A stretch of 64,000 nt of DNA. Source: Chaetoceros tenuissimus. Taxonomy: Eukaryota; Bacillariophyta; Thalassiosirophyceae; Chaetocerotales; Chaetocerotaceae. The position numbers and the translations under genes are program-made. Location: contig BLLK01000045.1 in the NCBI GenBank assembly GCA_021927905.1, positions 2,294,001 to 2,358,000 on the forward strand. The letters are read 5' to 3'. A model generated the notes under the pieces. It made no database searches. It worked only from the letters and a program-made list of their open reading frames with translations, and was not told the origin of the DNA. Shown here one piece after another: positions 1 through 64,000 of the stretch; positions within the stretch are counted from its first letter, which is position 1, and every line of letters begins with the position of its first letter.

Positions 1-1522
1 ATTGTATGGTATGATGCGCTCAAAGCATGCATCAACTTCAAAATCAAAACAGAGATAATTGGTTCTACATATGCACTGAGTGGGTTTTCTCCCTCAGTTT
101 CTGTTCTGAGACGTTCCAAAAGCGGTTGCGCATTTTTCACAAGAACTAGTGGGTTGCTATTATCTTCTAAAAGATTGTAAAGCTGACGGAGGTAATCTGG
201 AACATTAGCCATAACATTCTTTGCGCGAAGCTCACTGAGAAGTGCCTCTCGAGTTGGATTCCTAGTGTGGAATCCCAGGAGAGATGCCATTCTCGCATTC
301 TTGTCCTTCGCAATGTCATCGTGTACTGTTGATTTAATTTTCGCAGTACCATCCTCGGAAGCTGTAGAAGCATTACTTGGGAGAGTTGGAATACAAAGTG
401 CAGCAAGCAACACTGCGCTAGCTTGGAATGTCTTCTGCTCCGCAGTCATCCCTCTGTTATATTCCTTGCAGAGAGTGTAGTACTTGTACCATGCAAAAGC
501 GTGGAACAAGTAGTTCTCAGATACCCAGAAGAGAGTGGTCAACTTCTCGTAGTACGCAGCCATAACCTTCGCTTTTGGAGCACCAGTTCCTCCAGCAATC
601 TTGCGTCGGGAGTGAGAGATTTGAAGAATGTTGAAAATATCCTCAACAGTGCGGAAACCCTCGGTATAAAGATGAAGAGTAGATGCAGTTTCCAATTGAG
701 TGAAACGAGTTTGAAGATGAAGTTCGATAGACTCAGCACTCCATCCTTCCCATCCACGTACCTGCAGTAAACGATGCAAACATTAGCGTAAAATTGGAAT
801 CATGGTTAACTTGACAAAAATAGGAAACTTACTCTATTGTTCACTTTTCCACCTTCCTCAATTTTCGCCATAGCAGCTACACCACCATATTTTTGCAAGT
901 TCTGCAAATGCATTCTGAGCAAATCACAAAGTCTTCTAAATTCTGTTCTTCTCTTGTATTCAGCACAGAATTCTAGCGCCCTTACTGCTGTACTGTGATA
1001 CAATCTTTCGAGCTTTGAGTTACTCTTCAAGATGTCCAATACAGCTCTGTAAGATTCCCAAAGGAACTTGATTTTAGGGAGCAAAACAGTTGACTCGCGC
1101 TGTACTTGTGCTGGATCTGCAGTCATTGTAGAAAGAAGTAACATATTATTTGCATCTGGTGTAGAGTCATCCAAGTCTGATACTGAAATTTCTCCAGATG
1201 TTTCTGCTTTTGCTTCTTTACATTTCATCTCACTTTGCTCAATCAGATACTTAACAATATTCTCAAGACTACCAGGAGCCTGAGATTGACTGATATTACG
1301 ATACTGATGAAGACCATCCTTCACTTCTCTAGACTTATTGAGAGAAAGACAGAGGTCAATGTATGTAGTCATGATTTCTTCATAGATGAGGGACCATGTG
1401 CGGTTACCACGTCTATTAGAGAGTGTCTCGTGAAGAAGAGTAAGAGCAGCTTCAGATTGCTCAATTCCAATCAACTCCTGAGCACGCCTAAATGCATTTT
1501 CTGGTTTTTGATTCCAACTCAT
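1..1522 (-). CDS. EIF3A: Eukaryotic translation initiation factor 3 subunit A (eIF3a), N-terminal part
   Basis: Scaffold subunit of eIF3, which binds the 40S ribosome and recruits mRNA during initiation in the cytosol. Exons are 833-1522 and 1-761 (intron 762-832, GTAAGT...CTGCAG, phase 0); the gene continues past base 1, so about 483 N-terminal residues are visible. The start at 1522 gives MSWNQKPENAFRRAQELI, matching the conserved eIF3a opening (RPENALKRANEF in animals). Later conserved stretches include KDGLHQYRNI (family KEGLYQYKNI), LHLQTRFTQLETA, ALCIPTLPS and PDYLRQLYNLLEDNSNPL, which lead into the PCI region. A GTG/ATG start 19 codons further upstream is possible but lacks family support. 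The second exon has no internal ATG start of its own, so it is easily missed as a plain ORF. Identification is by sequence recall of the family and is strong. Confidence 0.93.
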
Positions 1523-1969
1523 GGTGATAGTGTTCGACCTTTTAGAATGTATGAATATGTAATGTGGAGGAGAGGCCAAGGTTAAGGTGCAATTGTGCTA
1601 GCTGTGTGTTTGGTGTTCATTTTTTGTGTGGAGAGAAGCTGCTGACAGTCTGTCCGTATGTACGACATAGCAGTAACTACACTATACTCCTCTCGTCATT
1701 GTAATTCATCATTAAACTGTAGATAGTAGACTAGAAAGGGAAAGAGATGATTAAGTCTCGTCATCGTTTTATAACATTTTGAGTGATTTTATTTTGATTG
1801 AAAGCTAAATGGTCGTAGTCTAATCATTTTGTTCATCTGGTTCAGGTAATTTCATCAGAATGAGCAGATAAGTTCAGGTGTATGGACTTTAAATATATTT
1901 ATAATGAAAATAAATATATTCTGTAGCATGAAGTTCGTGTATTCTTGCATGATTATTTGAGAATATTAA
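1523..1969. other. Intergenic, 447 bp
   Basis: Lies between the eIF3a start and the gyrB stop. It should hold the eIF3a promoter and the gyrB 3' end. The stretch near 1880-1930 is very AT-rich (repeated AAATATATT). I see no further gene. Confidence 0.5.
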
Positions 1970-4512
<2,543 letters not shown>

Positions 4513-4979
4513 GTTACTGGAAATGCTTATTGCTTGAAAACTTTTTATATCTTCCAACAAACGATATGAATTTGGATATGATTGTATGATGATGTTTTGC
4601 TGATGCGATGCGAAGAAACAAAGATTTCGAAAAATCGAATGGCTGTTAGGATAGCAGTCTCCCTAGCTATTTTGGACATCCGTTTCGCGAAAAATTTTGG
4701 CGTCAAAAGGGCTAAAATAGTAGTCTCTTCAAGAAGCGTGAAGATTTTGCCGTGTTTGGGGTTTGTGGTTCACATGTTCACATCATGTTCTCTCATCTCT
4801 CTCATCCAATAATGAATGTGAAAGAAGCAGGAGGAGGCGAAGAAGGTATTAACGAGTAGAGATACCCAAAGATCATTCAGAATAGGAAGCACCAAAAGAT
4901 CTGCCATACTCAAGTTTCGACATCTGAACTCCGATTACCAGCGAATTGAATCGCCCAAACAAAGTGGCATCTGAAGAAT
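4513..4979. other. Divergent promoter region, 467 bp
   Basis: Separates the divergent gyrB and UBR-type E3 genes and must hold both promoters. A 76-codon stop-free run (4582-4812, plus) resembles no known protein and starts inside the likely gyrB 5' region, so I do not call it. Confidence 0.5.
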
Positions 4980-7900
4980 ATGAAGTCCAGAAGGGATTCT
5001 TCTCAGTCTCCAGAGAAGGGAGATACCCATAGGTCGCGTGACATGGCGGCCTATCCATTGCCGGCGTATATTAATTTTGTTCCAGGAGGTATCGAATATT
5101 CTAAAAACAAATCTAGTAGTTCTCGAGACCATAGTGCATCAGTTGGTTCTGGTAATGATATGCAGAATAACTGGTATCTACTTGGAAAATGCTCCCCTGA
5201 TTATCTTGTACAAAAGGCATTACTGGCTGATGAAACCTTGAACAAACTTGCATGTCGTAGTTACATCCAATCGCAGCTGAAACTTAAAAATGGAAATTTG
5301 AATCCAGTTGAAAAAGAAGGGCTTCTGGAAGATCTTGACAAATTACCATATCGCCTACCATCTCTATCCATTCTTGCCGAGATGGCGTTTGCTCCTTTAA
5401 CAGGAATTCCAGCAGAAGACGTCAAGAAATGGGCAGATAATATGATTTTGGCTTTTTCACAAGACGGTGGAATTGACAATGATTTCGATATGGAAGATGA
5501 TAGTGAAGAATTTTTTCAAAATTTATTCTCAAAGACAGACGAAGAAATCATAAGAAACTATGAAACTCTGTCAAAAAATGAAACTTCATCCATAACTCAA
5601 TCCAAGAGAAATAACAGCTTTACAGGCGGTGACGACTTAATCAAAGTCTTGAAGGAATTGCATCAGGATGGAGCATCACGTTCGTCATCTGAGAATATTT
5701 GTCTACCTGTGAGACCATGTGGATATATCTTTCAGCATGGGGATATTGCATGGAATTGCCGAACTTGCCAATACGATAGTACATGTGTACTTTGTGATTC
5801 ATGTTTTCAAGCCAGTGATCATGAAGGACATGAAGTCACATTTCATAAAACTAGTCCAGGTGGCTGTTGTGATTGTGGAGACTTGGAGGCATGGAAAGCT
5901 GAGGGATGTTGTCCGCTTCATAGACCGAAAAGTGAAGTCATGTCTGAAGAAAGTATTGAAGGAGAAGAAATACAATCAAGCGAATCTACCTTGGCAGAAG
6001 AACTGGAAGCTTTTAGAGTATCTCTAAAAGGTAGAATAGATGGTGAAAAGTTCGTGAGTGAGCTACTCCCAAAGAAAGTAGCTGCTGCATTAGGGGTTGT
6101 GATTGGAGCGGCCGTAAATGCTATAGTTCAAGCAGTAAACGGAAGTGGTATTGGTGCTGATCTTGTACAGTGGACAAGGAGATGGGCCGATCAAGTGAGA
6201 AGAATTCATGACATGTGTTCAGTGGATGAAGAATATATTTTAAGACAGGCTGAGCCATGTGCATCAACAGTAGGCGAATCAATGACATTGTCCTGTCCGT
6301 CAAATTTTCAGCTACACTTGCGACTACACAACGATGATGTCCACACTTATGATGAAGTAATAACAGCTCTATACCGACCTGAATTTAATTTGCGACAGCG
6401 TCAGTCATACAGTGTTGATTCTGCAGATTGGCTTGTTAAAAGCAAAGAAGAGGCCAGATCTAAAACTCAGCTTGTTGATAGTGATGGGCAAGTTATTGTC
6501 CGAGAGTACACATCGATCCAGAATGCACAGGATGGATTTAACAAATTGAAATCGAAAGGATTACATTGCTCTGTTGTATCAACTCCCCAACTTGATCTGG
6601 AGAAAAGAGCAAGGGCTTTGCTGGTATGGCTTACAGATATTGCTGCTGCCCATCCTGCTGTGTCGGCATTAGTTGTACACGCTTTGGTTGACACCACTGA
6701 AGGATCTGACCAATTTGGAGGGGTGTCGGTTTGGAACACATCAAGAATGGTTCCAGTTTGGTCATTTTCTGACAATTATCTTTCGTCGGCAAGAGTCACA
6801 ATCAGTGAAGAGGAAGAAATGAGTCAAGGAATTCCTGGGTGGAAAAGGCGAATGAATGTTTTTTTGCCTCATTTATCTTCATCATTTCTCTCTCGAGAAG
6901 AATCTCGTCAACTTTTTAAACTTGGATATATGTCTCTTAATGACATGTCTTCGCCAGCAAAGGGTACGTTTCTTTCGTCATATCTAATATGTTGAAAACC
7001 AAATTACTTACACTCTTCCTCAAAAATCAGGCGTTGATTTAGACTTTTATTCCAGTGTTCCATATGAATTGACAAGTGAGAGATTTGTCAAATCCCCTCA
7101 TTCTTTGTGGGGAGTTATGCCGTCGCCATATATCAAGACCAGGAAGTATACGCATCCATTGCTTGCTAGAGATACTGACAGTAATTCAGCTTCCCATTAT
7201 CTTTTAGATCGACTTATCATTTTAGATACAGATCTACGAAAGCAACAAGAACCTGACCAACTTGCTAGAGAGACTTGTACCCATAAAATTCTTGGCCTTC
7301 ATATGATAAGTGGAGTTGGTCTTGTAGATGTAGACGGTGAGAAGAATGGAGGATCCTCGATGAAACCTACGGCAGAAGACTGGCATAGGCTGCTTTCTAT
7401 ATCTTCGTACCGAGCACCCATTTCTCCCATATTATTAATGCTCCTTCTTGACCCATATCCGACAAAGCAGCTACGAGCGAATATTCACCAGCTGTTCCTA
7501 TCAATTTTAATTGATGCCAGGTTGAAAGCGAGATTGGCCGCGAGCTTAGGTGCAATTGCCTACCGTCCACTTACGACACTATTCTGTGCTGGCGTGGGCA
7601 CAGATAGCGATACTCCTCTGCATTTCACTGTGCAGATATTTACAGTAGGAAGTATCGTACGTGCACTTTGTGACCAGCAATGTACACAAAAGCTCCTGAG
7701 CGAAGACAGTACTAGTGGTGATGAAGATCATACACTCGGAGCATTCTGTCTCCCGCTGGCACATAATATCGTTAGATGTATTCACACAAATCTTCTTGGA
7801 TCTTGTGAAGATATTAGAATGTTGTACAAGAACACAGATGCTGGTAATATTAACGAGACCAAAGATTCAAGGCAGAAATCAAACAATGTCCTAATTTATC

Positions 7901-10900
7901 AGCAGAATGAATTGCCTGCGCGAACAGTTCTACCTGCAGCTCCTGATGATGGTTTCCTTGATTGCCGTTCAACCAGACACAAAAGATTATCTCATCTTCT
8001 TCGTGATTTAGAATATGTGGTCGAAACACCTGGAACTGCATTGAGATTACTGAAAAGCAGTAGTGAGGAACAGAGGGCACTCTCTATTCCATTTGCTAAT
8101 ATGTGGTGTCGGCTTTTACGTCTTGCACAAGGAATAGATCCACAGAAAAGAAAGATAAGTGGAGGACATGTGGAATATGAAAATCTACGATGGCTTGAAG
8201 CTTTTAGTCTTAGTCTTCATTTTGCAGGCGCCAGGGATAAACTGGCAGAATCGCTACCAAATTCAACAAACATTGAGAAACCATCTTTGGATATGATGCG
8301 TGATGCTATGGGTAATTTGCTAGTTGCACTTTTGCGAGAAATGAAATGGTGGTTGTACAGAGAAGGAGTTTTGGATGTTCTACCGTCAGCATCAGTGAGA
8401 AGAGGGACTGATAACAAAATGGATGCATTTCAAAGAAGTACTTTACATGTGGCAAGTGCTTCTACGGATGTTGGAGATCAATTTTCTTTAGTGGAAGATG
8501 GGAATAAAACACCAGCATTTTCTTGCGCAAACCAAATAAAAATGACAGAAAGTCATCTTGAAGTGATAGAAATGGCATTAAAGGTTGAACAGGGAAAATA
8601 TCGTTTTAATGGATCAGGACGGGGTCCTATTGCAGGTGACTGGTTACGTGTGCCGCATTCTCCTCATGGTGGTGATTGGTTGTCATTTCATTTGCCTTTA
8701 CACAGGGCATTTGCAAGAAATATTCTATCGATATGTTCCTTTGATGTATCTGAAGAAACGAGAGATGCGAAAACACAAAGTTGGTGGAAAATACCTATTC
8801 TTGATTATGAATCAAATGTTGTTGTATCCGAAGATGCGATTGTGGACCATCCTCTTTGCGATCTCTTGAGATCAACGTTGAGGTCGTCCAATTGTCGTAT
8901 AACTTGGTCTGCAGGGCCTGACTGTAATAGTGAAGAAGCACACAAGCGGCGATCTCGATCGCGGGCAATATCGTCGGCTGTCGCTGCATCAAAGGTTATT
9001 CACAGCCTCTGTGACCACCCTCTGCGTTGTTTAGCTGCATCTGAACAAATCCGTCGTCACTTATGGAATAGAAATGGATCGCCTGCAGCTGGAATGGCAT
9101 TGAATTATGCAACAACCCCATTGTGTAGATCTTTTAGAGACTTAGATCTAACTATGGTACAACTATCTGCTGCTGGATTCAGTTTCGGATTGGGGGCTCG
9201 TAGAGTATTTGCTCTTATTCTTAGTCGATTTGATCTTGAAGGATTTCTGTGTGATCTTGAAAGAAGAAATACCGTTGTGCCCCAAAGTGACAATGACGAA
9301 GTAGTTATTCCAATCGAATGGGTTTTACCCAAAAGATTGCAAGACCCCGAACATGCGCAAGTTCTTATGGAAGCTTTCTTTTCAACACTTTGTGTTTTGG
9401 TGACTGAATTACCTAGTCCACCGCCATTATCTAGCAATGACGGTGACTTTATGAAGAGTAAAATTCGGAGAGAATTGTTACATGCGCTCGCTGTGCAGCC
9501 GCTCACTTACAGCAAAGCCATGAGTGCCGCTTCGATTGCAGTTTCGAGAAAAGATGAACATACTTCATCAAATTCATTTCATGGCGATTCAGCTTCATTC
9601 AAAGATATGTTTGAGATGGCACTTGCTGATATCAGCGAACAGAAGAAAGCTGGATCCCGGGGTGCACCAACATTTACATTAAAAAGCTCTGTTAGTGGAG
9701 AATATGATCCAACCTTCTTTCATTTGAAAGGTTCAGAACATCAGCATGCAATGGACACAATTACAAGACTTAGAAGACAGCAATCGTCACAGGGATCAAA
9801 TGGAACGTGCTTTCCAATAGTTTGTCCACCGCCTAAGTGTCATCCTAGATTTCTTCCTTGTAGATTGATTTTACACCTTCCAGCGTTGGATGCAGCTATT
9901 AGGCGGGGATTGATGTTCACACTTACTGGAGGCGAGTGGGTTCCTCCTTCCGATCCGTCAATCAGTGAAGATGACTTTACATATATGTCAAGTCCATCTT
10001 TCGCTTCTGATTTCTCTGGTTCAGAGGGTAAGGTACTAAAAGTAAATGCGAGGAGAAAAGTAAGACTTTCGAAGAATAAGAAAGAAGAGTTTTCAGAGAA
10101 AACCATCAAGACTTCCTCTCACTCATTTCTAGAGATTCTCCAACTATTGACACTTCAAGTTCACAGTCTAGAGGAATGTGCAGTTTTGAATAGATCACTT
10201 GCAAGCCTTGATTTCGAAAACAAATCATTGTCCTCTTCCATTTCCATAAATTCTTACCTGAGTCGTTTGATTCATGTGCCTTCAAGCCTTGTCGATGTTT
10301 GGGCTTTCAGGTGTTCCCCTGATGGCCCACTTTCATCTGAAGGGAGCGGTAGAAACAAGGCTTCAATTTTAGGTATGCTAATAGCTCTATATGAGCATAG
10401 ATCAGATCTGAATGTAACGAAAGGAAATAAATCAAACGGAGATGATGATAACGGTGGGGCCAGATACCTTGTTGCAGATGGCTTAAAATGGCTTCTTAGG
10501 TTTGTATTTACTTTAGTTGATGGAGCTGAAAGTGTTGGCGAGGCTTGTAAAAGTGCAACTTCAGGTGTCCAATTGAAAAAAGCTGGTGCGGGCACATCTA
10601 CGTTGTGGTCGATTGATGAGTCTCTACAACGTTCAGTTCGAGGAATGCTTGAAAATCTTCCAGAGCTATGGCCATCTGAAGAAAAAATGCAAACAGATGA
10701 TGACCTTCAGGTTTCAGAGAAAAATCGTAAGGCAAGGAAAGCAGCCCAAATGCGTATTATGGAAAGAATGAAAAAACAACAGGAATCCTTTGCTGCAAGT
10801 ATGGGTGAAGATGAAAAAGTTAGCTTTGGTGAAAGCGGTAACATTGACGAAGAAGCTGATCTATGTATTATATGTAGATGCGATGATAATGATGGGGAGA

Positions 10901-13900
10901 GCAATGGCCCCCTAGGATATCTTGGTCATATTCAGAGATCACGCACTCTACAACTAAGAAATCAAAATGAAATCTCGTCACTTTCAAGAGGGGGCAGTGT
11001 TACTTACAGAGTAGTGGGGGACAAAGGCTGTCAGGTAAGACTTTGACGATTTTCATTATTGGCGAAAGTTCAAATCAATTGTACTAATATCTGTAGCTAC
11101 GAGAAAGTATATCTTTAGACTCTCAACCAGTAGCATGTATCCCAATGGGAAGTATAGTTGAAGCACTTGAATCATTTGTCTCTCCAAAGTATGATGTCCG
11201 CACTAGGAGAGTTTTTGTGACATATAAATCTGAAAACGATGGTAAGACTGTGAAAGGTTGGGCAAGCATACAGTCCTCACAGGGTTATATTATTTTGCGT
11301 CCAGTGATTGATTTATGTTATACCAATTCTAGATGGGGAGCAACAAGACCGATGATCAAGCAGTGTGGACATGCTGCGCATTTGAAATGCGTCGACACCC
11401 ACGTGGCTTCTATTCATCAGAAATCTGAGACAGATACTCCTTACGATGGGCGTTTTGCAGCAGATATTGAGGACGGAGAATTTTTATGCCCTCTATGCAA
11501 GCAGCTATGTAATGTTGTTGTTCCCTCTGAAAACCTCGCTCTCGCAAGTATGGACAGTTTTGATAAAGATGGTTCCTCGACATCCAATTTGATGTCTGAT
11601 AAAGACATCTTTGGAAAAATCCGATCTAAAATCTGCCAAGAAGTTTCAAAAAGGCCTTACACAAGTGAAGAACTTAGATCCATCCGTCAATATGGTATCT
11701 ACTTAGAGCAATCTATGCAGGTCTTTTCGTGGGAACCATACTATAGACGAAAAAGAAAAATCAACGACTTGTGGAACGATGCGATCACAAATTGGGATTT
11801 TGAAGACAAAGAGATGATTGATGCTCAATCGCAAGGTGATAAGGAAATAGGTAATCAAGTTTCTGATATTATGAGACTTCTTCGTCAGCAGCATATTGCT
11901 TGGGCAACAATCGGTCATACTGCAGCATCTGCTGAGTCTTCGCAGCGTGGAATTGGAAGAAGTGGATTTGAACCACCCACAGTGGATCCCTGGAATGATT
12001 ATGGACCTTCAAATCGCGATAGCCATACAATGGTGACAGAGATGAGAAGAAGTTTATCAGCTGCCGCAAGCCTTTTGGTTGTATTGAATGATAGAATCAA
12101 TCAACAACTTGAATCGAAAGGGGAGAAATCAACATCCAATACAGCGTCTATTGTGGGCTTTCTTCTTGGAAATATTTTGAATGGTGAATTTTGGAGCTCC
12201 ACAATGAACAAGCAACCTGCACTGAACTCTGAATGGAAGGTTCTTACTTCCCTCTTGGCATCAACCCCATGTCATGTGGCAAAAGATGAATCTTTACCGG
12301 CGAAAAATGAAGCCCGTGCTATCGCTGCTCAGATTTGGTCAATTAATTCTGGGCAAAGTTCATCAAAAGATAATCCTCCTACTCCATATTGTGTAAAGAA
12401 GGTCATGGATAGTAATATTGAGCTAAAAAAAGATTGGGGTACAATGACGCCTTCAGTAGCCATGGATAGTATGGTGCCATTTCGACCAGCTTTAGCTTCA
12501 TCTTTCCTATACCTTCCTCTGTTATCTTGGGATCTTGGTACATTATCAGGCGCCATTTTCTCGACATTGCTCTCCACAAGTAGTGTTTCCATTGAAGATT
12601 TCAAATATTCATCGTCGATTCTTCTTGTAGGAAAAATCATTCAAGTCCTTCTCACTATCCCAGAACTTGATGAAACAGCTTCAATTTGTGATTTTGAACC
12701 TGATATCGATGTCACGAAAGAAAGCACAGCTATTTATCAGCTTTTCAAAAAAGTAAGATCGAGTGTTGGTCTTCAATATGAATCATACAAAGACAATAAT
12801 GAGGTTTTATTGTCTTTAGTTAGTAAAGGGGTGTTGCCGTTCGCTCGTAGTCTTCTACTCTTGTTGAGAGCATCATCAAGTTCGCTCCGAGTTCATGATC
12901 GTAACACTGATGAGAGTTTTCAAAAAATTCTTGAAGATGAAGACATGATGTATATCGAAGATGGCGTTTATATTGCAAAAGAAATGAATTGTCCTACACC
13001 GTCTCAACTTATGAGTGGCTTTGAATCATCTGATCCGATGAGTGATGTTGTAAATGAATTCGACGTTTGGGGTCATTTGATCGAACGCTGGTTATGTGCT
13101 TTGAAAACAGTTGATGTTTATCACGGATCTTACGGGAATTATGTTGATCTGAACTCGTCAGGAGATTTGATCCCAAAAATTACCAAAATCAATTATGACA
13201 TTGCTTCGAAAATTTCAAGAAAGGCTTCCATTGATACTGATAATGTCGCTGCTCCTCAAGAGGGAGTAGCCACTCATGATAATAATGAGCATTTTTCCGA
13301 TTCCGTAGATTCGGATGATAGCATGGGTGAGGATTCCGAGCAAGATGACACAGATAACATGTGGCCTCAGTTTGTTGTCGATAACGGTGGTGATAGTGAT
13401 GTAGATGGTGATGGTAGTAGTGACGAAGCAATGGAACATGTTGATGATATGTTCGATGACATTAATGATGTGTTTGTCTTGCACAATGTTCCCTCTCAGT
13501 CAAATCAAGATGATGAAATTCAATGCGACAAGTCAACAAGTTCCTCATATCCTTGGGATAGGGATAGTAGCAATACAGAGTCTTCAAAGGAGATACGTGC
13601 AAGAGATATATCATATGCAAATGTGTCCACGTCTGCAATCATACCTTTTCAGCCAAGCTTTTTGGGGTTACAATACCCCGGTCCTGGTCCAAGAGGCTGT
13701 CCATTCGATTTCACTGCAGCTTCAAGAATCATGCGTGACAGAAGTCACTTGGGTCTATTCCACTGTTCAGGTAAGTCTTGCACATATTTCACCAATCAAT
13801 CATCTATCAACTTGCTCACCTCTCCAAATTCTAAATAGACAATACTGGTGGGTCTGGATTAATTAGATTACCCGTATCATTTGTTGAGTTATACAGTCTT

Positions 13901-14356
13901 GTGAATCAAGTCAAGAAGGTAGGGCGTTCAAATGGTTTAGATGACGAAGATAATGACGGATACTCTTCAGGAGAAGCAGCAATTTGTCTCATTACTGGAA
14001 CTATTATAAAATCAGGTTCATCTCGTCGCTATCGCCGCCCTGGTGGACGAAGCAGTCGTGAGCCTGGTGCATGTACAGTGCATTCTCGTAAATATGGTTC
14101 AGGCACAGGTATCTTCTTTTTACCCCAGAAGTGCACTGTTCTTTTGATACACAATAAAAAATCAGCATATTGGATGAGTCTATACGTTGATGAAAACGGA
14201 GAGGAAGATCCGAACCTACAAAGAGGTCGCCCACTGTATCTGAATAAAGAGCGTTACGAAACTCTTTCGGCATTGTGGAGAAGTCACGGTGTTCCTGGAG
14301 AAGTTGCGCAAATAAGATCTACGTCGGATAGAGTAATTCGAGACAATTGGTACTAG
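4980..14356 (+). CDS. UBR-type N-recognin E3 ubiquitin ligase (PRT6/UBR1-like), 3059 aa
   Basis: Recognises destabilising N-terminal residues and ubiquitinates the substrate (N-degron pathway). Exons are 4980-6963, 7031-11034, 11097-13770 and 13839-14356; all three introns are 62-68 bp GT-AG and restore one frame. The UBR box lies at about residues 245-315 (CGYIFQHGDIAWNCRTC ... CCDCGD ... CPLH) with its zinc Cys/His set. A ClpS-like N-domain follows at about 441-560 (LHLRLHNDDVHTYDEVI). An interrupted RING-H2 spans about 1939-2135, with CIICRC at the front and CGHAAHLKC plus CPLCKQLC nearly 200 residues on, the spacing usual for UBR1-class ligases. The C-terminus (GRPLYLNKERYETLSALW) is the UBR autoinhibitory domain. 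An Asp/Ser-rich acidic stretch sits before the last exon. The architecture is complete, including the type 2 (ClpS-like) site. At over 3000 residues it is longer than yeast and animal UBR1 (about 1750-1950). Confidence 0.95.
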
Positions 14357-14457
14357 TACGTTTGCGTCTTTCTAATAATAAATAACAAAAATTAAGAGAA
14401 AGTCTCGGCTGATAAAATATAATATTGTCGTGCTGTAAATTTTATGAAGAACTAGTT

Positions 14458-15405
14458 TCAAAGATTGGAAATAATGCCACTGACTTCATTATACACATCT
14501 TCCACGCTACGGTCAGCAACAATGGTTTTGCTCAAACCCTTCTTTTCATACATCTCAACAATTGGCATTGACTCTGTTTTGAATGTTCTAAATCTTTTCA
14601 AAATTGTATCTATGTTATCGTCATTGCGGCCAGATGTTTTCCCTCTTTCCAAAAGACGTGCTGTCAAAACATCTTCAGAGTTTATGAACATGTTAGTCTT
14701 GTTGAATAACATTGTATCATTTCGCATAAAAAAATGAGACCTACCTTCAGGACACTCCATAAAAAGGACACACTTTATAGATGAAATATTAGCCATTTGT
14801 TCCTCCCATACACTACAATTTTCTACTCCTCGAGGAAAGCCGTCAATGAGGAATTTTGTTTGTTTCTTCTCGTTATGAAGTTTTTCCATCGCATTTTTAA
14901 TCAGTGTTACAGTAATACTTGAAGGAACTAATTCCCCATTGGAAATTTTAGCATTGATGATTCCAGCCAACTCACTGCCACTTTTCCGCTCGGCACGGAG
15001 CAAATCTCCCGCAGAGAGATGAGCCCATCCGAGATTCTTTTCAATACAAATTCAAATCATATCCGTTGGTAATTTGTTCTCAAAAAGATCTAATTCCAAA
15101 TTCTTTATGATATTCTTACCTTGGACAATAACTCACACTGAGTTCCTTTGCCTGCACCCTATGAATAAATTATTGGTTAGAAAAGTGGATAGGTTTGATG
15201 TTGGGACTTTCACGAGAGAATAGGCAAAGATACGTACTGGTCCTCCTAAAATGAAAACTACGTCAAACTTTTTCTCGTTGGTCTTCTTGGCTTTACGAGC
15301 AAGATAGCCGGTGTAAGCGGCAGCGGAAGAAGCAAAGAGAAAAGCTGAGAATGGGCAAAATGATAGTTTCATTGATTTATTGCAATGATTACAGTCTGGA
15401 GACAT
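14458..15405 (-). CDS. UMP-CMP kinase family nucleoside monophosphate kinase
   Basis: Transfers phosphate from ATP to UMP/CMP. Four exons: 15238-15405, 15120-15158 (a 39-bp microexon GAGKGTQCELLSK), 14745-15036 and 14458-14672, giving 237 aa. The P-loop LGGPGAGKGT is split by an intron. Other blocks are HLSAGDLLRAER, FLIDGFPRGVENC, LLERGKTSGRNDDN and a C-terminal VEDVYNEV. The last intron (14673-14744) is 72 bp with no stop codon, so the plain ORF carries 24 false residues between CPEG and EDV; removing it gives CPEDVLTARLLERG, the family sequence, and the intron has a textbook ACTAAC branch site. The N-terminus has a hydrophobic segment (KLSFCPFSAFLFASSAAAY) followed by basic residues, so membrane or organelle targeting is likely; an alternative ATG is at 15372. 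It runs tail-to-tail with the E3 gene, 101 bp away. Confidence 0.9.
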
Positions 15406-16000
15406 GGTTCTTGTCTCGAGATAAGTTAAAAGTTATGTGATTTTCACTGTAGATATGAAGACATCACAGCATTCTATCATCTTTGTTTGAAGAACTGACA
15501 GAACAACACAGCTACCGTACAGAGAGGAACAAAAGAAGAGAAGAAGAGGAGGAGGCTTTGGATTTCGAGCTGATGATGAATTTTTAAAATGGCACGAAAA
15601 TGGATGAAATGAGGCTCAAATACGTGAGAATGATGTAGGGTGATAATTAGCACGTCATTACTTCAACCTCTGAGACGTCCCATGGCCACTCATTTTACCT
15701 TATTCAAAAATTATCATTTTCTTATACAAGATTTTCTTGAATAAGAAAATAGGTGCCAATTCTTTTGTTCAATGAAAATGATGTCATTATGAATTCAGCC
15801 ACAGCATGTCCAGATAGATTTTCTCGACCAATCAAATTACTTCCTCTGTCACTCTGTCAGCTAATTTCCCTATAAATAGCCTTTTGATTGAGTTCCATTT
15901 CAGTTGGTTTGACTCATCGTGTGGAATACAGAATGGTTTTTGGCACAACTACAACATAAAAAGAGGAAAACAAATTGGAAGAAAGCATCAGAATTCAATC
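15406..16000. other. Divergent promoter region, 595 bp
   Basis: Lies between the UMP-CMP kinase and the HSF-type gene. It holds a TATA box (15871-15879) and a 9-bp perfect inverted repeat, CTTATTCAA at 15699-15707 and TTGAATAAG at 15737-15745. No gene is seen. Confidence 0.5.
15871..15879 (+). promoter_or_regulatory. TATA box of the HSF-type gene
   Basis: TATAAATAG sits 130 bp upstream of the chosen ATG at 16001. Transcription starting about 30 bp downstream would exclude the in-frame ATG at 15884 from the mRNA, which supports the 16001 start. Confidence 0.5.
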
Positions 16001-16927
16001 ATGGAGCAACAAAAAAGAGCAAATGGAGTTTCTTATCCGCGAACCGGTAAGAGAGGAGTGCCTCAGCAGTTTCCACGTCGGTTGTACAATATGCTGGAGG
16101 CAGAGACCCAGCTGAGCCAGTCGACGTCGGAAAGTTTGATTTCCTGGTCGCCAAGTGGAAAAGCTTTCAGAATTGAGGATGTCACTTTGTTTTCTACGCT
16201 CATTCTACCAAAGTACTTTAGAACCAACAAGTTCAGCTCATTTCAGAGGAACCTCAACTTGGTAAGTCTTTCTGTGTATTGTATTTAGGAATTCCTTTCT
16301 TTGCTCCTTTCCCTCCGATCTTTGCGGACATGGATAGAAATCAGTGACAGCTTTTTGTCTATGGAATTGCAACAATCTCTCTAACAATAGATTCCTTTCC
16401 TTATTTAGTATGGCTTCTCTAAAGTTCGCCGTGGGCCAGACACTGACATGTATGCGCACCCTTCCTTTCTCCGTGGGCAGCCTGACTTGCTCTCGGAGCT
16501 GAAGAAATGCAAAAGTGCTGCTGATAGAAAGCGCCAAGCAAAGTCATTGAACCACGAAATGACAACATCTGCAGCTTCTCTCACAATGAGAAATATTATG
16601 CACGCTTCAGTATCTGCACATAATGCTGCATTGCCTCATGATACTCGTGCTGTCAGTCCTTCGTGTTCATCCGAAGAAGAGACTGGTCAAAGACTGAGAA
16701 ATCCTCAACTTCCTTACTATGCTCAACAAAATCATCAACTACAGTATCAATACGCTCCTCCTCATTTATATAATAACAGTGGTATCAACCAACCACTTAT
16801 GCCTCAATCCAGCATTAATCTCCAAAATAACTCAAAGTCTCTTCAAAACTCGAGTCCTACTCAGCCTTCAGGTAAACTCGATCTGTTGGCTCTTGCTATC
16901 AATTGTCTTTCTGATGAAAGAAAATAA
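16001..16927 (+). CDS. Heat-shock-factor-type transcription factor
   Basis: Nuclear DNA-binding protein of the HSF family, which is greatly expanded in diatoms. Exons are 16001-16261 and 16409-16927 (intron 147 bp, the longest in the window), giving 259 aa. The winged-helix DNA-binding domain covers about residues 23-115: FPRRLYNMLE, ISWSPSGKAFRI, LPKYFRTNKFSSFQRNLNLYGF (recognition helix plus the split after LNL) and FLRGQPDLL. The second exon begins exactly at the conserved YGF, as expected. The rest is Gln/Asn/Ser-rich and lacks an obvious heptad-repeat trimerisation region, so it may be a short HSF-like factor rather than a classical stress HSF. The start at 16001 was chosen because of the TATA box position. 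Confidence 0.9.
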
Positions 16928-17656
16928 GTTCAATTGTCTCGCTATAACATTTCCCTGGCATCTAGCAACACAATCATGGAAAGAATAAATACCCTCGACA
17001 ACAGGTACATAACGACGAAAACACAGATTATTACAAAGTCCAACGAATTTGAAACAAACAGAGAAATCATCACAGTTGTCGTCATCTTGCTAAATCCTTT
17101 CGTAAAATTTAAATTTAAACATTGTTCTCAAATGGCGGTTCTAGTTCTTTTTTCAAAGGTCCAAGTCAACCCTGGTGACCTGAAATATTCTCTTCTTTGG
17201 ACTTGAGATGATTGGATTCAGATTCTTCTCTTCTCGTCCCAATTACGAGCCTGAAAAATAACGGTAATTTTAGGCGGAGCCCGACACGCACTCGTACTAC
17301 TTCCTGCTTTTGCAACAAATGACAGTTGCAGTGACATACCTAGTGCCTGAAGTTTTGATGCCTATGGTATGTTATTTGTCTTGGTTCCATCTCAAAAAGG
17401 CATCTTCTACTATCAGCTTGGATCTTAGCTCATATTTGTTTGAACTCTGCTGGTTCCAATTGAATCAGTACGACTCGAGCTAAACTCTGTTATTTATTTA
17501 CAGCATATTTGAACATTAGACACCTGTTGCACACCTCTTCGTCATTGTTTTAACCCTGATGTTAGAAATAATTGATTTTTTAGATCTATTCCCGAGATCA
17601 AAACAAATCTTGAAGGACAATGAAATTGCGTGGTTGTCATGGGAATTATTTTATAT
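16928..17656. other. Convergent intergenic region, 729 bp
   Basis: Lies between the 3' ends of the HSF-type gene and the GH16 gene. Short stop-free runs here show no family resemblance. I see no RNA gene or repeat. Confidence 0.45.
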
Positions 17657-19773
17657 CTACATCTTCATGTATCCATCTCTTCGTTCTTTTCGCTTTTTGT
17701 TGGTAATCCCAAAAATTATAGTTGTCAGTAGCATAGCTGCTATAGATATTACTAGGCATGGTGGTAATGTTGGAACGGGAAGGTTCTTGAAAAGATTAGA
17801 GTTTTTTCGAAGTTCCCACGCTCCAGGTTCGTCATCAAATTTATCTACGGCAAGACAATATGGACCAGTATAACCATCAAAACATTTACATCTTCCTTCT
17901 TCAACAGGGACACTAAATATTCCATCTTGGTATGTAGATTTCAAACATACACCACCTTTTTGATCAGCGCTTTCTTTTCCACCTTCAGACAATAATGCCC
18001 CGCAATCGGAGGAACTTGTGCAATTTCCACCACCTTTTTTAATTGTTTTCTTGAGTGGGGCAGTATCATCGTACACAAAAGGAGCAGGACGCATATATCT
18101 ATATTCATTTCCTTTTATATACTCTTTTGTGGGGAACTCTACAGGATCACACCCTACAGTATGAGGAAGTCCAACATGAGCAGTATCATTTTTGCTCTGG
18201 TAAACACGCACATGGTCTATGTACATTGCAACGTTTGACTCTTTCATCATATTACAGAAACCTGGATTAAATGAACAAGCGCATGTTGCATTTGTACAAT
18301 CGAAACATTTACTGCATCCTGGAGGTACTTCGTAAGGAAAGCCCCACGTAGATGAAATTGCTGTATTCATGATGAGATAACTTGGTTCAACTGGAATTTG
18401 AGCTCCTGTGAGATTCAAAGATTCGTCCTTGATTGAAAATGCATGAACCCAGTCTTGCCCATTACCATCACCTGACATACTAAATGTTGAGTTTACTCTA
18501 TAGTCTTTTGCAAACCAGTCAAGACGCCCTCCTGGACCTGGTTGCCATTCAAGCCTGAATGTGTGAAGAGTTTGAAAATGAGATGGTGTCATTTGATGCA
18601 TGGCTCCTACAGCATCAGCCTGGAAGACTTGGTTCTTATTTCTATGTACAGGTTCCTCAGGTTTTGTTTCTCCAAGGTATGTCCCGTAAAAGTAAGGGTT
18701 AAGTGTAGTATTTCCATTTACCTCCAGGCCTTCGTACCATGACTGTGCCATCCATTCTGTGAAACCAGATTCAGTGACTGTTGCATGTCGAATAGGTTGA
18801 GATCCCGACTGAGGTCTATTTGTTGGAACTCCAGGTGCAACCTAAAGGGTATGATTAATGAGTTGGTGGTCTGTTTGTATGTACATGTATGCATATAAAA
18901 TTAGACTTGTGATAGTTACCTGAAGAGTGAAATCGGCATATGGATATGAAACTCCAGGCTCGGTTGCAGGAAGAGGACCAGTATTTTTTCCCGTCATAAT
19001 TTCAATAAGATCGATCTCAGTAGCTCCACGTCCTTGATAAGGATTCAGACCGAAGTGGTTTTGGGCGTTACATGCAGAGATAGATTGTGCATCCTGTTTC
19101 TTTCTATCACATGTATCGTAACTCCATGGCCAAATGTTGTTCGTTGAAGCCTTTCATTTCAAAATCAAAAATTTAGAATTCAACTCACTTGCGAATGCTA
19201 TGGCTTCGATTAAATGCCTTTTTCAAAAGCACTTACCTCGTATGTGGCTCTGCCGAGATTTCCTAAGATCCAAATCGCAGGCCAGAGCCCTCCAATGTGG
19301 GGATCACCTGGAAAGATAACATCTACTTCAACAATACCACCTGTGAAACAGAATTTATTCCAAGACTGCACCATTCCAGATTTAAAATTCTTTGTGATAT
19401 GTTTCTTTTTTCCCTTGACCAGATCATTATGAATCCATTCCGTCTTCCCAATTTTGGATTTAATTTCTAACAAACCATCTTCTGTTGTCGAGACCATTGT
19501 TGAATTGTAAAAATGAAGTGATCCTCCACCTGCAGAAGAACTGTCATCATCTGATTTGTCCAGAGCAGTCCATGTTGGGTCGTGTCCATCTTTAAAGGTT
19601 CTACCAGGTACATTAAATTCATCTGACATTACTAGATCATACTGTGTACCATCAATCAAAGACACGGTTGTTCTCTTGTCTTTAGGTGTGTCAGGATCAA
19701 TCCATCCTCCCTGTGATTCCCTCAGCATAGATATTGCCAGAAGCAATATTATATTGTTACTATTCCAACGCAT
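17657..19773 (-). CDS. KRE6/SKN1-like GH16 beta-glucan transglycosylase (TGS-type)
   Basis: Member of the fungal Kre6/Skn1 family needed for beta-1,6-glucan. In diatoms the family (TGS) is linked to beta-1,6 branching of the storage glucan chrysolaminarin. Exons are 19237-19773, 18920-19150 and 17657-18841, all phase 0, giving 650 aa. It has an N-terminal signal peptide (IILLLAISML), then SDEFNVPGRTF, GMVQSWNKFCFTGG, GLWPAIWILGNLGRATYE and the GH16 catalytic motif EIDLIE (Glu224, Asp226, Glu229). WGFPYEVPPGC and MYIDHVRVYQ follow. A Cys-rich EGF-like segment (CKCFDGYTGPYC) precedes a single C-terminal membrane span (ISIAAMLLTTIIFGI) and a basic tail. Fungal relatives are type II membrane proteins; here the anchor is C-terminal, so the domain should face the lumen of the ER, Golgi or vacuole. 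Confidence 0.9.
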
Positions 19774-20383
19774 TGTGATGAGGTGCTTCTCTTCGAGTAT
19801 CTATCTGCGACGCTTGCAATTGAGAAATGCAATTTGGATTCTGAAAAATGATGTGTTGCCAACTTGCTATTATGTCGTGCTGTCGTGCTTGAATCAAGTT
19901 CCCAAAATCTTTTCAATGCTATCTCTGTTCGACTATGCAATAAAAAAGGATGCCTAAGAAACGAATGAAAATGTGAAAAAGATTACGAAGTATTAAAATT
20001 GTTCAATGGAATTGAGAAAGATACTAATGCTCCTTCCAAACACACGGAACTCTTTGTTTTCGATGATGTCTATCTTTGTTTTCGAGAAAGATGTGTGAGA
20101 GAAGTACGTGTCAATTTTTCTAATTTCAACGTAGATCATGATCATAACCTATTGTTGAGCGCTGATCAAAAAAGATCCTTTCTTCTTTCTTCCTCATTTC
20201 TATCTTTGTTTCCTTGTGATGTCAGATACGAAGGTCATTGTTTCGTCATCGACCATCGCCATCGAACTCGAACATCAAACAAAACTCACATAATAAAATT
20301 GAATGAAGAGAAAGTACTCTTGTCTTTCAGTCTACATTTAAATCTTCCACTTGAGTAACTCAACCGCGTCGTTGTCAAAGAAC
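19774..20383. other. Divergent promoter region, 610 bp
   Basis: Lies between the GH16 gene and the methyltransferase-like gene. A 119-codon stop-free run on plus (19999-20358) has no recognisable features and ends just before the next gene; I treat it as non-coding or 5' UTR. Confidence 0.4.
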
Positions 20384-21352
20384 ATGATGTTTCATAGAAT
20401 CCGTTCAGAGCAATCTGTTAAATTACTTTCCATTGGAATTGCCTCTTTTTCAGGTAACCTTGTATGCTCCAATGAAGCTAGGTCAGAGCAGGGTACTTCT
20501 CCTTATAAAAAACTGAATGCCAAAGACAAAATTCTTCACAATCTCTTTGGAAAGGCTTTGCCTGAACCGAGAATTCTTGACGAAAAGGATAATGTGTTTG
20601 ATACGTATCAGGTACGAAAAGGGCTGAAGGAAAGACGAGCAGATGAAAAGAAACTTGAAATCATACAGAAGCAGATTATGAAGTGTGTACAGGCGAACGA
20701 TCGTAAATGTATAGAGTCGCAGATGCAAAATGTAAACGAAGTACTGTATGGAAAAGGTACAACAATGCAGGATCGTGAAGAGTTCCTAATCAAGTATGGA
20801 TGCACTCCTTACAGTGATGAAATTCTTGATAAAATCCTTTCCTTCGACAGACCAATCATGGATATTGGAGCTGGTAATGGTCAATGGTCACGTGCTCTCT
20901 CTGATAGAGCCAAGCAAAAAGCTGCAGACAGAGGGACAAAGATAATAAACGATTACGTTGTAGCTTATGACAATGGAAGCGCTATTCCTTTGAACACAGA
21001 AATTTACCATAAGTTGACGCAACCTGCACAGGAGCACTTTTATAATGTAGAAAAAATGGATGGGGTAGATGCAGTACGACAGATTAAAAATCGAGGGCGC
21101 ATTCTTTTACTAGTATATCCATCTCCAGGACCAATGGCATATGACGTTGTCAAATCTTATTCCGAGTTTAAAGAGAATGATTTGGTAGTCTTTGTTGGAG
21201 AGGGGGTTGAAAGTGGTGCTAACGGCAATGCTGACTTTCTAGAGTTCTTCAAATCTAAGCATTGGGTTTTGCTTCAGACTATGGATGTACCAACAGTGAG
21301 AGGAGGAGGCAAAGGCTTGGAAAAAGTTTTTATATTTCAAAGAGCTTTATAA
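20384..21352 (+). CDS. Methyltransferase-like protein (class I SAM fold)
   Basis: Single-exon 322-aa protein. The motif MDIGAGNGQWSRAL (about residues 163-176) fits motif I of class I SAM-dependent methyltransferases, and ILLLVYPSPGP with the later NDLVVFVGEG fits the beta4-beta5 region of such folds. I do not recognise the substrate or a named family. The N-terminus is basic with one weakly hydrophobic stretch (LLSIGIASFSGNLVCS), so organelle import is possible. The ATG at 20384 (or 20387) was chosen; the open frame upstream only offers a TTG. A GGTAAC after TTTTTCAG at about 20450 could in principle act as a splice site, but no split is needed for an open frame. Confidence 0.6.
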   Translation: MMFHRIRSEQSVKLLSIGIASFSGNLVCSNEARSEQGTSPYKKLNAKDKILHNLFGKALPEPRILDEKDNVFDTYQVRKGLKERRADEKKLEIIQKQIMKCVQANDRKCIESQMQNVNEVLYGKGTTMQDREEFLIKYGCTPYSDEILDKILSFDRPIMDIGAGNGQWSRALSDRAKQKAADRGTKIINDYVVAYDNGSAIPLNTEIYHKLTQPAQEHFYNVEKMDGVDAVRQIKNRGRILLLVYPSPGPMAYDVVKSYSEFKENDLVVFVGEGVESGANGNADFLEFFKSKHWVLLQTMDVPTVRGGGKGLEKVFIFQRAL

Positions 21353-21732
21353 ACGTTTGTGTTAAGCAACTCTGCAACCGTTTTTCATTTACAGCGGTGG
21401 CTTCAACAAAACTCCACCAATCCTTTACACAACCATGAATCCTTTGGGTTTGATTTTTTCTGATTTCGACTTCGACAATTTTTTAATAATACTGTTCTTA
21501 TTCATAAACTGGTCTTTTCATAATGCTGACAACTACTTCTCGTTGTATAGAAGGTCGAAAAAAATCATCATGATTTTATTCAGAGAAGGTTATAAGTACT
21601 TAGCAGTTATGAAGAGTGAACACTAATAGACTAAAATTACTGGATGGTAAAGACTTGACTCTTCGCGAGGCTGCCGTACTGACAGCTTTGTTGTAAAACC
21701 AAAACAATGACTTTGATTGTTTGAAGGGAAAC
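21353..21732. other. Convergent intergenic region, 380 bp
   Basis: Holds the 3' ends of the methyltransferase-like and CFAP58 genes. A 63-codon run (21435-21626) has no support as a gene. Confidence 0.4.
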
Positions 21733-24381
21733 CTAAAACTTAAAACCGCCTCCAATAAACCGAAGCGGCTTTGCCAACATCTGGTTAGGAATTTCATAAT
21801 GTTCCTCAGTCTCAGATAGGAGTTCCAGTTCTCTTCTCAGCTCTCTTTCTTTCACTTCTCTTAACTCAGAGTTTAGTTCTTTGACTTGCTCCTTCAGATC
21901 TTTGAGTTCGTGCTTGTACATATTGACTTGAGATTCGTGCATATTGAGTTCACCTGCAAATGCCTTCAACTTCCGCTCTTTTTCCCTGAGTTCTATTTCT
22001 TGTAGAGTAAGTTTCTCTCTGACATTTTCAGTAGGTTTTTCATCAATTTGCTTCTGTAATATTATTTCTTTCTTTTGCAACTCTTCTATGATGATTTCTT
22101 TCTCCATGAGCAATTCAGTCTTTTTGATTAGACGTTTTTGTAAGCTCTCAACTTTCTGAATCAATTCGTACGAAGAAGGGTCACTGCCCTCAAGTTTACG
22201 CCATCTATGAACATTCAAAGGGTTCTCAAGCTCTTCGCTGAGAACTTTGACCTTTATCTTTTCATCCATCAACTCCTTCTCCTTCCTGGCTAAATCTCTT
22301 GCAAACTTTTCTTCATCGTTTGGTTTTCCGTTTTTTACAGTCATTTCTCTTTTCATATCTTGCAACTGGATGGTCAAGTACCGAACATCATTTACTCTAT
22401 TTTTGTACTGTGTCTCACCCTTCTTCAATGCAACATCTTGTATCTTGAGTCGCTCCTGTAACAGTGCTATCTCGTCGTTACGTGCAACTATTTGAGCGCC
22501 CAGTAAGTCACGCTCATTAATAACTTGATCATATTCCTTCTTCTGTTCCAGTATGTCGTCGTCAAGTCGCTTGAGAATACCATTTAGTCTTTGGATCTCA
22601 AGACTCTGCTTATGAATGTATTCCTGTTGTTGTTCTGAATGCTGTTTAGTTCGTAGTACCTCTGTTCTTGCTTGCTCCTTTTGTTTCTTTTCTATATTCG
22701 CTTCAAAATGCTTTTTCACAAGAGCTTTATCCTTGTCGGAAATTTCCTTTTGCAGAGATTTCACTTCATTATTCAACACATTCATTTCACTCTGCACTTG
22801 CTTAGTTTCATTCTGGGAATCTGTTAATTGTCTCGATATTTTACTTCTTTCCGATCGAAGTTTGCTGTTGAGTACTTCTTGGTCAGATGATCGTGTTTCC
22901 CATTTCTTCAATTCCTTTTTCAATTCCTCAATCTCAATATCTCTCAATCTGACTGTATCAGTTGCGCTTTCAGTAGCATTACGTTCCTGTGACAAACTAT
23001 TGCTTTGTTTTTCACATGTATTCTCCAACACAGTGACCTTTTTCGTTGTCATGTCATATCTTTCCATTGAATTCAAGAGTTCCTTCTCCAAAGAGAATAT
23101 ATTTTGTTCTCGAAGGCGAATTTCTTCCTCTATACTTTTATTATGTTGTTCGTACTTTTGTATCTTATCTAGTAAAACATTATTCTCTCTCTTGAGGACA
23201 TCATAGTCTCGCGACTTTTGGTCTTCTCGCTTCTTTGCTTTGTCAATAGCTTGGTGTAAGGTCTGAATCTCTTTCTGTTTATCATGAGCAATTGACCTGG
23301 CATCTTCGCAACTTTGTTGCAGTCTCAGACCATTCCTATATTCACCATCATATTTACGTTGTAAATGCTCCTTCTCGGTAACAATTTTCGACTGGGTTGC
23401 TAGAGAGACCTTCAACTCTTCTCGTTTTTTGGATAGATCGTTACATACATTCATCATTTTGTTCTTTTGACTCTCAACAGTAGCAGAAAGCTCCTGAGTT
23501 TGCTTACTCAGTTCCTCGCATTGTGTAGCCTGTAGAGTCATTTTCTTTTTCATATGTTGCAAGTCCTTTGTCAATCGATCGCACTTCTTTTGCGATGTGG
23601 ATTCTTTAAACTGCAAGTCGACACATTCTTTGGTCTTTAGTTCGAACTTGGACCTTATTTCATCTGTCTCCACTTGAGTATCCAATAGTTTTTTAGTGAT
23701 ACCTTCAATCTCTACATTCTTTACTGATATTTCACTAGATAATTTATCAACTTCTGCAGAAAGCGAAGTAACATTTTTATCCAGATCTTTATTTTCTTTT
23801 TGTGTCTCTTCAATCTCTACACGTAATTGTTGAATCTGATTCTTATAGTCATCTCGTTGGTTCTTGAGATCGGCATTTTCTCTCGTTAGAACCTCAAAAT
23901 CTTCCTCTTGTTTTATTGTACGGGCTCTTTCCTTATTCAAATAGTCAGATACTTTATTCAGCTCATTTTGAAGACGCTCCATGGAAGAAGCAAATACTTT
24001 TTCTCTTTCTTTGCCCTCATCCACTGATGCCCAAGCCTTTTCATTATCTTGTTTCAGTAATGCAATTGTTCGTTTATCTTGCTCATAAGTAGCTGACATT
24101 TCTTTAAGCCTCTCTGAACTCTTATCCAGCTCAGACGTCAATGTAGTGCATTTTGATGACAGTATCTTTTCATGCTCGAGAGATTTTTCCAGGGCTTGGA
24201 GAAGTTTCTCTATTTGATCTTTAAATGGTGCAAATTTTTCATTACCTTCCAGGCCCTGGAAGATGGTTGTCAAATCGTTTATGCAACAGCCTTCAGGCTT
24301 TCTGCTTTGACTAATGTCTTCAATTTCTTTCTTCATGTCATCATCATAATTTGCCTTTTGATTTTCTCTTTCATTTTTCAT
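21733..24381 (-). CDS. CFAP58: Cilia- and flagella-associated protein 58 (CFAP58/CCDC147)
   Basis: Coiled-coil axonemal protein required for motile cilia and sperm flagella. Intronless, 882 aa (the human protein is about 872), coiled coil over nearly the whole length. The diagnostic block ELENPLNVHRWRKLEGSDP followed by SYELIQKVESLQKRLIKKTE (about residues 715-755) is nearly identical to the animal protein. Other family stretches are QVINERDLLGAQIVARNDE, ALLQERLKIQ and the late AGELNMHESQ (animal SSELNMYEVQ). The N-terminal region (LTTIFQGLEGNEKFAPFKDQ) also follows the family pattern. Among diatoms such genes are expected only where flagellated sperm persist, that is in centrics. It is divergent from an IQ/TPR gene with only 146 bp between the two ATGs, so a shared, gamete-specific promoter is possible. 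Confidence 0.92.
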   Translation of the reverse strand: MKNERENQKANYDDDMKKEIEDISQSRKPEGCCINDLTTIFQGLEGNEKFAPFKDQIEKLLQALEKSLEHEKILSSKCTTLTSELDKSSERLKEMSATYEQDKRTIALLKQDNEKAWASVDEGKEREKVFASSMERLQNELNKVSDYLNKERARTIKQEEDFEVLTRENADLKNQRDDYKNQIQQLRVEIEETQKENKDLDKNVTSLSAEVDKLSSEISVKNVEIEGITKKLLDTQVETDEIRSKFELKTKECVDLQFKESTSQKKCDRLTKDLQHMKKKMTLQATQCEELSKQTQELSATVESQKNKMMNVCNDLSKKREELKVSLATQSKIVTEKEHLQRKYDGEYRNGLRLQQSCEDARSIAHDKQKEIQTLHQAIDKAKKREDQKSRDYDVLKRENNVLLDKIQKYEQHNKSIEEEIRLREQNIFSLEKELLNSMERYDMTTKKVTVLENTCEKQSNSLSQERNATESATDTVRLRDIEIEELKKELKKWETRSSDQEVLNSKLRSERSKISRQLTDSQNETKQVQSEMNVLNNEVKSLQKEISDKDKALVKKHFEANIEKKQKEQARTEVLRTKQHSEQQQEYIHKQSLEIQRLNGILKRLDDDILEQKKEYDQVINERDLLGAQIVARNDEIALLQERLKIQDVALKKGETQYKNRVNDVRYLTIQLQDMKREMTVKNGKPNDEEKFARDLARKEKELMDEKIKVKVLSEELENPLNVHRWRKLEGSDPSSYELIQKVESLQKRLIKKTELLMEKEIIIEELQKKEIILQKQIDEKPTENVREKLTLQEIELREKERKLKAFAGELNMHESQVNMYKHELKDLKEQVKELNSELREVKERELRRELELLSETEEHYEIPNQMLAKPLRFIGGGFKF

Positions 24382-24406
24382 CGCTGTCCGTATGTAAAAG
24401 AAAGAG

Positions 24407-24422
24407 GTTTCTTTTTAGAAAC
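24407..24422. promoter_or_regulatory. Palindrome in the CFAP58/IQ-TPR divergent promoter
   Basis: Perfect inverted repeat GTTTCT-TTTT-AGAAAC, 25 bp upstream of the CFAP58 ATG and 106 bp from the divergent one. It loosely resembles the RFX X-box outline (GTTNC ... GNAAC) but with a longer spacer. Its role is unproven. Confidence 0.3.
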
Positions 24423-24527
24423 ACTTGTGTGTTTTCGTTTCACAAAACAGCTTTCATCACAGAAAGATGATGCAGACTCAATCTTCAATCTGAACTGAAA
24501 TATCTAACACCTCCTTTTTCAGTTACA

Positions 24528-26348
24528 ATGGAACATGATGTCAATGAATTCTTTATTTCTGTGTACCTTGGTAACATGGATGATGTGAAAGCTATGCTCT
24601 CCGTCAATCATCGTTTGGTTGCTGAGAAGTCAGACGAGGGGAACGCATTAAATATTGCAGCTTGTCAGGGCGATTATGGTATGGGAAGACTGCTAATCGA
24701 GTTTGATTCACCCATTGTCAAGAACCAAGAAGGGCTCAATCCGATGGGTATATGTAAATATCGATCCAACAAGGAATTCTTTCAATTATTGTCTGATCAC
24801 TATGAATTCGATATTTCAGAAAGGCAATATAAAAGACGAAACTTTGAATCGATAATTTCACAAGAAAGGTGTCGCGAATTGAAAAGACAAGAACGGTAAG
24901 TAATGTATCCAGTTGCAAGTATTAGTATAGCTGTGTATACCAGTATGAAGTTTCTCATTATAATTTTCCACATTGGTAGGATCGCTAAGAGAATACAACA
25001 TTGGCAGCATCGAAAAAAGTTTGAGGCCGCAACAAGTATTCAATCAGCTGTACGGAAGATGCTGTTGGAAAATTCTAGGAAAAGGATTGTTTTGTTACAC
25101 TATTCTGCTACAATCATCCAAAAATCTTGGAGGTGGAGATTTCGTGATAGGATCTTTCGACAGAGGCAAAGATGCGCACGAAAGATTCAGTCATTTCAGA
25201 GAATGCTTGTAGTTAGGAATAAATTCATTGCTTTTGAATATCAACGACTATGGTATTATAGAGCACTAAGAATCTTAGCAGTTATCATCCAGAGACTCTG
25301 GCGTGGAAAAAAGGGAAGAGCACTGGCAAGAAAACAAAGGGAAATGATGTATCTACCAGACCCCTCATTGGCTGTAAATTTTGATTGGTGGTTGCAATGT
25401 CAAAAGGGTAGAACTTGGAACGCATTTTCTGAATATGTTTTGTCTGGACATCCAACGTCTTGGAAAGAAAGAAATCTTGTCAAAAGACAGTCTATTTACT
25501 ACAGAGATGTTCGATTCTACGTTAATAATGTGACGTTGAAGTCGTCTTGGGAGCAGCCCACGATTTGGAAAGACCTTGATGAGAGAAAACAAAATGAGAG
25601 GATCTCTTTACAAAAGGTTGGATTCACAATGAAGCAAGATAAGGCTTCTAGAAAGATTCAAACTTTTATCCGGTGCAGACGTTCCCGCCATCATTTCCAA
25701 TCAATTATGAAAGTGAATTTCATCATGTCGAATGCCTTGGAACAATATCAAATGAATCCAAATAATATAATTGCCCTGTGCAATTACACATTTTACGTGC
25801 ACGCTGCTCTTTGTGACGAGGAAAAGGCATCCACATTGTACAATCTATGTCTTCAACGAATGGCTTCCCGAGATCATCCCTTCATACTATTCAATTACAG
25901 CATATTTCTAGCAGCTCAATCACTGCAATATTCTTCATTCCTAGAAAGAGCGAAAGAAGCAGAGGCAAGACGATTTGCAAAGAAAGGAAGAGTAAAGTCC
26001 TCAATGGTCCTTGCTGATGCATTCTACCGCTATTATGCAATCAATTCGAATACAGCGAATAGTTGGCATAACTATGCATTGTCACGAGCGCTGGTATTTA
26101 CTGACTTTGCGAGGGCCTCAAAAGCATTCCACAATAGCAGATTTAGAACAAATCCTAGTCTATGTTATTTGAAATCCTTGATCGAGCTTGTTCACTCCCA
26201 TGCCGCTTCTGCTATTGAAACTTACAAGGCTTGGAGCTTGGAAGCTATTAAGTGGAAAAACCTGCATCAACATTTTCACAGTCGGATCAGTTCGGGATCG
26301 TATTTGATACAATCTATCTTTAATCTTTTGCATGTTGGCAAAAGATGA
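24528..26348 (+). CDS. IQ-motif and TPR-like repeat protein with ankyrin-like N-terminus
   Basis: Exons are 24528-24895 and 24980-26348 (intron 84 bp), giving 578 aa. Residues 1-80 look like one or two ankyrin-type repeats (GNALNIAACQGDYGMGRLLIEF). At least five IQ motifs follow (TSIQSAVRKMLLENSRKR, TIIQKSWRWRFRDR, RKIQSFQRMLVVRNKF, VIIQRLWRGKKGRALARK, RKIQTFIRCRRSRHHF), which bind calmodulin or related EF-hand proteins. A WW-like segment (LKSSWEQPTIW) lies between the fourth and fifth. The C-terminal 200 residues form half-TPR-like helical repeats (NPNNIIALCNYTFYVHAAL, HPFILFNYSIFLAA). I know no named family with this order. The shared promoter with CFAP58 and the IQ content suggest, but do not show, a flagellar calcium-signalling role. 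Confidence 0.8.
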
Positions 26349-26494
26349 TGGATTAAGCTAGAATGGAATCTGCTAGAATGCAGACGAATGCATCACTCAA
26401 AGTAGAAATTCCATGAAGAATGTAATGGATTTTTGAAAGTTTTTTAGTAAATAGACTGAAGTCTCACTCATTTAGGAAAAGTAAGTTTCTAGTA

Positions 26495-28985
26495 TTACTT
26501 CTCTCTATTTCGTACAATCTCTTCGGCTCTTGCTTTTATATATTCATGCTCATCTTGAAAATTTACTCTGTACCTTCTTGGCCTTCCTTCTTGTAGTCTC
26601 TTTCGATTCAGCATTATTGCAAAGTCATCAAATGTCTTTGCTGCATCGCATTCAAGAGCAAATCTGCCGAGAATAATGTTCGTACCATTTATCTTGATTT
26701 GTGCCATATACTTATTTACGGATTTGTCAAAGGTAGTTCCATTAAATTTCTCATTTTCATTTCTGAAATTATGAACGGGGCATCGTTTTCTTTCGTCACA
26801 AAATTCATCAGAAAGTGTTCTTTCTGCATGGAAAAAAGTATCAAGTGGCTCGCCATAGTGACTTTTCTCTTTATCGGTCAGTCCTTGGGCTAATAAAGGT
26901 GGTATCTCTTGATTGGTCTGTTGTTGGGCTAATAAAGGTGGTATCTCTTGATTGGTCTGTTGTTGGGCTGGCAAAGGTGGTATCTCTTGATTGGTCTGTT
27001 GTTGGGCTGGCAAAGGTGGTATCTCTTGATTGGTCTGTTGTTGGGCTGGCAAAGGTGCAGATTGTATTGGGGGATAAGAAACCTGAGGTGGAAGTAACTC
27101 TTTCTTGTGATCATCCAGCTTTGCTCTCAATGAGAAAAGTGGAGATTCAGAGTATTCATGTCCATATCTATTTTTGTACCACTTAAGAAACTCCGGAGAA
27201 TCCTTTGGCATGGATGGTGAATTGGAATCGATCCACTCCTGGAACTTTTTCGAGTCCTTTGGCGAGCACTGCGGAAGAGACATGATGAGCTTCAAGTACC
27301 ACTCGCAGAACTTTTCAGAGTCTTTGAGTGGATGCTCCATGATCCACTTGATATACTCAGGAGAATTCATTGGTACACCCTGCGGAGCTGACTCTAGCCA
27401 ATTCAAGAACAGCTCACTATCCTTCATACACTGTGGAAGATTCTCTTTCCACTGTACATACTCTGGAGAATCTTTGTCCATACATTGCGGGAGAATTGCG
27501 CCAGCAGCCCAGAAACGAGTCGCAAGATTAAGTTCATCCTCTGTTGGCCAAATACTGATATATTCTTTCTTATCAGCCAGCCGAAAAAGAGCAATGTAGG
27601 TACGAAAGATCTGACGAATGTCCTCTTCTTTTGCAAATAGAGCAAGTAATTTGTGGGGATGACAGCAAGACTCGACAATCAACTTTGTTGCATCCTCTAG
27701 ATCCTTCCCTAGATCCTTTGCAAAATCCTTTGTCCATGCGCCATGCTTCACTATAAAGACTTCCTCTTTGCAAAGCTTAACCAATTCTTCAAAGGTTTCA
27801 AGAATGAGCTTCTCTGTGTCACGCCGAAATTTAGCATATTTCTCTGCACTTTCGAATTTTCTGCAGTCCTCTGGAAGCATCTGAAAGACCTTCTCAAATT
27901 CATCTGTAGCCGAAATATCCTTGAAGGCCTGAGCTTGCAACTTCACTGGATTGATGTCGAAAAGAAGCATATTGAAGTCTTCGAGAGTAAATTCTTCACT
28001 GAGTAATCTGTTCGCTTTCAAAATTAGCATAATTGTTTTTAAAAGCAAATTGATGGAAGCGGATTCAAAACAGTTTCCACCTTTATTGCTTTGCTCTAGC
28101 GAGGTCTTGATGATATTTAGTGTTGGAAAATGAAGCAAAATGATGATGAGAGCTTTCTCAAAGTCGACTTGAGTAACAAAGGAATGTACGATATTGTCCA
28201 TAATCGACAATTCTTTGTAAGTAGAGTCTTCTCCGTAATCGGCCATATACTGCTTATAGGAACCTGTGAGACTTGCGATATTCATGATTTGTTTCCTGAC
28301 ATGCTCAGATCCTGTTACTGGGTCCAGTTTTGAAATATCAAAAGCTTGCTTCAATTCTTGGAGTATTGTGGATGCATCTTGATAATCCTCATCCTTTGCG
28401 AGTTCAGCCCTTCTCGCCTTAGCTGCCTCTTTACTAGCAGCTTTCTTCTCAGAAGCTTCCCCTCCCTTTGGCTTTTTCTTGGTCCGGCTAGTGGTAGATT
28501 GCTTCTCTTTCCGCTTACTTTTCTTGCTACTTGAACTTGAAGCAGGACTGATAAATATGGAATTGTAAGTACTTGCGTATATTATAATTTTGATTGCAGA
28601 GCACGTAGGTACAGGTTACTTACATTGTCCCACCGGAGTAATCCTCATCGTTCTCATCAATTGCATTCTCATCCACTTGTTTGCGTTTGCTCCCTTTCTT
28701 GCCACCACCTCGAAGACGCAATACCAAATGAAGAGTGGACTCCTTCTGGATATTGTAGTCAGACAATGTATGTCCATCATCTAGCTGCTTTCTAGCAAAG
28801 ATAAGAATTTGCTGTTCGGAAGGAATTCCCTCCTTATCTTGAATCTTGGTCTTTACATTGTCAATGGTGTCAGATCCTTCGACGTCAAGAGTTATGATCC
28901 TTCCAGTAAGGGTCTTGACGAAGTTGGATCCAACGAATTCATCGGTCCTGAACTCTTTCAATACCTTCCGAAGGGAAAACAATCT
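26495..28985 (-). CDS. Ubiquitin-like head fused to W-repeats and an AP2/ERF-type domain
   Basis: Exon 2 is 26495-28547; exon 1 ends at 28624 (intron 76 bp, codon rebuilt as Ile). Exon 1 encodes a diverged ubiquitin fold from NFVKTLTG to LVLRLRGG, then GKKGSKRK. Relative to ubiquitin it keeps K6, K27, K29, K33, K48, K63 and the RGG end, but has K11R, R42I and G47R among about 15 changes. After a Lys-rich linker comes a helical region of unknown fold, then six repeats of pattern KDSxx[FY]xxW (27176-27493), four 13-residue Pro/Gln repeats (26885-27056) and an AP2-like domain near the C-terminus ([18 protein letters not shown] ... RRYRVNF). The 5' end is unresolved: no in-frame ATG precedes the ubiquitin fold, and the real initiation M-Q-I is replaced by G-S-N. 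An ATG at 29127 could be reached only through a weak donor. The Gly-Gly-Gly junction may be cut by deubiquitinases, releasing the AP2 part. Coordinates of the 5' edge are approximate. Confidence 0.75.
26885..27056 (-). repeat. 39-bp coding minisatellite, four copies plus a partial
   Basis: Perfect-length units start at 26885, 26924, 26963 and 27002, with a truncated fifth at 27041. Each encodes [13 protein letters not shown] or [13 protein letters not shown]. Units differ at only a few bases, so expansion is recent. The unit is a multiple of three, so copy-number change keeps the frame. Confidence 0.95.
27176..27493 (-). repeat. Six degenerate KDSxx[FY]xxW protein repeats
   Basis: Repeat cores read [45 protein letters not shown] and KDSPEFLKW, spaced 15-22 residues apart and often preceded by PQC or P-x-x-P. 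Divergence at DNA level shows they are old, unlike the neighbouring minisatellite. I know no named repeat family with this consensus. Confidence 0.8.
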
Positions 28986-29258
28986 TGAAGAATTATCCAA
29001 ATATGATATTTTGGAAATACAAAGACAGGAGATGCCCCTATGTATATAACAAAAGATGAATAAGATTGAATGTTCTTTTAATATAATGATTAGTTTGTAT
29101 CTGGAGAAAAGGTCCAAAAAAAGCCATAACTATTTTTTAAATTTTTTGACTACAGTAATTTCAATTTGATTTTTCCAGCAATCTTCTGCACTTTTTCAAT
29201 CTTTCGCAGCAAAATAATATTTTTCTTCTAGCAGTTCTTGAATAATACATTGCAAGCA

Positions 29259-32200
29259 ATGCTAGAAGAAAAAGTTGACGAATTGAGCCAAATCCGGAAA
29301 GAGTTGGAGAAGGGTTTATTCCTGTCAACAGATGAGGTAAATATAAATGGATTTAGTTGTTTTGATTTAGCGACGAAGGAAGAAATTGTGAGAGACTTGG
29401 GCCAACAGAAATATTCGCTAGTGATTGGAACGTCGTCAAGAATTCAAAGTGTCCCTCATGGTAACCATTGTAACCTTGATGAAATCTTTTTCGACTTTCA
29501 AGCATTTCACAAGTTGAAAAATGATAATAAAAGCGAGTGGATTGTAAAAGTAGGGACAGCAGAGTATAATCGATTAGAACAGCAACTACTTCAGACTATA
29601 CTTGCAGTGAATTATGAAATATCAGTTGCACGAGCTCGAGAGTTAGTAGAGCAAATTTTATCAGCAGCTGCGACTTGGGCTTCTCGTGAGAATCATATAG
29701 AAATTTCTTTGGCATTATCAAAGCACGTCCTTGGAGAAGTGGGAGATTCGAAATACATCTGTAAAGTTCATGAGGTGAAGCCCTCCCCAATTCTTATTGA
29801 ACTACAAGGGGACCAAGGGAATCGTTTCCTATCAACTGTCAGGTGAGTCAAACAAGTTGATAGAGAACATTACTTCATTCTACAACTAACACTAGCATAT
29901 CTATGAATGTCTTTTGTAGAGTCGATATTGAAAATAAAGAGAGTAACGACATTGTACTCAGTCTTTGCTTTGCTCTTGGTCAAGCTTTCAACATTGAAGA
30001 GGACAGTGTGAGCAACATTTTTTATGAATCTTGTCATAGCAATCAAAGCTCTGGTACAGATCAATGTTCATCCTTGACATCACAAATACTCTTCGACAAG
30101 AACCAGATTTCATCATTTGTAGTAGCAATGGAACCGAATTTAAGCACTGTTGGTAGCTTTAAAAAAGTATTTCATAGTATGAAGAGCTGCATGGTTCAAA
30201 ATAAAAAGAAAAAAAGCATTAGCGAAGCAATTCAATGCGCTGAATGGAACGGCATGAAACCCAACAAGTTACAATCTTCGCTGCTTATTTTGGGCAAAGA
30301 GTCCACCTGTGGTGCGATGGAAACGAAGAAAGTACTCTTTGAACCCATCACTGCGATGGAAATGGTAACTTCTGTCGAATGCGCTGGAGATCACATGCTG
30401 GCCTTAACTAATTTTGGTACAGTGTACTCCTGTGGAGACTCATCTCACGGTCAGCTTGGACATGGAACACTTGAATACTGCCGGGATCTTCGTTTGATTT
30501 CATATTTTCTAGAAGGTGACAACAAAGTCACCATTTCCCAGATTTCCACAGGATCACATATTCTTGGAAACCATTCAGTTGCAATTGATACAGATGGAAA
30601 GGTTTATACCTGGGGGAAATCTATTATTTGTGGTCAGCTTTCAAATGAAAACAGTAGAATCAAGTCCTATACTACAAAGCCTCGACAAATGGACAACTTC
30701 AAGGTATGTACCAGGAAATATCATTTGGGTATTTCCTTACATCAATCTAAACATGCTCTTCTTGTCAAGGACCACGCTCTCAAAGTATCCTGTGGATCTG
30801 GGTTCACTATTTTACTGGCATCAACAAAAGAATCCGAAAGTTGTGGGAGCACTGTTTATACTTTTGGTTTGCGTACGAATGGAAGACTCGGACAAGGCAA
30901 ATTGAACCATGAGAATGATCAACGTACCAAAAAGAAGAGAAATCAGGATACTTATACATGTGAATGGAAGCCAAAGATCGTTTCGACGCTGCTTGGTGAG
31001 GAAATAAAAGATATTTCTGCTGGGAAGGATCATTCCCTAGCTGTTTCGATGTCAGGGACTATCTGGGCATGGGGAAGTAATGCTTTTGGACAATGTGGTG
31101 TCAAACCTCTAGAGCAAAGTGAAATCCTTATAAATCACTTGAAGAATATGAATGAGAGATTTAATGGTATTCACGAACCAAATGATGTTTCTCTACAGAA
31201 TGACCTTTGGTCCCCGCACGAAGTACCTTTGCAGTCAAATACAATCAATCCTAGGTTTGTGTCTGTTTCTGCAGGTAGTATTCATAGCGCCGCTATTTGT
31301 TCAAATGGTAATCTCTATACTTGGGGCGGTGGCGGCAGCAACTACTGCCTTGGGCAAGGGAAAAGTCATATTAAGAACTATTGTTATGGTTTCGATAAGA
31401 AAAAAGATCTACAGCACAGAGAAATTCTCGGGATATGTGGTTATTTAGAACTGGAAGCCTGGTCTCATCCAACACAAATATTAGAGGGAGAAACAATTGC
31501 AAAAGTCTCTTTAGGCGATGGTAATGGAACTGCGTTGACAGAATCAGGATTATTTTATTGCTGGGGTAGTGGTGGTGCAAAAGAAGATTGCCAGCTTCCA
31601 AGCATCCCCAATGAGCTTCTTTGTAAACGTGTTTCTAATATGACCTCAGGAACAGGTGATCAAATAATGGCCATTTTGTCTGATGATTATCAAGCAAAGC
31701 ACATGGGATCGAAACTCTATAATGAAGTCATCGAGGTAAGAAAGTCTCTTATTCCAATTTATTTCATCATGTCCACCATTATTCAAATTCATACTTTCTT
31801 CCTAGGCAAAAAGACCAAAGGACCATAGTCTTGACTGTGCATTGATTGTAGAAGGCAAGCAGCTCTTTTGTCACAAAGTCATGATATCTCAGAGATCACC
31901 GGTTCTTTGTCAAATGCTGCAATCATTTCCAAAGCAAGGATTTACAAATTTGCTGATTTCTAGTATTGAATATGAAATCATGAAAATGGTCATTGAGTTT
32001 ATATATTTGGATGATATTCAAAACATTGACCTCTGCTCCTCAAGTGACTTGTATAAAGTCCACGAGACAGCAACAATATTCAAACTCACTCGACTCATTG
32101 TATTGTCTAGCAAACTTCTTCAAATTCCAGGGAAAGTAACTGATGGAGATTTATCTGAAAATCCCAATATTTCCACTTTTTCAGAAGATATGATTAAGGC

Positions 32201-32963
32201 TTTTCGAAACGCCAACTTTTGTGATGTGCAAATAAAAGTCGAAGGAAAAATTATCGAGGCTCACAAGTGTTTCTTGAGGTATGGTAGTGAATATTTTGCT
32301 TCAGTGTTGACCAAATCACAAGAAGAAAACACAATATTGGAATTGCATTCAGAGTCATATGAAAGTATATACAAGATGCTTGAGTTCCTGTACTCAGGGG
32401 GCATGTGGAATGAATCAGACTCAGACATTTCCCAAGAAGTTTGGATTCAACATTTCATGCTATTGGAGAAATATGGTGTAAACGGAAACCTTTCAGTCTT
32501 GCAATCAAGAATCGAGTTAGATCTCCCAACTGCCATGGCGATAGTTCAGCATATGAAATCTCCTAAACTCAGGAGGAGAAGTTGTCTTTACATTGCAAAC
32601 CATCTTTCAGAACTTGAAGAAGCGGAAGATCTAAAGAATTTACTCAATCAATGCGATCCTTGTATCACCCATACAATGCTTGAATACATTAAAGGAAACA
32701 TGGGCATTCAAAAAAGTATTGCTGAAGATAGGAAAGAGTTGGTTGTTGATTTTATGACTCGAGCACAAAAGTCAAAAGTCCTTGTACAAAAATTCAGATC
32801 TGCTGTTAATCTCCGTGAATCAGTTCGTATTGGTCCAATCAGTGTGGTTCTTTTGCTTTATACTATGGCAATCCAGAATTTCGAGTCAATTGAATCTTTG
32901 CTTCCATTTGGCAACGTCTTGACTATCGCATTTGTCATTATTTATCTCTTTCAGCATTTGTGA
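29259..32963 (+). CDS. RCC1-repeat protein with two BTB domains and a C-terminal hydrophobic tail
   Basis: Exons are 29259-29842, 29920-31735 and 31806-32963, giving 1185 aa. After a unique N-terminal 350 residues come at least six RCC1-type blades (VYSCGDSSHGQLGHG, VYTWGKSIICGQLS, VYTFGLRTNGRLGQG, IWAWGSNAFGQCG, LYTWGGGGSNYCLGQG, FYCWGSGG). Two BTB domains follow (DCALIVEGKQLFCHKVMIS and FCDVQIKVEGKIIEAHKCFL), then a helical BACK-like region and a hydrophobic end (VLTIAFVIIYLFQHL). RCC1-BTB proteins in animals are substrate adaptors for CUL3 ligases or GEF-like scaffolds; here the double BTB favours the adaptor role (inference). The hydrophobic tail suggests tail anchoring in ER or outer organelle membranes. 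The ATG at 29259 was chosen over an upstream TTG. Its 3' end lies only 19 bp from the next gene's stop. Confidence 0.85.
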
Positions 32964-32982
32964 TAAATTAGCTATTGAAAAT

Positions 32983-33807
32983 TTAAACTGTCATTAAAGG
33001 CACCATTGTAGCAGATTCTTCCGTATATTGGAGGTCATAACTAATCTTTTTCCCTTTTTTCCTTCTTCGCGTAGCTAATGATTTGTTTAAACTCTCTTCA
33101 TCTGAAGAACTCATATTTCTTGAGCTTGTGTGAGGAGATGCTTTCAAACTTTGGCTATAACCATTTCTTGCTTTGGAAGATAGGTGAAGTCCTAATGACC
33201 GTATAGGTTGGGCATCAAAAAAATCTGAGAAATCTACGGAATCTTCTTCAGCATATTCAAATTTCGACCTTACTCGATTATAATGCTCTCTCATTTTCTT
33301 TGCCGTGAAGATAATGCACAGCATACTCACAAATGCAGTTTCTGGTGGTAAAATCAACCAAACGCCATTAATAGCCGCGCACAATGTTAAACTTAATCCA
33401 TATGCAAAGCTTTTGAAGACTGACTTTCTTTCATCAAATAAGCCATCAGTGGCAACCATCATAGATCCATCTGGGCCTCGTAATGCAATCGAAGCACCTA
33501 GAACCGATAACATTGTCGTTTGCCCAACAACAAGAATATTACAACAAAATGCCGAGACGATACTTATGTAATAGATGAATTTTATTAGACGAGGCACGAA
33601 CCATAGTCTTTCATCAATCAAACCCCATTCGTGATCATGAGCCGGAGTCAATTCAATTAGCATAGTACAGTCAAGTCCAGCCAATACAGCTGCCTGTGTC
33701 CCAACAGTCATTAAATTTTCATGATGAAGTTTGAACTCCTTCTCTTTCAATGCAGTCGCTTGTTGTTTTAATGTAGTTTGAAGCTGGAGTTTGTCTGCCG
33801 CTAACAT
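32983..33807 (-). CDS. Four-TM membrane protein, possible Orai-like calcium channel
   Basis: Single-exon 274-aa protein. An N-terminal amphipathic helix (LQTTLKQQATALKEKEFKL) precedes four predicted membrane spans at about residues 32-53, 76-108, 131-153 and 157-172; both ends should be cytosolic. TM1 (VLAGLDCTMLIEL) places a Glu (E52) eight residues after a Gly, as in animal Orai TM1 (Gly98, Glu106), and is followed by an acidic/His-rich loop (AHDHEW), as Orai is. TM2 (AFCCNILVVGQTTML) has the same general pattern. The C-tail is Ser-rich and basic rather than an obvious coiled coil. The resemblance is by eye and weak outside TM1; a different conserved algal four-TM family is quite possible. 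It is convergent with the RCC1-BTB gene. Confidence 0.65.
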   Translation of the reverse strand: MLAADKLQLQTTLKQQATALKEKEFKLHHENLMTVGTQAAVLAGLDCTMLIELTPAHDHEWGLIDERLWFVPRLIKFIYYISIVSAFCCNILVVGQTTMLSVLGASIALRGPDGSMMVATDGLFDERKSVFKSFAYGLSLTLCAAINGVWLILPPETAFVSMLCIIFTAKKMREHYNRVRSKFEYAEEDSVDFSDFFDAQPIRSLGLHLSSKARNGYSQSLKASPHTSSRNMSSSDEESLNKSLATRRRKKGKKISYDLQYTEESATMVPLMTV

Positions 33808-34222
33808 TATTCTCTATCTCTTTAGTATTTGATTTTGATGTAGGTTTTCCTTAAAAGTGAATAGTTAGATGCTTGTTCAATCAATGATCATTGAATATTG
33901 ATAAAGCTTATGGTTCACGTTTGGTCATTGCTCTCTCTACAAGGCGATTATCTACTTGTGCATACCTGTGCTTTTGCTTCCATATTTTTCATACACAGGT
34001 TCTGAGTTTCACAACGTATTATGTACTGCAGTCCGATAGGGATAATACACCATAACAACATAGGAGAGTGCACTACGTACGTACTTTTACTTCAAGATCG
34101 CATCCAAACAAAAACACATCACAAAAAACATTGAACATGTTCAAGAGATAGTGGTGTGAATTCAATTGGACTCCTCATTATCTTCAAAAGTGAAATCATA
34201 TCACGACGCTTCTCTCACAAAA
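33808..34222. other. Divergent promoter region, 415 bp
   Basis: Lies between the four-TM gene and the thylakoid-type gene. It contains the self-complementary run TACGTACGTAC (34074-34084). No gene is seen. Confidence 0.45.
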
Positions 34223-35082
34223 ATGAAATCATTTTACCTATCTTTTATTTTCATGTCCATTGCTGGGGTGTCTGCTTTTACACCTAGTTCTTCACTCACT
34301 TCACTGAGCAGATCCAATGGAAAGCAAGAATCCAAATCGACATATTTGCAAATGAAGCAACACGATAAAGCTGAGGGTTTTCGTAACGGAATAGCTGGAA
34401 TTTTAACAGCGTCAGCAATAGCTGTTTCAACAATAGGATTCAATACAGACAGAGCTTTTGCATATGACGATTTTTCGGATAATGATGTGGATACAGTCTC
34501 AAACGTTGTTCAATCTTTAAAAGATGCACAAGGTGACACAGCAGCCTCTTTCAAAGTATTTGAATCCATCAATGATATTATCACAGAAGGAAAAGGTGTA
34601 GGTGGAATGATTAGTTCATGTAAGTTGGAAAACTAAAGACCTTCCCTCAAATGCTGTTTTGAGCATAATTATACCAACTGAAATTTCTTTTCTTTGAACC
34701 TTTAGCTGGAGTTAGACTTGAACGTGGGTATGTTGCAGATGAGGATACAACAATTTATAACCCAGGTTTGTCACTTCTCACAGAATCTGAAAAAGAAAAG
34801 ATTGTAAATGCAGTGATTGAAAATAGAAAAGCGAATTTGAACAAGAATACATGGAGTTCAGATAATGAGTTTGCTTTTGATTTTCTCAAAACCAAGTTGG
34901 ACCCTTTGCACATGACAGAACTGAAGGGATTCCTTGGGTTTTTCCCAATTTACGGTGCTGGGTTATACTTGGCAGCATTAGCAGTACAACAGTTTGCGAG
35001 AAATCTTTTTGAACCAGCTTATGTTATTTCTGCTGTAGCGGTGTTTCTGCCTATTTTGGTACTAATTGCAAAAGGAGTTTAA
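34223..35082 (+). CDS. Predicted thylakoid protein of unknown function
   Basis: Exons are 34223-34619 and 34706-35082 (intron 86 bp), giving 257 aa. A signal peptide ending in SAFTP (SIAGVSAFTPSSS) is the diatom plastid motif; a second hydrophobic segment (GIAGILTASAIAVSTIG) ending in RAFA-Y looks like a thylakoid-transfer sequence without a twin-arginine, so Sec-type. The mature part is acidic, with motifs GVRLERGYVADEDTTIYNPG and SLLTESEKEKIV. Two C-terminal hydrophobic stretches (FFPIYGAGLYLAALAV and VISAVAVFLPILVLIA) suggest a thylakoid membrane protein rather than a soluble lumenal one. I do not recognise the family. The start is the ATG at 34223; the longer open frame begins with TTG. 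Confidence 0.75.
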
Positions 35083-35142
35083 TATTTAACTTCTAATATA
35101 AACACAGACATCTTGGAGTTGTCGAACCTCCAGAAATATTAC

Positions 35143-36893
35143 TTATTGTGATTGTTCACTTTCAGATTTCGTCTTCAATTGCCGTTCAACTTCGTTTATG
35201 ATGATTCTTGATGCTTCATCAACATCATCCTGTCTAGTATCAGGACCAACACTCAACCTCAGGGTACCACGAGCGAACTCTTCAGGGACTCCCATTGCAC
35301 ATAAGACTGGAGACAAACTCCCTCCGGACGAATGGCAAGCTGAGCCAGCCGAACATGCCAACTTTGTTTGAATTTCTCTCAATAATTCTCCACTCTGAAT
35401 GTTCTTGATACCAACACTTAATGTATTCGGGAGACGCCTTGATGGTTCAGAAGGCCCATTCGCTTTCACAACATCTTCGCCAAGTGCTTCTGTAAGGTTT
35501 TTAAGTAATCTATTTCTCATTGATTCCATTCTTTGTGCATTCTTTTTCCATCGTGTCTGACGATACTTTGTCTTTGCAGTCAAAATATCAGCAGCAGTTC
35601 CCAGAGCTACAATGTAAGGAACATTTTCAGTTCCTGCTCTTCTACCACCTTCTTGGCCTATTAAATAATGTATTAGAATGATATGAAAATTATTGAAATT
35701 GTGACATGACCAATCAATATCTCACCTCCTCCCAATAACATGTAATCACTGGAATCTAATTCTCTCCTCTGCCCTTCCGAAAAACAATGTGGGCGTACAT
35801 ACAAACATGCTATTCCTTTCGGTGCTCCAAACTTATGGCCTACAATTGTAATCATATCCACACAATCACTGATTCCCGTCTCATCCAAAGCAATCGATAC
35901 TTTTCCTACCGCCTGCGCCGCATCGGTATGGAATAGTATAGATTTTTCTCGACAATACTTTGCAACTTCCTTCACAGGCTGTAGAGCACCACTTTCATTA
36001 TTGGCAAGCATTAGTGTAACCAAGATAGTTTCATCTGGACGAATTGCATCAATCACATCGCTTGCAGAGACACAGCCCTCTTTGTCGACAGGCACATATG
36101 TGACACTAATTCTTCCTCTCTTTTCCAATGCTTTCAAATATTGCATAATTGCTGGATGTTCCACATTTGATGTCACAATATGGTGTTTCTTATTCTGATC
36201 CACTTGGCTTTGAATTGCTGCATGAATAGCAAGATTGTCAGCTTCCGTTCCACATCCTAAAAATATGATTGCATCTTGTTCTTCTTGCAATCGAATTTTA
36301 CTCAAGTGATTAGGATGAAGTAAACCCAAGATAGACTTTCTCGCTGCAACAATTGCCTCCTTTGGTTTCGATCCATAAAAGTGACTGGAAGATGGATTTC
36401 CAAAATGAACAGTGAAAAACGGTTGCATAGCAGCAACCACCCTAGGATGAATAGGGGTGGTTCCATTGTAGTCCAAGTAAATACATTTTGACGGAGAAGC
36501 GAAGAACGACGCAAAGCTGCTTCTACTGAAATTAGTATCTGCTGTTGACGGTCGATAGGAGAGATCGTCATCATCCGTGACGCCCCAAGTCATACCAAGG
36601 AATGTTGGCCTTGATGCTGATGACATTGGTTCATTTTCTTGAATATCTGGAAGCGAAGAAGCGGAAAGACCAGATCCTAAAGATTGAGATTGTTCATAGG
36701 ATAAATCAGATGAATCAGATAAGCTCTGTTGAATCACTAGATCAAGATGCAATCCTTCATCTTCACCACCTTGAAGATACTTTTTCAAGTTCTCATTTCT
36801 TTTGTTTTTTCTTGAGTTGTAACATAGATAAAAGATACTGGCCGCCAAAGTAGACGAAACTGTCAATGTCGTGGAAAACTTGCTTGACGACAT
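35143..36893 (-). CDS. Cysteine desulfurase/selenocysteine lyase-like PLP enzyme
   Basis: Removes sulfur or selenium from cysteine or selenocysteine. Exons are 35726-36893 and 35143-35657 (intron 68 bp), giving 560 aa. Class V aminotransferase blocks: YLDYNGTTPIHP, HFGNPSSSH, GTEADN, SNVEHPAI, MLANNESGALQPV, HTDAAQAVGK and the PLP lysine in GHKFGAPKG (Lys354). GGGQEGGRRAGTENVP is rebuilt across the intron. The active-site loop ACSAGSACHSS (Cys about 497) with SPVL and GVPEEFARGTLRLSVG is closer to animal selenocysteine lyase (ACHSD ... SPVL ... GVPFDVARNALRLSVG) than to IscS/NFS1. About 130 extra N-terminal residues hold a hydrophobic anchor (TLAASIFYLCY), a basic patch and a Ser/Asp-rich linker, so it may sit on a membrane. 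It is convergent, 60 bp away, with the thylakoid-type gene. Confidence 0.9.
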
Positions 36894-37227
36894 GCCTAGA
36901 TGGTTTTACATTAAATCAAATTGAACCTCTATTGTAGGTGTACCATGATATGATTTCGGTGATAGGTGATCGGTGATGAGTTGATAGTCACTGGTCGTTG
37001 GGAAGACGACGTCATTGGAAGGCATTTATGTACCACTACACCAAAGGTGCTTGTTGGCTTGGGAGTTTCCAAAATAATTCTTAAGTTTGTCTTGCAGTAG
37101 ATACAAATGAACCCCTTTCTAAAAAGGGGAGATAAGAATTAGATGTGCAGAGAAGCCAAACGAAGCTCTGAAAAATCTTTTCAAAATGCAAACTCTGCCA
37201 CCCATCGACCATTTATAATTTTGAACA
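36894..37227. other. Divergent promoter region, 334 bp
   Basis: Lies between the desulfurase and UBP6 genes. A run of GGTGATAGGTGATCGGTGATGAG-type near-repeats lies at about 36958-36976. No gene is seen. Confidence 0.45.
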
Positions 37228-39024
37228 ATGCCAGGAACAATCGATGCAAAAGTAAAATGGGGAAAGGAAGAAATAACTCTATCCTTTGCACCAGAGCAGG
37301 GAGTAAAAGCTCTCAAGACTGAATTGGAGGAAAAAACTGGAGTTCCTGTTGACCGTATGAAGATTATGCCAAAGAGTAAAGGTAGGGAGAATCAGAACAG
37401 TGCACCAAGCTCACGTCTTGCACATTTCTCACACATTTGTTCTTTCTTATCATAGGTCTATGGAAAGGATTGCTGAAGGATGAGTTCGATTTGGCTTCAA
37501 TTGACTACACCAAGATCAAGCCTCCAATCCAATTTCTGCTCATGGGATCGGCCGCGAAGCTTGCAGCACCCAAAACAAAGACGGTTTTCGTAGAAGATCT
37601 TCCACCAGAGCAGGCTGCAAAGGTTGCACCAGAGCCATCTGGACTCAACAATCTTGGAAATACCTGTTATCTAAACTCGGTACTACAGTGTCTACGTGCT
37701 GTTCCAGTACTTCGCGAGGGGCTATCTTCATCAAGTTCAAATTTGTTGCTTTCTTTGAAAAATACGTACAATCAATTGGATTCGTCTGTTGACTCCATTT
37801 CACCAATGCAATTTGTGATTGCAACTAAAATGGCTTTTCCACAATTTGCTCAAACTGGTCCAGGTGGCCAGCCGATGCAACAAGATGCCGAAGAGTTTTT
37901 CTCTGGTTTGTTGGGACAGGCTGCAAGTAGTCTGGAAGGAAAAGAATTGATCAAGAAGGCGTATAAAAGTACTAATATCGAGGTGACTGATAAAGAATTG
38001 GAAGGAATATCTAATCTTGTTGATGCGCTATTTGGGATTGATATGGAGGAAACATACACTTGTGATGAGTTGGATGGCAATGAAGATGCAAGCTCGAAGG
38101 AGCCTGCAGTGGTTAGACATGATCTTCACCGTAAACTTGTATGTAACATTCAGGGTGGAGCAGATTCATCCTCTCAAATCAATGTTACGCATATCATGGA
38201 AGGAGTCTCACTTGCTTTGAATGGAAAGGTTGAAAAACACTCAGAAGTTCTACAGAGAGATGCAATATGGACACGTAAACAAAGGATTGCAAGACTACCA
38301 TCTGTTTTGGCGGTTCAATTTGGAAGGTTTTATTGGAAGGAAACACCAGACTCTCAGGATCATGCTGGGGTGAAATGTAAAGTCATGAAACCTGTAGCAT
38401 TCAATGGAACACTTGATATTTATGACTTTTGCTCAGAAAAAGTGCAGAAAGTGCTAAAAAAGGCGAGAGATGCTGCATTGAAAGAAGAAGATGACAGAAT
38501 TGCAAAGAAACTTCAAGGGGATAACAATGACGCTATGGAAACCGATGAAGCTGCAAATAAGGATACTGATGTGTCTATGGAAGAAGAAGATGAAGACCTA
38601 AAGGCAGCTCTTGCTATGAGCATGGCAACAGATGAAGCTACAGAAGAGGAAGACATTGTTATTGGAGCAGGATTGCCAAAAGATTTTCAGGGCACATATG
38701 AATTGTAGGTCAATTGATATATTATATATATTCATTACGTATTTCAAATTCATTGCTAACAACAAAATTCTCTCAATCCTCAGATTTGCTGTTGTGACTC
38801 ATAAAGGAAGGGATGCAGATGGTGGTCATTACATGGGATGGGTAAAGGCTGAACATCAAAGCTCTGACTCTAATAAGATTGCTGATACCGACGAAGATAA
38901 TGACGACTGGTTTGTCTTTGATGATGATGAAGTAAGCCCATGCAAAACGGAGGATATATTGAAATTGAAGGGAGGTGGGGATTGGCACATGAGTTACATG
39001 AACTTCTACAGAGCTAAGAAGTGA
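37228..39024 (+). CDS. UBP6: Proteasome-associated ubiquitin hydrolase UBP6/USP14
   Basis: Deubiquitinase that docks on the 26S proteasome and trims ubiquitin from substrates. Exons are 37228-37381, 37456-38704 and 38784-39024 (introns 74 and 79 bp), giving 547 aa. An N-terminal ubiquitin-like domain (MPGTIDAKVKWGKEEITLSF to about residue 75) is followed by the USP Cys box GLNNLGNTCYLNSVLQCL (Cys122), QQDAEEFF, and the His box GRDADGGHYMGWV with WFVFDDDEVS and GGGDWHMSYM at the end. The order and lengths match animal USP14 and yeast Ubp6. Between the fingers and His box lies a charged insertion with a ubiquitin-interacting-motif-like helix (DEDLKAALAMSM, about residues 432-443). The second donor (GTAGGT) overlaps a TAG, so the unspliced frame ends there. 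Confidence 0.95.
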
Positions 39025-39093
39025 TTTAATTGATTCATTTAATAAACTCACTAAATGAAAGAATATAGATGGCGATAATTTTTGATTCATACT

Positions 39094-40023
39094 CTAATCT
39101 GCAAATTTTAGTTTCAATTCTTTTGCTATTCGGCTTTTACAACGATCCAATCGCTGGCCTCTTGCTATCGTCAAGGCGGTGTTCTTGTCATATTTTTGTA
39201 CTACCAGATCCTCTGACGAGGCAAGGAATTCTATATCTGTTTTGCTCAACCTAGGAATTGATATCCTCCGTACAGTTGGTTCAAGTATCTCATGATTAGA
39301 TTCTTTTGGATCATATAGTTCATCAACTTTTTTATTGGTTTTCGACTTTACTAGAGATGAAATTATATCACATGAATCATGATCATAGAATCCCTCAGAC
39401 GATTGTTTGTTACTTTTCACTTTCGATATACAGATGGAAACCTTTTCTAAAGGATATTCTTTAGCAGCATTTGTCGTCTCTTCGAGAAGGGTTAATATAG
39501 ACCTCATATGTGGGTCAGCTGACTTTGTAGTACCAAATGTAATACTTGCAGAAGAAGTGCAGTAGAAATTGATCACAGACTCACTGTCCGTAAGCAACAG
39601 TATTCTTTTTCGCTCATTTACATTTAAATGTTTGAGAGCTGCTTTTATTCCAAGGGAAAGTGCAGCAATTTCCGATTTACTCACATCTCTTGCGTTCTGC
39701 GATTGCATCCTTCGCGTTGCAATCATCATTCGATCGCAGGATGAATACTTTTTGACATTAATTTCACGTAGTAAAGAGGTGAGACCAGATATTTTATTCG
39801 CTCCTCTTGATGCATCTGAAGTGATCACTAAGAGATGATCACTAGTATCCTTTAAAGCATACGCGGACTCAATCATTTCAGCTGCATTTTTAGAAGAAAT
39901 TCTTACACATGTGACTTGCGTCTGTTGAATCTTCTCACTACTTAAAGCGTTACTTAATGGTGCAAGATGAAAGAAAATTAGTGCGACAAAAAGTGCTCTT
40001 CTGATCGTTTGATTATAAATCAT
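39094..40023 (-). CDS. RNase H-fold protein with signal peptide
   Basis: Single exon, 309 aa from the ATG at 40023; an in-frame ATG at 40176 would add 51 hydrophobic residues that look like 5' UTR. The N-terminus (TIRRALFVALIFFHLAPLSNA) is a plausible signal peptide. The core follows an RNase H-like outline: VITSDASRGANKISGL (first Asp), SKSEIAALSLGIKAAL (Glu) and ILLLTDSESVINF (second Asp), in the order D-E-D of type I RNase H. Other conserved RNase HI features are hard to see, so the activity is uncertain. A Ser/Lys-rich C-terminal part has no known domain. A secretory or plastid location for an RNase H fold would be odd. It is convergent with UBP6 (69 bp). Confidence 0.6.
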   Translation of the reverse strand: MIYNQTIRRALFVALIFFHLAPLSNALSSEKIQQTQVTCVRISSKNAAEMIESAYALKDTSDHLLVITSDASRGANKISGLTSLLREINVKKYSSCDRMMIATRRMQSQNARDVSKSEIAALSLGIKAALKHLNVNERKRILLLTDSESVINFYCTSSASITFGTTKSADPHMRSILTLLEETTNAAKEYPLEKVSICISKVKSNKQSSEGFYDHDSCDIISSLVKSKTNKKVDELYDPKESNHEILEPTVRRISIPRLSKTDIEFLASSEDLVVQKYDKNTALTIARGQRLDRCKSRIAKELKLKFAD

Positions 40024-40352
40024 TGCATCAATCCATTTCAAAGCTAGAAGCCAACCGCAGTTAATGTCTATGAAGAAGTAGACCAATAGAGCAATCTCGC
40101 TATTATCTAGTCTATTTGCAAAAAAGAAGAAAAAACTGAAATTCAAATGCGTTGATATTTCATTGTCCACTTTCATCTGTCATCGTCAGTACAGTGATGG
40201 CTAGCTAGCCTCACTAAAAGACTGGCTCATAACCAAACAAGCAGCCATTCATTTTATCATTACCGGTACAAACTTTTCCAATCCATGAAAAAAGGAACTA
40301 ATTAATTTGAGACTATCATTGTTCAAACAACTTTGATCAAATCGGAACTAAG
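40024..40352. promoter_or_regulatory. Divergent promoter region with palindromes
   Basis: Lies between the RNase H-like and RPA43 genes. It contains the 12-bp perfect palindrome GGCTAGCTAGCC (40199-40210) and TACCGGTA (40261-40268). No gene is seen. Confidence 0.45.
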
Positions 40353-41030
40353 ATGGACGATAAAGAACAGAAGAGAAAACGCAAGCAAGAGAAGAAGGAA
40401 AAGAAAAAGCGGAAAAGGGATTCGCTAGAGTCAATTTCATCTGCAGGGCATGCAAACGAAAGTAGTCAAGAACAATCCATCAACAAGGATGGTGCTGAAA
40501 AAGATGGCAATTCGTTGCAATTCAAAAATTTGAGCGTTTTACTATCTCTAGATCCATCTGCTATGTATGATATTAAAAGAGAAACAGATAGGGCTATGCA
40601 AAGTATGCTACTGAAATATTCCGATGGATTAGGAGGTATTCTATTAGGATACGATAATCTCAAAGTCGATAAGAAAAAGAATGGTGGCGAAACTGGACGA
40701 ATCTTGAATGAAATGCCTCACATTCACTTCTATGTCACATGCAGGGCTCTCGTTTTCACACCAACTGCTGGAAAATACATGACTGGCATGATAAGTGAAA
40801 CTTTTCCATCACATGTTGGAGTATTGGTCCATGACTTGTTCAACGCGACGATTAGTGCCGATCATCTAAGAGAATCTGGATTTACTTTTGATGTCGATTT
40901 GAATGAGTGGGTAAAAGAGGATACTATGGCTCCCATAGTAGTTGGTGATGCACTCAAATTCTCTGTTGACAAGATTCATGAATACTACGGTGTTGTATCC
41001 TTAGAGTGTTCAAAACCGTCTGCTATATAA
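40353..41030 (+). CDS. RNA polymerase I subunit RPA43-like protein
   Basis: Stalk subunit of RNA polymerase I (paralogue of Rpb7), which contacts the initiation factor Rrn3. Single exon, 225 aa. After a Lys/Arg-rich nucleolar-type N-terminus (residues 5-23) comes the tip domain: LSLDPSAMYDIKRETDRAM, LLKYSDGLGGILLGYDNL, PHIHFYVTCRALVFTPTAGKYMTGMI and the OB-fold segment SHVGVLVHDLFNATISADHL, matching the human SHVGCLVHGCFNASI pattern. It lacks the long Lys-rich C-terminal extension of vertebrates. The pattern fits RPA43 better than RPB7 or RPC8 because of the FNATI motif. Confidence 0.85.
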   Translation: MDDKEQKRKRKQEKKEKKKRKRDSLESISSAGHANESSQEQSINKDGAEKDGNSLQFKNLSVLLSLDPSAMYDIKRETDRAMQSMLLKYSDGLGGILLGYDNLKVDKKKNGGETGRILNEMPHIHFYVTCRALVFTPTAGKYMTGMISETFPSHVGVLVHDLFNATISADHLRESGFTFDVDLNEWVKEDTMAPIVVGDALKFSVDKIHEYYGVVSLECSKPSAI

Positions 41031-41426
41031 ACAAACAAATCGTCATGGTAAGTTCAAATGGACATGAAATACAACTACAAATAAGCCTCGCTAGAGCCTA
41101 TTCTTTTTTGTTCATAAATTGAATTGGTATGAAAACGGGCAAAAGGAAACAACTGCCATTATTGGTATCGTCAACACTTTTATTCACTTCGATTGGACTT
41201 TTGGATGAAAGTTGAAGTAGCCAGTGATTGATACATTTGTCTAACAAAATTGTTGACTTTCTTTGACTGAACGTCTAACTCTAATTTTTCTGACCTACCC
41301 TAAGTAGCTGACGATTGTTGAAGCTAATGTAATTCGCGCTTAGAAAATCCTTCAAAAGTTTTTATAAGTTAAACAGTACCAATTATTACAGTTTCTTTTA
41401 ACTAGAAATGATACAGATGCTATATG
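41031..41426. other. Convergent intergenic region, 396 bp
   Basis: Holds the 3' ends of RPA43 and the EamA transporter gene. Nothing else is recognised. Confidence 0.4.
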
Positions 41427-43948
41427 TTAAAGTGATTCAGCATCAAGTCCCCATATACAGAGAATCATTACTCCTAAAACAGAGAGTGCTGCTCCTTGAT
41501 AACCACGTTTAGATGGTCTCTCTCCCTTCATAAGAATGCCAAGAGGAAGGGTATAGAGAGGAGTGACTGAACACAACGAAACTGATAAAGCGAGTGGAAT
41601 TTCGAAAAGGGAGTAATTCGCTAAAGCTGGAGCAAAAAATGTGACGAAACAAACCCCGAGAGATACAACTATCCACGAAGTTGCTTTCATTTTGGGGAGT
41701 CGATACCATGGTCTATATTGAACGGAGCTATGGTCAGTTTGAAATGGATTTCTTTTATTTTTCCTTCGAAAATCGCGAAACTTCATTGCCAATGACAATG
41801 ATAGCATCAAACAACCGGCAAAGCCTAACCGGCACAAATTGATTTCCCACGTCGACATACCATAACCATGCTTTTTGGTCAGGAAGGCACCATATGCATC
41901 AAGAATAACATTAAGCAAGGCTAGAAAATAACCAGTACGAAGACGTATTGCTCTCTGAACTTTCGTTTCTCTCCATACATCTTTTCCATATAGACCTGGT
42001 GGTGGGCCACATTCTGTATCAATAGAAACGAAAGAGCTTTGTGATTGTAACCTGGATCTATTTCTTTTTGTAGATTCAGCAGTCAGAGGCAGCTGCTTCT
42101 CCATGCTTTCATTTGAATCTTTTTGTATAATTTCATCAGATTTTGGACTTTCCTCATTTATTGCAGACGTTGACGGAGTGTTACCATCCTTCTCTTTCAG
42201 TTGGAACCTCGAATTCTTCTTCAACACAGACTTTAGTGGTTTCACTGGAGTCATAATTTTGGGTGGAAAAGAAATTTCTTGACTTGGCGCTCCCTCTTCG
42301 ACTTTATCCTCATGATTAAAATAGTCTTTGACTTCCTCATCGTAAACATGATTTAGTGGAGGTGATTCGGGATGATTATCACAAAAAAAGAAGTCATCAT
42401 CATCATTATCGTCATTGTCTAAATTTTCCATTGCAACATGCACATCTAAGTTCAAGTCTTCTAAACTACCCATACTCGTGAACGATAGGACAGAGTGTTT
42501 ACTAGACCATGATCTATCTCCTGATCTACTACTACTACCATCGAGTGTGCAAAAAATGGTTGGATTAATACCATACCCTCTTCCATCCTCTAGAAGCATC
42601 ATGAGTTCGTCCTCATCACCAAGAAGCTCTTCAAGATCTACGATATGACAAAGACAATATAAGTGCACTGTCTATCTAAAGAACTCGCAAATTTCATATT
42701 CGTACTTACCGGCCCGCAAATCGTGTCTACTCAGTGGCCTTCGATGCATTCCAACAAATTTTATCTTTTTCCTTTCGTCATTCATGATGGACATGATTTC
42801 TTCGTCCTCTCCATACGTTTCTTCACTTGTCGCACTTATACCACCACTACTGTAGTCATCATTGAACGGCAGGTCACCTCTTCGTTTCAAATTTCCTTGT
42901 CTCTTCTTTTCTTTGATTTGTTCTACTTTTTCCAGCGAAGCCATCAAAACAATGTAAACCCCCAGAGCAGTCAATATCATTCCAAGAAAAGCAGCAGGAT
43001 AGATTGATTCATTTAATAAAATGTTTCCAAGTATTGCTGCAGCAAATGGCTTGACTGTATCAACTACCAAAACTCTTCTAGCCCCGATCAATCGCAAAGC
43101 TTCAAGTTCTGCCATATCACCTATCACTATTCCAAGAAATGAAGATAAAATTATGTAGAAAATTTGATATCTTTGGCCTTCGAAGGGTCTCCGATAACTT
43201 TCAGGGTATGGAGGTAAAGTCTTTACTCTTGGAAAATATTGATTGTTCATTCCTACTTCGTTCATATTGACATTATTTTCATCATAAGGAGTCTTCTTCC
43301 TTCGCTCTAATATTACATAATCTCTTGCATCTACAGGTTGTTCCCCAGATTCTTGTAGTCGTCGATTTACAGTGGGATTTGAATTCATTTGATTCATCAA
43401 CTGCTCTGACTGCTGTTGAAATTGTTGTTGTTCAGGAGGAATATTTTGTATTTGTTGTTCTAGCGGTGTATTAGCTGGAACTTGTTGCAAAGGTATTTGT
43501 TGCTGAAGGTCAAATGACTGCTGCTGCTGAATCAGTGGTTGCGTTTGCTGTATCATGCTTTCAAAGTTGCCATTGCCATTACTTTCGAAAGGGTTCATTT
43601 CCATTCTTAGCTTTTGTTCAATATTGGAGGTATATCCATATGGTTGATTGTGCACACTGGAAAGTTCTTTTGTGTAAATTAAAAATGGCTCATTTGAATC
43701 ATATACCGCCATACAAAGGAACAGAAACGCGGCAAAATTACACTTGTACATATTGAGGGCAAACGCAGATCCTACAATGGAAATTTTTGTTAGGAAGGAA
43801 ATATTTGGAAAATTATGCAGGTACCTTATGGTGAATTCCAAAAGATCTTACCTCCTGCTTTAGACCAATGAATATCCCACTCTAGAAAGCCAACTGCTTC
43901 GAGAAGAGGAGCAAGTAGCGAGGCTGCAATTCCTGTCTCCACCGTCAT
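41427..43948 (-). CDS. EamA/DMT-family membrane transporter with long inserted loops
   Basis: Drug/metabolite-transporter superfamily protein, probably exporting or exchanging a small metabolite; substrate unknown. Exons are 43852-43948, 42710-43771 and 41427-42637 (introns 80 and 72 bp), giving 789 aa. The first 10-TM half is split: SAFALNMYKCNFAAFLFLC, then a Gln/Pro-rich insertion of about 150 residues, then YIILSSFLGIVIGDMAELEA, RVLVVDTVKPFAAAILGNI and FLGMILTALGVYIVLMA. A 200-residue acidic/Ser-rich cytosolic region follows. The second half begins at GYFLALLNVILDAYGAFLTK and ends with ANYSLFEIPLALSVSLCS, PLYTLPLGILMKGE and ALSVLGVMILCIWG. Most EamA proteins are 300-400 residues, so the extra length is all in the two loops. 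The real start is the short first exon (MTVETGIAASLL). Confidence 0.85.
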
Positions 43949-44696
43949 CTTTATTTTTAAAAACTAATTCCTCAAGAAAAGCAAAGTTGAAAGCCATTGA
44001 CCGACAGATCGATACCAAGAACAAAATTCAAATACAATGCAGAATGATGCAACCAGGGAATCAATTGTAGTTAATGGGATTGATTTGGTGAGTTATTTAT
44101 TTTATGAGTCTCATCAATGGAAAGAAAATGAACTATTCACTACTTTCACTTGTCCTTGAGCAAAAGTTGTTTGTACAAAAATGTACGGTACGTAAGTACT
44201 TGTGATATTTTTACTAATTCGGTTCAATAATGTGTCATCAAAATGACCGCTAATGACCGCTTTCAACCCTAACCCTAATCTCCTCCCTTTGATTACGTAC
44301 ACTGTAATTACATATTTACCTATGCAGTACAACTGTATCTAAATTTAAATTATCTATTACGTATTACCTGAGAGGAAAACACTGTCCACCAAAACTACAT
44401 CTTTCTTTCATCTTTCATACCAACAGTAAAAGGTTCAAAAAAGAAGTTTGTTGGAAGTGTGATGTTTTCCACTCAATTCCCATGCCCATGGCTTTAACCT
44501 TTGATGATTTGCAGTTCTAATACAATCTATAAGTAGTGTCAAAATTCCAACTTTTATACTGACAAGAGTTACAATATCCTTTTACACTTTGCAGGTTGGA
44601 ATACAATTAAAATAAGCATTGCATTTGCCGTTACCATTACACTTGTTTACATTACTTCAACACATTTTGTCATAATTACCTGCATCATGTTTCATA
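43949..44696. other. Intergenic region, 748 bp
   Basis: Lies upstream of the EamA gene and downstream of the histone-fold gene, both on minus. It holds a 10-bp tandem duplication AATGACCGCT (44242-44261) and two telomere-type hexamers (44267-44278). A 72-codon run on minus (44114-44332) has no support. No tRNA B-box was seen. Confidence 0.45.
44267..44278. repeat. Short interstitial telomere-type repeat (CCCTAA x2)
   Basis: CCCTAACCCTAA in an intergenic region. Two copies can arise by chance; in plants a similar telo-box acts as a promoter element. Either reading is unproven here. Confidence 0.5.
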
Positions 44697-45239
44697 CTAA
44701 ACTTTACTGTTTTTCATTTTCGCTGCACTTATAGCTAGTAATCTTTCTTGCTCCCGTAGAAGCTCTTCAGTCGACTTTACATTTTTGTTCAAAGACTTCT
44801 TTGACTTTTCACTTCGATTTCCCTTTGTTTCAATCTCCTTAATAGTAGACATTTGCTTTGTTGAAGCAATTTCATCAAAGCCCAATTTCTTCAACGCCGA
44901 ATCAACATTTCTTGGCAGTACAGACCTAATTACTTCGACGTCGCCATCGGAAGATTTATGTCTTGAAGTTTCATTTGACTTTTTCTCTGCACCTTCTTGC
45001 CCAGTTGCCAATTCTGATGCGACTATACTAACAAAGTATCCATGGCACTGTCGAAGTAATTCTATAGCTTCTGCATCGCAATTCAAAGCATTGGTTTTTG
45101 GAGCCTGTTCAGAATCCTGTCTCGACAGTTGCACCTTCGTTGGTTTAAATTCTATACCAAGCTTCGATAAGGAAGTCTGAAAGGCTTGCTGTGAAATATT
45201 TGAGTGATCATTTTCTCTTTTTCTTTTCTTAGGAGGCAT
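44697..45239 (-). CDS. Small nuclear histone-fold-like protein
   Basis: Single exon, 180 aa. It starts with a nuclear-type basic cluster (MPPKKRKREND). The segment CDAEAIELLRQCHGYFVSIVASELA followed, after a charged insertion, by SVLPRNVDSALKKLGFDEI follows the helix pattern of CBF/NF-Y or Dr1-type histone folds (an acidic helix with FI/FV-x-x-L/V-x-x-E, then DV-x-x-AL-x-x-LGF). The C-terminus is Lys-rich with a short helix (TEELLREQERLLAISAAKM). It could be a POLE4/CHRAC or TAF-type subunit; I cannot decide which. The first region (AFQTSLSKLGIEF) may be an additional helix. Confidence 0.6.
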   Translation of the reverse strand: MPPKKRKRENDHSNISQQAFQTSLSKLGIEFKPTKVQLSRQDSEQAPKTNALNCDAEAIELLRQCHGYFVSIVASELATGQEGAEKKSNETSRHKSSDGDVEVIRSVLPRNVDSALKKLGFDEIASTKQMSTIKEIETKGNRSEKSKKSLNKNVKSTEELLREQERLLAISAAKMKNSKV

Positions 45240-45762
45240 GTTTCTAGGCCCCTTTGTTTGAATGCTTATCGACTACTATTGAAATCCTACTTTAAAGAGT
45301 GAAATATAAATAGGAGATGAAAGAGGTAGGTACTACTCCTATACATGAAGAATCCTTGAAGCTCAAAGAACGACTAGCTAGAGTCCATGTAGCTCCAATG
45401 GGAAGTCAATAAAATATGTAGAAATGAAAGAAGGCGTGATGTATGCTTGTACTTAGCTATCACATATCACTTTAGACCACAAAGATTTTGGTTGAGTAGT
45501 ACCTAGTACCTTACTGCTATTGCCATAAAAAGTGCAGGGATAAAAGGTACAATAATAATTCGGTGGTATTATTCGTCGGTATGCGATCTCTGGCTAGCTA
45601 GCTATGATTGTAAATAATAGCACGTACGTACTTCTGTACCAAGTCGTAAGAGAAGCAGAAACCTTTCTCGGAATACTTTCTTACTTCCATTTCTTCTTCC
45701 CAACTCTCAACGCATAAAATAAAGTATAACACAAAATACGGAGCACACAGAACATCAAGAAG
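45240..45762. promoter_or_regulatory. Divergent promoter region with palindromic runs
   Basis: Lies between the histone-fold and lactate dehydrogenase genes. It contains CTAGCTAG (45374-45381), GCTAGCTAGCTA (45593-45604) and ACGTACGTAC (45622-45631). No gene is seen. Confidence 0.45.
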
Positions 45763-47058
45763 ATGAGAATTATCGGACAGAGAATTCAAGAGAGTATCCA
45801 CCTCTTTTCGTCTAGACAGGCTGCACACTCCAAATTTCGTTTCTACACATCGGTCCCTGACAAAGTATTTGGAGATGATCGAGACTTGATTGCTAGTAGG
45901 CTTATAAAAAATGGTGGTTCGAAAGCTTTTGTGCTTGAGAATTTGAAGGATGATCGTCGTAGGTTTACTCATGATCCTTTGCCGTTATCAAGTCAAGCAA
46001 CAGTGCCTGAGCAACCATTTGTGAGTAACCCTCTGGATGCAAAAATCGAGAAAAAAGTTTCAATAGTTGGCTGTGGACAAGTTGGTTTAGGTGAGAATAT
46101 TCACAAAAGTTGAAAAAGAAACACGACTATTGATTGATTACTCATCTATTATTATTATTACATATTAGCTACTGCATATTCTATATTGAATAAAGAAATA
46201 TGTGATAATATTTCCTTGGTTGACATGAATGGATCTCGTTTGGAAGGAGAAGTAAAGGACCTACAAAGCGCAACTGCTTTTACAAAAAAATGCGTTGTGG
46301 AAGGTTCTACTACGTATGATGTGACTGAAGGAAGTGACTTAGTCATAGTGACAGCTGGTGCAAAGCAAAAGGTGGGGGAAAGTCGACTAGACTTACTTGA
46401 GAAAAATACATTTATGATGCGTGATGTTTTAGGGAAAATTTTGGAGTACAGCCCAGAAACTCCAATTTGTATCGTATCAAATCCATGTGACATTATGAGT
46501 GCTATTGCAAACAAAATTGCTTCGGATTTACCATGTGGAAGAATTTTTGGTAGTGGAACAGTTCTCGATAGCGGTAGATTTAGGCAACTCATAGCAAGTA
46601 GTCTGAATTTAGATGTTCGCAGTGTTTCTGGTTTCATCATTGGTGAACACGGTGATAGTTCTGTGCCTGTCTGGAGCACTGTGTTCTGTGGCGGTGTCAA
46701 ATTGATCAATGGTGATGCACCGGGCGATGTGGAAAATGCAATTCACGAGGAAGTTGTACATGCAGCAGGTGATGTTATTGCGAGAAAAGGATACACAAAC
46801 TGGGCAGTTGGAAATGCATGCGCAGAGATTGCTGATGTTGTACTCAATGATTTACGCTTAATTATGCCAGTGAGCACATGTGTACGAGGATACGCAGGCG
46901 TTGAAGAAGACGTGTTTCTAAGTGTTCCATGCGTCGTTGGAGCTACTGGAGTGAAACGAGTCATTGATCTGGATATGACTTCTGAGGAAATTATGAAATT
47001 TCGAAAGTCTGCCGATACCGTTTGGAAAGCCCAATCAGGAGTTTGGAATAACATTTAG
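45763..47058 (+). CDS. LDH: L-lactate dehydrogenase, probably mitochondrial
   Basis: Interconverts pyruvate and L-lactate with NAD(H). Exons are 45763-46090 and 46169-47058 (intron 78 bp), giving 405 aa. The first 90 residues are an extension rich in Arg, Ser and amphipathic stretches (MRIIGQRIQESIHLFSSRQA), consistent with a mitochondrial presequence. The Rossmann motif IVGCGQVGLATAYSIL is rebuilt across the intron. The specificity loop VTAGAKQKVGESRLDLLEKN has Gln at the LDH-type position and the catalytic loop Arg; malate dehydrogenases have Arg there. IVSNPCDIM (Asn), GSGTVLDSGRFRQLIA (substrate Arg) and GEHGDSSVPVWS (catalytic His) complete the active site. The assignment to LDH rather than MDH is firm on sequence; the location is inferred. 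Confidence 0.92.
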
Positions 47059-47339
47059 GATTCAGTTATGTACAAATTTGCAATTATTGGAAATTACAGG
47101 CTTGATGGGATCAGAATTATCTAAAAATGCGAGAGTTGTTTAAATTACATTTACAAAGTAAATAGGAAACTTTTTATTAACGTCATTGTTTTCTTATCCG
47201 ATCTTCCTTTCCTCCACTCTCAAAAGAGGGTAGCAGTGTTACCCAAAAATAGATACTTGCAACAACTCTTAATCAAGATCAAGATACCCTTCCGCATTAC
47301 TTCACTAGATGTAACCTACATACTTTCATTATTTCTACA

Positions 47340-48089
47340 ATGAAGTCGAGCCATTTACAGAACATACTCCTTGCAACTGTGTGCTCATTGGCCTATGGCC
47401 AGTTCGAAGAATTTGGAAGCCAAAGGAACTGCCCTGCTTTCAAGTGTAATGAGGAAGAAACGCCTACCCCAAAAACAGCTTTGAGCTTCACATCCACAGG
47501 TTGCAACAATATCGGCGGCGGAGGTTTCTCTATGAGTGGAATGGGAATGAACAACCAAGATGAAGCTATTTTACCTTGTTGTGATCTATATCACTCTTGT
47601 GTTCAACTTTGTTCAATGACAAAAGCGTTCTGTGATAATAACTTTGAAAAGTGCATGGATAGTAAATGCCAATCAATCACAAACCCAGAGAAAAAGAAGA
47701 CATGTGAAACTTCGGTCCAAACTAAGAAATTGATGATGCAATTTTCTCAATGTAAAGATTTCAATGAAGGGCAGCGAAAAAATTGTCGTTGCGTAAAAAA
47801 TGATGTACTAGAACATGAAAGAGTAAAAATTGTAGAAAGTTTCTACAACAAATACAACCCGAGTGGAGTGAGCAAAGTTAAAGCTCTAGTCGAAAAATCA
47901 AACGATGGAAAGAAATTTGCTGGCCTAATCTACCAACTTTTAAAGAAATATCCAAAATCCATAAAACGAATCAAAGATCCTCAGCAGAAAATTTTAGATG
48001 ATATTATGAATGGTAAACTGAAAACAAATGATGACAAGGAAGAGGTTGCAAGCGGAGATGAGGATGCAGGAGAAAGAATTGAACTTTAG
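47340..48089 (+). CDS. Secreted group XII phospholipase A2-like protein, catalytic His not conserved
   Basis: Single exon, 249 aa. Signal peptide (NILLATVCSLAYG), then a Cys-rich domain of about 120 residues with spacing like animal PLA2G12: TGCNNIGGGG, PCCDLYHSCVQLC, AFCDNNFEKCMDSKC, KKTCETSV and KNCRC. The family catalytic site is CC-x-x-H-D-x-C; here the corresponding positions are Tyr84 and His85 (CCDLYHSC), so hydrolysis as in canonical enzymes is unlikely. A comparable loss exists in vertebrate PLA2G12B, which is non-catalytic. A Lys-rich helical tail of about 90 residues (YNKYNPSGVSKVKALVEK) and an acidic end are not part of the animal family. It is probably a secretory-pathway or secreted protein. 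Confidence 0.78.
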   Translation: MKSSHLQNILLATVCSLAYGQFEEFGSQRNCPAFKCNEEETPTPKTALSFTSTGCNNIGGGGFSMSGMGMNNQDEAILPCCDLYHSCVQLCSMTKAFCDNNFEKCMDSKCQSITNPEKKKTCETSVQTKKLMMQFSQCKDFNEGQRKNCRCVKNDVLEHERVKIVESFYNKYNPSGVSKVKALVEKSNDGKKFAGLIYQLLKKYPKSIKRIKDPQQKILDDIMNGKLKTNDDKEEVASGDEDAGERIEL

Positions 48090-48698
48090 GCTTTTGCAAA
48101 TTGATCGGTGATTGATTGCGTAGTGGTTGATTTTTATTTTAATATAAGTATTCTCAACGACTTCATATCAATGATACTTCAGACATGTGTAATCCATGCG
48201 GAAAATACTCCTATGTTTATCCAATTTGTCCCTATAGAGAAGCAGCTGCATGAAGATTTCAGCGGTTGTCATTAAGATATCTTTTATTTATTTGTATTGA
48301 CAATTAATTCACTATCTGGAAGAGGTGTGATTAAAAATAAAAGCGTTCTGGATTCTTCCCTCTACACTATGCACCATGACCTAGCTTTCGTACTTCACAA
48401 CATTTACAGAACTACCTTGGTTTTAAAATGATATGAATGAGTCTTACAATTCTAAAATGAAGTATAAATATATGCGATGCAAAATGTGGATTCAGTGTGA
48501 AGATTGCAGCACCAATATTGTTGAAATATAAATTATCAACTGATGAGCAATGGCAAATGAACGCGTTCTTCTTCCGCTCATAAGATAAATCCTCCAATCA
48601 CTGTAAGATGAGATAAAATATCTCTGATTGAAGTTTCTCTTTTGCGGGAAATATCACCTGGCATGGTGAGCACCAACCACACTTACCAACATTCTTCA
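48090..48698. other. Convergent intergenic region, 609 bp
   Basis: Holds the 3' ends of the PLA2-like and TRM7 genes. I see no gene or repeat; a third of this stretch is unusually far from any start or stop for this dense window. Confidence 0.4.
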
Positions 48699-49695
48699 TC
48701 ATGACTTTGCTTGTCTACTTTCTTTCGCTTTGGCTTGGGCTGATTCATATGGAGGTTTAATTGGTTTTGCAAGCGGTTCCACATGTGCTTCATCCAAAGG
48801 ATAACTTTTATCTGCATCTAGAAAGTCGACACCTTCAGGGACCTTATATCCAGTCAAATCACCACAAGCAAGAAAAGGGACTATTGACGGTATTATATCA
48901 TCTTCATCAGTCTCCCGGAAACTTCCTACGCCAGATAACTTTGAATCAAAACCTCCTTCTAGAGGCAAATTAGAAAACTTTGAATCAAATCCTTGGCAAA
49001 CTACAAAAGCTTCAATCGAACTGTTTCTTGACGACGACGGTTTCGCCACCGATACTTTTTTGAACATGAGCCGTAATTGGGTATACAGTAGACCAACATC
49101 TCTGCCTCTGAATATTTTTGCAACAAATGAGCCACCTTCACATAATACATGCGTGGTAATATTTATCGCACTAAGAAGTAGTTGACCCTGCACATACTCA
49201 TCAATGTCGTGTAGACCAGTGACCTAAAAAGGAATAGAGCCATTATTATAAATCGCCATATCAGATCTCCAACATAAAAAAGAAACTTACATCAGGAGCA
49301 CCATCACAAATGACCAACTCAGCCTTTTCACCCTTGAAATGTTTTATAATTGATTCTGCAGTGGTGACAGATGTGATATCTCCCTGGATACATTCTACTC
49401 CAGGCCCCAACGAAGCCATCATTTGGAGATCAACTGCAACAATGCAGGGTCCATCTTCTTCATTATATTCTTCTGTTATGAGTTTGTCACTTAATACTTG
49501 CGACCAACTTCCTGGTGCTGCGCATAAATCCACGGCCCTTCTCACGCGCAATCCACTTTCATTTTTGTCAGAAGCATTGAAAAGGTTGAATTCTGCATCT
49601 ATCTGAAGTAATTTATAGGCGCTACGAGCGCGATACCCACTTTCTTTCGCCCTTCGATAGAAAACATCCCTCTTGTCTTTAGATAATCTACCCAT
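48699..49695 (-). CDS. TRM7: tRNA 2'-O-ribose methyltransferase TRM7/FTSJ1
   Basis: Methylates the ribose of positions 32 and 34 in the anticodon loop of certain tRNAs. Exons are 49291-49695 and 48699-49223 (intron 67 bp, phase 0), giving 309 aa. The start [18 protein letters not shown] matches the eukaryotic family start MGRTSKDKRDIYYRLAKE. Rossmann and catalytic K-D-K-E residues appear in [13 protein letters not shown] (Lys), [27 protein letters not shown] (Asp), [11 protein letters not shown] (Lys) and [12 protein letters not shown] (Glu). The C-terminal region ([16 protein letters not shown]) also follows the family. A short Lys/Ala tail ends it. The alternative, mitochondrial MRM2 or nucleolar SPB1, fits less well in length and start. 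Confidence 0.94.
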
Positions 49696-50057
49696 CTCGT
49701 TTTTTTATCGATTTCGTACTCTATGTACAAAGAAGGAAGGGCAACTTTTGAATGATCAGTTTTATTTACGTACAAAAAGGAGGAAGATAAAAATGTGTGG
49801 ATACTGAATGACGTGCCATATATTTTCCCTATCAAGCTAGAGAGACAGGAGGGCTTCGAGTAGTAGTACGTAATAAAATAAGTTGAAGTATGACCTTTTT
49901 AGTACTTTTGGTCTGCGTTTGAATAAAGCGAAATGAATAAATACAAGAGTTTTTGCTTTTTCAAAAAGATATTTTTGAAATGCAGTATTCTCTATTTTTC
50001 TGATAAAAAGCTTTATTAACAGCACAAATATGTACCATTTATTCTGGATGACTTTGC
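49696..50057. other. Intergenic region, 362 bp
   Basis: Upstream of TRM7 and downstream of MoaE, both on minus. AT-rich, no gene seen. Confidence 0.4.
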
Positions 50058-50558
50058 TCATCTCTCAACTTTCACCATAACTCTCCTTTGTTTTCCTTCG
50101 TGCCATTCAACATTTTCTTTCCACACGCTCTCACCATCACCGTCTTCATATATTTCTCTTTTCCATATTGGAATCCTTGCTTTCAACTCATCAATTAAAA
50201 ATTCTACACAATGCATCGCTTCTCGTCTATGTGGAGAGCTTGCACATATTATTACACTTGCAGCTTCTACAGGACAGTCACCTAAAATATGCACAATTGC
50301 TATCCTCTTGATGCTGGCAAATTTTTCGTTCGCTTCAACACACAGCTTTTTTAACTCTTTCTCAGCCATTGGAACGTATCCTTCATAACTTAACATGATG
50401 ACTTTCTTGTTTTGAAAATTATCTCTTGTAATTCCAACAAATGACGATATCGCACCACATGAAGGATCAGATACAAATGTGTTGCATTCTTCTAGTGACG
50501 GTATGTCATCAGATACTCTGATTAGGTATTTATCCTGAACTACGCTCATTAGGCTCAT
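50058..50558 (-). CDS. MOCS2B: Molybdopterin synthase catalytic (large) subunit, MoaE/MOCS2B
   Basis: Inserts sulfur into precursor Z together with the small subunit MoaD to make molybdopterin, the cofactor for nitrate reductase, sulfite oxidase and xanthine oxidase. Single exon, 166 aa. Blocks: GAISSFVGITRDNFQNKKV, LSYEGYVPMAEKEL, KRIAIVHILGDCPV, ASVIICASSPHRREAM (animal SSAHR) and the catalytic Lys in KARIPIWKREIYED. A second in-frame Met lies three codons downstream of the chosen one. No targeting signal is evident, so the protein is probably cytosolic, as in other eukaryotes. Diatoms need this pathway for nitrate assimilation. Confidence 0.94.
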   Translation of the reverse strand: MSLMSVVQDKYLIRVSDDIPSLEECNTFVSDPSCGAISSFVGITRDNFQNKKVIMLSYEGYVPMAEKELKKLCVEANEKFASIKRIAIVHILGDCPVEAASVIICASSPHRREAMHCVEFLIDELKARIPIWKREIYEDGDGESVWKENVEWHEGKQRRVMVKVER

Positions 50559-51020
50559 TTGTTCTTCCTTTACGATTAGAGTAAAACAGATTCAATAAAT
50601 AAATATCCAGAGGCTTTTTAAATTTGATAGAATACCTTTGATGGGAAAAGGGACAAAAACAGTATTTGTGTTGGCTTGTGTTGTTCAATTAGAAAATTAG
50701 AAATACATTGAACATGTCTGTAGTAATGATGATGGAAACTTCTTTTAAAGTTATTGGATCGGCAGCAGTAAAGTCTGCAAAAGAAGAGAAGAGAAAAAGG
50801 AAGGAACAACTACAAACGGAAGAAAGTCATTTTAAAAAGGGCCACTTTACGTATGTATATGCAGTATTCGGAAAAATGTTTACGTCAAAGAGGTAATTTT
50901 GTACTGTAGTCATCGTGTAACTATTGATCACACAATGAAAACAACATCGAAGCACAACCCACCATATTCAATTGATGTTTCATACATGTTCATTACAGCT
51001 GCTTGTTAAGAAACAAAAGG
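50559..51020. other. Divergent promoter region, possible 5' exon of the next gene
   Basis: An open frame from the ATG at 50714 encodes a Lys/Glu-rich segment and could be spliced to the next exon at 50999 (TTCATTACAG acceptor) from either a GTATGT donor at 50851 or a GTAATT donor at 50893; both keep the frame. I cannot decide whether this is coding. Confidence 0.35.
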
Positions 51021-52430
51021 ATGCCTAGATCTAGTAAAAGGAAAGAGAAGAAGAAAAAGAAACAAACAACGGAGGAAAAATCGGAGAAAAAAAGACAGGG
51101 CCTTGTAGTTCGATACACCTTTTCTGGTTTCGCAGTGGCTGTCGTACTAAATAATCTCTTTTCAAATGAGTCTTCAGCTACGAAGATGAGTCAAGAAAGT
51201 GTTACAAATATTGGCTTTGCTTCGATACCAAGATTTTATGGTGACATGATATCCCCGACGAAACATCATGTTGCTTCGCAGTGGAGTTGCAACTGGTTCC
51301 CAAACGATCATATTCATTGTGATGAACTATTCCTACAGAGGATTCCAGCACCCTTGACAAATCAAGAAAGTATATTAATAAATGGAAATATACAACAGCA
51401 AGTTGATAGTCAAAGGTGAGTTGCCTACGAAAATGGATCTATTTTGAATACTGTCTGCTTGTCTTTGTTTACATTCTTTAATAAAAACCGGAACTAATTT
51501 TTACGAGCTACGACCGATAGATGGCTTTTCTTTGGTGATAGCACAATGAAGAGACTATTCGATAGATCCGCTCTCAAACAAGCTCTAGTTCAAGACCCAT
51601 TTCAACAATATCAATCAAAATGCCTTGGTGATAACATTTGTGAGGAGCGTTTAGCTGATAGATGTGAACTAAATAGTGTCTTTGGTTTACCATACCCTGA
51701 AAAATGGATCGCACCAGATCCATACAGTTTTGAAGGACCAAAAAAGTTTGGATTAACTAATCATTTTTGTTCAGATTGCTCGGGTTGGTGAGTCAATCTG
51801 GACTGTTTATTTTTTATATAGAATTTTTGAACTGCTAACAACATTGATAGTCAATCAAATTATTTATCATGCAAATACAACTTTGATCCACGGAGCGGTA
51901 CCAAGACTCAATGCTCTAATAGCAAACGACGCTATGGAGGTTACATGACAATGGAATTTGCAAGGGATAGAGAGATTCAAACGCCAATTTTCCAAACTAC
52001 GCAAGAGAACATAGCACATTATCTCAAACATGAGTTCAATTCAATTGATCTCGTTCGCCAATGGGGTAAACCAATTTGCGTCGTAGGGACAGGCAATCAC
52101 GATGTACTATTGGATGGGATAACCACTAAAGATTTCACTTCAAATGTGCATTTCTTACTGCATAATTTGAAACATGTATGCAGCCATATGGTTTGGCTGG
52201 GTAATACTTGTAATGGAAGAGAAAGTAAATTTCCACAGACAATGAAACAAATGAAAGTTTGGGACAGTGCTGTAAAAGAAATGATCGAAGCTGAACCAGA
52301 TTTAATGGCCATGATGACGTTTGTGGAAGTGTTTGATGCAAGTTTAACATTTTCTCACAGCGATTTCATCCATATGTCAAATACTTGGTACGAAGAGCTT
52401 GGTAAATTCTTCTTAAACTTTATCATATAG
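51021..52430 (+). CDS. PC-esterase/TBL-like type II membrane protein
   Basis: Exons are 51021-51415, 51521-51787 and 51851-52430 (introns 105 and 63 bp), giving 413 aa. A strongly basic N-terminus (SSKRKEKKKKK) precedes one membrane span (YTFSGFAVAVVLNNLF), giving type II topology in ER or Golgi. The lumenal domain has SCNWFPNDHIHC, WLFFGDSTMKRLF (GDS motif, Ser139) and near the end HSDFIHMSNTWYEEL (D-x-x-H motif, Asp392 and His395). This GDS plus DxxH pairing is typical of the PC-esterase family (plant TBL and animal CASD1), which acetylates polysaccharides or sialic acid; the substrate here is unknown. Many Cys residues in the middle part suggest disulfides. A 5' coding exon starting at 50714 is possible. 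Confidence 0.75.
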
Positions 52431-52453
52431 AAAATACGTACAAGCTAGTCAAA

Positions 52454-53347
52454 TTATGTATAAATTGGAGTTGCCAAATATAATTGCACACTTCCAAAGT
52501 TAAGCTGAATAACATCATCTACTCGAAAGGTACCCGTGTTTTTGTCACCGCACTGTAATGTTTCCATCAAGTTTGCAAATTCCTTTGGTGACGGAAAGTC
52601 TGCAATGGAATTCTGTAGATGCATGTATTCTCTTGGTGCCCCACTTAGCAATGCACCAAATACTGGAACAACATGTCTAATGAATAACCTAGCTCCCATC
52701 CCCATGATTCCAAAGTCGTCTCCAGGTTCAGAAAATTCTAATATTCCAAATTTGGCGCCTTTCACATCACCTTCCTCCTTCTTTAACACTCTATGTATTT
52801 CACACAAAGCTTGCTGTTTTTCCGGAACATTACGAATACCAAAAGACATTGTCGCTGCATGGAAGAAATCACTTTCTAAATCTTTTAGATTCCTTGCATC
52901 ACCAAGGTCGAGCGTGATTTTATCTGTAAGATTTTCCTTTTTTACTTTTTCTCTGCCAACAGAAATCATATTGGCAGAAGGGTCTACTCCAAGAATATCA
53001 ATATTCTGAAATTTTGAAATATGCTCAGAGTTTTTTTGATTATATTCTTTTGCCATGAGAATTGCAACATCAGCTGTTCCTGTAGCAAGATCTAAAACTC
53101 TCACTGGTTCAGTTCCAAGGAATAAATTGCCATCCGATGTTACTTCTTTCACCATAACTTTTCTCCAACCAATGTCAAGATTCAAAGCCAGCGCTCTGTT
53201 AATAAAGTCATATCGACTAGCTATAAGATCAAACATTGTGCCTTTCCCATGATCAGCAGGAGGCTTTTGGAATATGATGTTCAGTATGAACGATGCAAGA
53301 ACTGGAACCAAAAAGACAGTTGTAAATATGCTCAACGTAGACACCAT
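52454..53347 (-). CDS. UbiE/COQ5/MenG-type quinone methyltransferase
   Basis: C-methylates the ring of ubiquinone (COQ5), menaquinone or phylloquinone precursors. Single exon, 297 aa. Family blocks: MFDLIASRYDFINRALALN (UbiE VFDSIASRYDLMN), VRVLDLATGTADVAIL (SAM motif I), DILGVDPSANMI, ITLDLGDARNL, TMSFGIRNVPEKQQALCEIHRVLK, ILEFSEPGD and YMHLQNSIADFPSP (UbiE YLPESI-x-x-FP). The N-terminus is a hydrophobic segment (LSIFTTVFLVPVLASFILNI) rather than a clear mitochondrial presequence, so the organelle is uncertain and with it the choice between COQ5 and the plastid phylloquinone enzyme. It is tail-to-tail with the PC-esterase gene, 23 bp apart. Confidence 0.88.
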   Translation of the reverse strand: MVSTLSIFTTVFLVPVLASFILNIIFQKPPADHGKGTMFDLIASRYDFINRALALNLDIGWRKVMVKEVTSDGNLFLGTEPVRVLDLATGTADVAILMAKEYNQKNSEHISKFQNIDILGVDPSANMISVGREKVKKENLTDKITLDLGDARNLKDLESDFFHAATMSFGIRNVPEKQQALCEIHRVLKKEEGDVKGAKFGILEFSEPGDDFGIMGMGARLFIRHVVPVFGALLSGAPREYMHLQNSIADFPSPKEFANLMETLQCGDKNTGTFRVDDVIQLNFGSVQLYLATPIYT

Positions 53348-53751
53348 TTTGACGTTTACAAATGAGAAATCCGGAAATTAAATGGTTTAAATGCCTCACA
53401 CAACAATTTGGTTCACAAATATATATGTCACTACTTCTTTCCCTAAACAGGTGTAGTGATGATGGAAGTATCAATACAGTAGTCTACTTCAATGAATAAA
53501 AAGGAGGATGTGAAGAAAACGTGATGATGTGGAACAACACACAACACACTTTGAAAATGGGACTAAAAATAAAGATGATAGGGATGGATAGAAAAGAGTA
53601 AGAGCTCTTTCACATCCACTCGTTCATATATATCAAAGATCAATCTCTCTCATTTTTTCGAAAATCACTTTTGATGTAAGCTTAATTTTACTTCGATCTC
53701 AGTGAACAAGCAACTTTTACAAGACAATTTACATTTCAAGGATTATATCAA
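53348..53751. other. Divergent promoter region, 404 bp
   Basis: Lies between the UbiE-type and RRP9 genes. No gene, TATA box or repeat that I could support. Confidence 0.4.
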
Positions 53752-55391
53752 ATGTTGAGTGGCACGAGGAGAAGAAGATCTACTGGTTCTTCGAAATCAT
53801 CAAAAGGTGGCGCCGATGATCGGCTATCCACTGAAAATCTTGACCTTTCAGAGAATTATGGCGCTGATGACATCATCGAATCCGAAGAAGAAATGGAGAG
53901 CGATTCTGATGTCGATTTGTCTGATGATGAGAAGGAAACTGTAGATGCCAAAAGAATTAGATTGGCTAGGGAATATTTGAACAAAATGGAGCAGGCAGAA
54001 TCTGATGCAGATTCAAGTTCTGACGAAGAAGATGATGATGTAATAGACGAAGAAGAGCGCATCTCCAGAAGACTAGAACGTCGCCGACTAAAGCAACAGG
54101 GAATTTATGAACGGTTGGTTGCATCAAGCGTTCAAAATGGTGTAACTCTATCATGGCAAGAATGTGGTTCAGATATATCTTCAACAGACTGTCGTGGGCA
54201 GGCGAAAGCATGGGTTGAAAGTGGAAGAGTGAAACTATGCAGAGGTCATGACCTTACACCAACATGTGTCGCTTTACATAAACCAAGTGGGTCATTTGCT
54301 TTTTCTGCGTCAAAGGATAATAAAGTTCTAATGTGGGATATAGATAACGAGAAAAAGATGCAAACTATCATCCCAAAATGGAATCCGAATACATGTGACT
54401 ACACTCGAAATAGCGGCGAAGTCTTAGCAATGGCAGTCAGCGATGATGGAAAATATCTTGCTACTGGTGGTAGGGATGCTACTGTAAAAATTTATGATGT
54501 GAGACTGAAGAGTAAGTCTGGAAAAGCCGCTATAGCAACAAATGCTTCAGATAATTCGGAAATAAGAGGTTTAGTGACAACCTTTGAAGGGCATAAAGGG
54601 CCCGTGACAGCACTAACTTTTAGGTCACAAACAATGCAACTCTTTTCTGGTTCAACTGATCGGTGTATTAGACATTATAATCTTGATGAGATGGCATACA
54701 TCGAAACTCTTTACGGGCATCAATCCGGAATCACGGGCATTTCTTGCCATGGTATTCGACACGAAATGCCATACAGCGTCGCAAGAGATAGAACTGCAAG
54801 AGCATGGAAATTAGCCGAAGAAACCCACATGATCTATCGCGGAGGGTCGAAAATTTCTAATGCAGATTGTATCACAGCTATCAAGGACGATTATTTCCTG
54901 ACAGGTCACGACGACGGCGTACTCAGTTTTTGGCTAAAAGACAAAAAACGAGCTATTGCAACCATTCCAGAATCACATGGAAAGGCTGGGAACATTCCTA
55001 GAGGAGTAGCATGTTGTGATAGCTTAGGTGGTAGTGACTTTGCTGCAACTGGTTCGAATGATGGATATATTAGACTTTGGGAGGTGAGTTGTCCCCAAAT
55101 TTTTGTGCAATTTCTTCTTCAACGTAACTAATGTTTCTTTCTATGAAGGTGTCCACTGGTGATAAAGCAAGTGACCGAAGTATAGAAGAAATAGCAAAAG
55201 TTCCAGTTTTTGGATTTGTCAATGACATCGCTATTGGACCAAAAGCAAAGTTTTGTGTTGCCGCTGTCGGTCAAGAACCCAGACTTGGTCGTTGGGAACG
55301 AGTCAGTGGATCTAAAAATAGATTTACTATAGTAAAGTTATGGTCTGATAGTGATATTGATGACCAGAGCGATTCTGATGTTTCAGAATAA
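53752..55391 (+). CDS. RRP9: U3 snoRNP protein RRP9 (U3-55K)
   Basis: WD40 protein that binds the U3 snoRNA box B/C motif and takes part in 18S rRNA processing. Exons are 53752-55083 and 55149-55391 (intron 65 bp, phase 0), giving 524 aa. The first 110 residues are basic then acidic (SDEEDDDVIDEEERISRRL), a nucleolar pattern. The linker RRLKQQGIYERLVA and the opening CRGHDLTPTCVALH match the family. WD blades read AFSASKDNKVLMWDID, LATGGRDATVKIYDVR, LFSGSTDRCIRHYNLD, YSVARDRTARAWKLAEE, FLTGHDDGVLSFWLKD and AATGSNDGYIRLWEVSTGD (rebuilt across the intron), followed by the late GFVNDIAIGPKAKFCVAAVG. The order and the ARDRTARAWKL blade distinguish it from other WD40 proteins. Confidence 0.92.
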
Positions 55392-55474
55392 TAAGAGAAC
55401 CGTGAATACGAACATGCTAAATTGTATCTAATATACTTATTCTACGATTACATTCTTTTTGTTTTTTCCTAATT

Positions 55475-58291
55475 TCAAGGCTTCTGCTTATTCTTCTTAC
55501 GATATTCCTTCTGTTTCCACACACGCCTTTGATTCTTTACATTCATCGTCCAAGCTCTTGGTAAATCCTCCATTCTAATCTTAGTCCCAGAAATTCTGAT
55601 TTTGCCTAAATAGTGAGTATAAATTTCTGGGGCAGCCAACTTGAGTTCTTTCAACACAATCTCTCCTACTTGTCCATCTTTACAACACTGCAAGAAGACT
55701 GGTTCTACCACGTAGCGCCTCTTCATTTTATCACTAATTGGAATCAAATTATTTGCTGCTTTCAGGAACATTCCATATGTCACATGGTTCGGATTTCCAT
55801 AGGGACTAACTTGAAGTTCTTCCAATGTGAAGATAGCTGTATCCATTGCCTTTCTTTTCGCATTTTGCCCCCCGATCTTTGAAAAAGCACAGGAATTTAA
55901 CACTGTAGTATATGTGAATTCATTTGGACGAGCACCTTTGTTTTGTCCTGCACGATATAATTTATCCATTTTTCTCAGCAGCCTCAAAGCTTTCTGTGCT
56001 TTATCTTCCTTTTCACTTTTTGAAATTGCAGAGATAACTGTATTGTAGGCAAATGCATCTGGCATGATCTCGATATTTTTTGATTCATACTCTTCCCACA
56101 TATGATTCAGCAATGCCAATGCTTTAGAATACGCACATTTGGTATTACTTTTCGCCCACGACAGTATCACACTATTGTAAGTATGCGTAGTCGGTTTCAC
56201 CGAAAGATCTCCACTTTTATACAGCATTGTCATTTTTTGGAGTAATGCTTCTGCTTTCCTTGCTCCTAAAACGCTTTGAGATTTCGCCCAACAATCAATG
56301 CATGAATTATATGTAACTATATCCACAAAGGTTAGAATTAAGGAACAATGTTGAAAAATGAATAACTTGAAAGCTCTTACCTGTATTTGGTTTCAAATTA
56401 GTCTCGCCATTCTTAGCCCTCTGTTCTAATTGATCAAGAATCCTCTCAGCACGGAAACCGGCATCCTCAGCTCCACTATTAGCCCTATTGATTTGAATGA
56501 AATAATCGAATAAGTGAATCGATATTCTAAACAAAATCACATTGAAACAAAGAATTGCAATACAACTCACCATGCATGTATACAAGCGGAATATCCAAAA
56601 ACGTCAGTCTTCAGCCTTGAATTCCCATTTTTATACTCTCTCTCCATGTATTTCAGTAGTTCTTCACTTCGAGCTGCAGCAGATTTCAGACGGCTTCTAG
56701 ACAAAGCAAATATGACATTGTTAAAAGAGAAAGAATCTGCATGGATATTTCTTCCACTTTTTTGGGCTTCCAAAAGCTTTTGCAAAATAATGTATGCTCG
56801 ATAGCTATCTCCATTCCTCAGTTTACTGTAACCCTCTACGACTGTGTTGTACGAAAATAAATTAGGCTGGAGACTTTTGTCGGGATTCTTCTCCATTTTC
56901 TCTAATACTCTTTCTGCATCAAGTAGAGCCTTTGGAGATCCTGATTTTGCCATTGTGTGTAGAGCAGTGTTGTAACTAATCCTATCAATTTTGACTGCTT
57001 GATCATCATGCAACTGTTCATTCTCAATCTTCTCCAACAATTCCAAAGCCTTCTTAGGTGCATCTTTCTCACCACTTCTTGACAACGTTTTCAGACACGC
57101 GTTATAGGTCACTATGTTGGGATTTACTCCATTCTCAATCATATCAGAAATGATCTGATTAGCTCTTTTTGCTCCATAACCTCTACGATTCGCATTAGAC
57201 CATGCTGTAACAAGAGAAGTGTATGTGACCACGTCAGGTTTTAAGCGCTCATCTAAAGTCCTCCTATATACTTCCTCTAATTCGTGAAAAATTCTCTCAG
57301 CATTGTCTACTGCACCGCCACGTCTTCCCTGATTCGTGTATGCATTAATTACCATATTGTAACAAAATAAATTTGGCTCCATACCCTTTTCTTGCAGTTT
57401 TCTCAGCATCTCCTCGGCTTTAGATCCCGCAGATTTTGCCCCACTTTTAGCATACGCATCCATTACCATGGTGTAAGCAAGTACAGACGGCACGGCTTTT
57501 GCGTTTTTCCCAGACTCATACAACTCTTCCATCCATTCAAGAGTCTCTTGTGCTCTTTGTGCCGCTAATGGAGCTTGAGGATTACTATTGAGACTACTCG
57601 TCTTGGTAAAAGCTTTGAGAACATAGAGAAATGTATTTGAATCTGGTCTAATGCTCTCATCATTGCTTGACTCATACTCTAATTGCAATTGTTGAAGAAT
57701 CTCTAGACAACGCTGTGATATAGTCATACAGAGGTTTCTTGAATGAGTACTATCTTTTTCGTAAACACCATCTTTCCGCGTTCCTAAATTCGAGATTGAC
57801 AAGTACCAAGCTTGTAGAATCACATTGTACATCTGTGTTGAGATTTGAACATCTGTGTTTCCAGCTTTTTGTTCCTCTATTATTCTCTTACTTATAGCTT
57901 CAATCAATAACGGAACTTGAGTGGGGTCCTTATCATCATCATTACTTTTGAGCCATTTGGACCATGCAAACAACATGGAATTTAATTCATGCCATTTCCC
58001 TTTGGTCAGAGAACCTATAGTAAATTCTTCTTCATCAAGAAGGCGCGCAGTTGCGAGTTCAAGATATCGGAACCTTTCCACACCATTTTGATCTAATGTT
58101 GGTATTTTTAAAGAATTGTCAGGAATAATGGTTTCCTTGATATACTTCATTTCTTCACCAAATTTGGTTTCTTGGTATTTCAACCTTGTATTCGAGAAAT
58201 GTGACCTGACTGGTTTCGAACAGTGAAAAGCAGCGCACTTCCGACTCACTGCAGAATAATAAAACAACGTCAGCCATATAGTAAATTTCAT
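55475..58291 (-). CDS. Plastid-type PPR protein
   Basis: Pentatricopeptide-repeat protein, which binds organellar RNA in a sequence-specific way. Exons are 56571-58291, 56381-56484 and 55475-56316 (introns 86 and 64 bp), giving 888 aa. The N-terminus (WLTLFYYSAVSRKCAAFHC) looks like a signal peptide with an AAF-type cleavage site, so a plastid location is likely. About twelve repeats are visible, e.g. VLAYTMVMDAYAKSGAKS, NLFCYNMVINAYTNQGRRG, DVVTYTSLVTAWSNANRRG, NIVTYNACLKTLSRSGEK, RISYNTALHTMAKSG, LFSYNTVVEGYSKLRNG and, after splicing, NTVTYNSCIDCWAKS. No DYW, E or SMR domain is present. The C-terminal 60 residues are Lys/Arg-rich. Ordinary ORF calls split this gene into unlinked parts because the middle exon has only 104 bp. 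Confidence 0.9.
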
Positions 58292-58786
58292 TAGAGGCTG
58301 TATGTAGAGAAGATTTCTATTGCTGAAACTAGTCTGAAGCTATTAGTTTCCATTAATTTCAATACATCAATTGAAAAATTCTGATGACGCTATTCTCAAC
58401 CCTTCTAATCCAGGTTGTCCAGCTGCTGATTGTGTCTCATCTGCTTTCTTCGATGTTGAAGATCTACTGACCAATTTAGCTTTTGACACTTTGGGATCTT
58501 TTGGAAAAGATTTCGTTCAACAGCAGCAGGATCAAAACCTCTGAAGGAATTCTTACTTTATCTGGGGTAGGTACGTAGTATATTGATTATTGATGAAAAC
58601 AACTTTATAGTGGTAGTTACAATCAAAAGTAGAACTATGATCAGAAGCGATAAGAATGATCTTTCCCTATTTTCTACAATGCAAGCAAAATGCATGAACT
58701 CAACACAGACAGCTAAAACAAAATTTGTGGAAACCATGTCGATAATTTCAAGAACTTTGTACTTTTTCATTGTCTCCGTTTCTATT
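58292..58786. other. Intergenic region, 495 bp
   Basis: Upstream of the PPR gene and downstream of the signal peptidase gene, both on minus. Contains GTAGGTACGTAG at about 58566. No gene is recognised; overlapping stop-free runs on both strands have no family resemblance. Confidence 0.4.
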
Positions 58787-59712
58787 TTAAAACATGCCTC
58801 CATTACCAACTCTCCATGGCGGCCAGTAAATAAAGACTGCACGTCCAATCACATTTTCTTTTGGTAAGAATCCCCATATATGACCATCTAGACTGTGATT
58901 TCTATTGTCACCCAAAACCAAAACATTCCCTGCAGGTACAGTTACTGGACCAAAATCATACGCCGCATCTTCTGCTGTAAAAGGCTCATCCTGTTTTTCT
59001 CCATTAATGTAAAGTTTTCCGCCTCGCACCTGAACATCATCGCCCTACTCAAAATCATGAAATGAGACGTGATTAAAAATTAATGAGAAGGCCATGTTAT
59101 GCTTCTGGGACTTACCTCCACAGCTACAATACGCTTGATCAAAGCCTCCTTTGTCTTCTTATTACTGCCTCCATAGTTATTTACCATGATGTCCCTGAAA
59201 GTCTGCGGAGGATTGAAGACAACTACTTCATTTCTATTGAATGGGCGGATGCGTTTTGTGACCTTTTCAACAGCTAGCTGGTCACCTACATCAAATGTTG
59301 GATACATGCTCAAACTTGGGATGTATCTAGGCTCTATAATTGTAAGCCTTAAAATCAAAGCAATCGCTAGACTAATTGTGTAAGTCTTGACATCCTCTTG
59401 ACCCTCCTCACTTCGTATCCAAGCTCTCAATGTATCAATAAAATTTTCGTTTGATGAGTTTTTATTCTTGTCATCATCGTCACCCCAATCACTCATTCCA
59501 CCAGGATTTGGGTCATTAAATTTGTTTCCATCATCTTTCCCATTGCCAGCCATATCAAGTCTAACAATATTGTTTATTGATCTGGTCCCTGCATGATTGA
59601 CATTTACTCGGTGCCTACTCGACGACGGTGCAAAACCGTTCACCACATTAGAACCCAGCAAAATTGCCGCGATCGAGATAAGGGCTAAAATTTTCTTCGC
59701 CAACACTATCAT
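58787..59712 (-). CDS. Plastid signal peptidase I (thylakoid processing peptidase type)
   Basis: Membrane serine protease that removes thylakoid-transfer peptides. Exons are 59116-59712 and 58787-59044 (intron 71 bp, phase 0), giving 284 aa. The presequence (LALISIAAILLGSNVVNGFA then PSSS) has the GFAP cleavage motif of diatom plastid proteins. A second membrane span (TISLAIALILRLTIIEPRY) precedes the catalytic Ser in IPSLSMYPTF (Ser135). The catalytic Lys is in ALIKRIVAVE (Lys193), rebuilt into VAVEGDDV, and box E reads LGDNRNHSLDGHIWGFLP. All S26-family boxes B to E are present, so the enzyme should be active. An Asp/Asn-rich linker of 40 residues lies between the presequence and the anchor. 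Confidence 0.93.
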
Positions 59713-60019
59713 TTTCCGTATATCTAGAAGAAGGATTATAATGAAGTTTCTATAAGCTTCATTGCCTCCCTATGAATATGATGTACAACATGTATTTGAC
59801 TCATACTCATCAGTGAAAATCTTTTCGTTGCCGCAATTTATCCTGACATCACACAAAAAGAAAAAGAAGAGAAAGAGAAGAGGAAAGGCATATGTTGACA
59901 TGATCGTAAGGTATCCTCACACTTCAACTTCAATGTTGAGAACCAAAGACACAAATGGGTGTCGTCGACTTTGGTTCAAAATTATTGCATTGTTTCTCAT
60001 AAATTACAAAATCGACAAC
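59713..60019. other. Divergent promoter region, 307 bp
   Basis: Lies between the signal peptidase and first FCP genes. An upstream open run on plus joins the FCP frame (from 59762) but the conserved FCP presequence starts at the ATG at 60020. Confidence 0.45.
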
Positions 60020-60992
60020 ATGAAGCTTTCTATCGCAACCATCCTATCCCTTGCTGCAGGTGCATCTGCTTTTACTGCACCAAGTCTTCCATCTGCTAGC
60101 CGCTCTACCACCCAAATGGGAGAGACCAAGGTAAGCATTGGTATTTACAATTGTATTTGCATTAGAAGTCGACTCTGTTCTAAGCACGAACTTACACATC
60201 TTCTTTCATTAAGGCTGACCTTGAGGAGCTCGCAAAGAAGCTTAACCCAGTTGTTGGATTCTATGATCCACTCAACCTTGCTGAGGCTGAATTCTGGGGA
60301 ACTTCCAACGAAGCTACCATCGGATTCCTCCGTCACGCTGAGATCAAGCACGGACGTGTTGCTATGTTCGCTTTCGTAGGTTACATCGTACATGCGAACG
60401 GAATCAAATTCCCATGGGCTATGCAAATGGATGGAACTCCATTCCCATCCGAGACTAACCCACCAGCTCTTTGGGATGCAGTTTCCGAGAGTGCTAAGTG
60501 GCAAATCTTTGGATTGATTGGATTCCTTGAGTTCTGGAGTGAGCTGTCTACTCCTAACCACAAGCATTACATGGCTGGAGGAAAGCCAGGTGACTTCCCA
60601 GACTTTGTTTCTGGACCAGATGGAATCCCTCACCCAGTTCCATTCAACCTTTACGATCCATTTAAGCTTTCCAAGAACATGTCCGAAGAGACCAAGGAGC
60701 GTCGTCTTCGTGCTGAATTGAACAATGGAAGTAAGTACTACCAACCGTCTAGATTTCGTATTTTCGAACTTAGGGAACCCACTCTGGTGACACCTTCTTT
60801 TAACTTTGCTTGTAATATTCACCCCTCTTTTCCACCTTACTAGGACTCGCACAGCTTGGACTTTTCGGCTTCCTATGCGAAGCTACAATCCCAGGTAGTG
60901 TACCAGCTCTTAGCGGCATTGTACAGCCTTATTCTGGAGAGGTTATGGCACCATTCACAACTAATGTGATTGGACAACCATTCGGACTTTAG
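60020..60992 (+). CDS. Fucoxanthin-chlorophyll a/c light-harvesting protein
   Basis: Antenna protein of thylakoid membranes. Exons are 60020-60130, 60214-60730 and 60844-60992 (introns 83 and 113 bp), giving 258 aa. The presequence MKLSIATILSLAAGASAFTA has the ASAFTAP plastid motif. Helix 1 carries the LHC signature (LRHAEIKHGRVAMFAFVGYI), helix 2 is WQIFGLIGFLEFWSEL, and helix 3 is RRLRAELNNGRLAQLGLFGF, with its Glu/Asn/Arg chlorophyll-ligand set rebuilt exactly across the second intron. The segment HYMAGGKPGDFPDF between helices 2 and 3 is seen in one diatom LHC subgroup. I cannot settle the subfamily (Lhcf, Lhcr or another). Codons are biased toward C-ending forms, as in highly expressed genes, unlike the AT-rich neighbours. 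Confidence 0.93.
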
Positions 60993-61470
60993 GCACTTGA
61001 TTAAATATATTTACTGAATGCTATTTTTAATGACTGGAGTAGCATTGGAGAGATGGAAGAATAGTCTAGTCTCTTGCTTTTTAATTTGTATTCTAATAGA
61101 AGCAGTTTATTGGTTTCCAATCTTTCTGTTATTCCTGTTCATACACTATGTCCAATATTGTAACTCGATAATTGATATCTGGATTCTTACCTTGAGGATG
61201 CACAATATTCAAAGTGGATAATAGTATTGTTTTGCATAAAAAGCATAATCAGACATAACTCAGATACCGTACCCTTAATTCAAACGAAGAGAAACTAGCT
61301 CAGGAGATGACTACACACCACTAGGAAAGAAGTCGGAGAACAATTTAGTCTAAAGTACTTTTATTGATAACTACCTAAAAATGTTATTGCTTGTATAACT
61401 AAATCTCGCATTGATGACATGGATTTTCGCAATATATTCATATTTGTGCGCAGAGCCTCAAATAAGATTC
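60993..61470. other. Convergent intergenic region, 478 bp
   Basis: Holds the 3' ends of the two FCP genes. Nothing else is recognised. Confidence 0.4.
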
Positions 61471-62094
61471 TTAGAATGCTCCTTGTCCATCTCCGAATGG
61501 GGAGAAGTGTCCAGCTGCGTATTGCTCGTACATTGTCTGTCCAGTGATGCACTCAGAAACCATGTTACCCATGATTCCCATCATAGCAGCACGTCCGTTG
61601 TTAAGCTCAACATTAAGCTTACGTGCCTTCTCCTCTGGGTCCTCGATGTTATCTCCGAACCAACCAACTCCGTAGTCTCCATCGTACTTGGAAGCAGGCA
61701 TCCATGCAAGCTCTACAAGTGCGAAGAAGAAAAGGATCTGAAGAAGTCCAGCAGTTGGGATTGCGCGGATTCCGTCAACTCCAGTTGGGATATCAGAGAA
61801 CTTAAGGTTTGCGGATGGGGAAAGGTATCCGTCGAAGGTGATGTGGTTGTTGTGTACAATGGTTCCTACAACAGCAGCCATAGCAACACGTCCGTGCTTA
61901 CGCTCAACAGCACGACGACGCTCGAAGTTCTCTGGCTCTCCATCAAGCCATCCAAGTGGATCGTATACTCCAAGAGGAGCAGTTGCTCCAAGCTCAAGCT
62001 CGTTTACGTTAAGAGCAGTGGAGGTCTTGGTTGATGGAGCTGGTGCGAAAGCAGCAGCGGAAGCACAAAGGAGAGCAGCGATAGCGAGTTTCAT
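61471..62094 (-). CDS. Fucoxanthin-chlorophyll a/c light-harvesting protein (Lhcf-like)
   Basis: Intronless, 207 aa, the usual length for main-antenna FCPs. Presequence MKLAIAALLCASAAAFAPAP has the AAFAP plastid motif. Conserved blocks: GVYDPLGWLDGEPENFERRR, AVERKHGRVAMAAVVGTIV (helix 1), GLLQILFFFALVELAW (helix 2) and ARKLNVELNNGRAAMMGIMGNM (helix 3). The Lhcf-like lengths of loops and the tail YAAGHFSPFGDGQGAF differ from the neighbouring FCP, so the two are not recent duplicates despite being convergent. Codon choice is the most biased in the window (C-ending and few AT-rich codons), pointing to very high expression. Confidence 0.95.
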   Translation of the reverse strand: MKLAIAALLCASAAAFAPAPSTKTSTALNVNELELGATAPLGVYDPLGWLDGEPENFERRRAVERKHGRVAMAAVVGTIVHNNHITFDGYLSPSANLKFSDIPTGVDGIRAIPTAGLLQILFFFALVELAWMPASKYDGDYGVGWFGDNIEDPEEKARKLNVELNNGRAAMMGIMGNMVSECITGQTMYEQYAAGHFSPFGDGQGAF

Positions 62095-62480
62095 TTTGAA
62101 GTTTGTTTATTTGGAATATGAATGGAAGGTTTGTTGTTGTTGACATGGTTGGAAGAAAAGATCGCAGAGCAAAGCGACGGAACAAGGCAATTTTACGCAC
62201 GTATCTTCGTCAATCTTAGTTCAACAATAACAACACAGAAAAGGAAAGAAAGGAGAAAGAGATAGACAGGATCATGAAATTTCCAACGGTAACTATACCG
62301 GTAATTTAGTTGTGGCTAGCTAGTAGCTGTCTAAAAGTGTAGTCTAAAACAACCCACGCCTTCGATTCTTCTGGAAAGAGATGATGATTTATCTTTTAAA
62401 ATAATCCGCTACTCATACTAGATTCTAGAAAGTTCGATTTACAGTTAAGATTGTGCAATAACATAAATACCAAACACAAT
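62095..62480. promoter_or_regulatory. Intergenic region with palindromes, upstream of the FCP gene
   Basis: Promoter side of the intronless FCP gene and 3' side of RCL1. It holds TACCGGTA (62296-62303) and GGCTAGCTAG (62314-62323) within 28 bp. Confidence 0.45.
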
Positions 62481-63626
62481 CTAACTGCTAGCTCTTGCCA
62501 TGTTTCTGTAACCACTTCCAAGACAGCTCAAAACAACGGTTTTACTGTCGTCATCAGTTCGCACCTTGAACTCAACATCAAAGGCTGTTTTGAACAATCT
62601 CAGGCTTACAATAGAATACTGACTCAAAGTACCGACCCGTATCCGGGATACATCCTCAGGACCAAGACACATTAACAAGAATGCGATACTTTGTGCTCCA
62701 GTATCAATGCATCCACCCTTTCGAACTTCTTCCAACAACATCGCCGCCGCTCTTATCCCTAAATCCTCGGGTAACAATGCACCCCTTCCATCTTTCTTTG
62801 CATCCATACAAGTTTCTGCTGCTAAAATAATACCAGTATTACTTTCAGTTGCCAAGCAAACTGACAGGCCTGGACTTGGTCCGCATCCACCACTTTTGCC
62901 TTTTTTTGAAGAATGGGTATCAGTGTGGATCCACACATCAGGAAGAAGCCTATGTAAAAGCCCTTTTGATGAATGTGCGACTCTGGCTGCACTGCTTGGA
63001 GGAATCTTGCAACTAACAACAGTTCCTCTCACTCTTTTTATTTTCCCAGAATCTGTTAAATCAATTGGTTGTGGAATCTCCCTCACTATTGGACATGTAA
63101 AAACAACTTGGCCTCCCCCCAGAGGAGCAGCACCTCGTTTGGTAACTTTGATGGAAGGTGGAGGTCCTTCATCTGTATCTGCACCAATTCCAAATTTGAT
63201 AAAAAGTGGAAGAATGCTTGTTGCTATGTAATCTGGAGATGGGTCTAAGTGTGAAAGCGAATCTGTTGTGCCATTCAAAGTTAGTTGTAGGGACTCCTTT
63301 CCAAAAGCTGCCAACGCCATAATTCCTTCTAAAAACCATCCAACACTCTTTATATCAGGGCATGTATGTTCTATTTCCCCTCCAACCAATACACCTGGTT
63401 TAAATCGTAGTTGGGTACCAGTAGAATTGATTTCTACCGATGTACCATTGGTCATTCTATCCAAGAGTCTTAGAAAACTCGCCTCATACTCTCGCAATCC
63501 AGGCATCTCGATATCATCTGCACGAATATTTCGAATTAAAACTGGTCGATGTGAAAGTATTGAAACAACAAGGCGTTGGCGGAATTGGACAGCTCCATCC
63601 TCAAACTTCATTGTTTTAGTAGACAT
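62481..63626 (-). CDS. RCL1: RNA 3'-terminal phosphate cyclase-like protein RCL1
   Basis: Nucleolar protein related to RNA cyclase but without cyclase activity; it binds Bms1 and takes part in the A2 cleavage of pre-rRNA. Single exon, 381 aa from the ATG at 63626 (the open frame upstream offers only GTG). Family blocks: FEDGAVQFRQRLVVSILSHRP, GLREYEASFLRLLDRMTNG, GTQLRFKPGVLVGG, RGAAPLGGGQVVF, RGTVVSCKIPPSSAARV and AAMLLEEVRKGGCIDTGAQSI with LLMCLGPEDVS. The usual RtcA catalytic His is absent from the expected C-terminal position (RVGTLSQYSI), as in other RCL1 proteins, which argues against true RtcA. Length matches yeast Rcl1 (367). Confidence 0.93.
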   Translation of the reverse strand: MSTKTMKFEDGAVQFRQRLVVSILSHRPVLIRNIRADDIEMPGLREYEASFLRLLDRMTNGTSVEINSTGTQLRFKPGVLVGGEIEHTCPDIKSVGWFLEGIMALAAFGKESLQLTLNGTTDSLSHLDPSPDYIATSILPLFIKFGIGADTDEGPPPSIKVTKRGAAPLGGGQVVFTCPIVREIPQPIDLTDSGKIKRVRGTVVSCKIPPSSAARVAHSSKGLLHRLLPDVWIHTDTHSSKKGKSGGCGPSPGLSVCLATESNTGIILAAETCMDAKKDGRGALLPEDLGIRAAAMLLEEVRKGGCIDTGAQSIAFLLMCLGPEDVSRIRVGTLSQYSIVSLRLFKTAFDVEFKVRTDDDSKTVVLSCLGSGYRNMARASS

Positions 63627-64000
63627 TTTCGCAAAGCTTAGATTAATTAGTACTGGCACAATGAAAAACTTAAAAGCTGGTATGCAATACTAAGAAATAA
63701 AGTAACAGCAGTGGAACTGTCAAGCTTCAAATAGTACGGTAATGTTATTGTTATCGTATTTTAGAATTAGTCTGCTTTGTTTTGTTCTGCAAATTTCTTC
63801 AAAAAAGAAAAATGGTTGGCTCTGATGAGCTCTGAGTTGAGTTCCATCAACAAAGGGCAAAAATCCTAAATAGCTAGTTTCTAGCCAAACATTCCTAAAT
63901 GACGCCACTTAAAACATGAAAATTCTTTTTTTGGAACATGTAGAATTAAAATAAACAGTAGTGTTGACTAATGTTGATCAGAAAACATAAATATACCCCA
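63627..64000. other. Upstream region of RCL1, 374 bp
   Basis: No gene recognised to the window edge. A 62-codon run on minus (63720-63908) has no family resemblance. Confidence 0.35.

Follow-up and report, generated by a model that had tools for sequence, protein, structure and literature searches.

The window analysed here is a stretch of 64,000 nucleotides (C32:2294001-2358000) of the Chaetoceros tenuissimus genome, and the genome searches covered 41,027,912 bases on 68 contigs. On the minus strand of the window lies a gene in which a diverged ubiquitin is followed in frame by a long body with an AP2-like tail. Its features, from 5' to 3' along the gene, are listed below.

28923-29129, minus strand: upstream stretch, open in the frame of the head, hydrophobic, no ATG (frame scan)
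28620-29129, minus strand: open frame of exon 1, which holds the ubiquitin head
28704-28922, minus strand: diverged ubiquitin head, F4 to G76 (Pfam ubiquitin and comparison with the genome's own Ub-L40)
28624-28703, minus strand: Lys-rich linker after the Gly-Gly, exon 1 part, 26 residues (translation)
28548-28623, minus strand: intron of 76 bases, GTAAGT...TTTATCAG, ending ATCAG (frame kept across)
26495-28547, minus strand: exon 2, all of the protein after the intron
28391-28546, minus strand: basic Ser/Lys-rich stretch, resembling a nuclear localization signal (translation)
27485-28396, minus strand: helical region, no family assigned (profile searches, AlphaFold model, constraint)
27179-27475, minus strand: six W-repeats (motif count in the translation)
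26866-27057, minus strand: Pro/Gln minisatellite, 39 bases x 4.9 copies (repeat detection)
26549-26761, minus strand: AP2-like domain, putatively DNA-binding (phrog_99, paralogue tails, predicted model)
26495-26497, minus strand: stop codon (translation)

Two plus-strand genes flank this gene. An IQ calmodulin-binding-motif protein (24900-26348; 25 bits against a cut-off of 20.3) ends about 146 bases from the ubiquitin-AP2 stop codon. On the other side an RCC1-repeat protein (29864-31828; Pfam RCC1-like domain, 1.7e-52) is transcribed away from the ubiquitin gene, and a frame from 29259 without clear family is probably its first exon. A near-palindrome of 54 bases (29220-29273, 78% self-complementary) lies around the first Met of this divergent gene.

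Head, body and start of the window gene

From F4 of the head through the stop codon, 783 codons are intact. The head matched Pfam ubiquitin with an E-value of 1.9e-25 and 88.8 bits, above the curated cut-off of 25.4, and differs from the genome's Ub-L40 at 9 of 73 residues (K11R, T12I, P19G, P38S, D39E, R42I, G47R, E51D and R54H). L8, I44, K48, K63, V70, R72 and the LRLRGG end are unchanged, and unrelated sequence takes the place of Met1-Ile3. Behind the Gly-Gly the partner continues in the same frame, LRLRGG being followed by GKKGSKRK. Both this junction and the diverged ubiquitin with K11R, R42I and G47R had been described in a first-pass annotation of the window, and both are confirmed. The linker up to KQVDE is common to the window copy and two sister copies elsewhere in the genome, L019 and L020, and occurs in a variant form in two further copies, L021 and L026.

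Splicing out the 76-base intron keeps the frame, and reading through into it leads to an immediate stop. Intron site and phase are identical, with small length differences, in the window copy, L019, L020 and the ubiquitin-free relative L022; the alignment also took in L021 and L026, which have other bodies. This layout suggests that the ubiquitin exon and the AP2-like exon are carried in one transcript.

The basic stretch at 28391-28546 may function as a nuclear signal, judging by its composition. The helical region found no convincing match in Pfam or NCBIfam (best E-values 0.15 and 0.21), and the PHROGs matches of the window protein were confined to the tail, with none in the helical body. 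An AlphaFold model of the body is mostly helical at low confidence (mean pLDDT 45). Against solved structures the best E-values were 0.12 for the window protein and 0.02 for a profile, both to a designed protein and both at the W-repeats. The six KDSxx[FY]xxW repeats announced previously come down to five strict ones, the sixth being MNSxxYxxW; in 2000 shuffles of the body the strict motif occurred 0.0005 times on average and once at most. The Pro/Gln minisatellite noted earlier was recovered as listed.

At the C-terminus an AP2/ERF-type domain had been proposed, of which a likeness to AP2 can be retained. Pfam AP2 gave no match in the window copy's own body or tail, but phrog_99, a phage HNH-endonuclease profile, matched residues 597-667 of the exon 2 translation (3.8e-5). 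The same stretch was matched by phrog_99 in all four paralogue tails (L019, L020, L022 and L023; 1.1e-5 to 1.2e-9), and over the same residues these tails gave weak Pfam AP2 matches, with E-values of 4e-4 to 0.04 and 14.6-21.0 bits, below the cut-off of 33.3. Genome-wide, none of the seven Pfam AP2 matches listed reaches that cut-off. The tail profile also matched L031 (hhalign probability 98), itself a sub-cut-off AP2 protein. The predicted tail model has the order strand-strand-strand-helix, with a pLDDT of about 60 there and a mean of 49 over the whole stretch. A Foldseek search with this low-confidence model returned plant AP2 domains, among them AtTEM1, AtERF1 and WRI1, as four of its five best PDB matches (best E-value 0.055), and the tail sequence profile searched against the PDB gave WRI1 at 0.39 and AtERF1 at 1.3-1.4, with an unrelated protein at 0.65 in between. 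Since the Pfam scores stay below the cut-off and the structure matches have weak E-values, we call the tail AP2-like only; by this likeness it would bind DNA.

In the window copy no ATG lies in the frame of the head as far upstream as the stop ending at 29130. A scan for an upstream exon (28600-29800, introns of 45-600 bases) gave 33 ATG/GT/AG combinations that join in frame, none of them with a GTRAG donor. The divergent gene has its first Met at 29259, some 340 bases away from the head, which leaves little space for such an exon. The frame upstream of the head contains no stop over 69 codons, and among 5000 mononucleotide shuffles 0.64% keep 205 bases of it open. DNA homology to the other head-bearing copies starts only at 28919-28922, within the first codons of the head. 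The sequence preceding the head gave no alignment with the sister copies, and the genome search yielded just a short inverted self-match and no further copy. In the window copy, then, the start may have been lost, the assembly may be faulty at this point, or translation may begin in an unusual way. We take it that this copy is probably 5'-truncated or mis-assembled at its 5' end, and that L019 and L020 are the better examples. The single spliced gene of the first-pass annotation thus holds for the intron, with its conserved site and phase, but is not confirmed as a complete gene, as the head lacks an ATG.

A family of ubiquitin heads on several bodies

At least 12 places in the genome were matched by the head, at least 18 by the body and at least 35 by Pfam ubiquitin. 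Five ubiquitin heads carry the Lys-rich linker, namely those of the window copy, L019, L020, L021 and L026, and these stand on three bodies. The AP2-like body, here body Y, is found in the window copy, L019 and L020. Body X of L021 has a distant likeness to Y (32% identity over residues 59-458), and body Z of L026 has no match to Y. A search of the L021 tail for an AP2-like domain gave a 16-residue match (probability 68) and no PHROGs hit. Compared with the window copy, L019 is 97% identical in the head and 94% in the body, and L020 is 74% and 93% identical, respectively (body residues 1-440). A head ATG is present in L019, L020 and L021. The architecture of ubiquitin plus AP2-like tail, first noted in the window, therefore recurs in two copies whose heads have an ATG, which rules out the window gene as a unique accident. 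It is not a ribosomal ubiquitin fusion either; those are L024 and L025.

Relatives of the bodies also exist without ubiquitin. L022 and L023, of which L023 is broken, are ubiquitin-free relatives of Y and begin with a short basic exon of their own, and L038 and the fragment L039 are ubiquitin-free relatives of Z. None of the four was among the at least 12, 13 and 35 places found by three ubiquitin searches. With a ubiquitin-containing query (at least 16 places), L038 was matched only by residues 147-536 and L039 only by residues 153-279, beyond the ubiquitin. The DNA of head and linker is alike to nearly the same point (GTGGATGA) and then diverges between bodies, and the cassette of L026 continues into sequence that surrounds the first in-frame Met of L039. 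These junctions suggest to us that the fused copies acquired ubiquitin; the alternative, a loss in the ubiquitin-free ones, seems less likely.

In viral contigs, 10 of 144 candidate stretches were confirmed as matching the heads, compared with 0 of 109 for body Y, and body Y was absent from all ten viral open frames that hold head matches. One viral contig (L044) carries a ubiquitin that ends in Gly-Gly and stands behind a signal-peptide-like leader.

Upstream of the head Met, the open frame of the head extends further in L020, L021 and L026. The extensions of L020 and L021 are long hydrophobic stretches with Kyte-Doolittle peaks of 1.9 and 2.5, and that of L026 has no peak above the threshold of 1.6. 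L019 and L021 share more than 1.4 kb of upstream DNA at 90%, and the hydrophobic frame shared by the two has a dN/dS of 0.52 (54 nonsynonymous and 29 synonymous changes). In L019 this frame is shifted against the head, so that translation there would begin at the Met of the head itself; the ubiquitin Met could also be the start in L020, L021 and L026.

Some further ubiquitin-like sequences were seen in the genome. Four weak ubiquitin-like matches are clustered at C27:2334191-2337274 in frames of 324-344 residues. No high-scoring polyubiquitin array is evident among the 35 Pfam ubiquitin matches listed; such an array may be unassembled or unscored. L027 (C41:147385) is a ubiquitin-like protein behind an N-terminal hydrophobic leader, its open frame lacking a terminal Gly-Gly; it might be a plastid-targeted ubiquitin, which is a guess on our part.

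Mosaic history and constraint

A tree of the head DNA (219 sites) sets the window copy, L019 and L021 apart from L020, L026 and the ribosomal-fusion ubiquitins, with 100/99 for this split and 81/85 for the grouping of L020 with L026. The tree speaks against one common origin for the five heads: two changes are needed, the branches with good support also require two, and in 0% of 200 bootstrap trees one change suffices. Since the heads do not form one clade, there may be two head types that share the linker, or later conversion. Head type A is found on bodies X and Y, whereas bodies Y and Z carry type B. That both types have the linker in common points to a connection between them, while the tree argues against one origin of the ubiquitin part.

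Synonymous divergence is uneven along the gene. For the window copy against L019 the values are 0.06 in the helical body and 0.48 in the AP2 part; against L020 they are 0.10 for the body and 0.53 for the head. Such a pattern is to be expected if old copies underwent gene conversion or recombined with one another. In the stretches compared, DNA homology of the window copy to L019 and L020 reaches from the head start to a few bases beyond the stop codon and no further.

Changes in the body were counted over 363 codons (the basic part, the helical part and the first repeat), and a change was assigned to the window branch where L019 and L020 agree. On the window branch 9 changes are synonymous and 6 are nonsynonymous (P = 0.001 against neutrality), which indicates constraint on the body there. 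The counts are 9 and 10 for L020 (P = 0.008), and 1 and 2 for L019 (P = 0.5). All window-specific changes lie at residues 179-349 of the 363, which makes conversion from another copy possible, and the 9:6 count could partly come from gene conversion. In the head, the window branch has 2 synonymous and 0 nonsynonymous changes (P = 0.053), L019 has 3 and 2 (P = 0.083) and L021 has 6 and 6 (P = 0.037). The five heads differ from Ub-L40 by 8, 9, 11, 15 and 19 changes in 73 residues, with dN of 0.075-0.14, whereas the two ribosomal-fusion ubiquitins show no amino-acid difference over the 66 residues aligned. Therefore, constraint on the heads is weaker than on ubiquitin proper.

Constraint is also lower in the AP2 part than in the body, with dN/dS of 0.61-0.75 in pairs with the window copy or L022 and 1.5 between L019 and L020. 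The latter pair has 27 nonsynonymous and 5 synonymous differences, from which we claim no positive selection.

Proposed release at the Gly-Gly and comparison with known fusions

R42 and R72 of ubiquitin help activation by E1, and deubiquitinases cut after G76. L73, G75-G76 and I44 are kept in all five heads, and R42 is altered in all five (to I, I, I, F and C); both ribosomal-fusion ubiquitins keep it. Further changes affect R72 (in L020 and L021), V70 (in L020 and L026) and R74 (in L026). In the window head, one residue of the conjugation set R42, I44 and R72 is therefore lost and two are kept. Retention of G75-G76 together with loss of R42 in all five heads would fit a detachable leader better than a conjugated tag. 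As the five heads are partly related, however, the retained glycines are not strong support for cleavage, and with V70 and residue 72 or 74 changed, ordinary deubiquitinase cleavage may be weakened in L020 and L026.

Based on these observations, we propose a recombining ubiquitin-headed family from which a deubiquitinase would release an AP2-like regulator, the head being a disposable leader, and we give this proposal about an even chance. A 5' cassette, made of ubiquitin and the Lys-rich linker to near KQVDE and sometimes preceded by an in-frame hydrophobic segment, is found on three or more gene bodies; ubiquitin-free versions of two of these bodies exist as well, and one body ends in the AP2-like domain. 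The fusion would be translated as a single protein, and a cellular deubiquitinase would cut it after G76. The released body would start with Gly-Lys-Lys and carry two basic stretches resembling nuclear signals, and in this way the cut would free a basic AP2-like regulator that is targeted to the nucleus. The head would by now be a poor conjugation substrate. A further version, in which the shuffled cassette of hydrophobic leader, ubiquitin and basic linker makes membrane-held precursors and the deubiquitinase cut after Gly76 frees the nuclear AP2-like regulator from them, seems improbable to us; if true, ubiquitin would be the built-in site at which a transcription factor is released.

The head might instead stay uncut as a fixed ubiquitin-like domain and, like that of Rad23-type proteins, bring in ubiquitin receptors or the proteasome. 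I44, L8 and K48 of the window head are in place for such a role, the changes near the head tail in L020 and L026 (V70K/R, with R72N or R74Q) could block cleavage, and the open frame upstream of the head Met in L020, L021 and L026 points in the same direction. However, two of the five heads have lost V70 from the hydrophobic patch, and the G75-G76 present in all five leads into a Gly-Lys-Lys start resembling the one in Ub-S27a; we consider a fixed domain unlikely, with perhaps one chance in a few. Much harder to sustain is an artefact of the gene model, in which the ubiquitin and AP2 exons belong to separate transcripts and are spliceable in appearance only. The AP2 body could conceivably have a promoter of its own, as the ubiquitin-free L022 has its own short first exon here, but the GTAAG donor, the intron site and phase equal in four copies and the immediate stop on reading into the intron make this very improbable.

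A different possibility concerns the window copy itself, which could be a dying duplicate whose head start was replaced by recombination and which makes no ubiquitin-AP2 protein, the function lying with the other copies. The missing head ATG, the want of a credible upstream exon, the homology that breaks off within the first codons, the upstream sequence of which no second copy was found and the closeness of the divergent gene's first Met all fit such a fate. On the other side stand the intact frame of 783 codons, the upstream frame, open over a length that few shuffles keep open, and the window branch, with its 0 nonsynonymous changes in the head and 9:6 in the body; raw-read evidence may also change the start. 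We hold decay of this copy to be as probable as its opposite. It is compatible with the released-leader proposal, and both can be true.

Fusions of ubiquitin to non-ribosomal proteins are already known as a kind. The first-pass annotation had named ribosomal partners only and none resembling a transcription factor, a view contradicted by the HMG-box fusion listed by Sibbald et al. (2019, PMC6332867). That paper gives 22 ubiquitin-fusion genes for Bigelowiella natans and 10 for Guillardia theta, with ubiquitin at the N-terminus, at the C-terminus or internal, and with actin, NiSOD, membrane, RING-finger and HMG-box proteins as partners; it also points out that such non-ribosomal fusions are easily overlooked in annotation. 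The term AP2 does not occur in its main text. Our literature search found no description of a ubiquitin-AP2 fusion, nor of similar ubiquitin heads on several bodies, and these two features are the part that we have not seen described. The system allows a simple test of whether a transcription regulator is released at the ubiquitin Gly-Gly, and a possible change of the head from conjugation signal to leader is open to direct study here.

The tail can be compared with two kinds of protein. Like AP2/ERF transcription factors, its low-confidence model has three strands plus a helix, but it lies below the Pfam cut-off and is a single C-terminal domain after the W-repeats. HNH-endonuclease profiles from phages match the AP2-like tails, and no nuclease match was seen. 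As for the head, Ub-S27a (eS31) and Ub-L40 likewise place ubiquitin directly before a basic partner, and the GGGKK of the diatom junction resembles the GGGKKRKKK of the genome's own Ub-S27a, whereas no ribosomal protein sequence follows the linker of the diatom heads. The algal fusions (PMC6332867) are similar in that ubiquitin stands in frame on unrelated partners, including DNA-binding ones, in algae with secondary plastids. Compared with the fusions in that paper, the diatom partner is AP2-like, and similar ubiquitin-linker heads stand on several bodies with ubiquitin-free relatives in the same genome; with fused and unfused relatives side by side and several head-body combinations, the birth of ubiquitin fusions can be studied directly.
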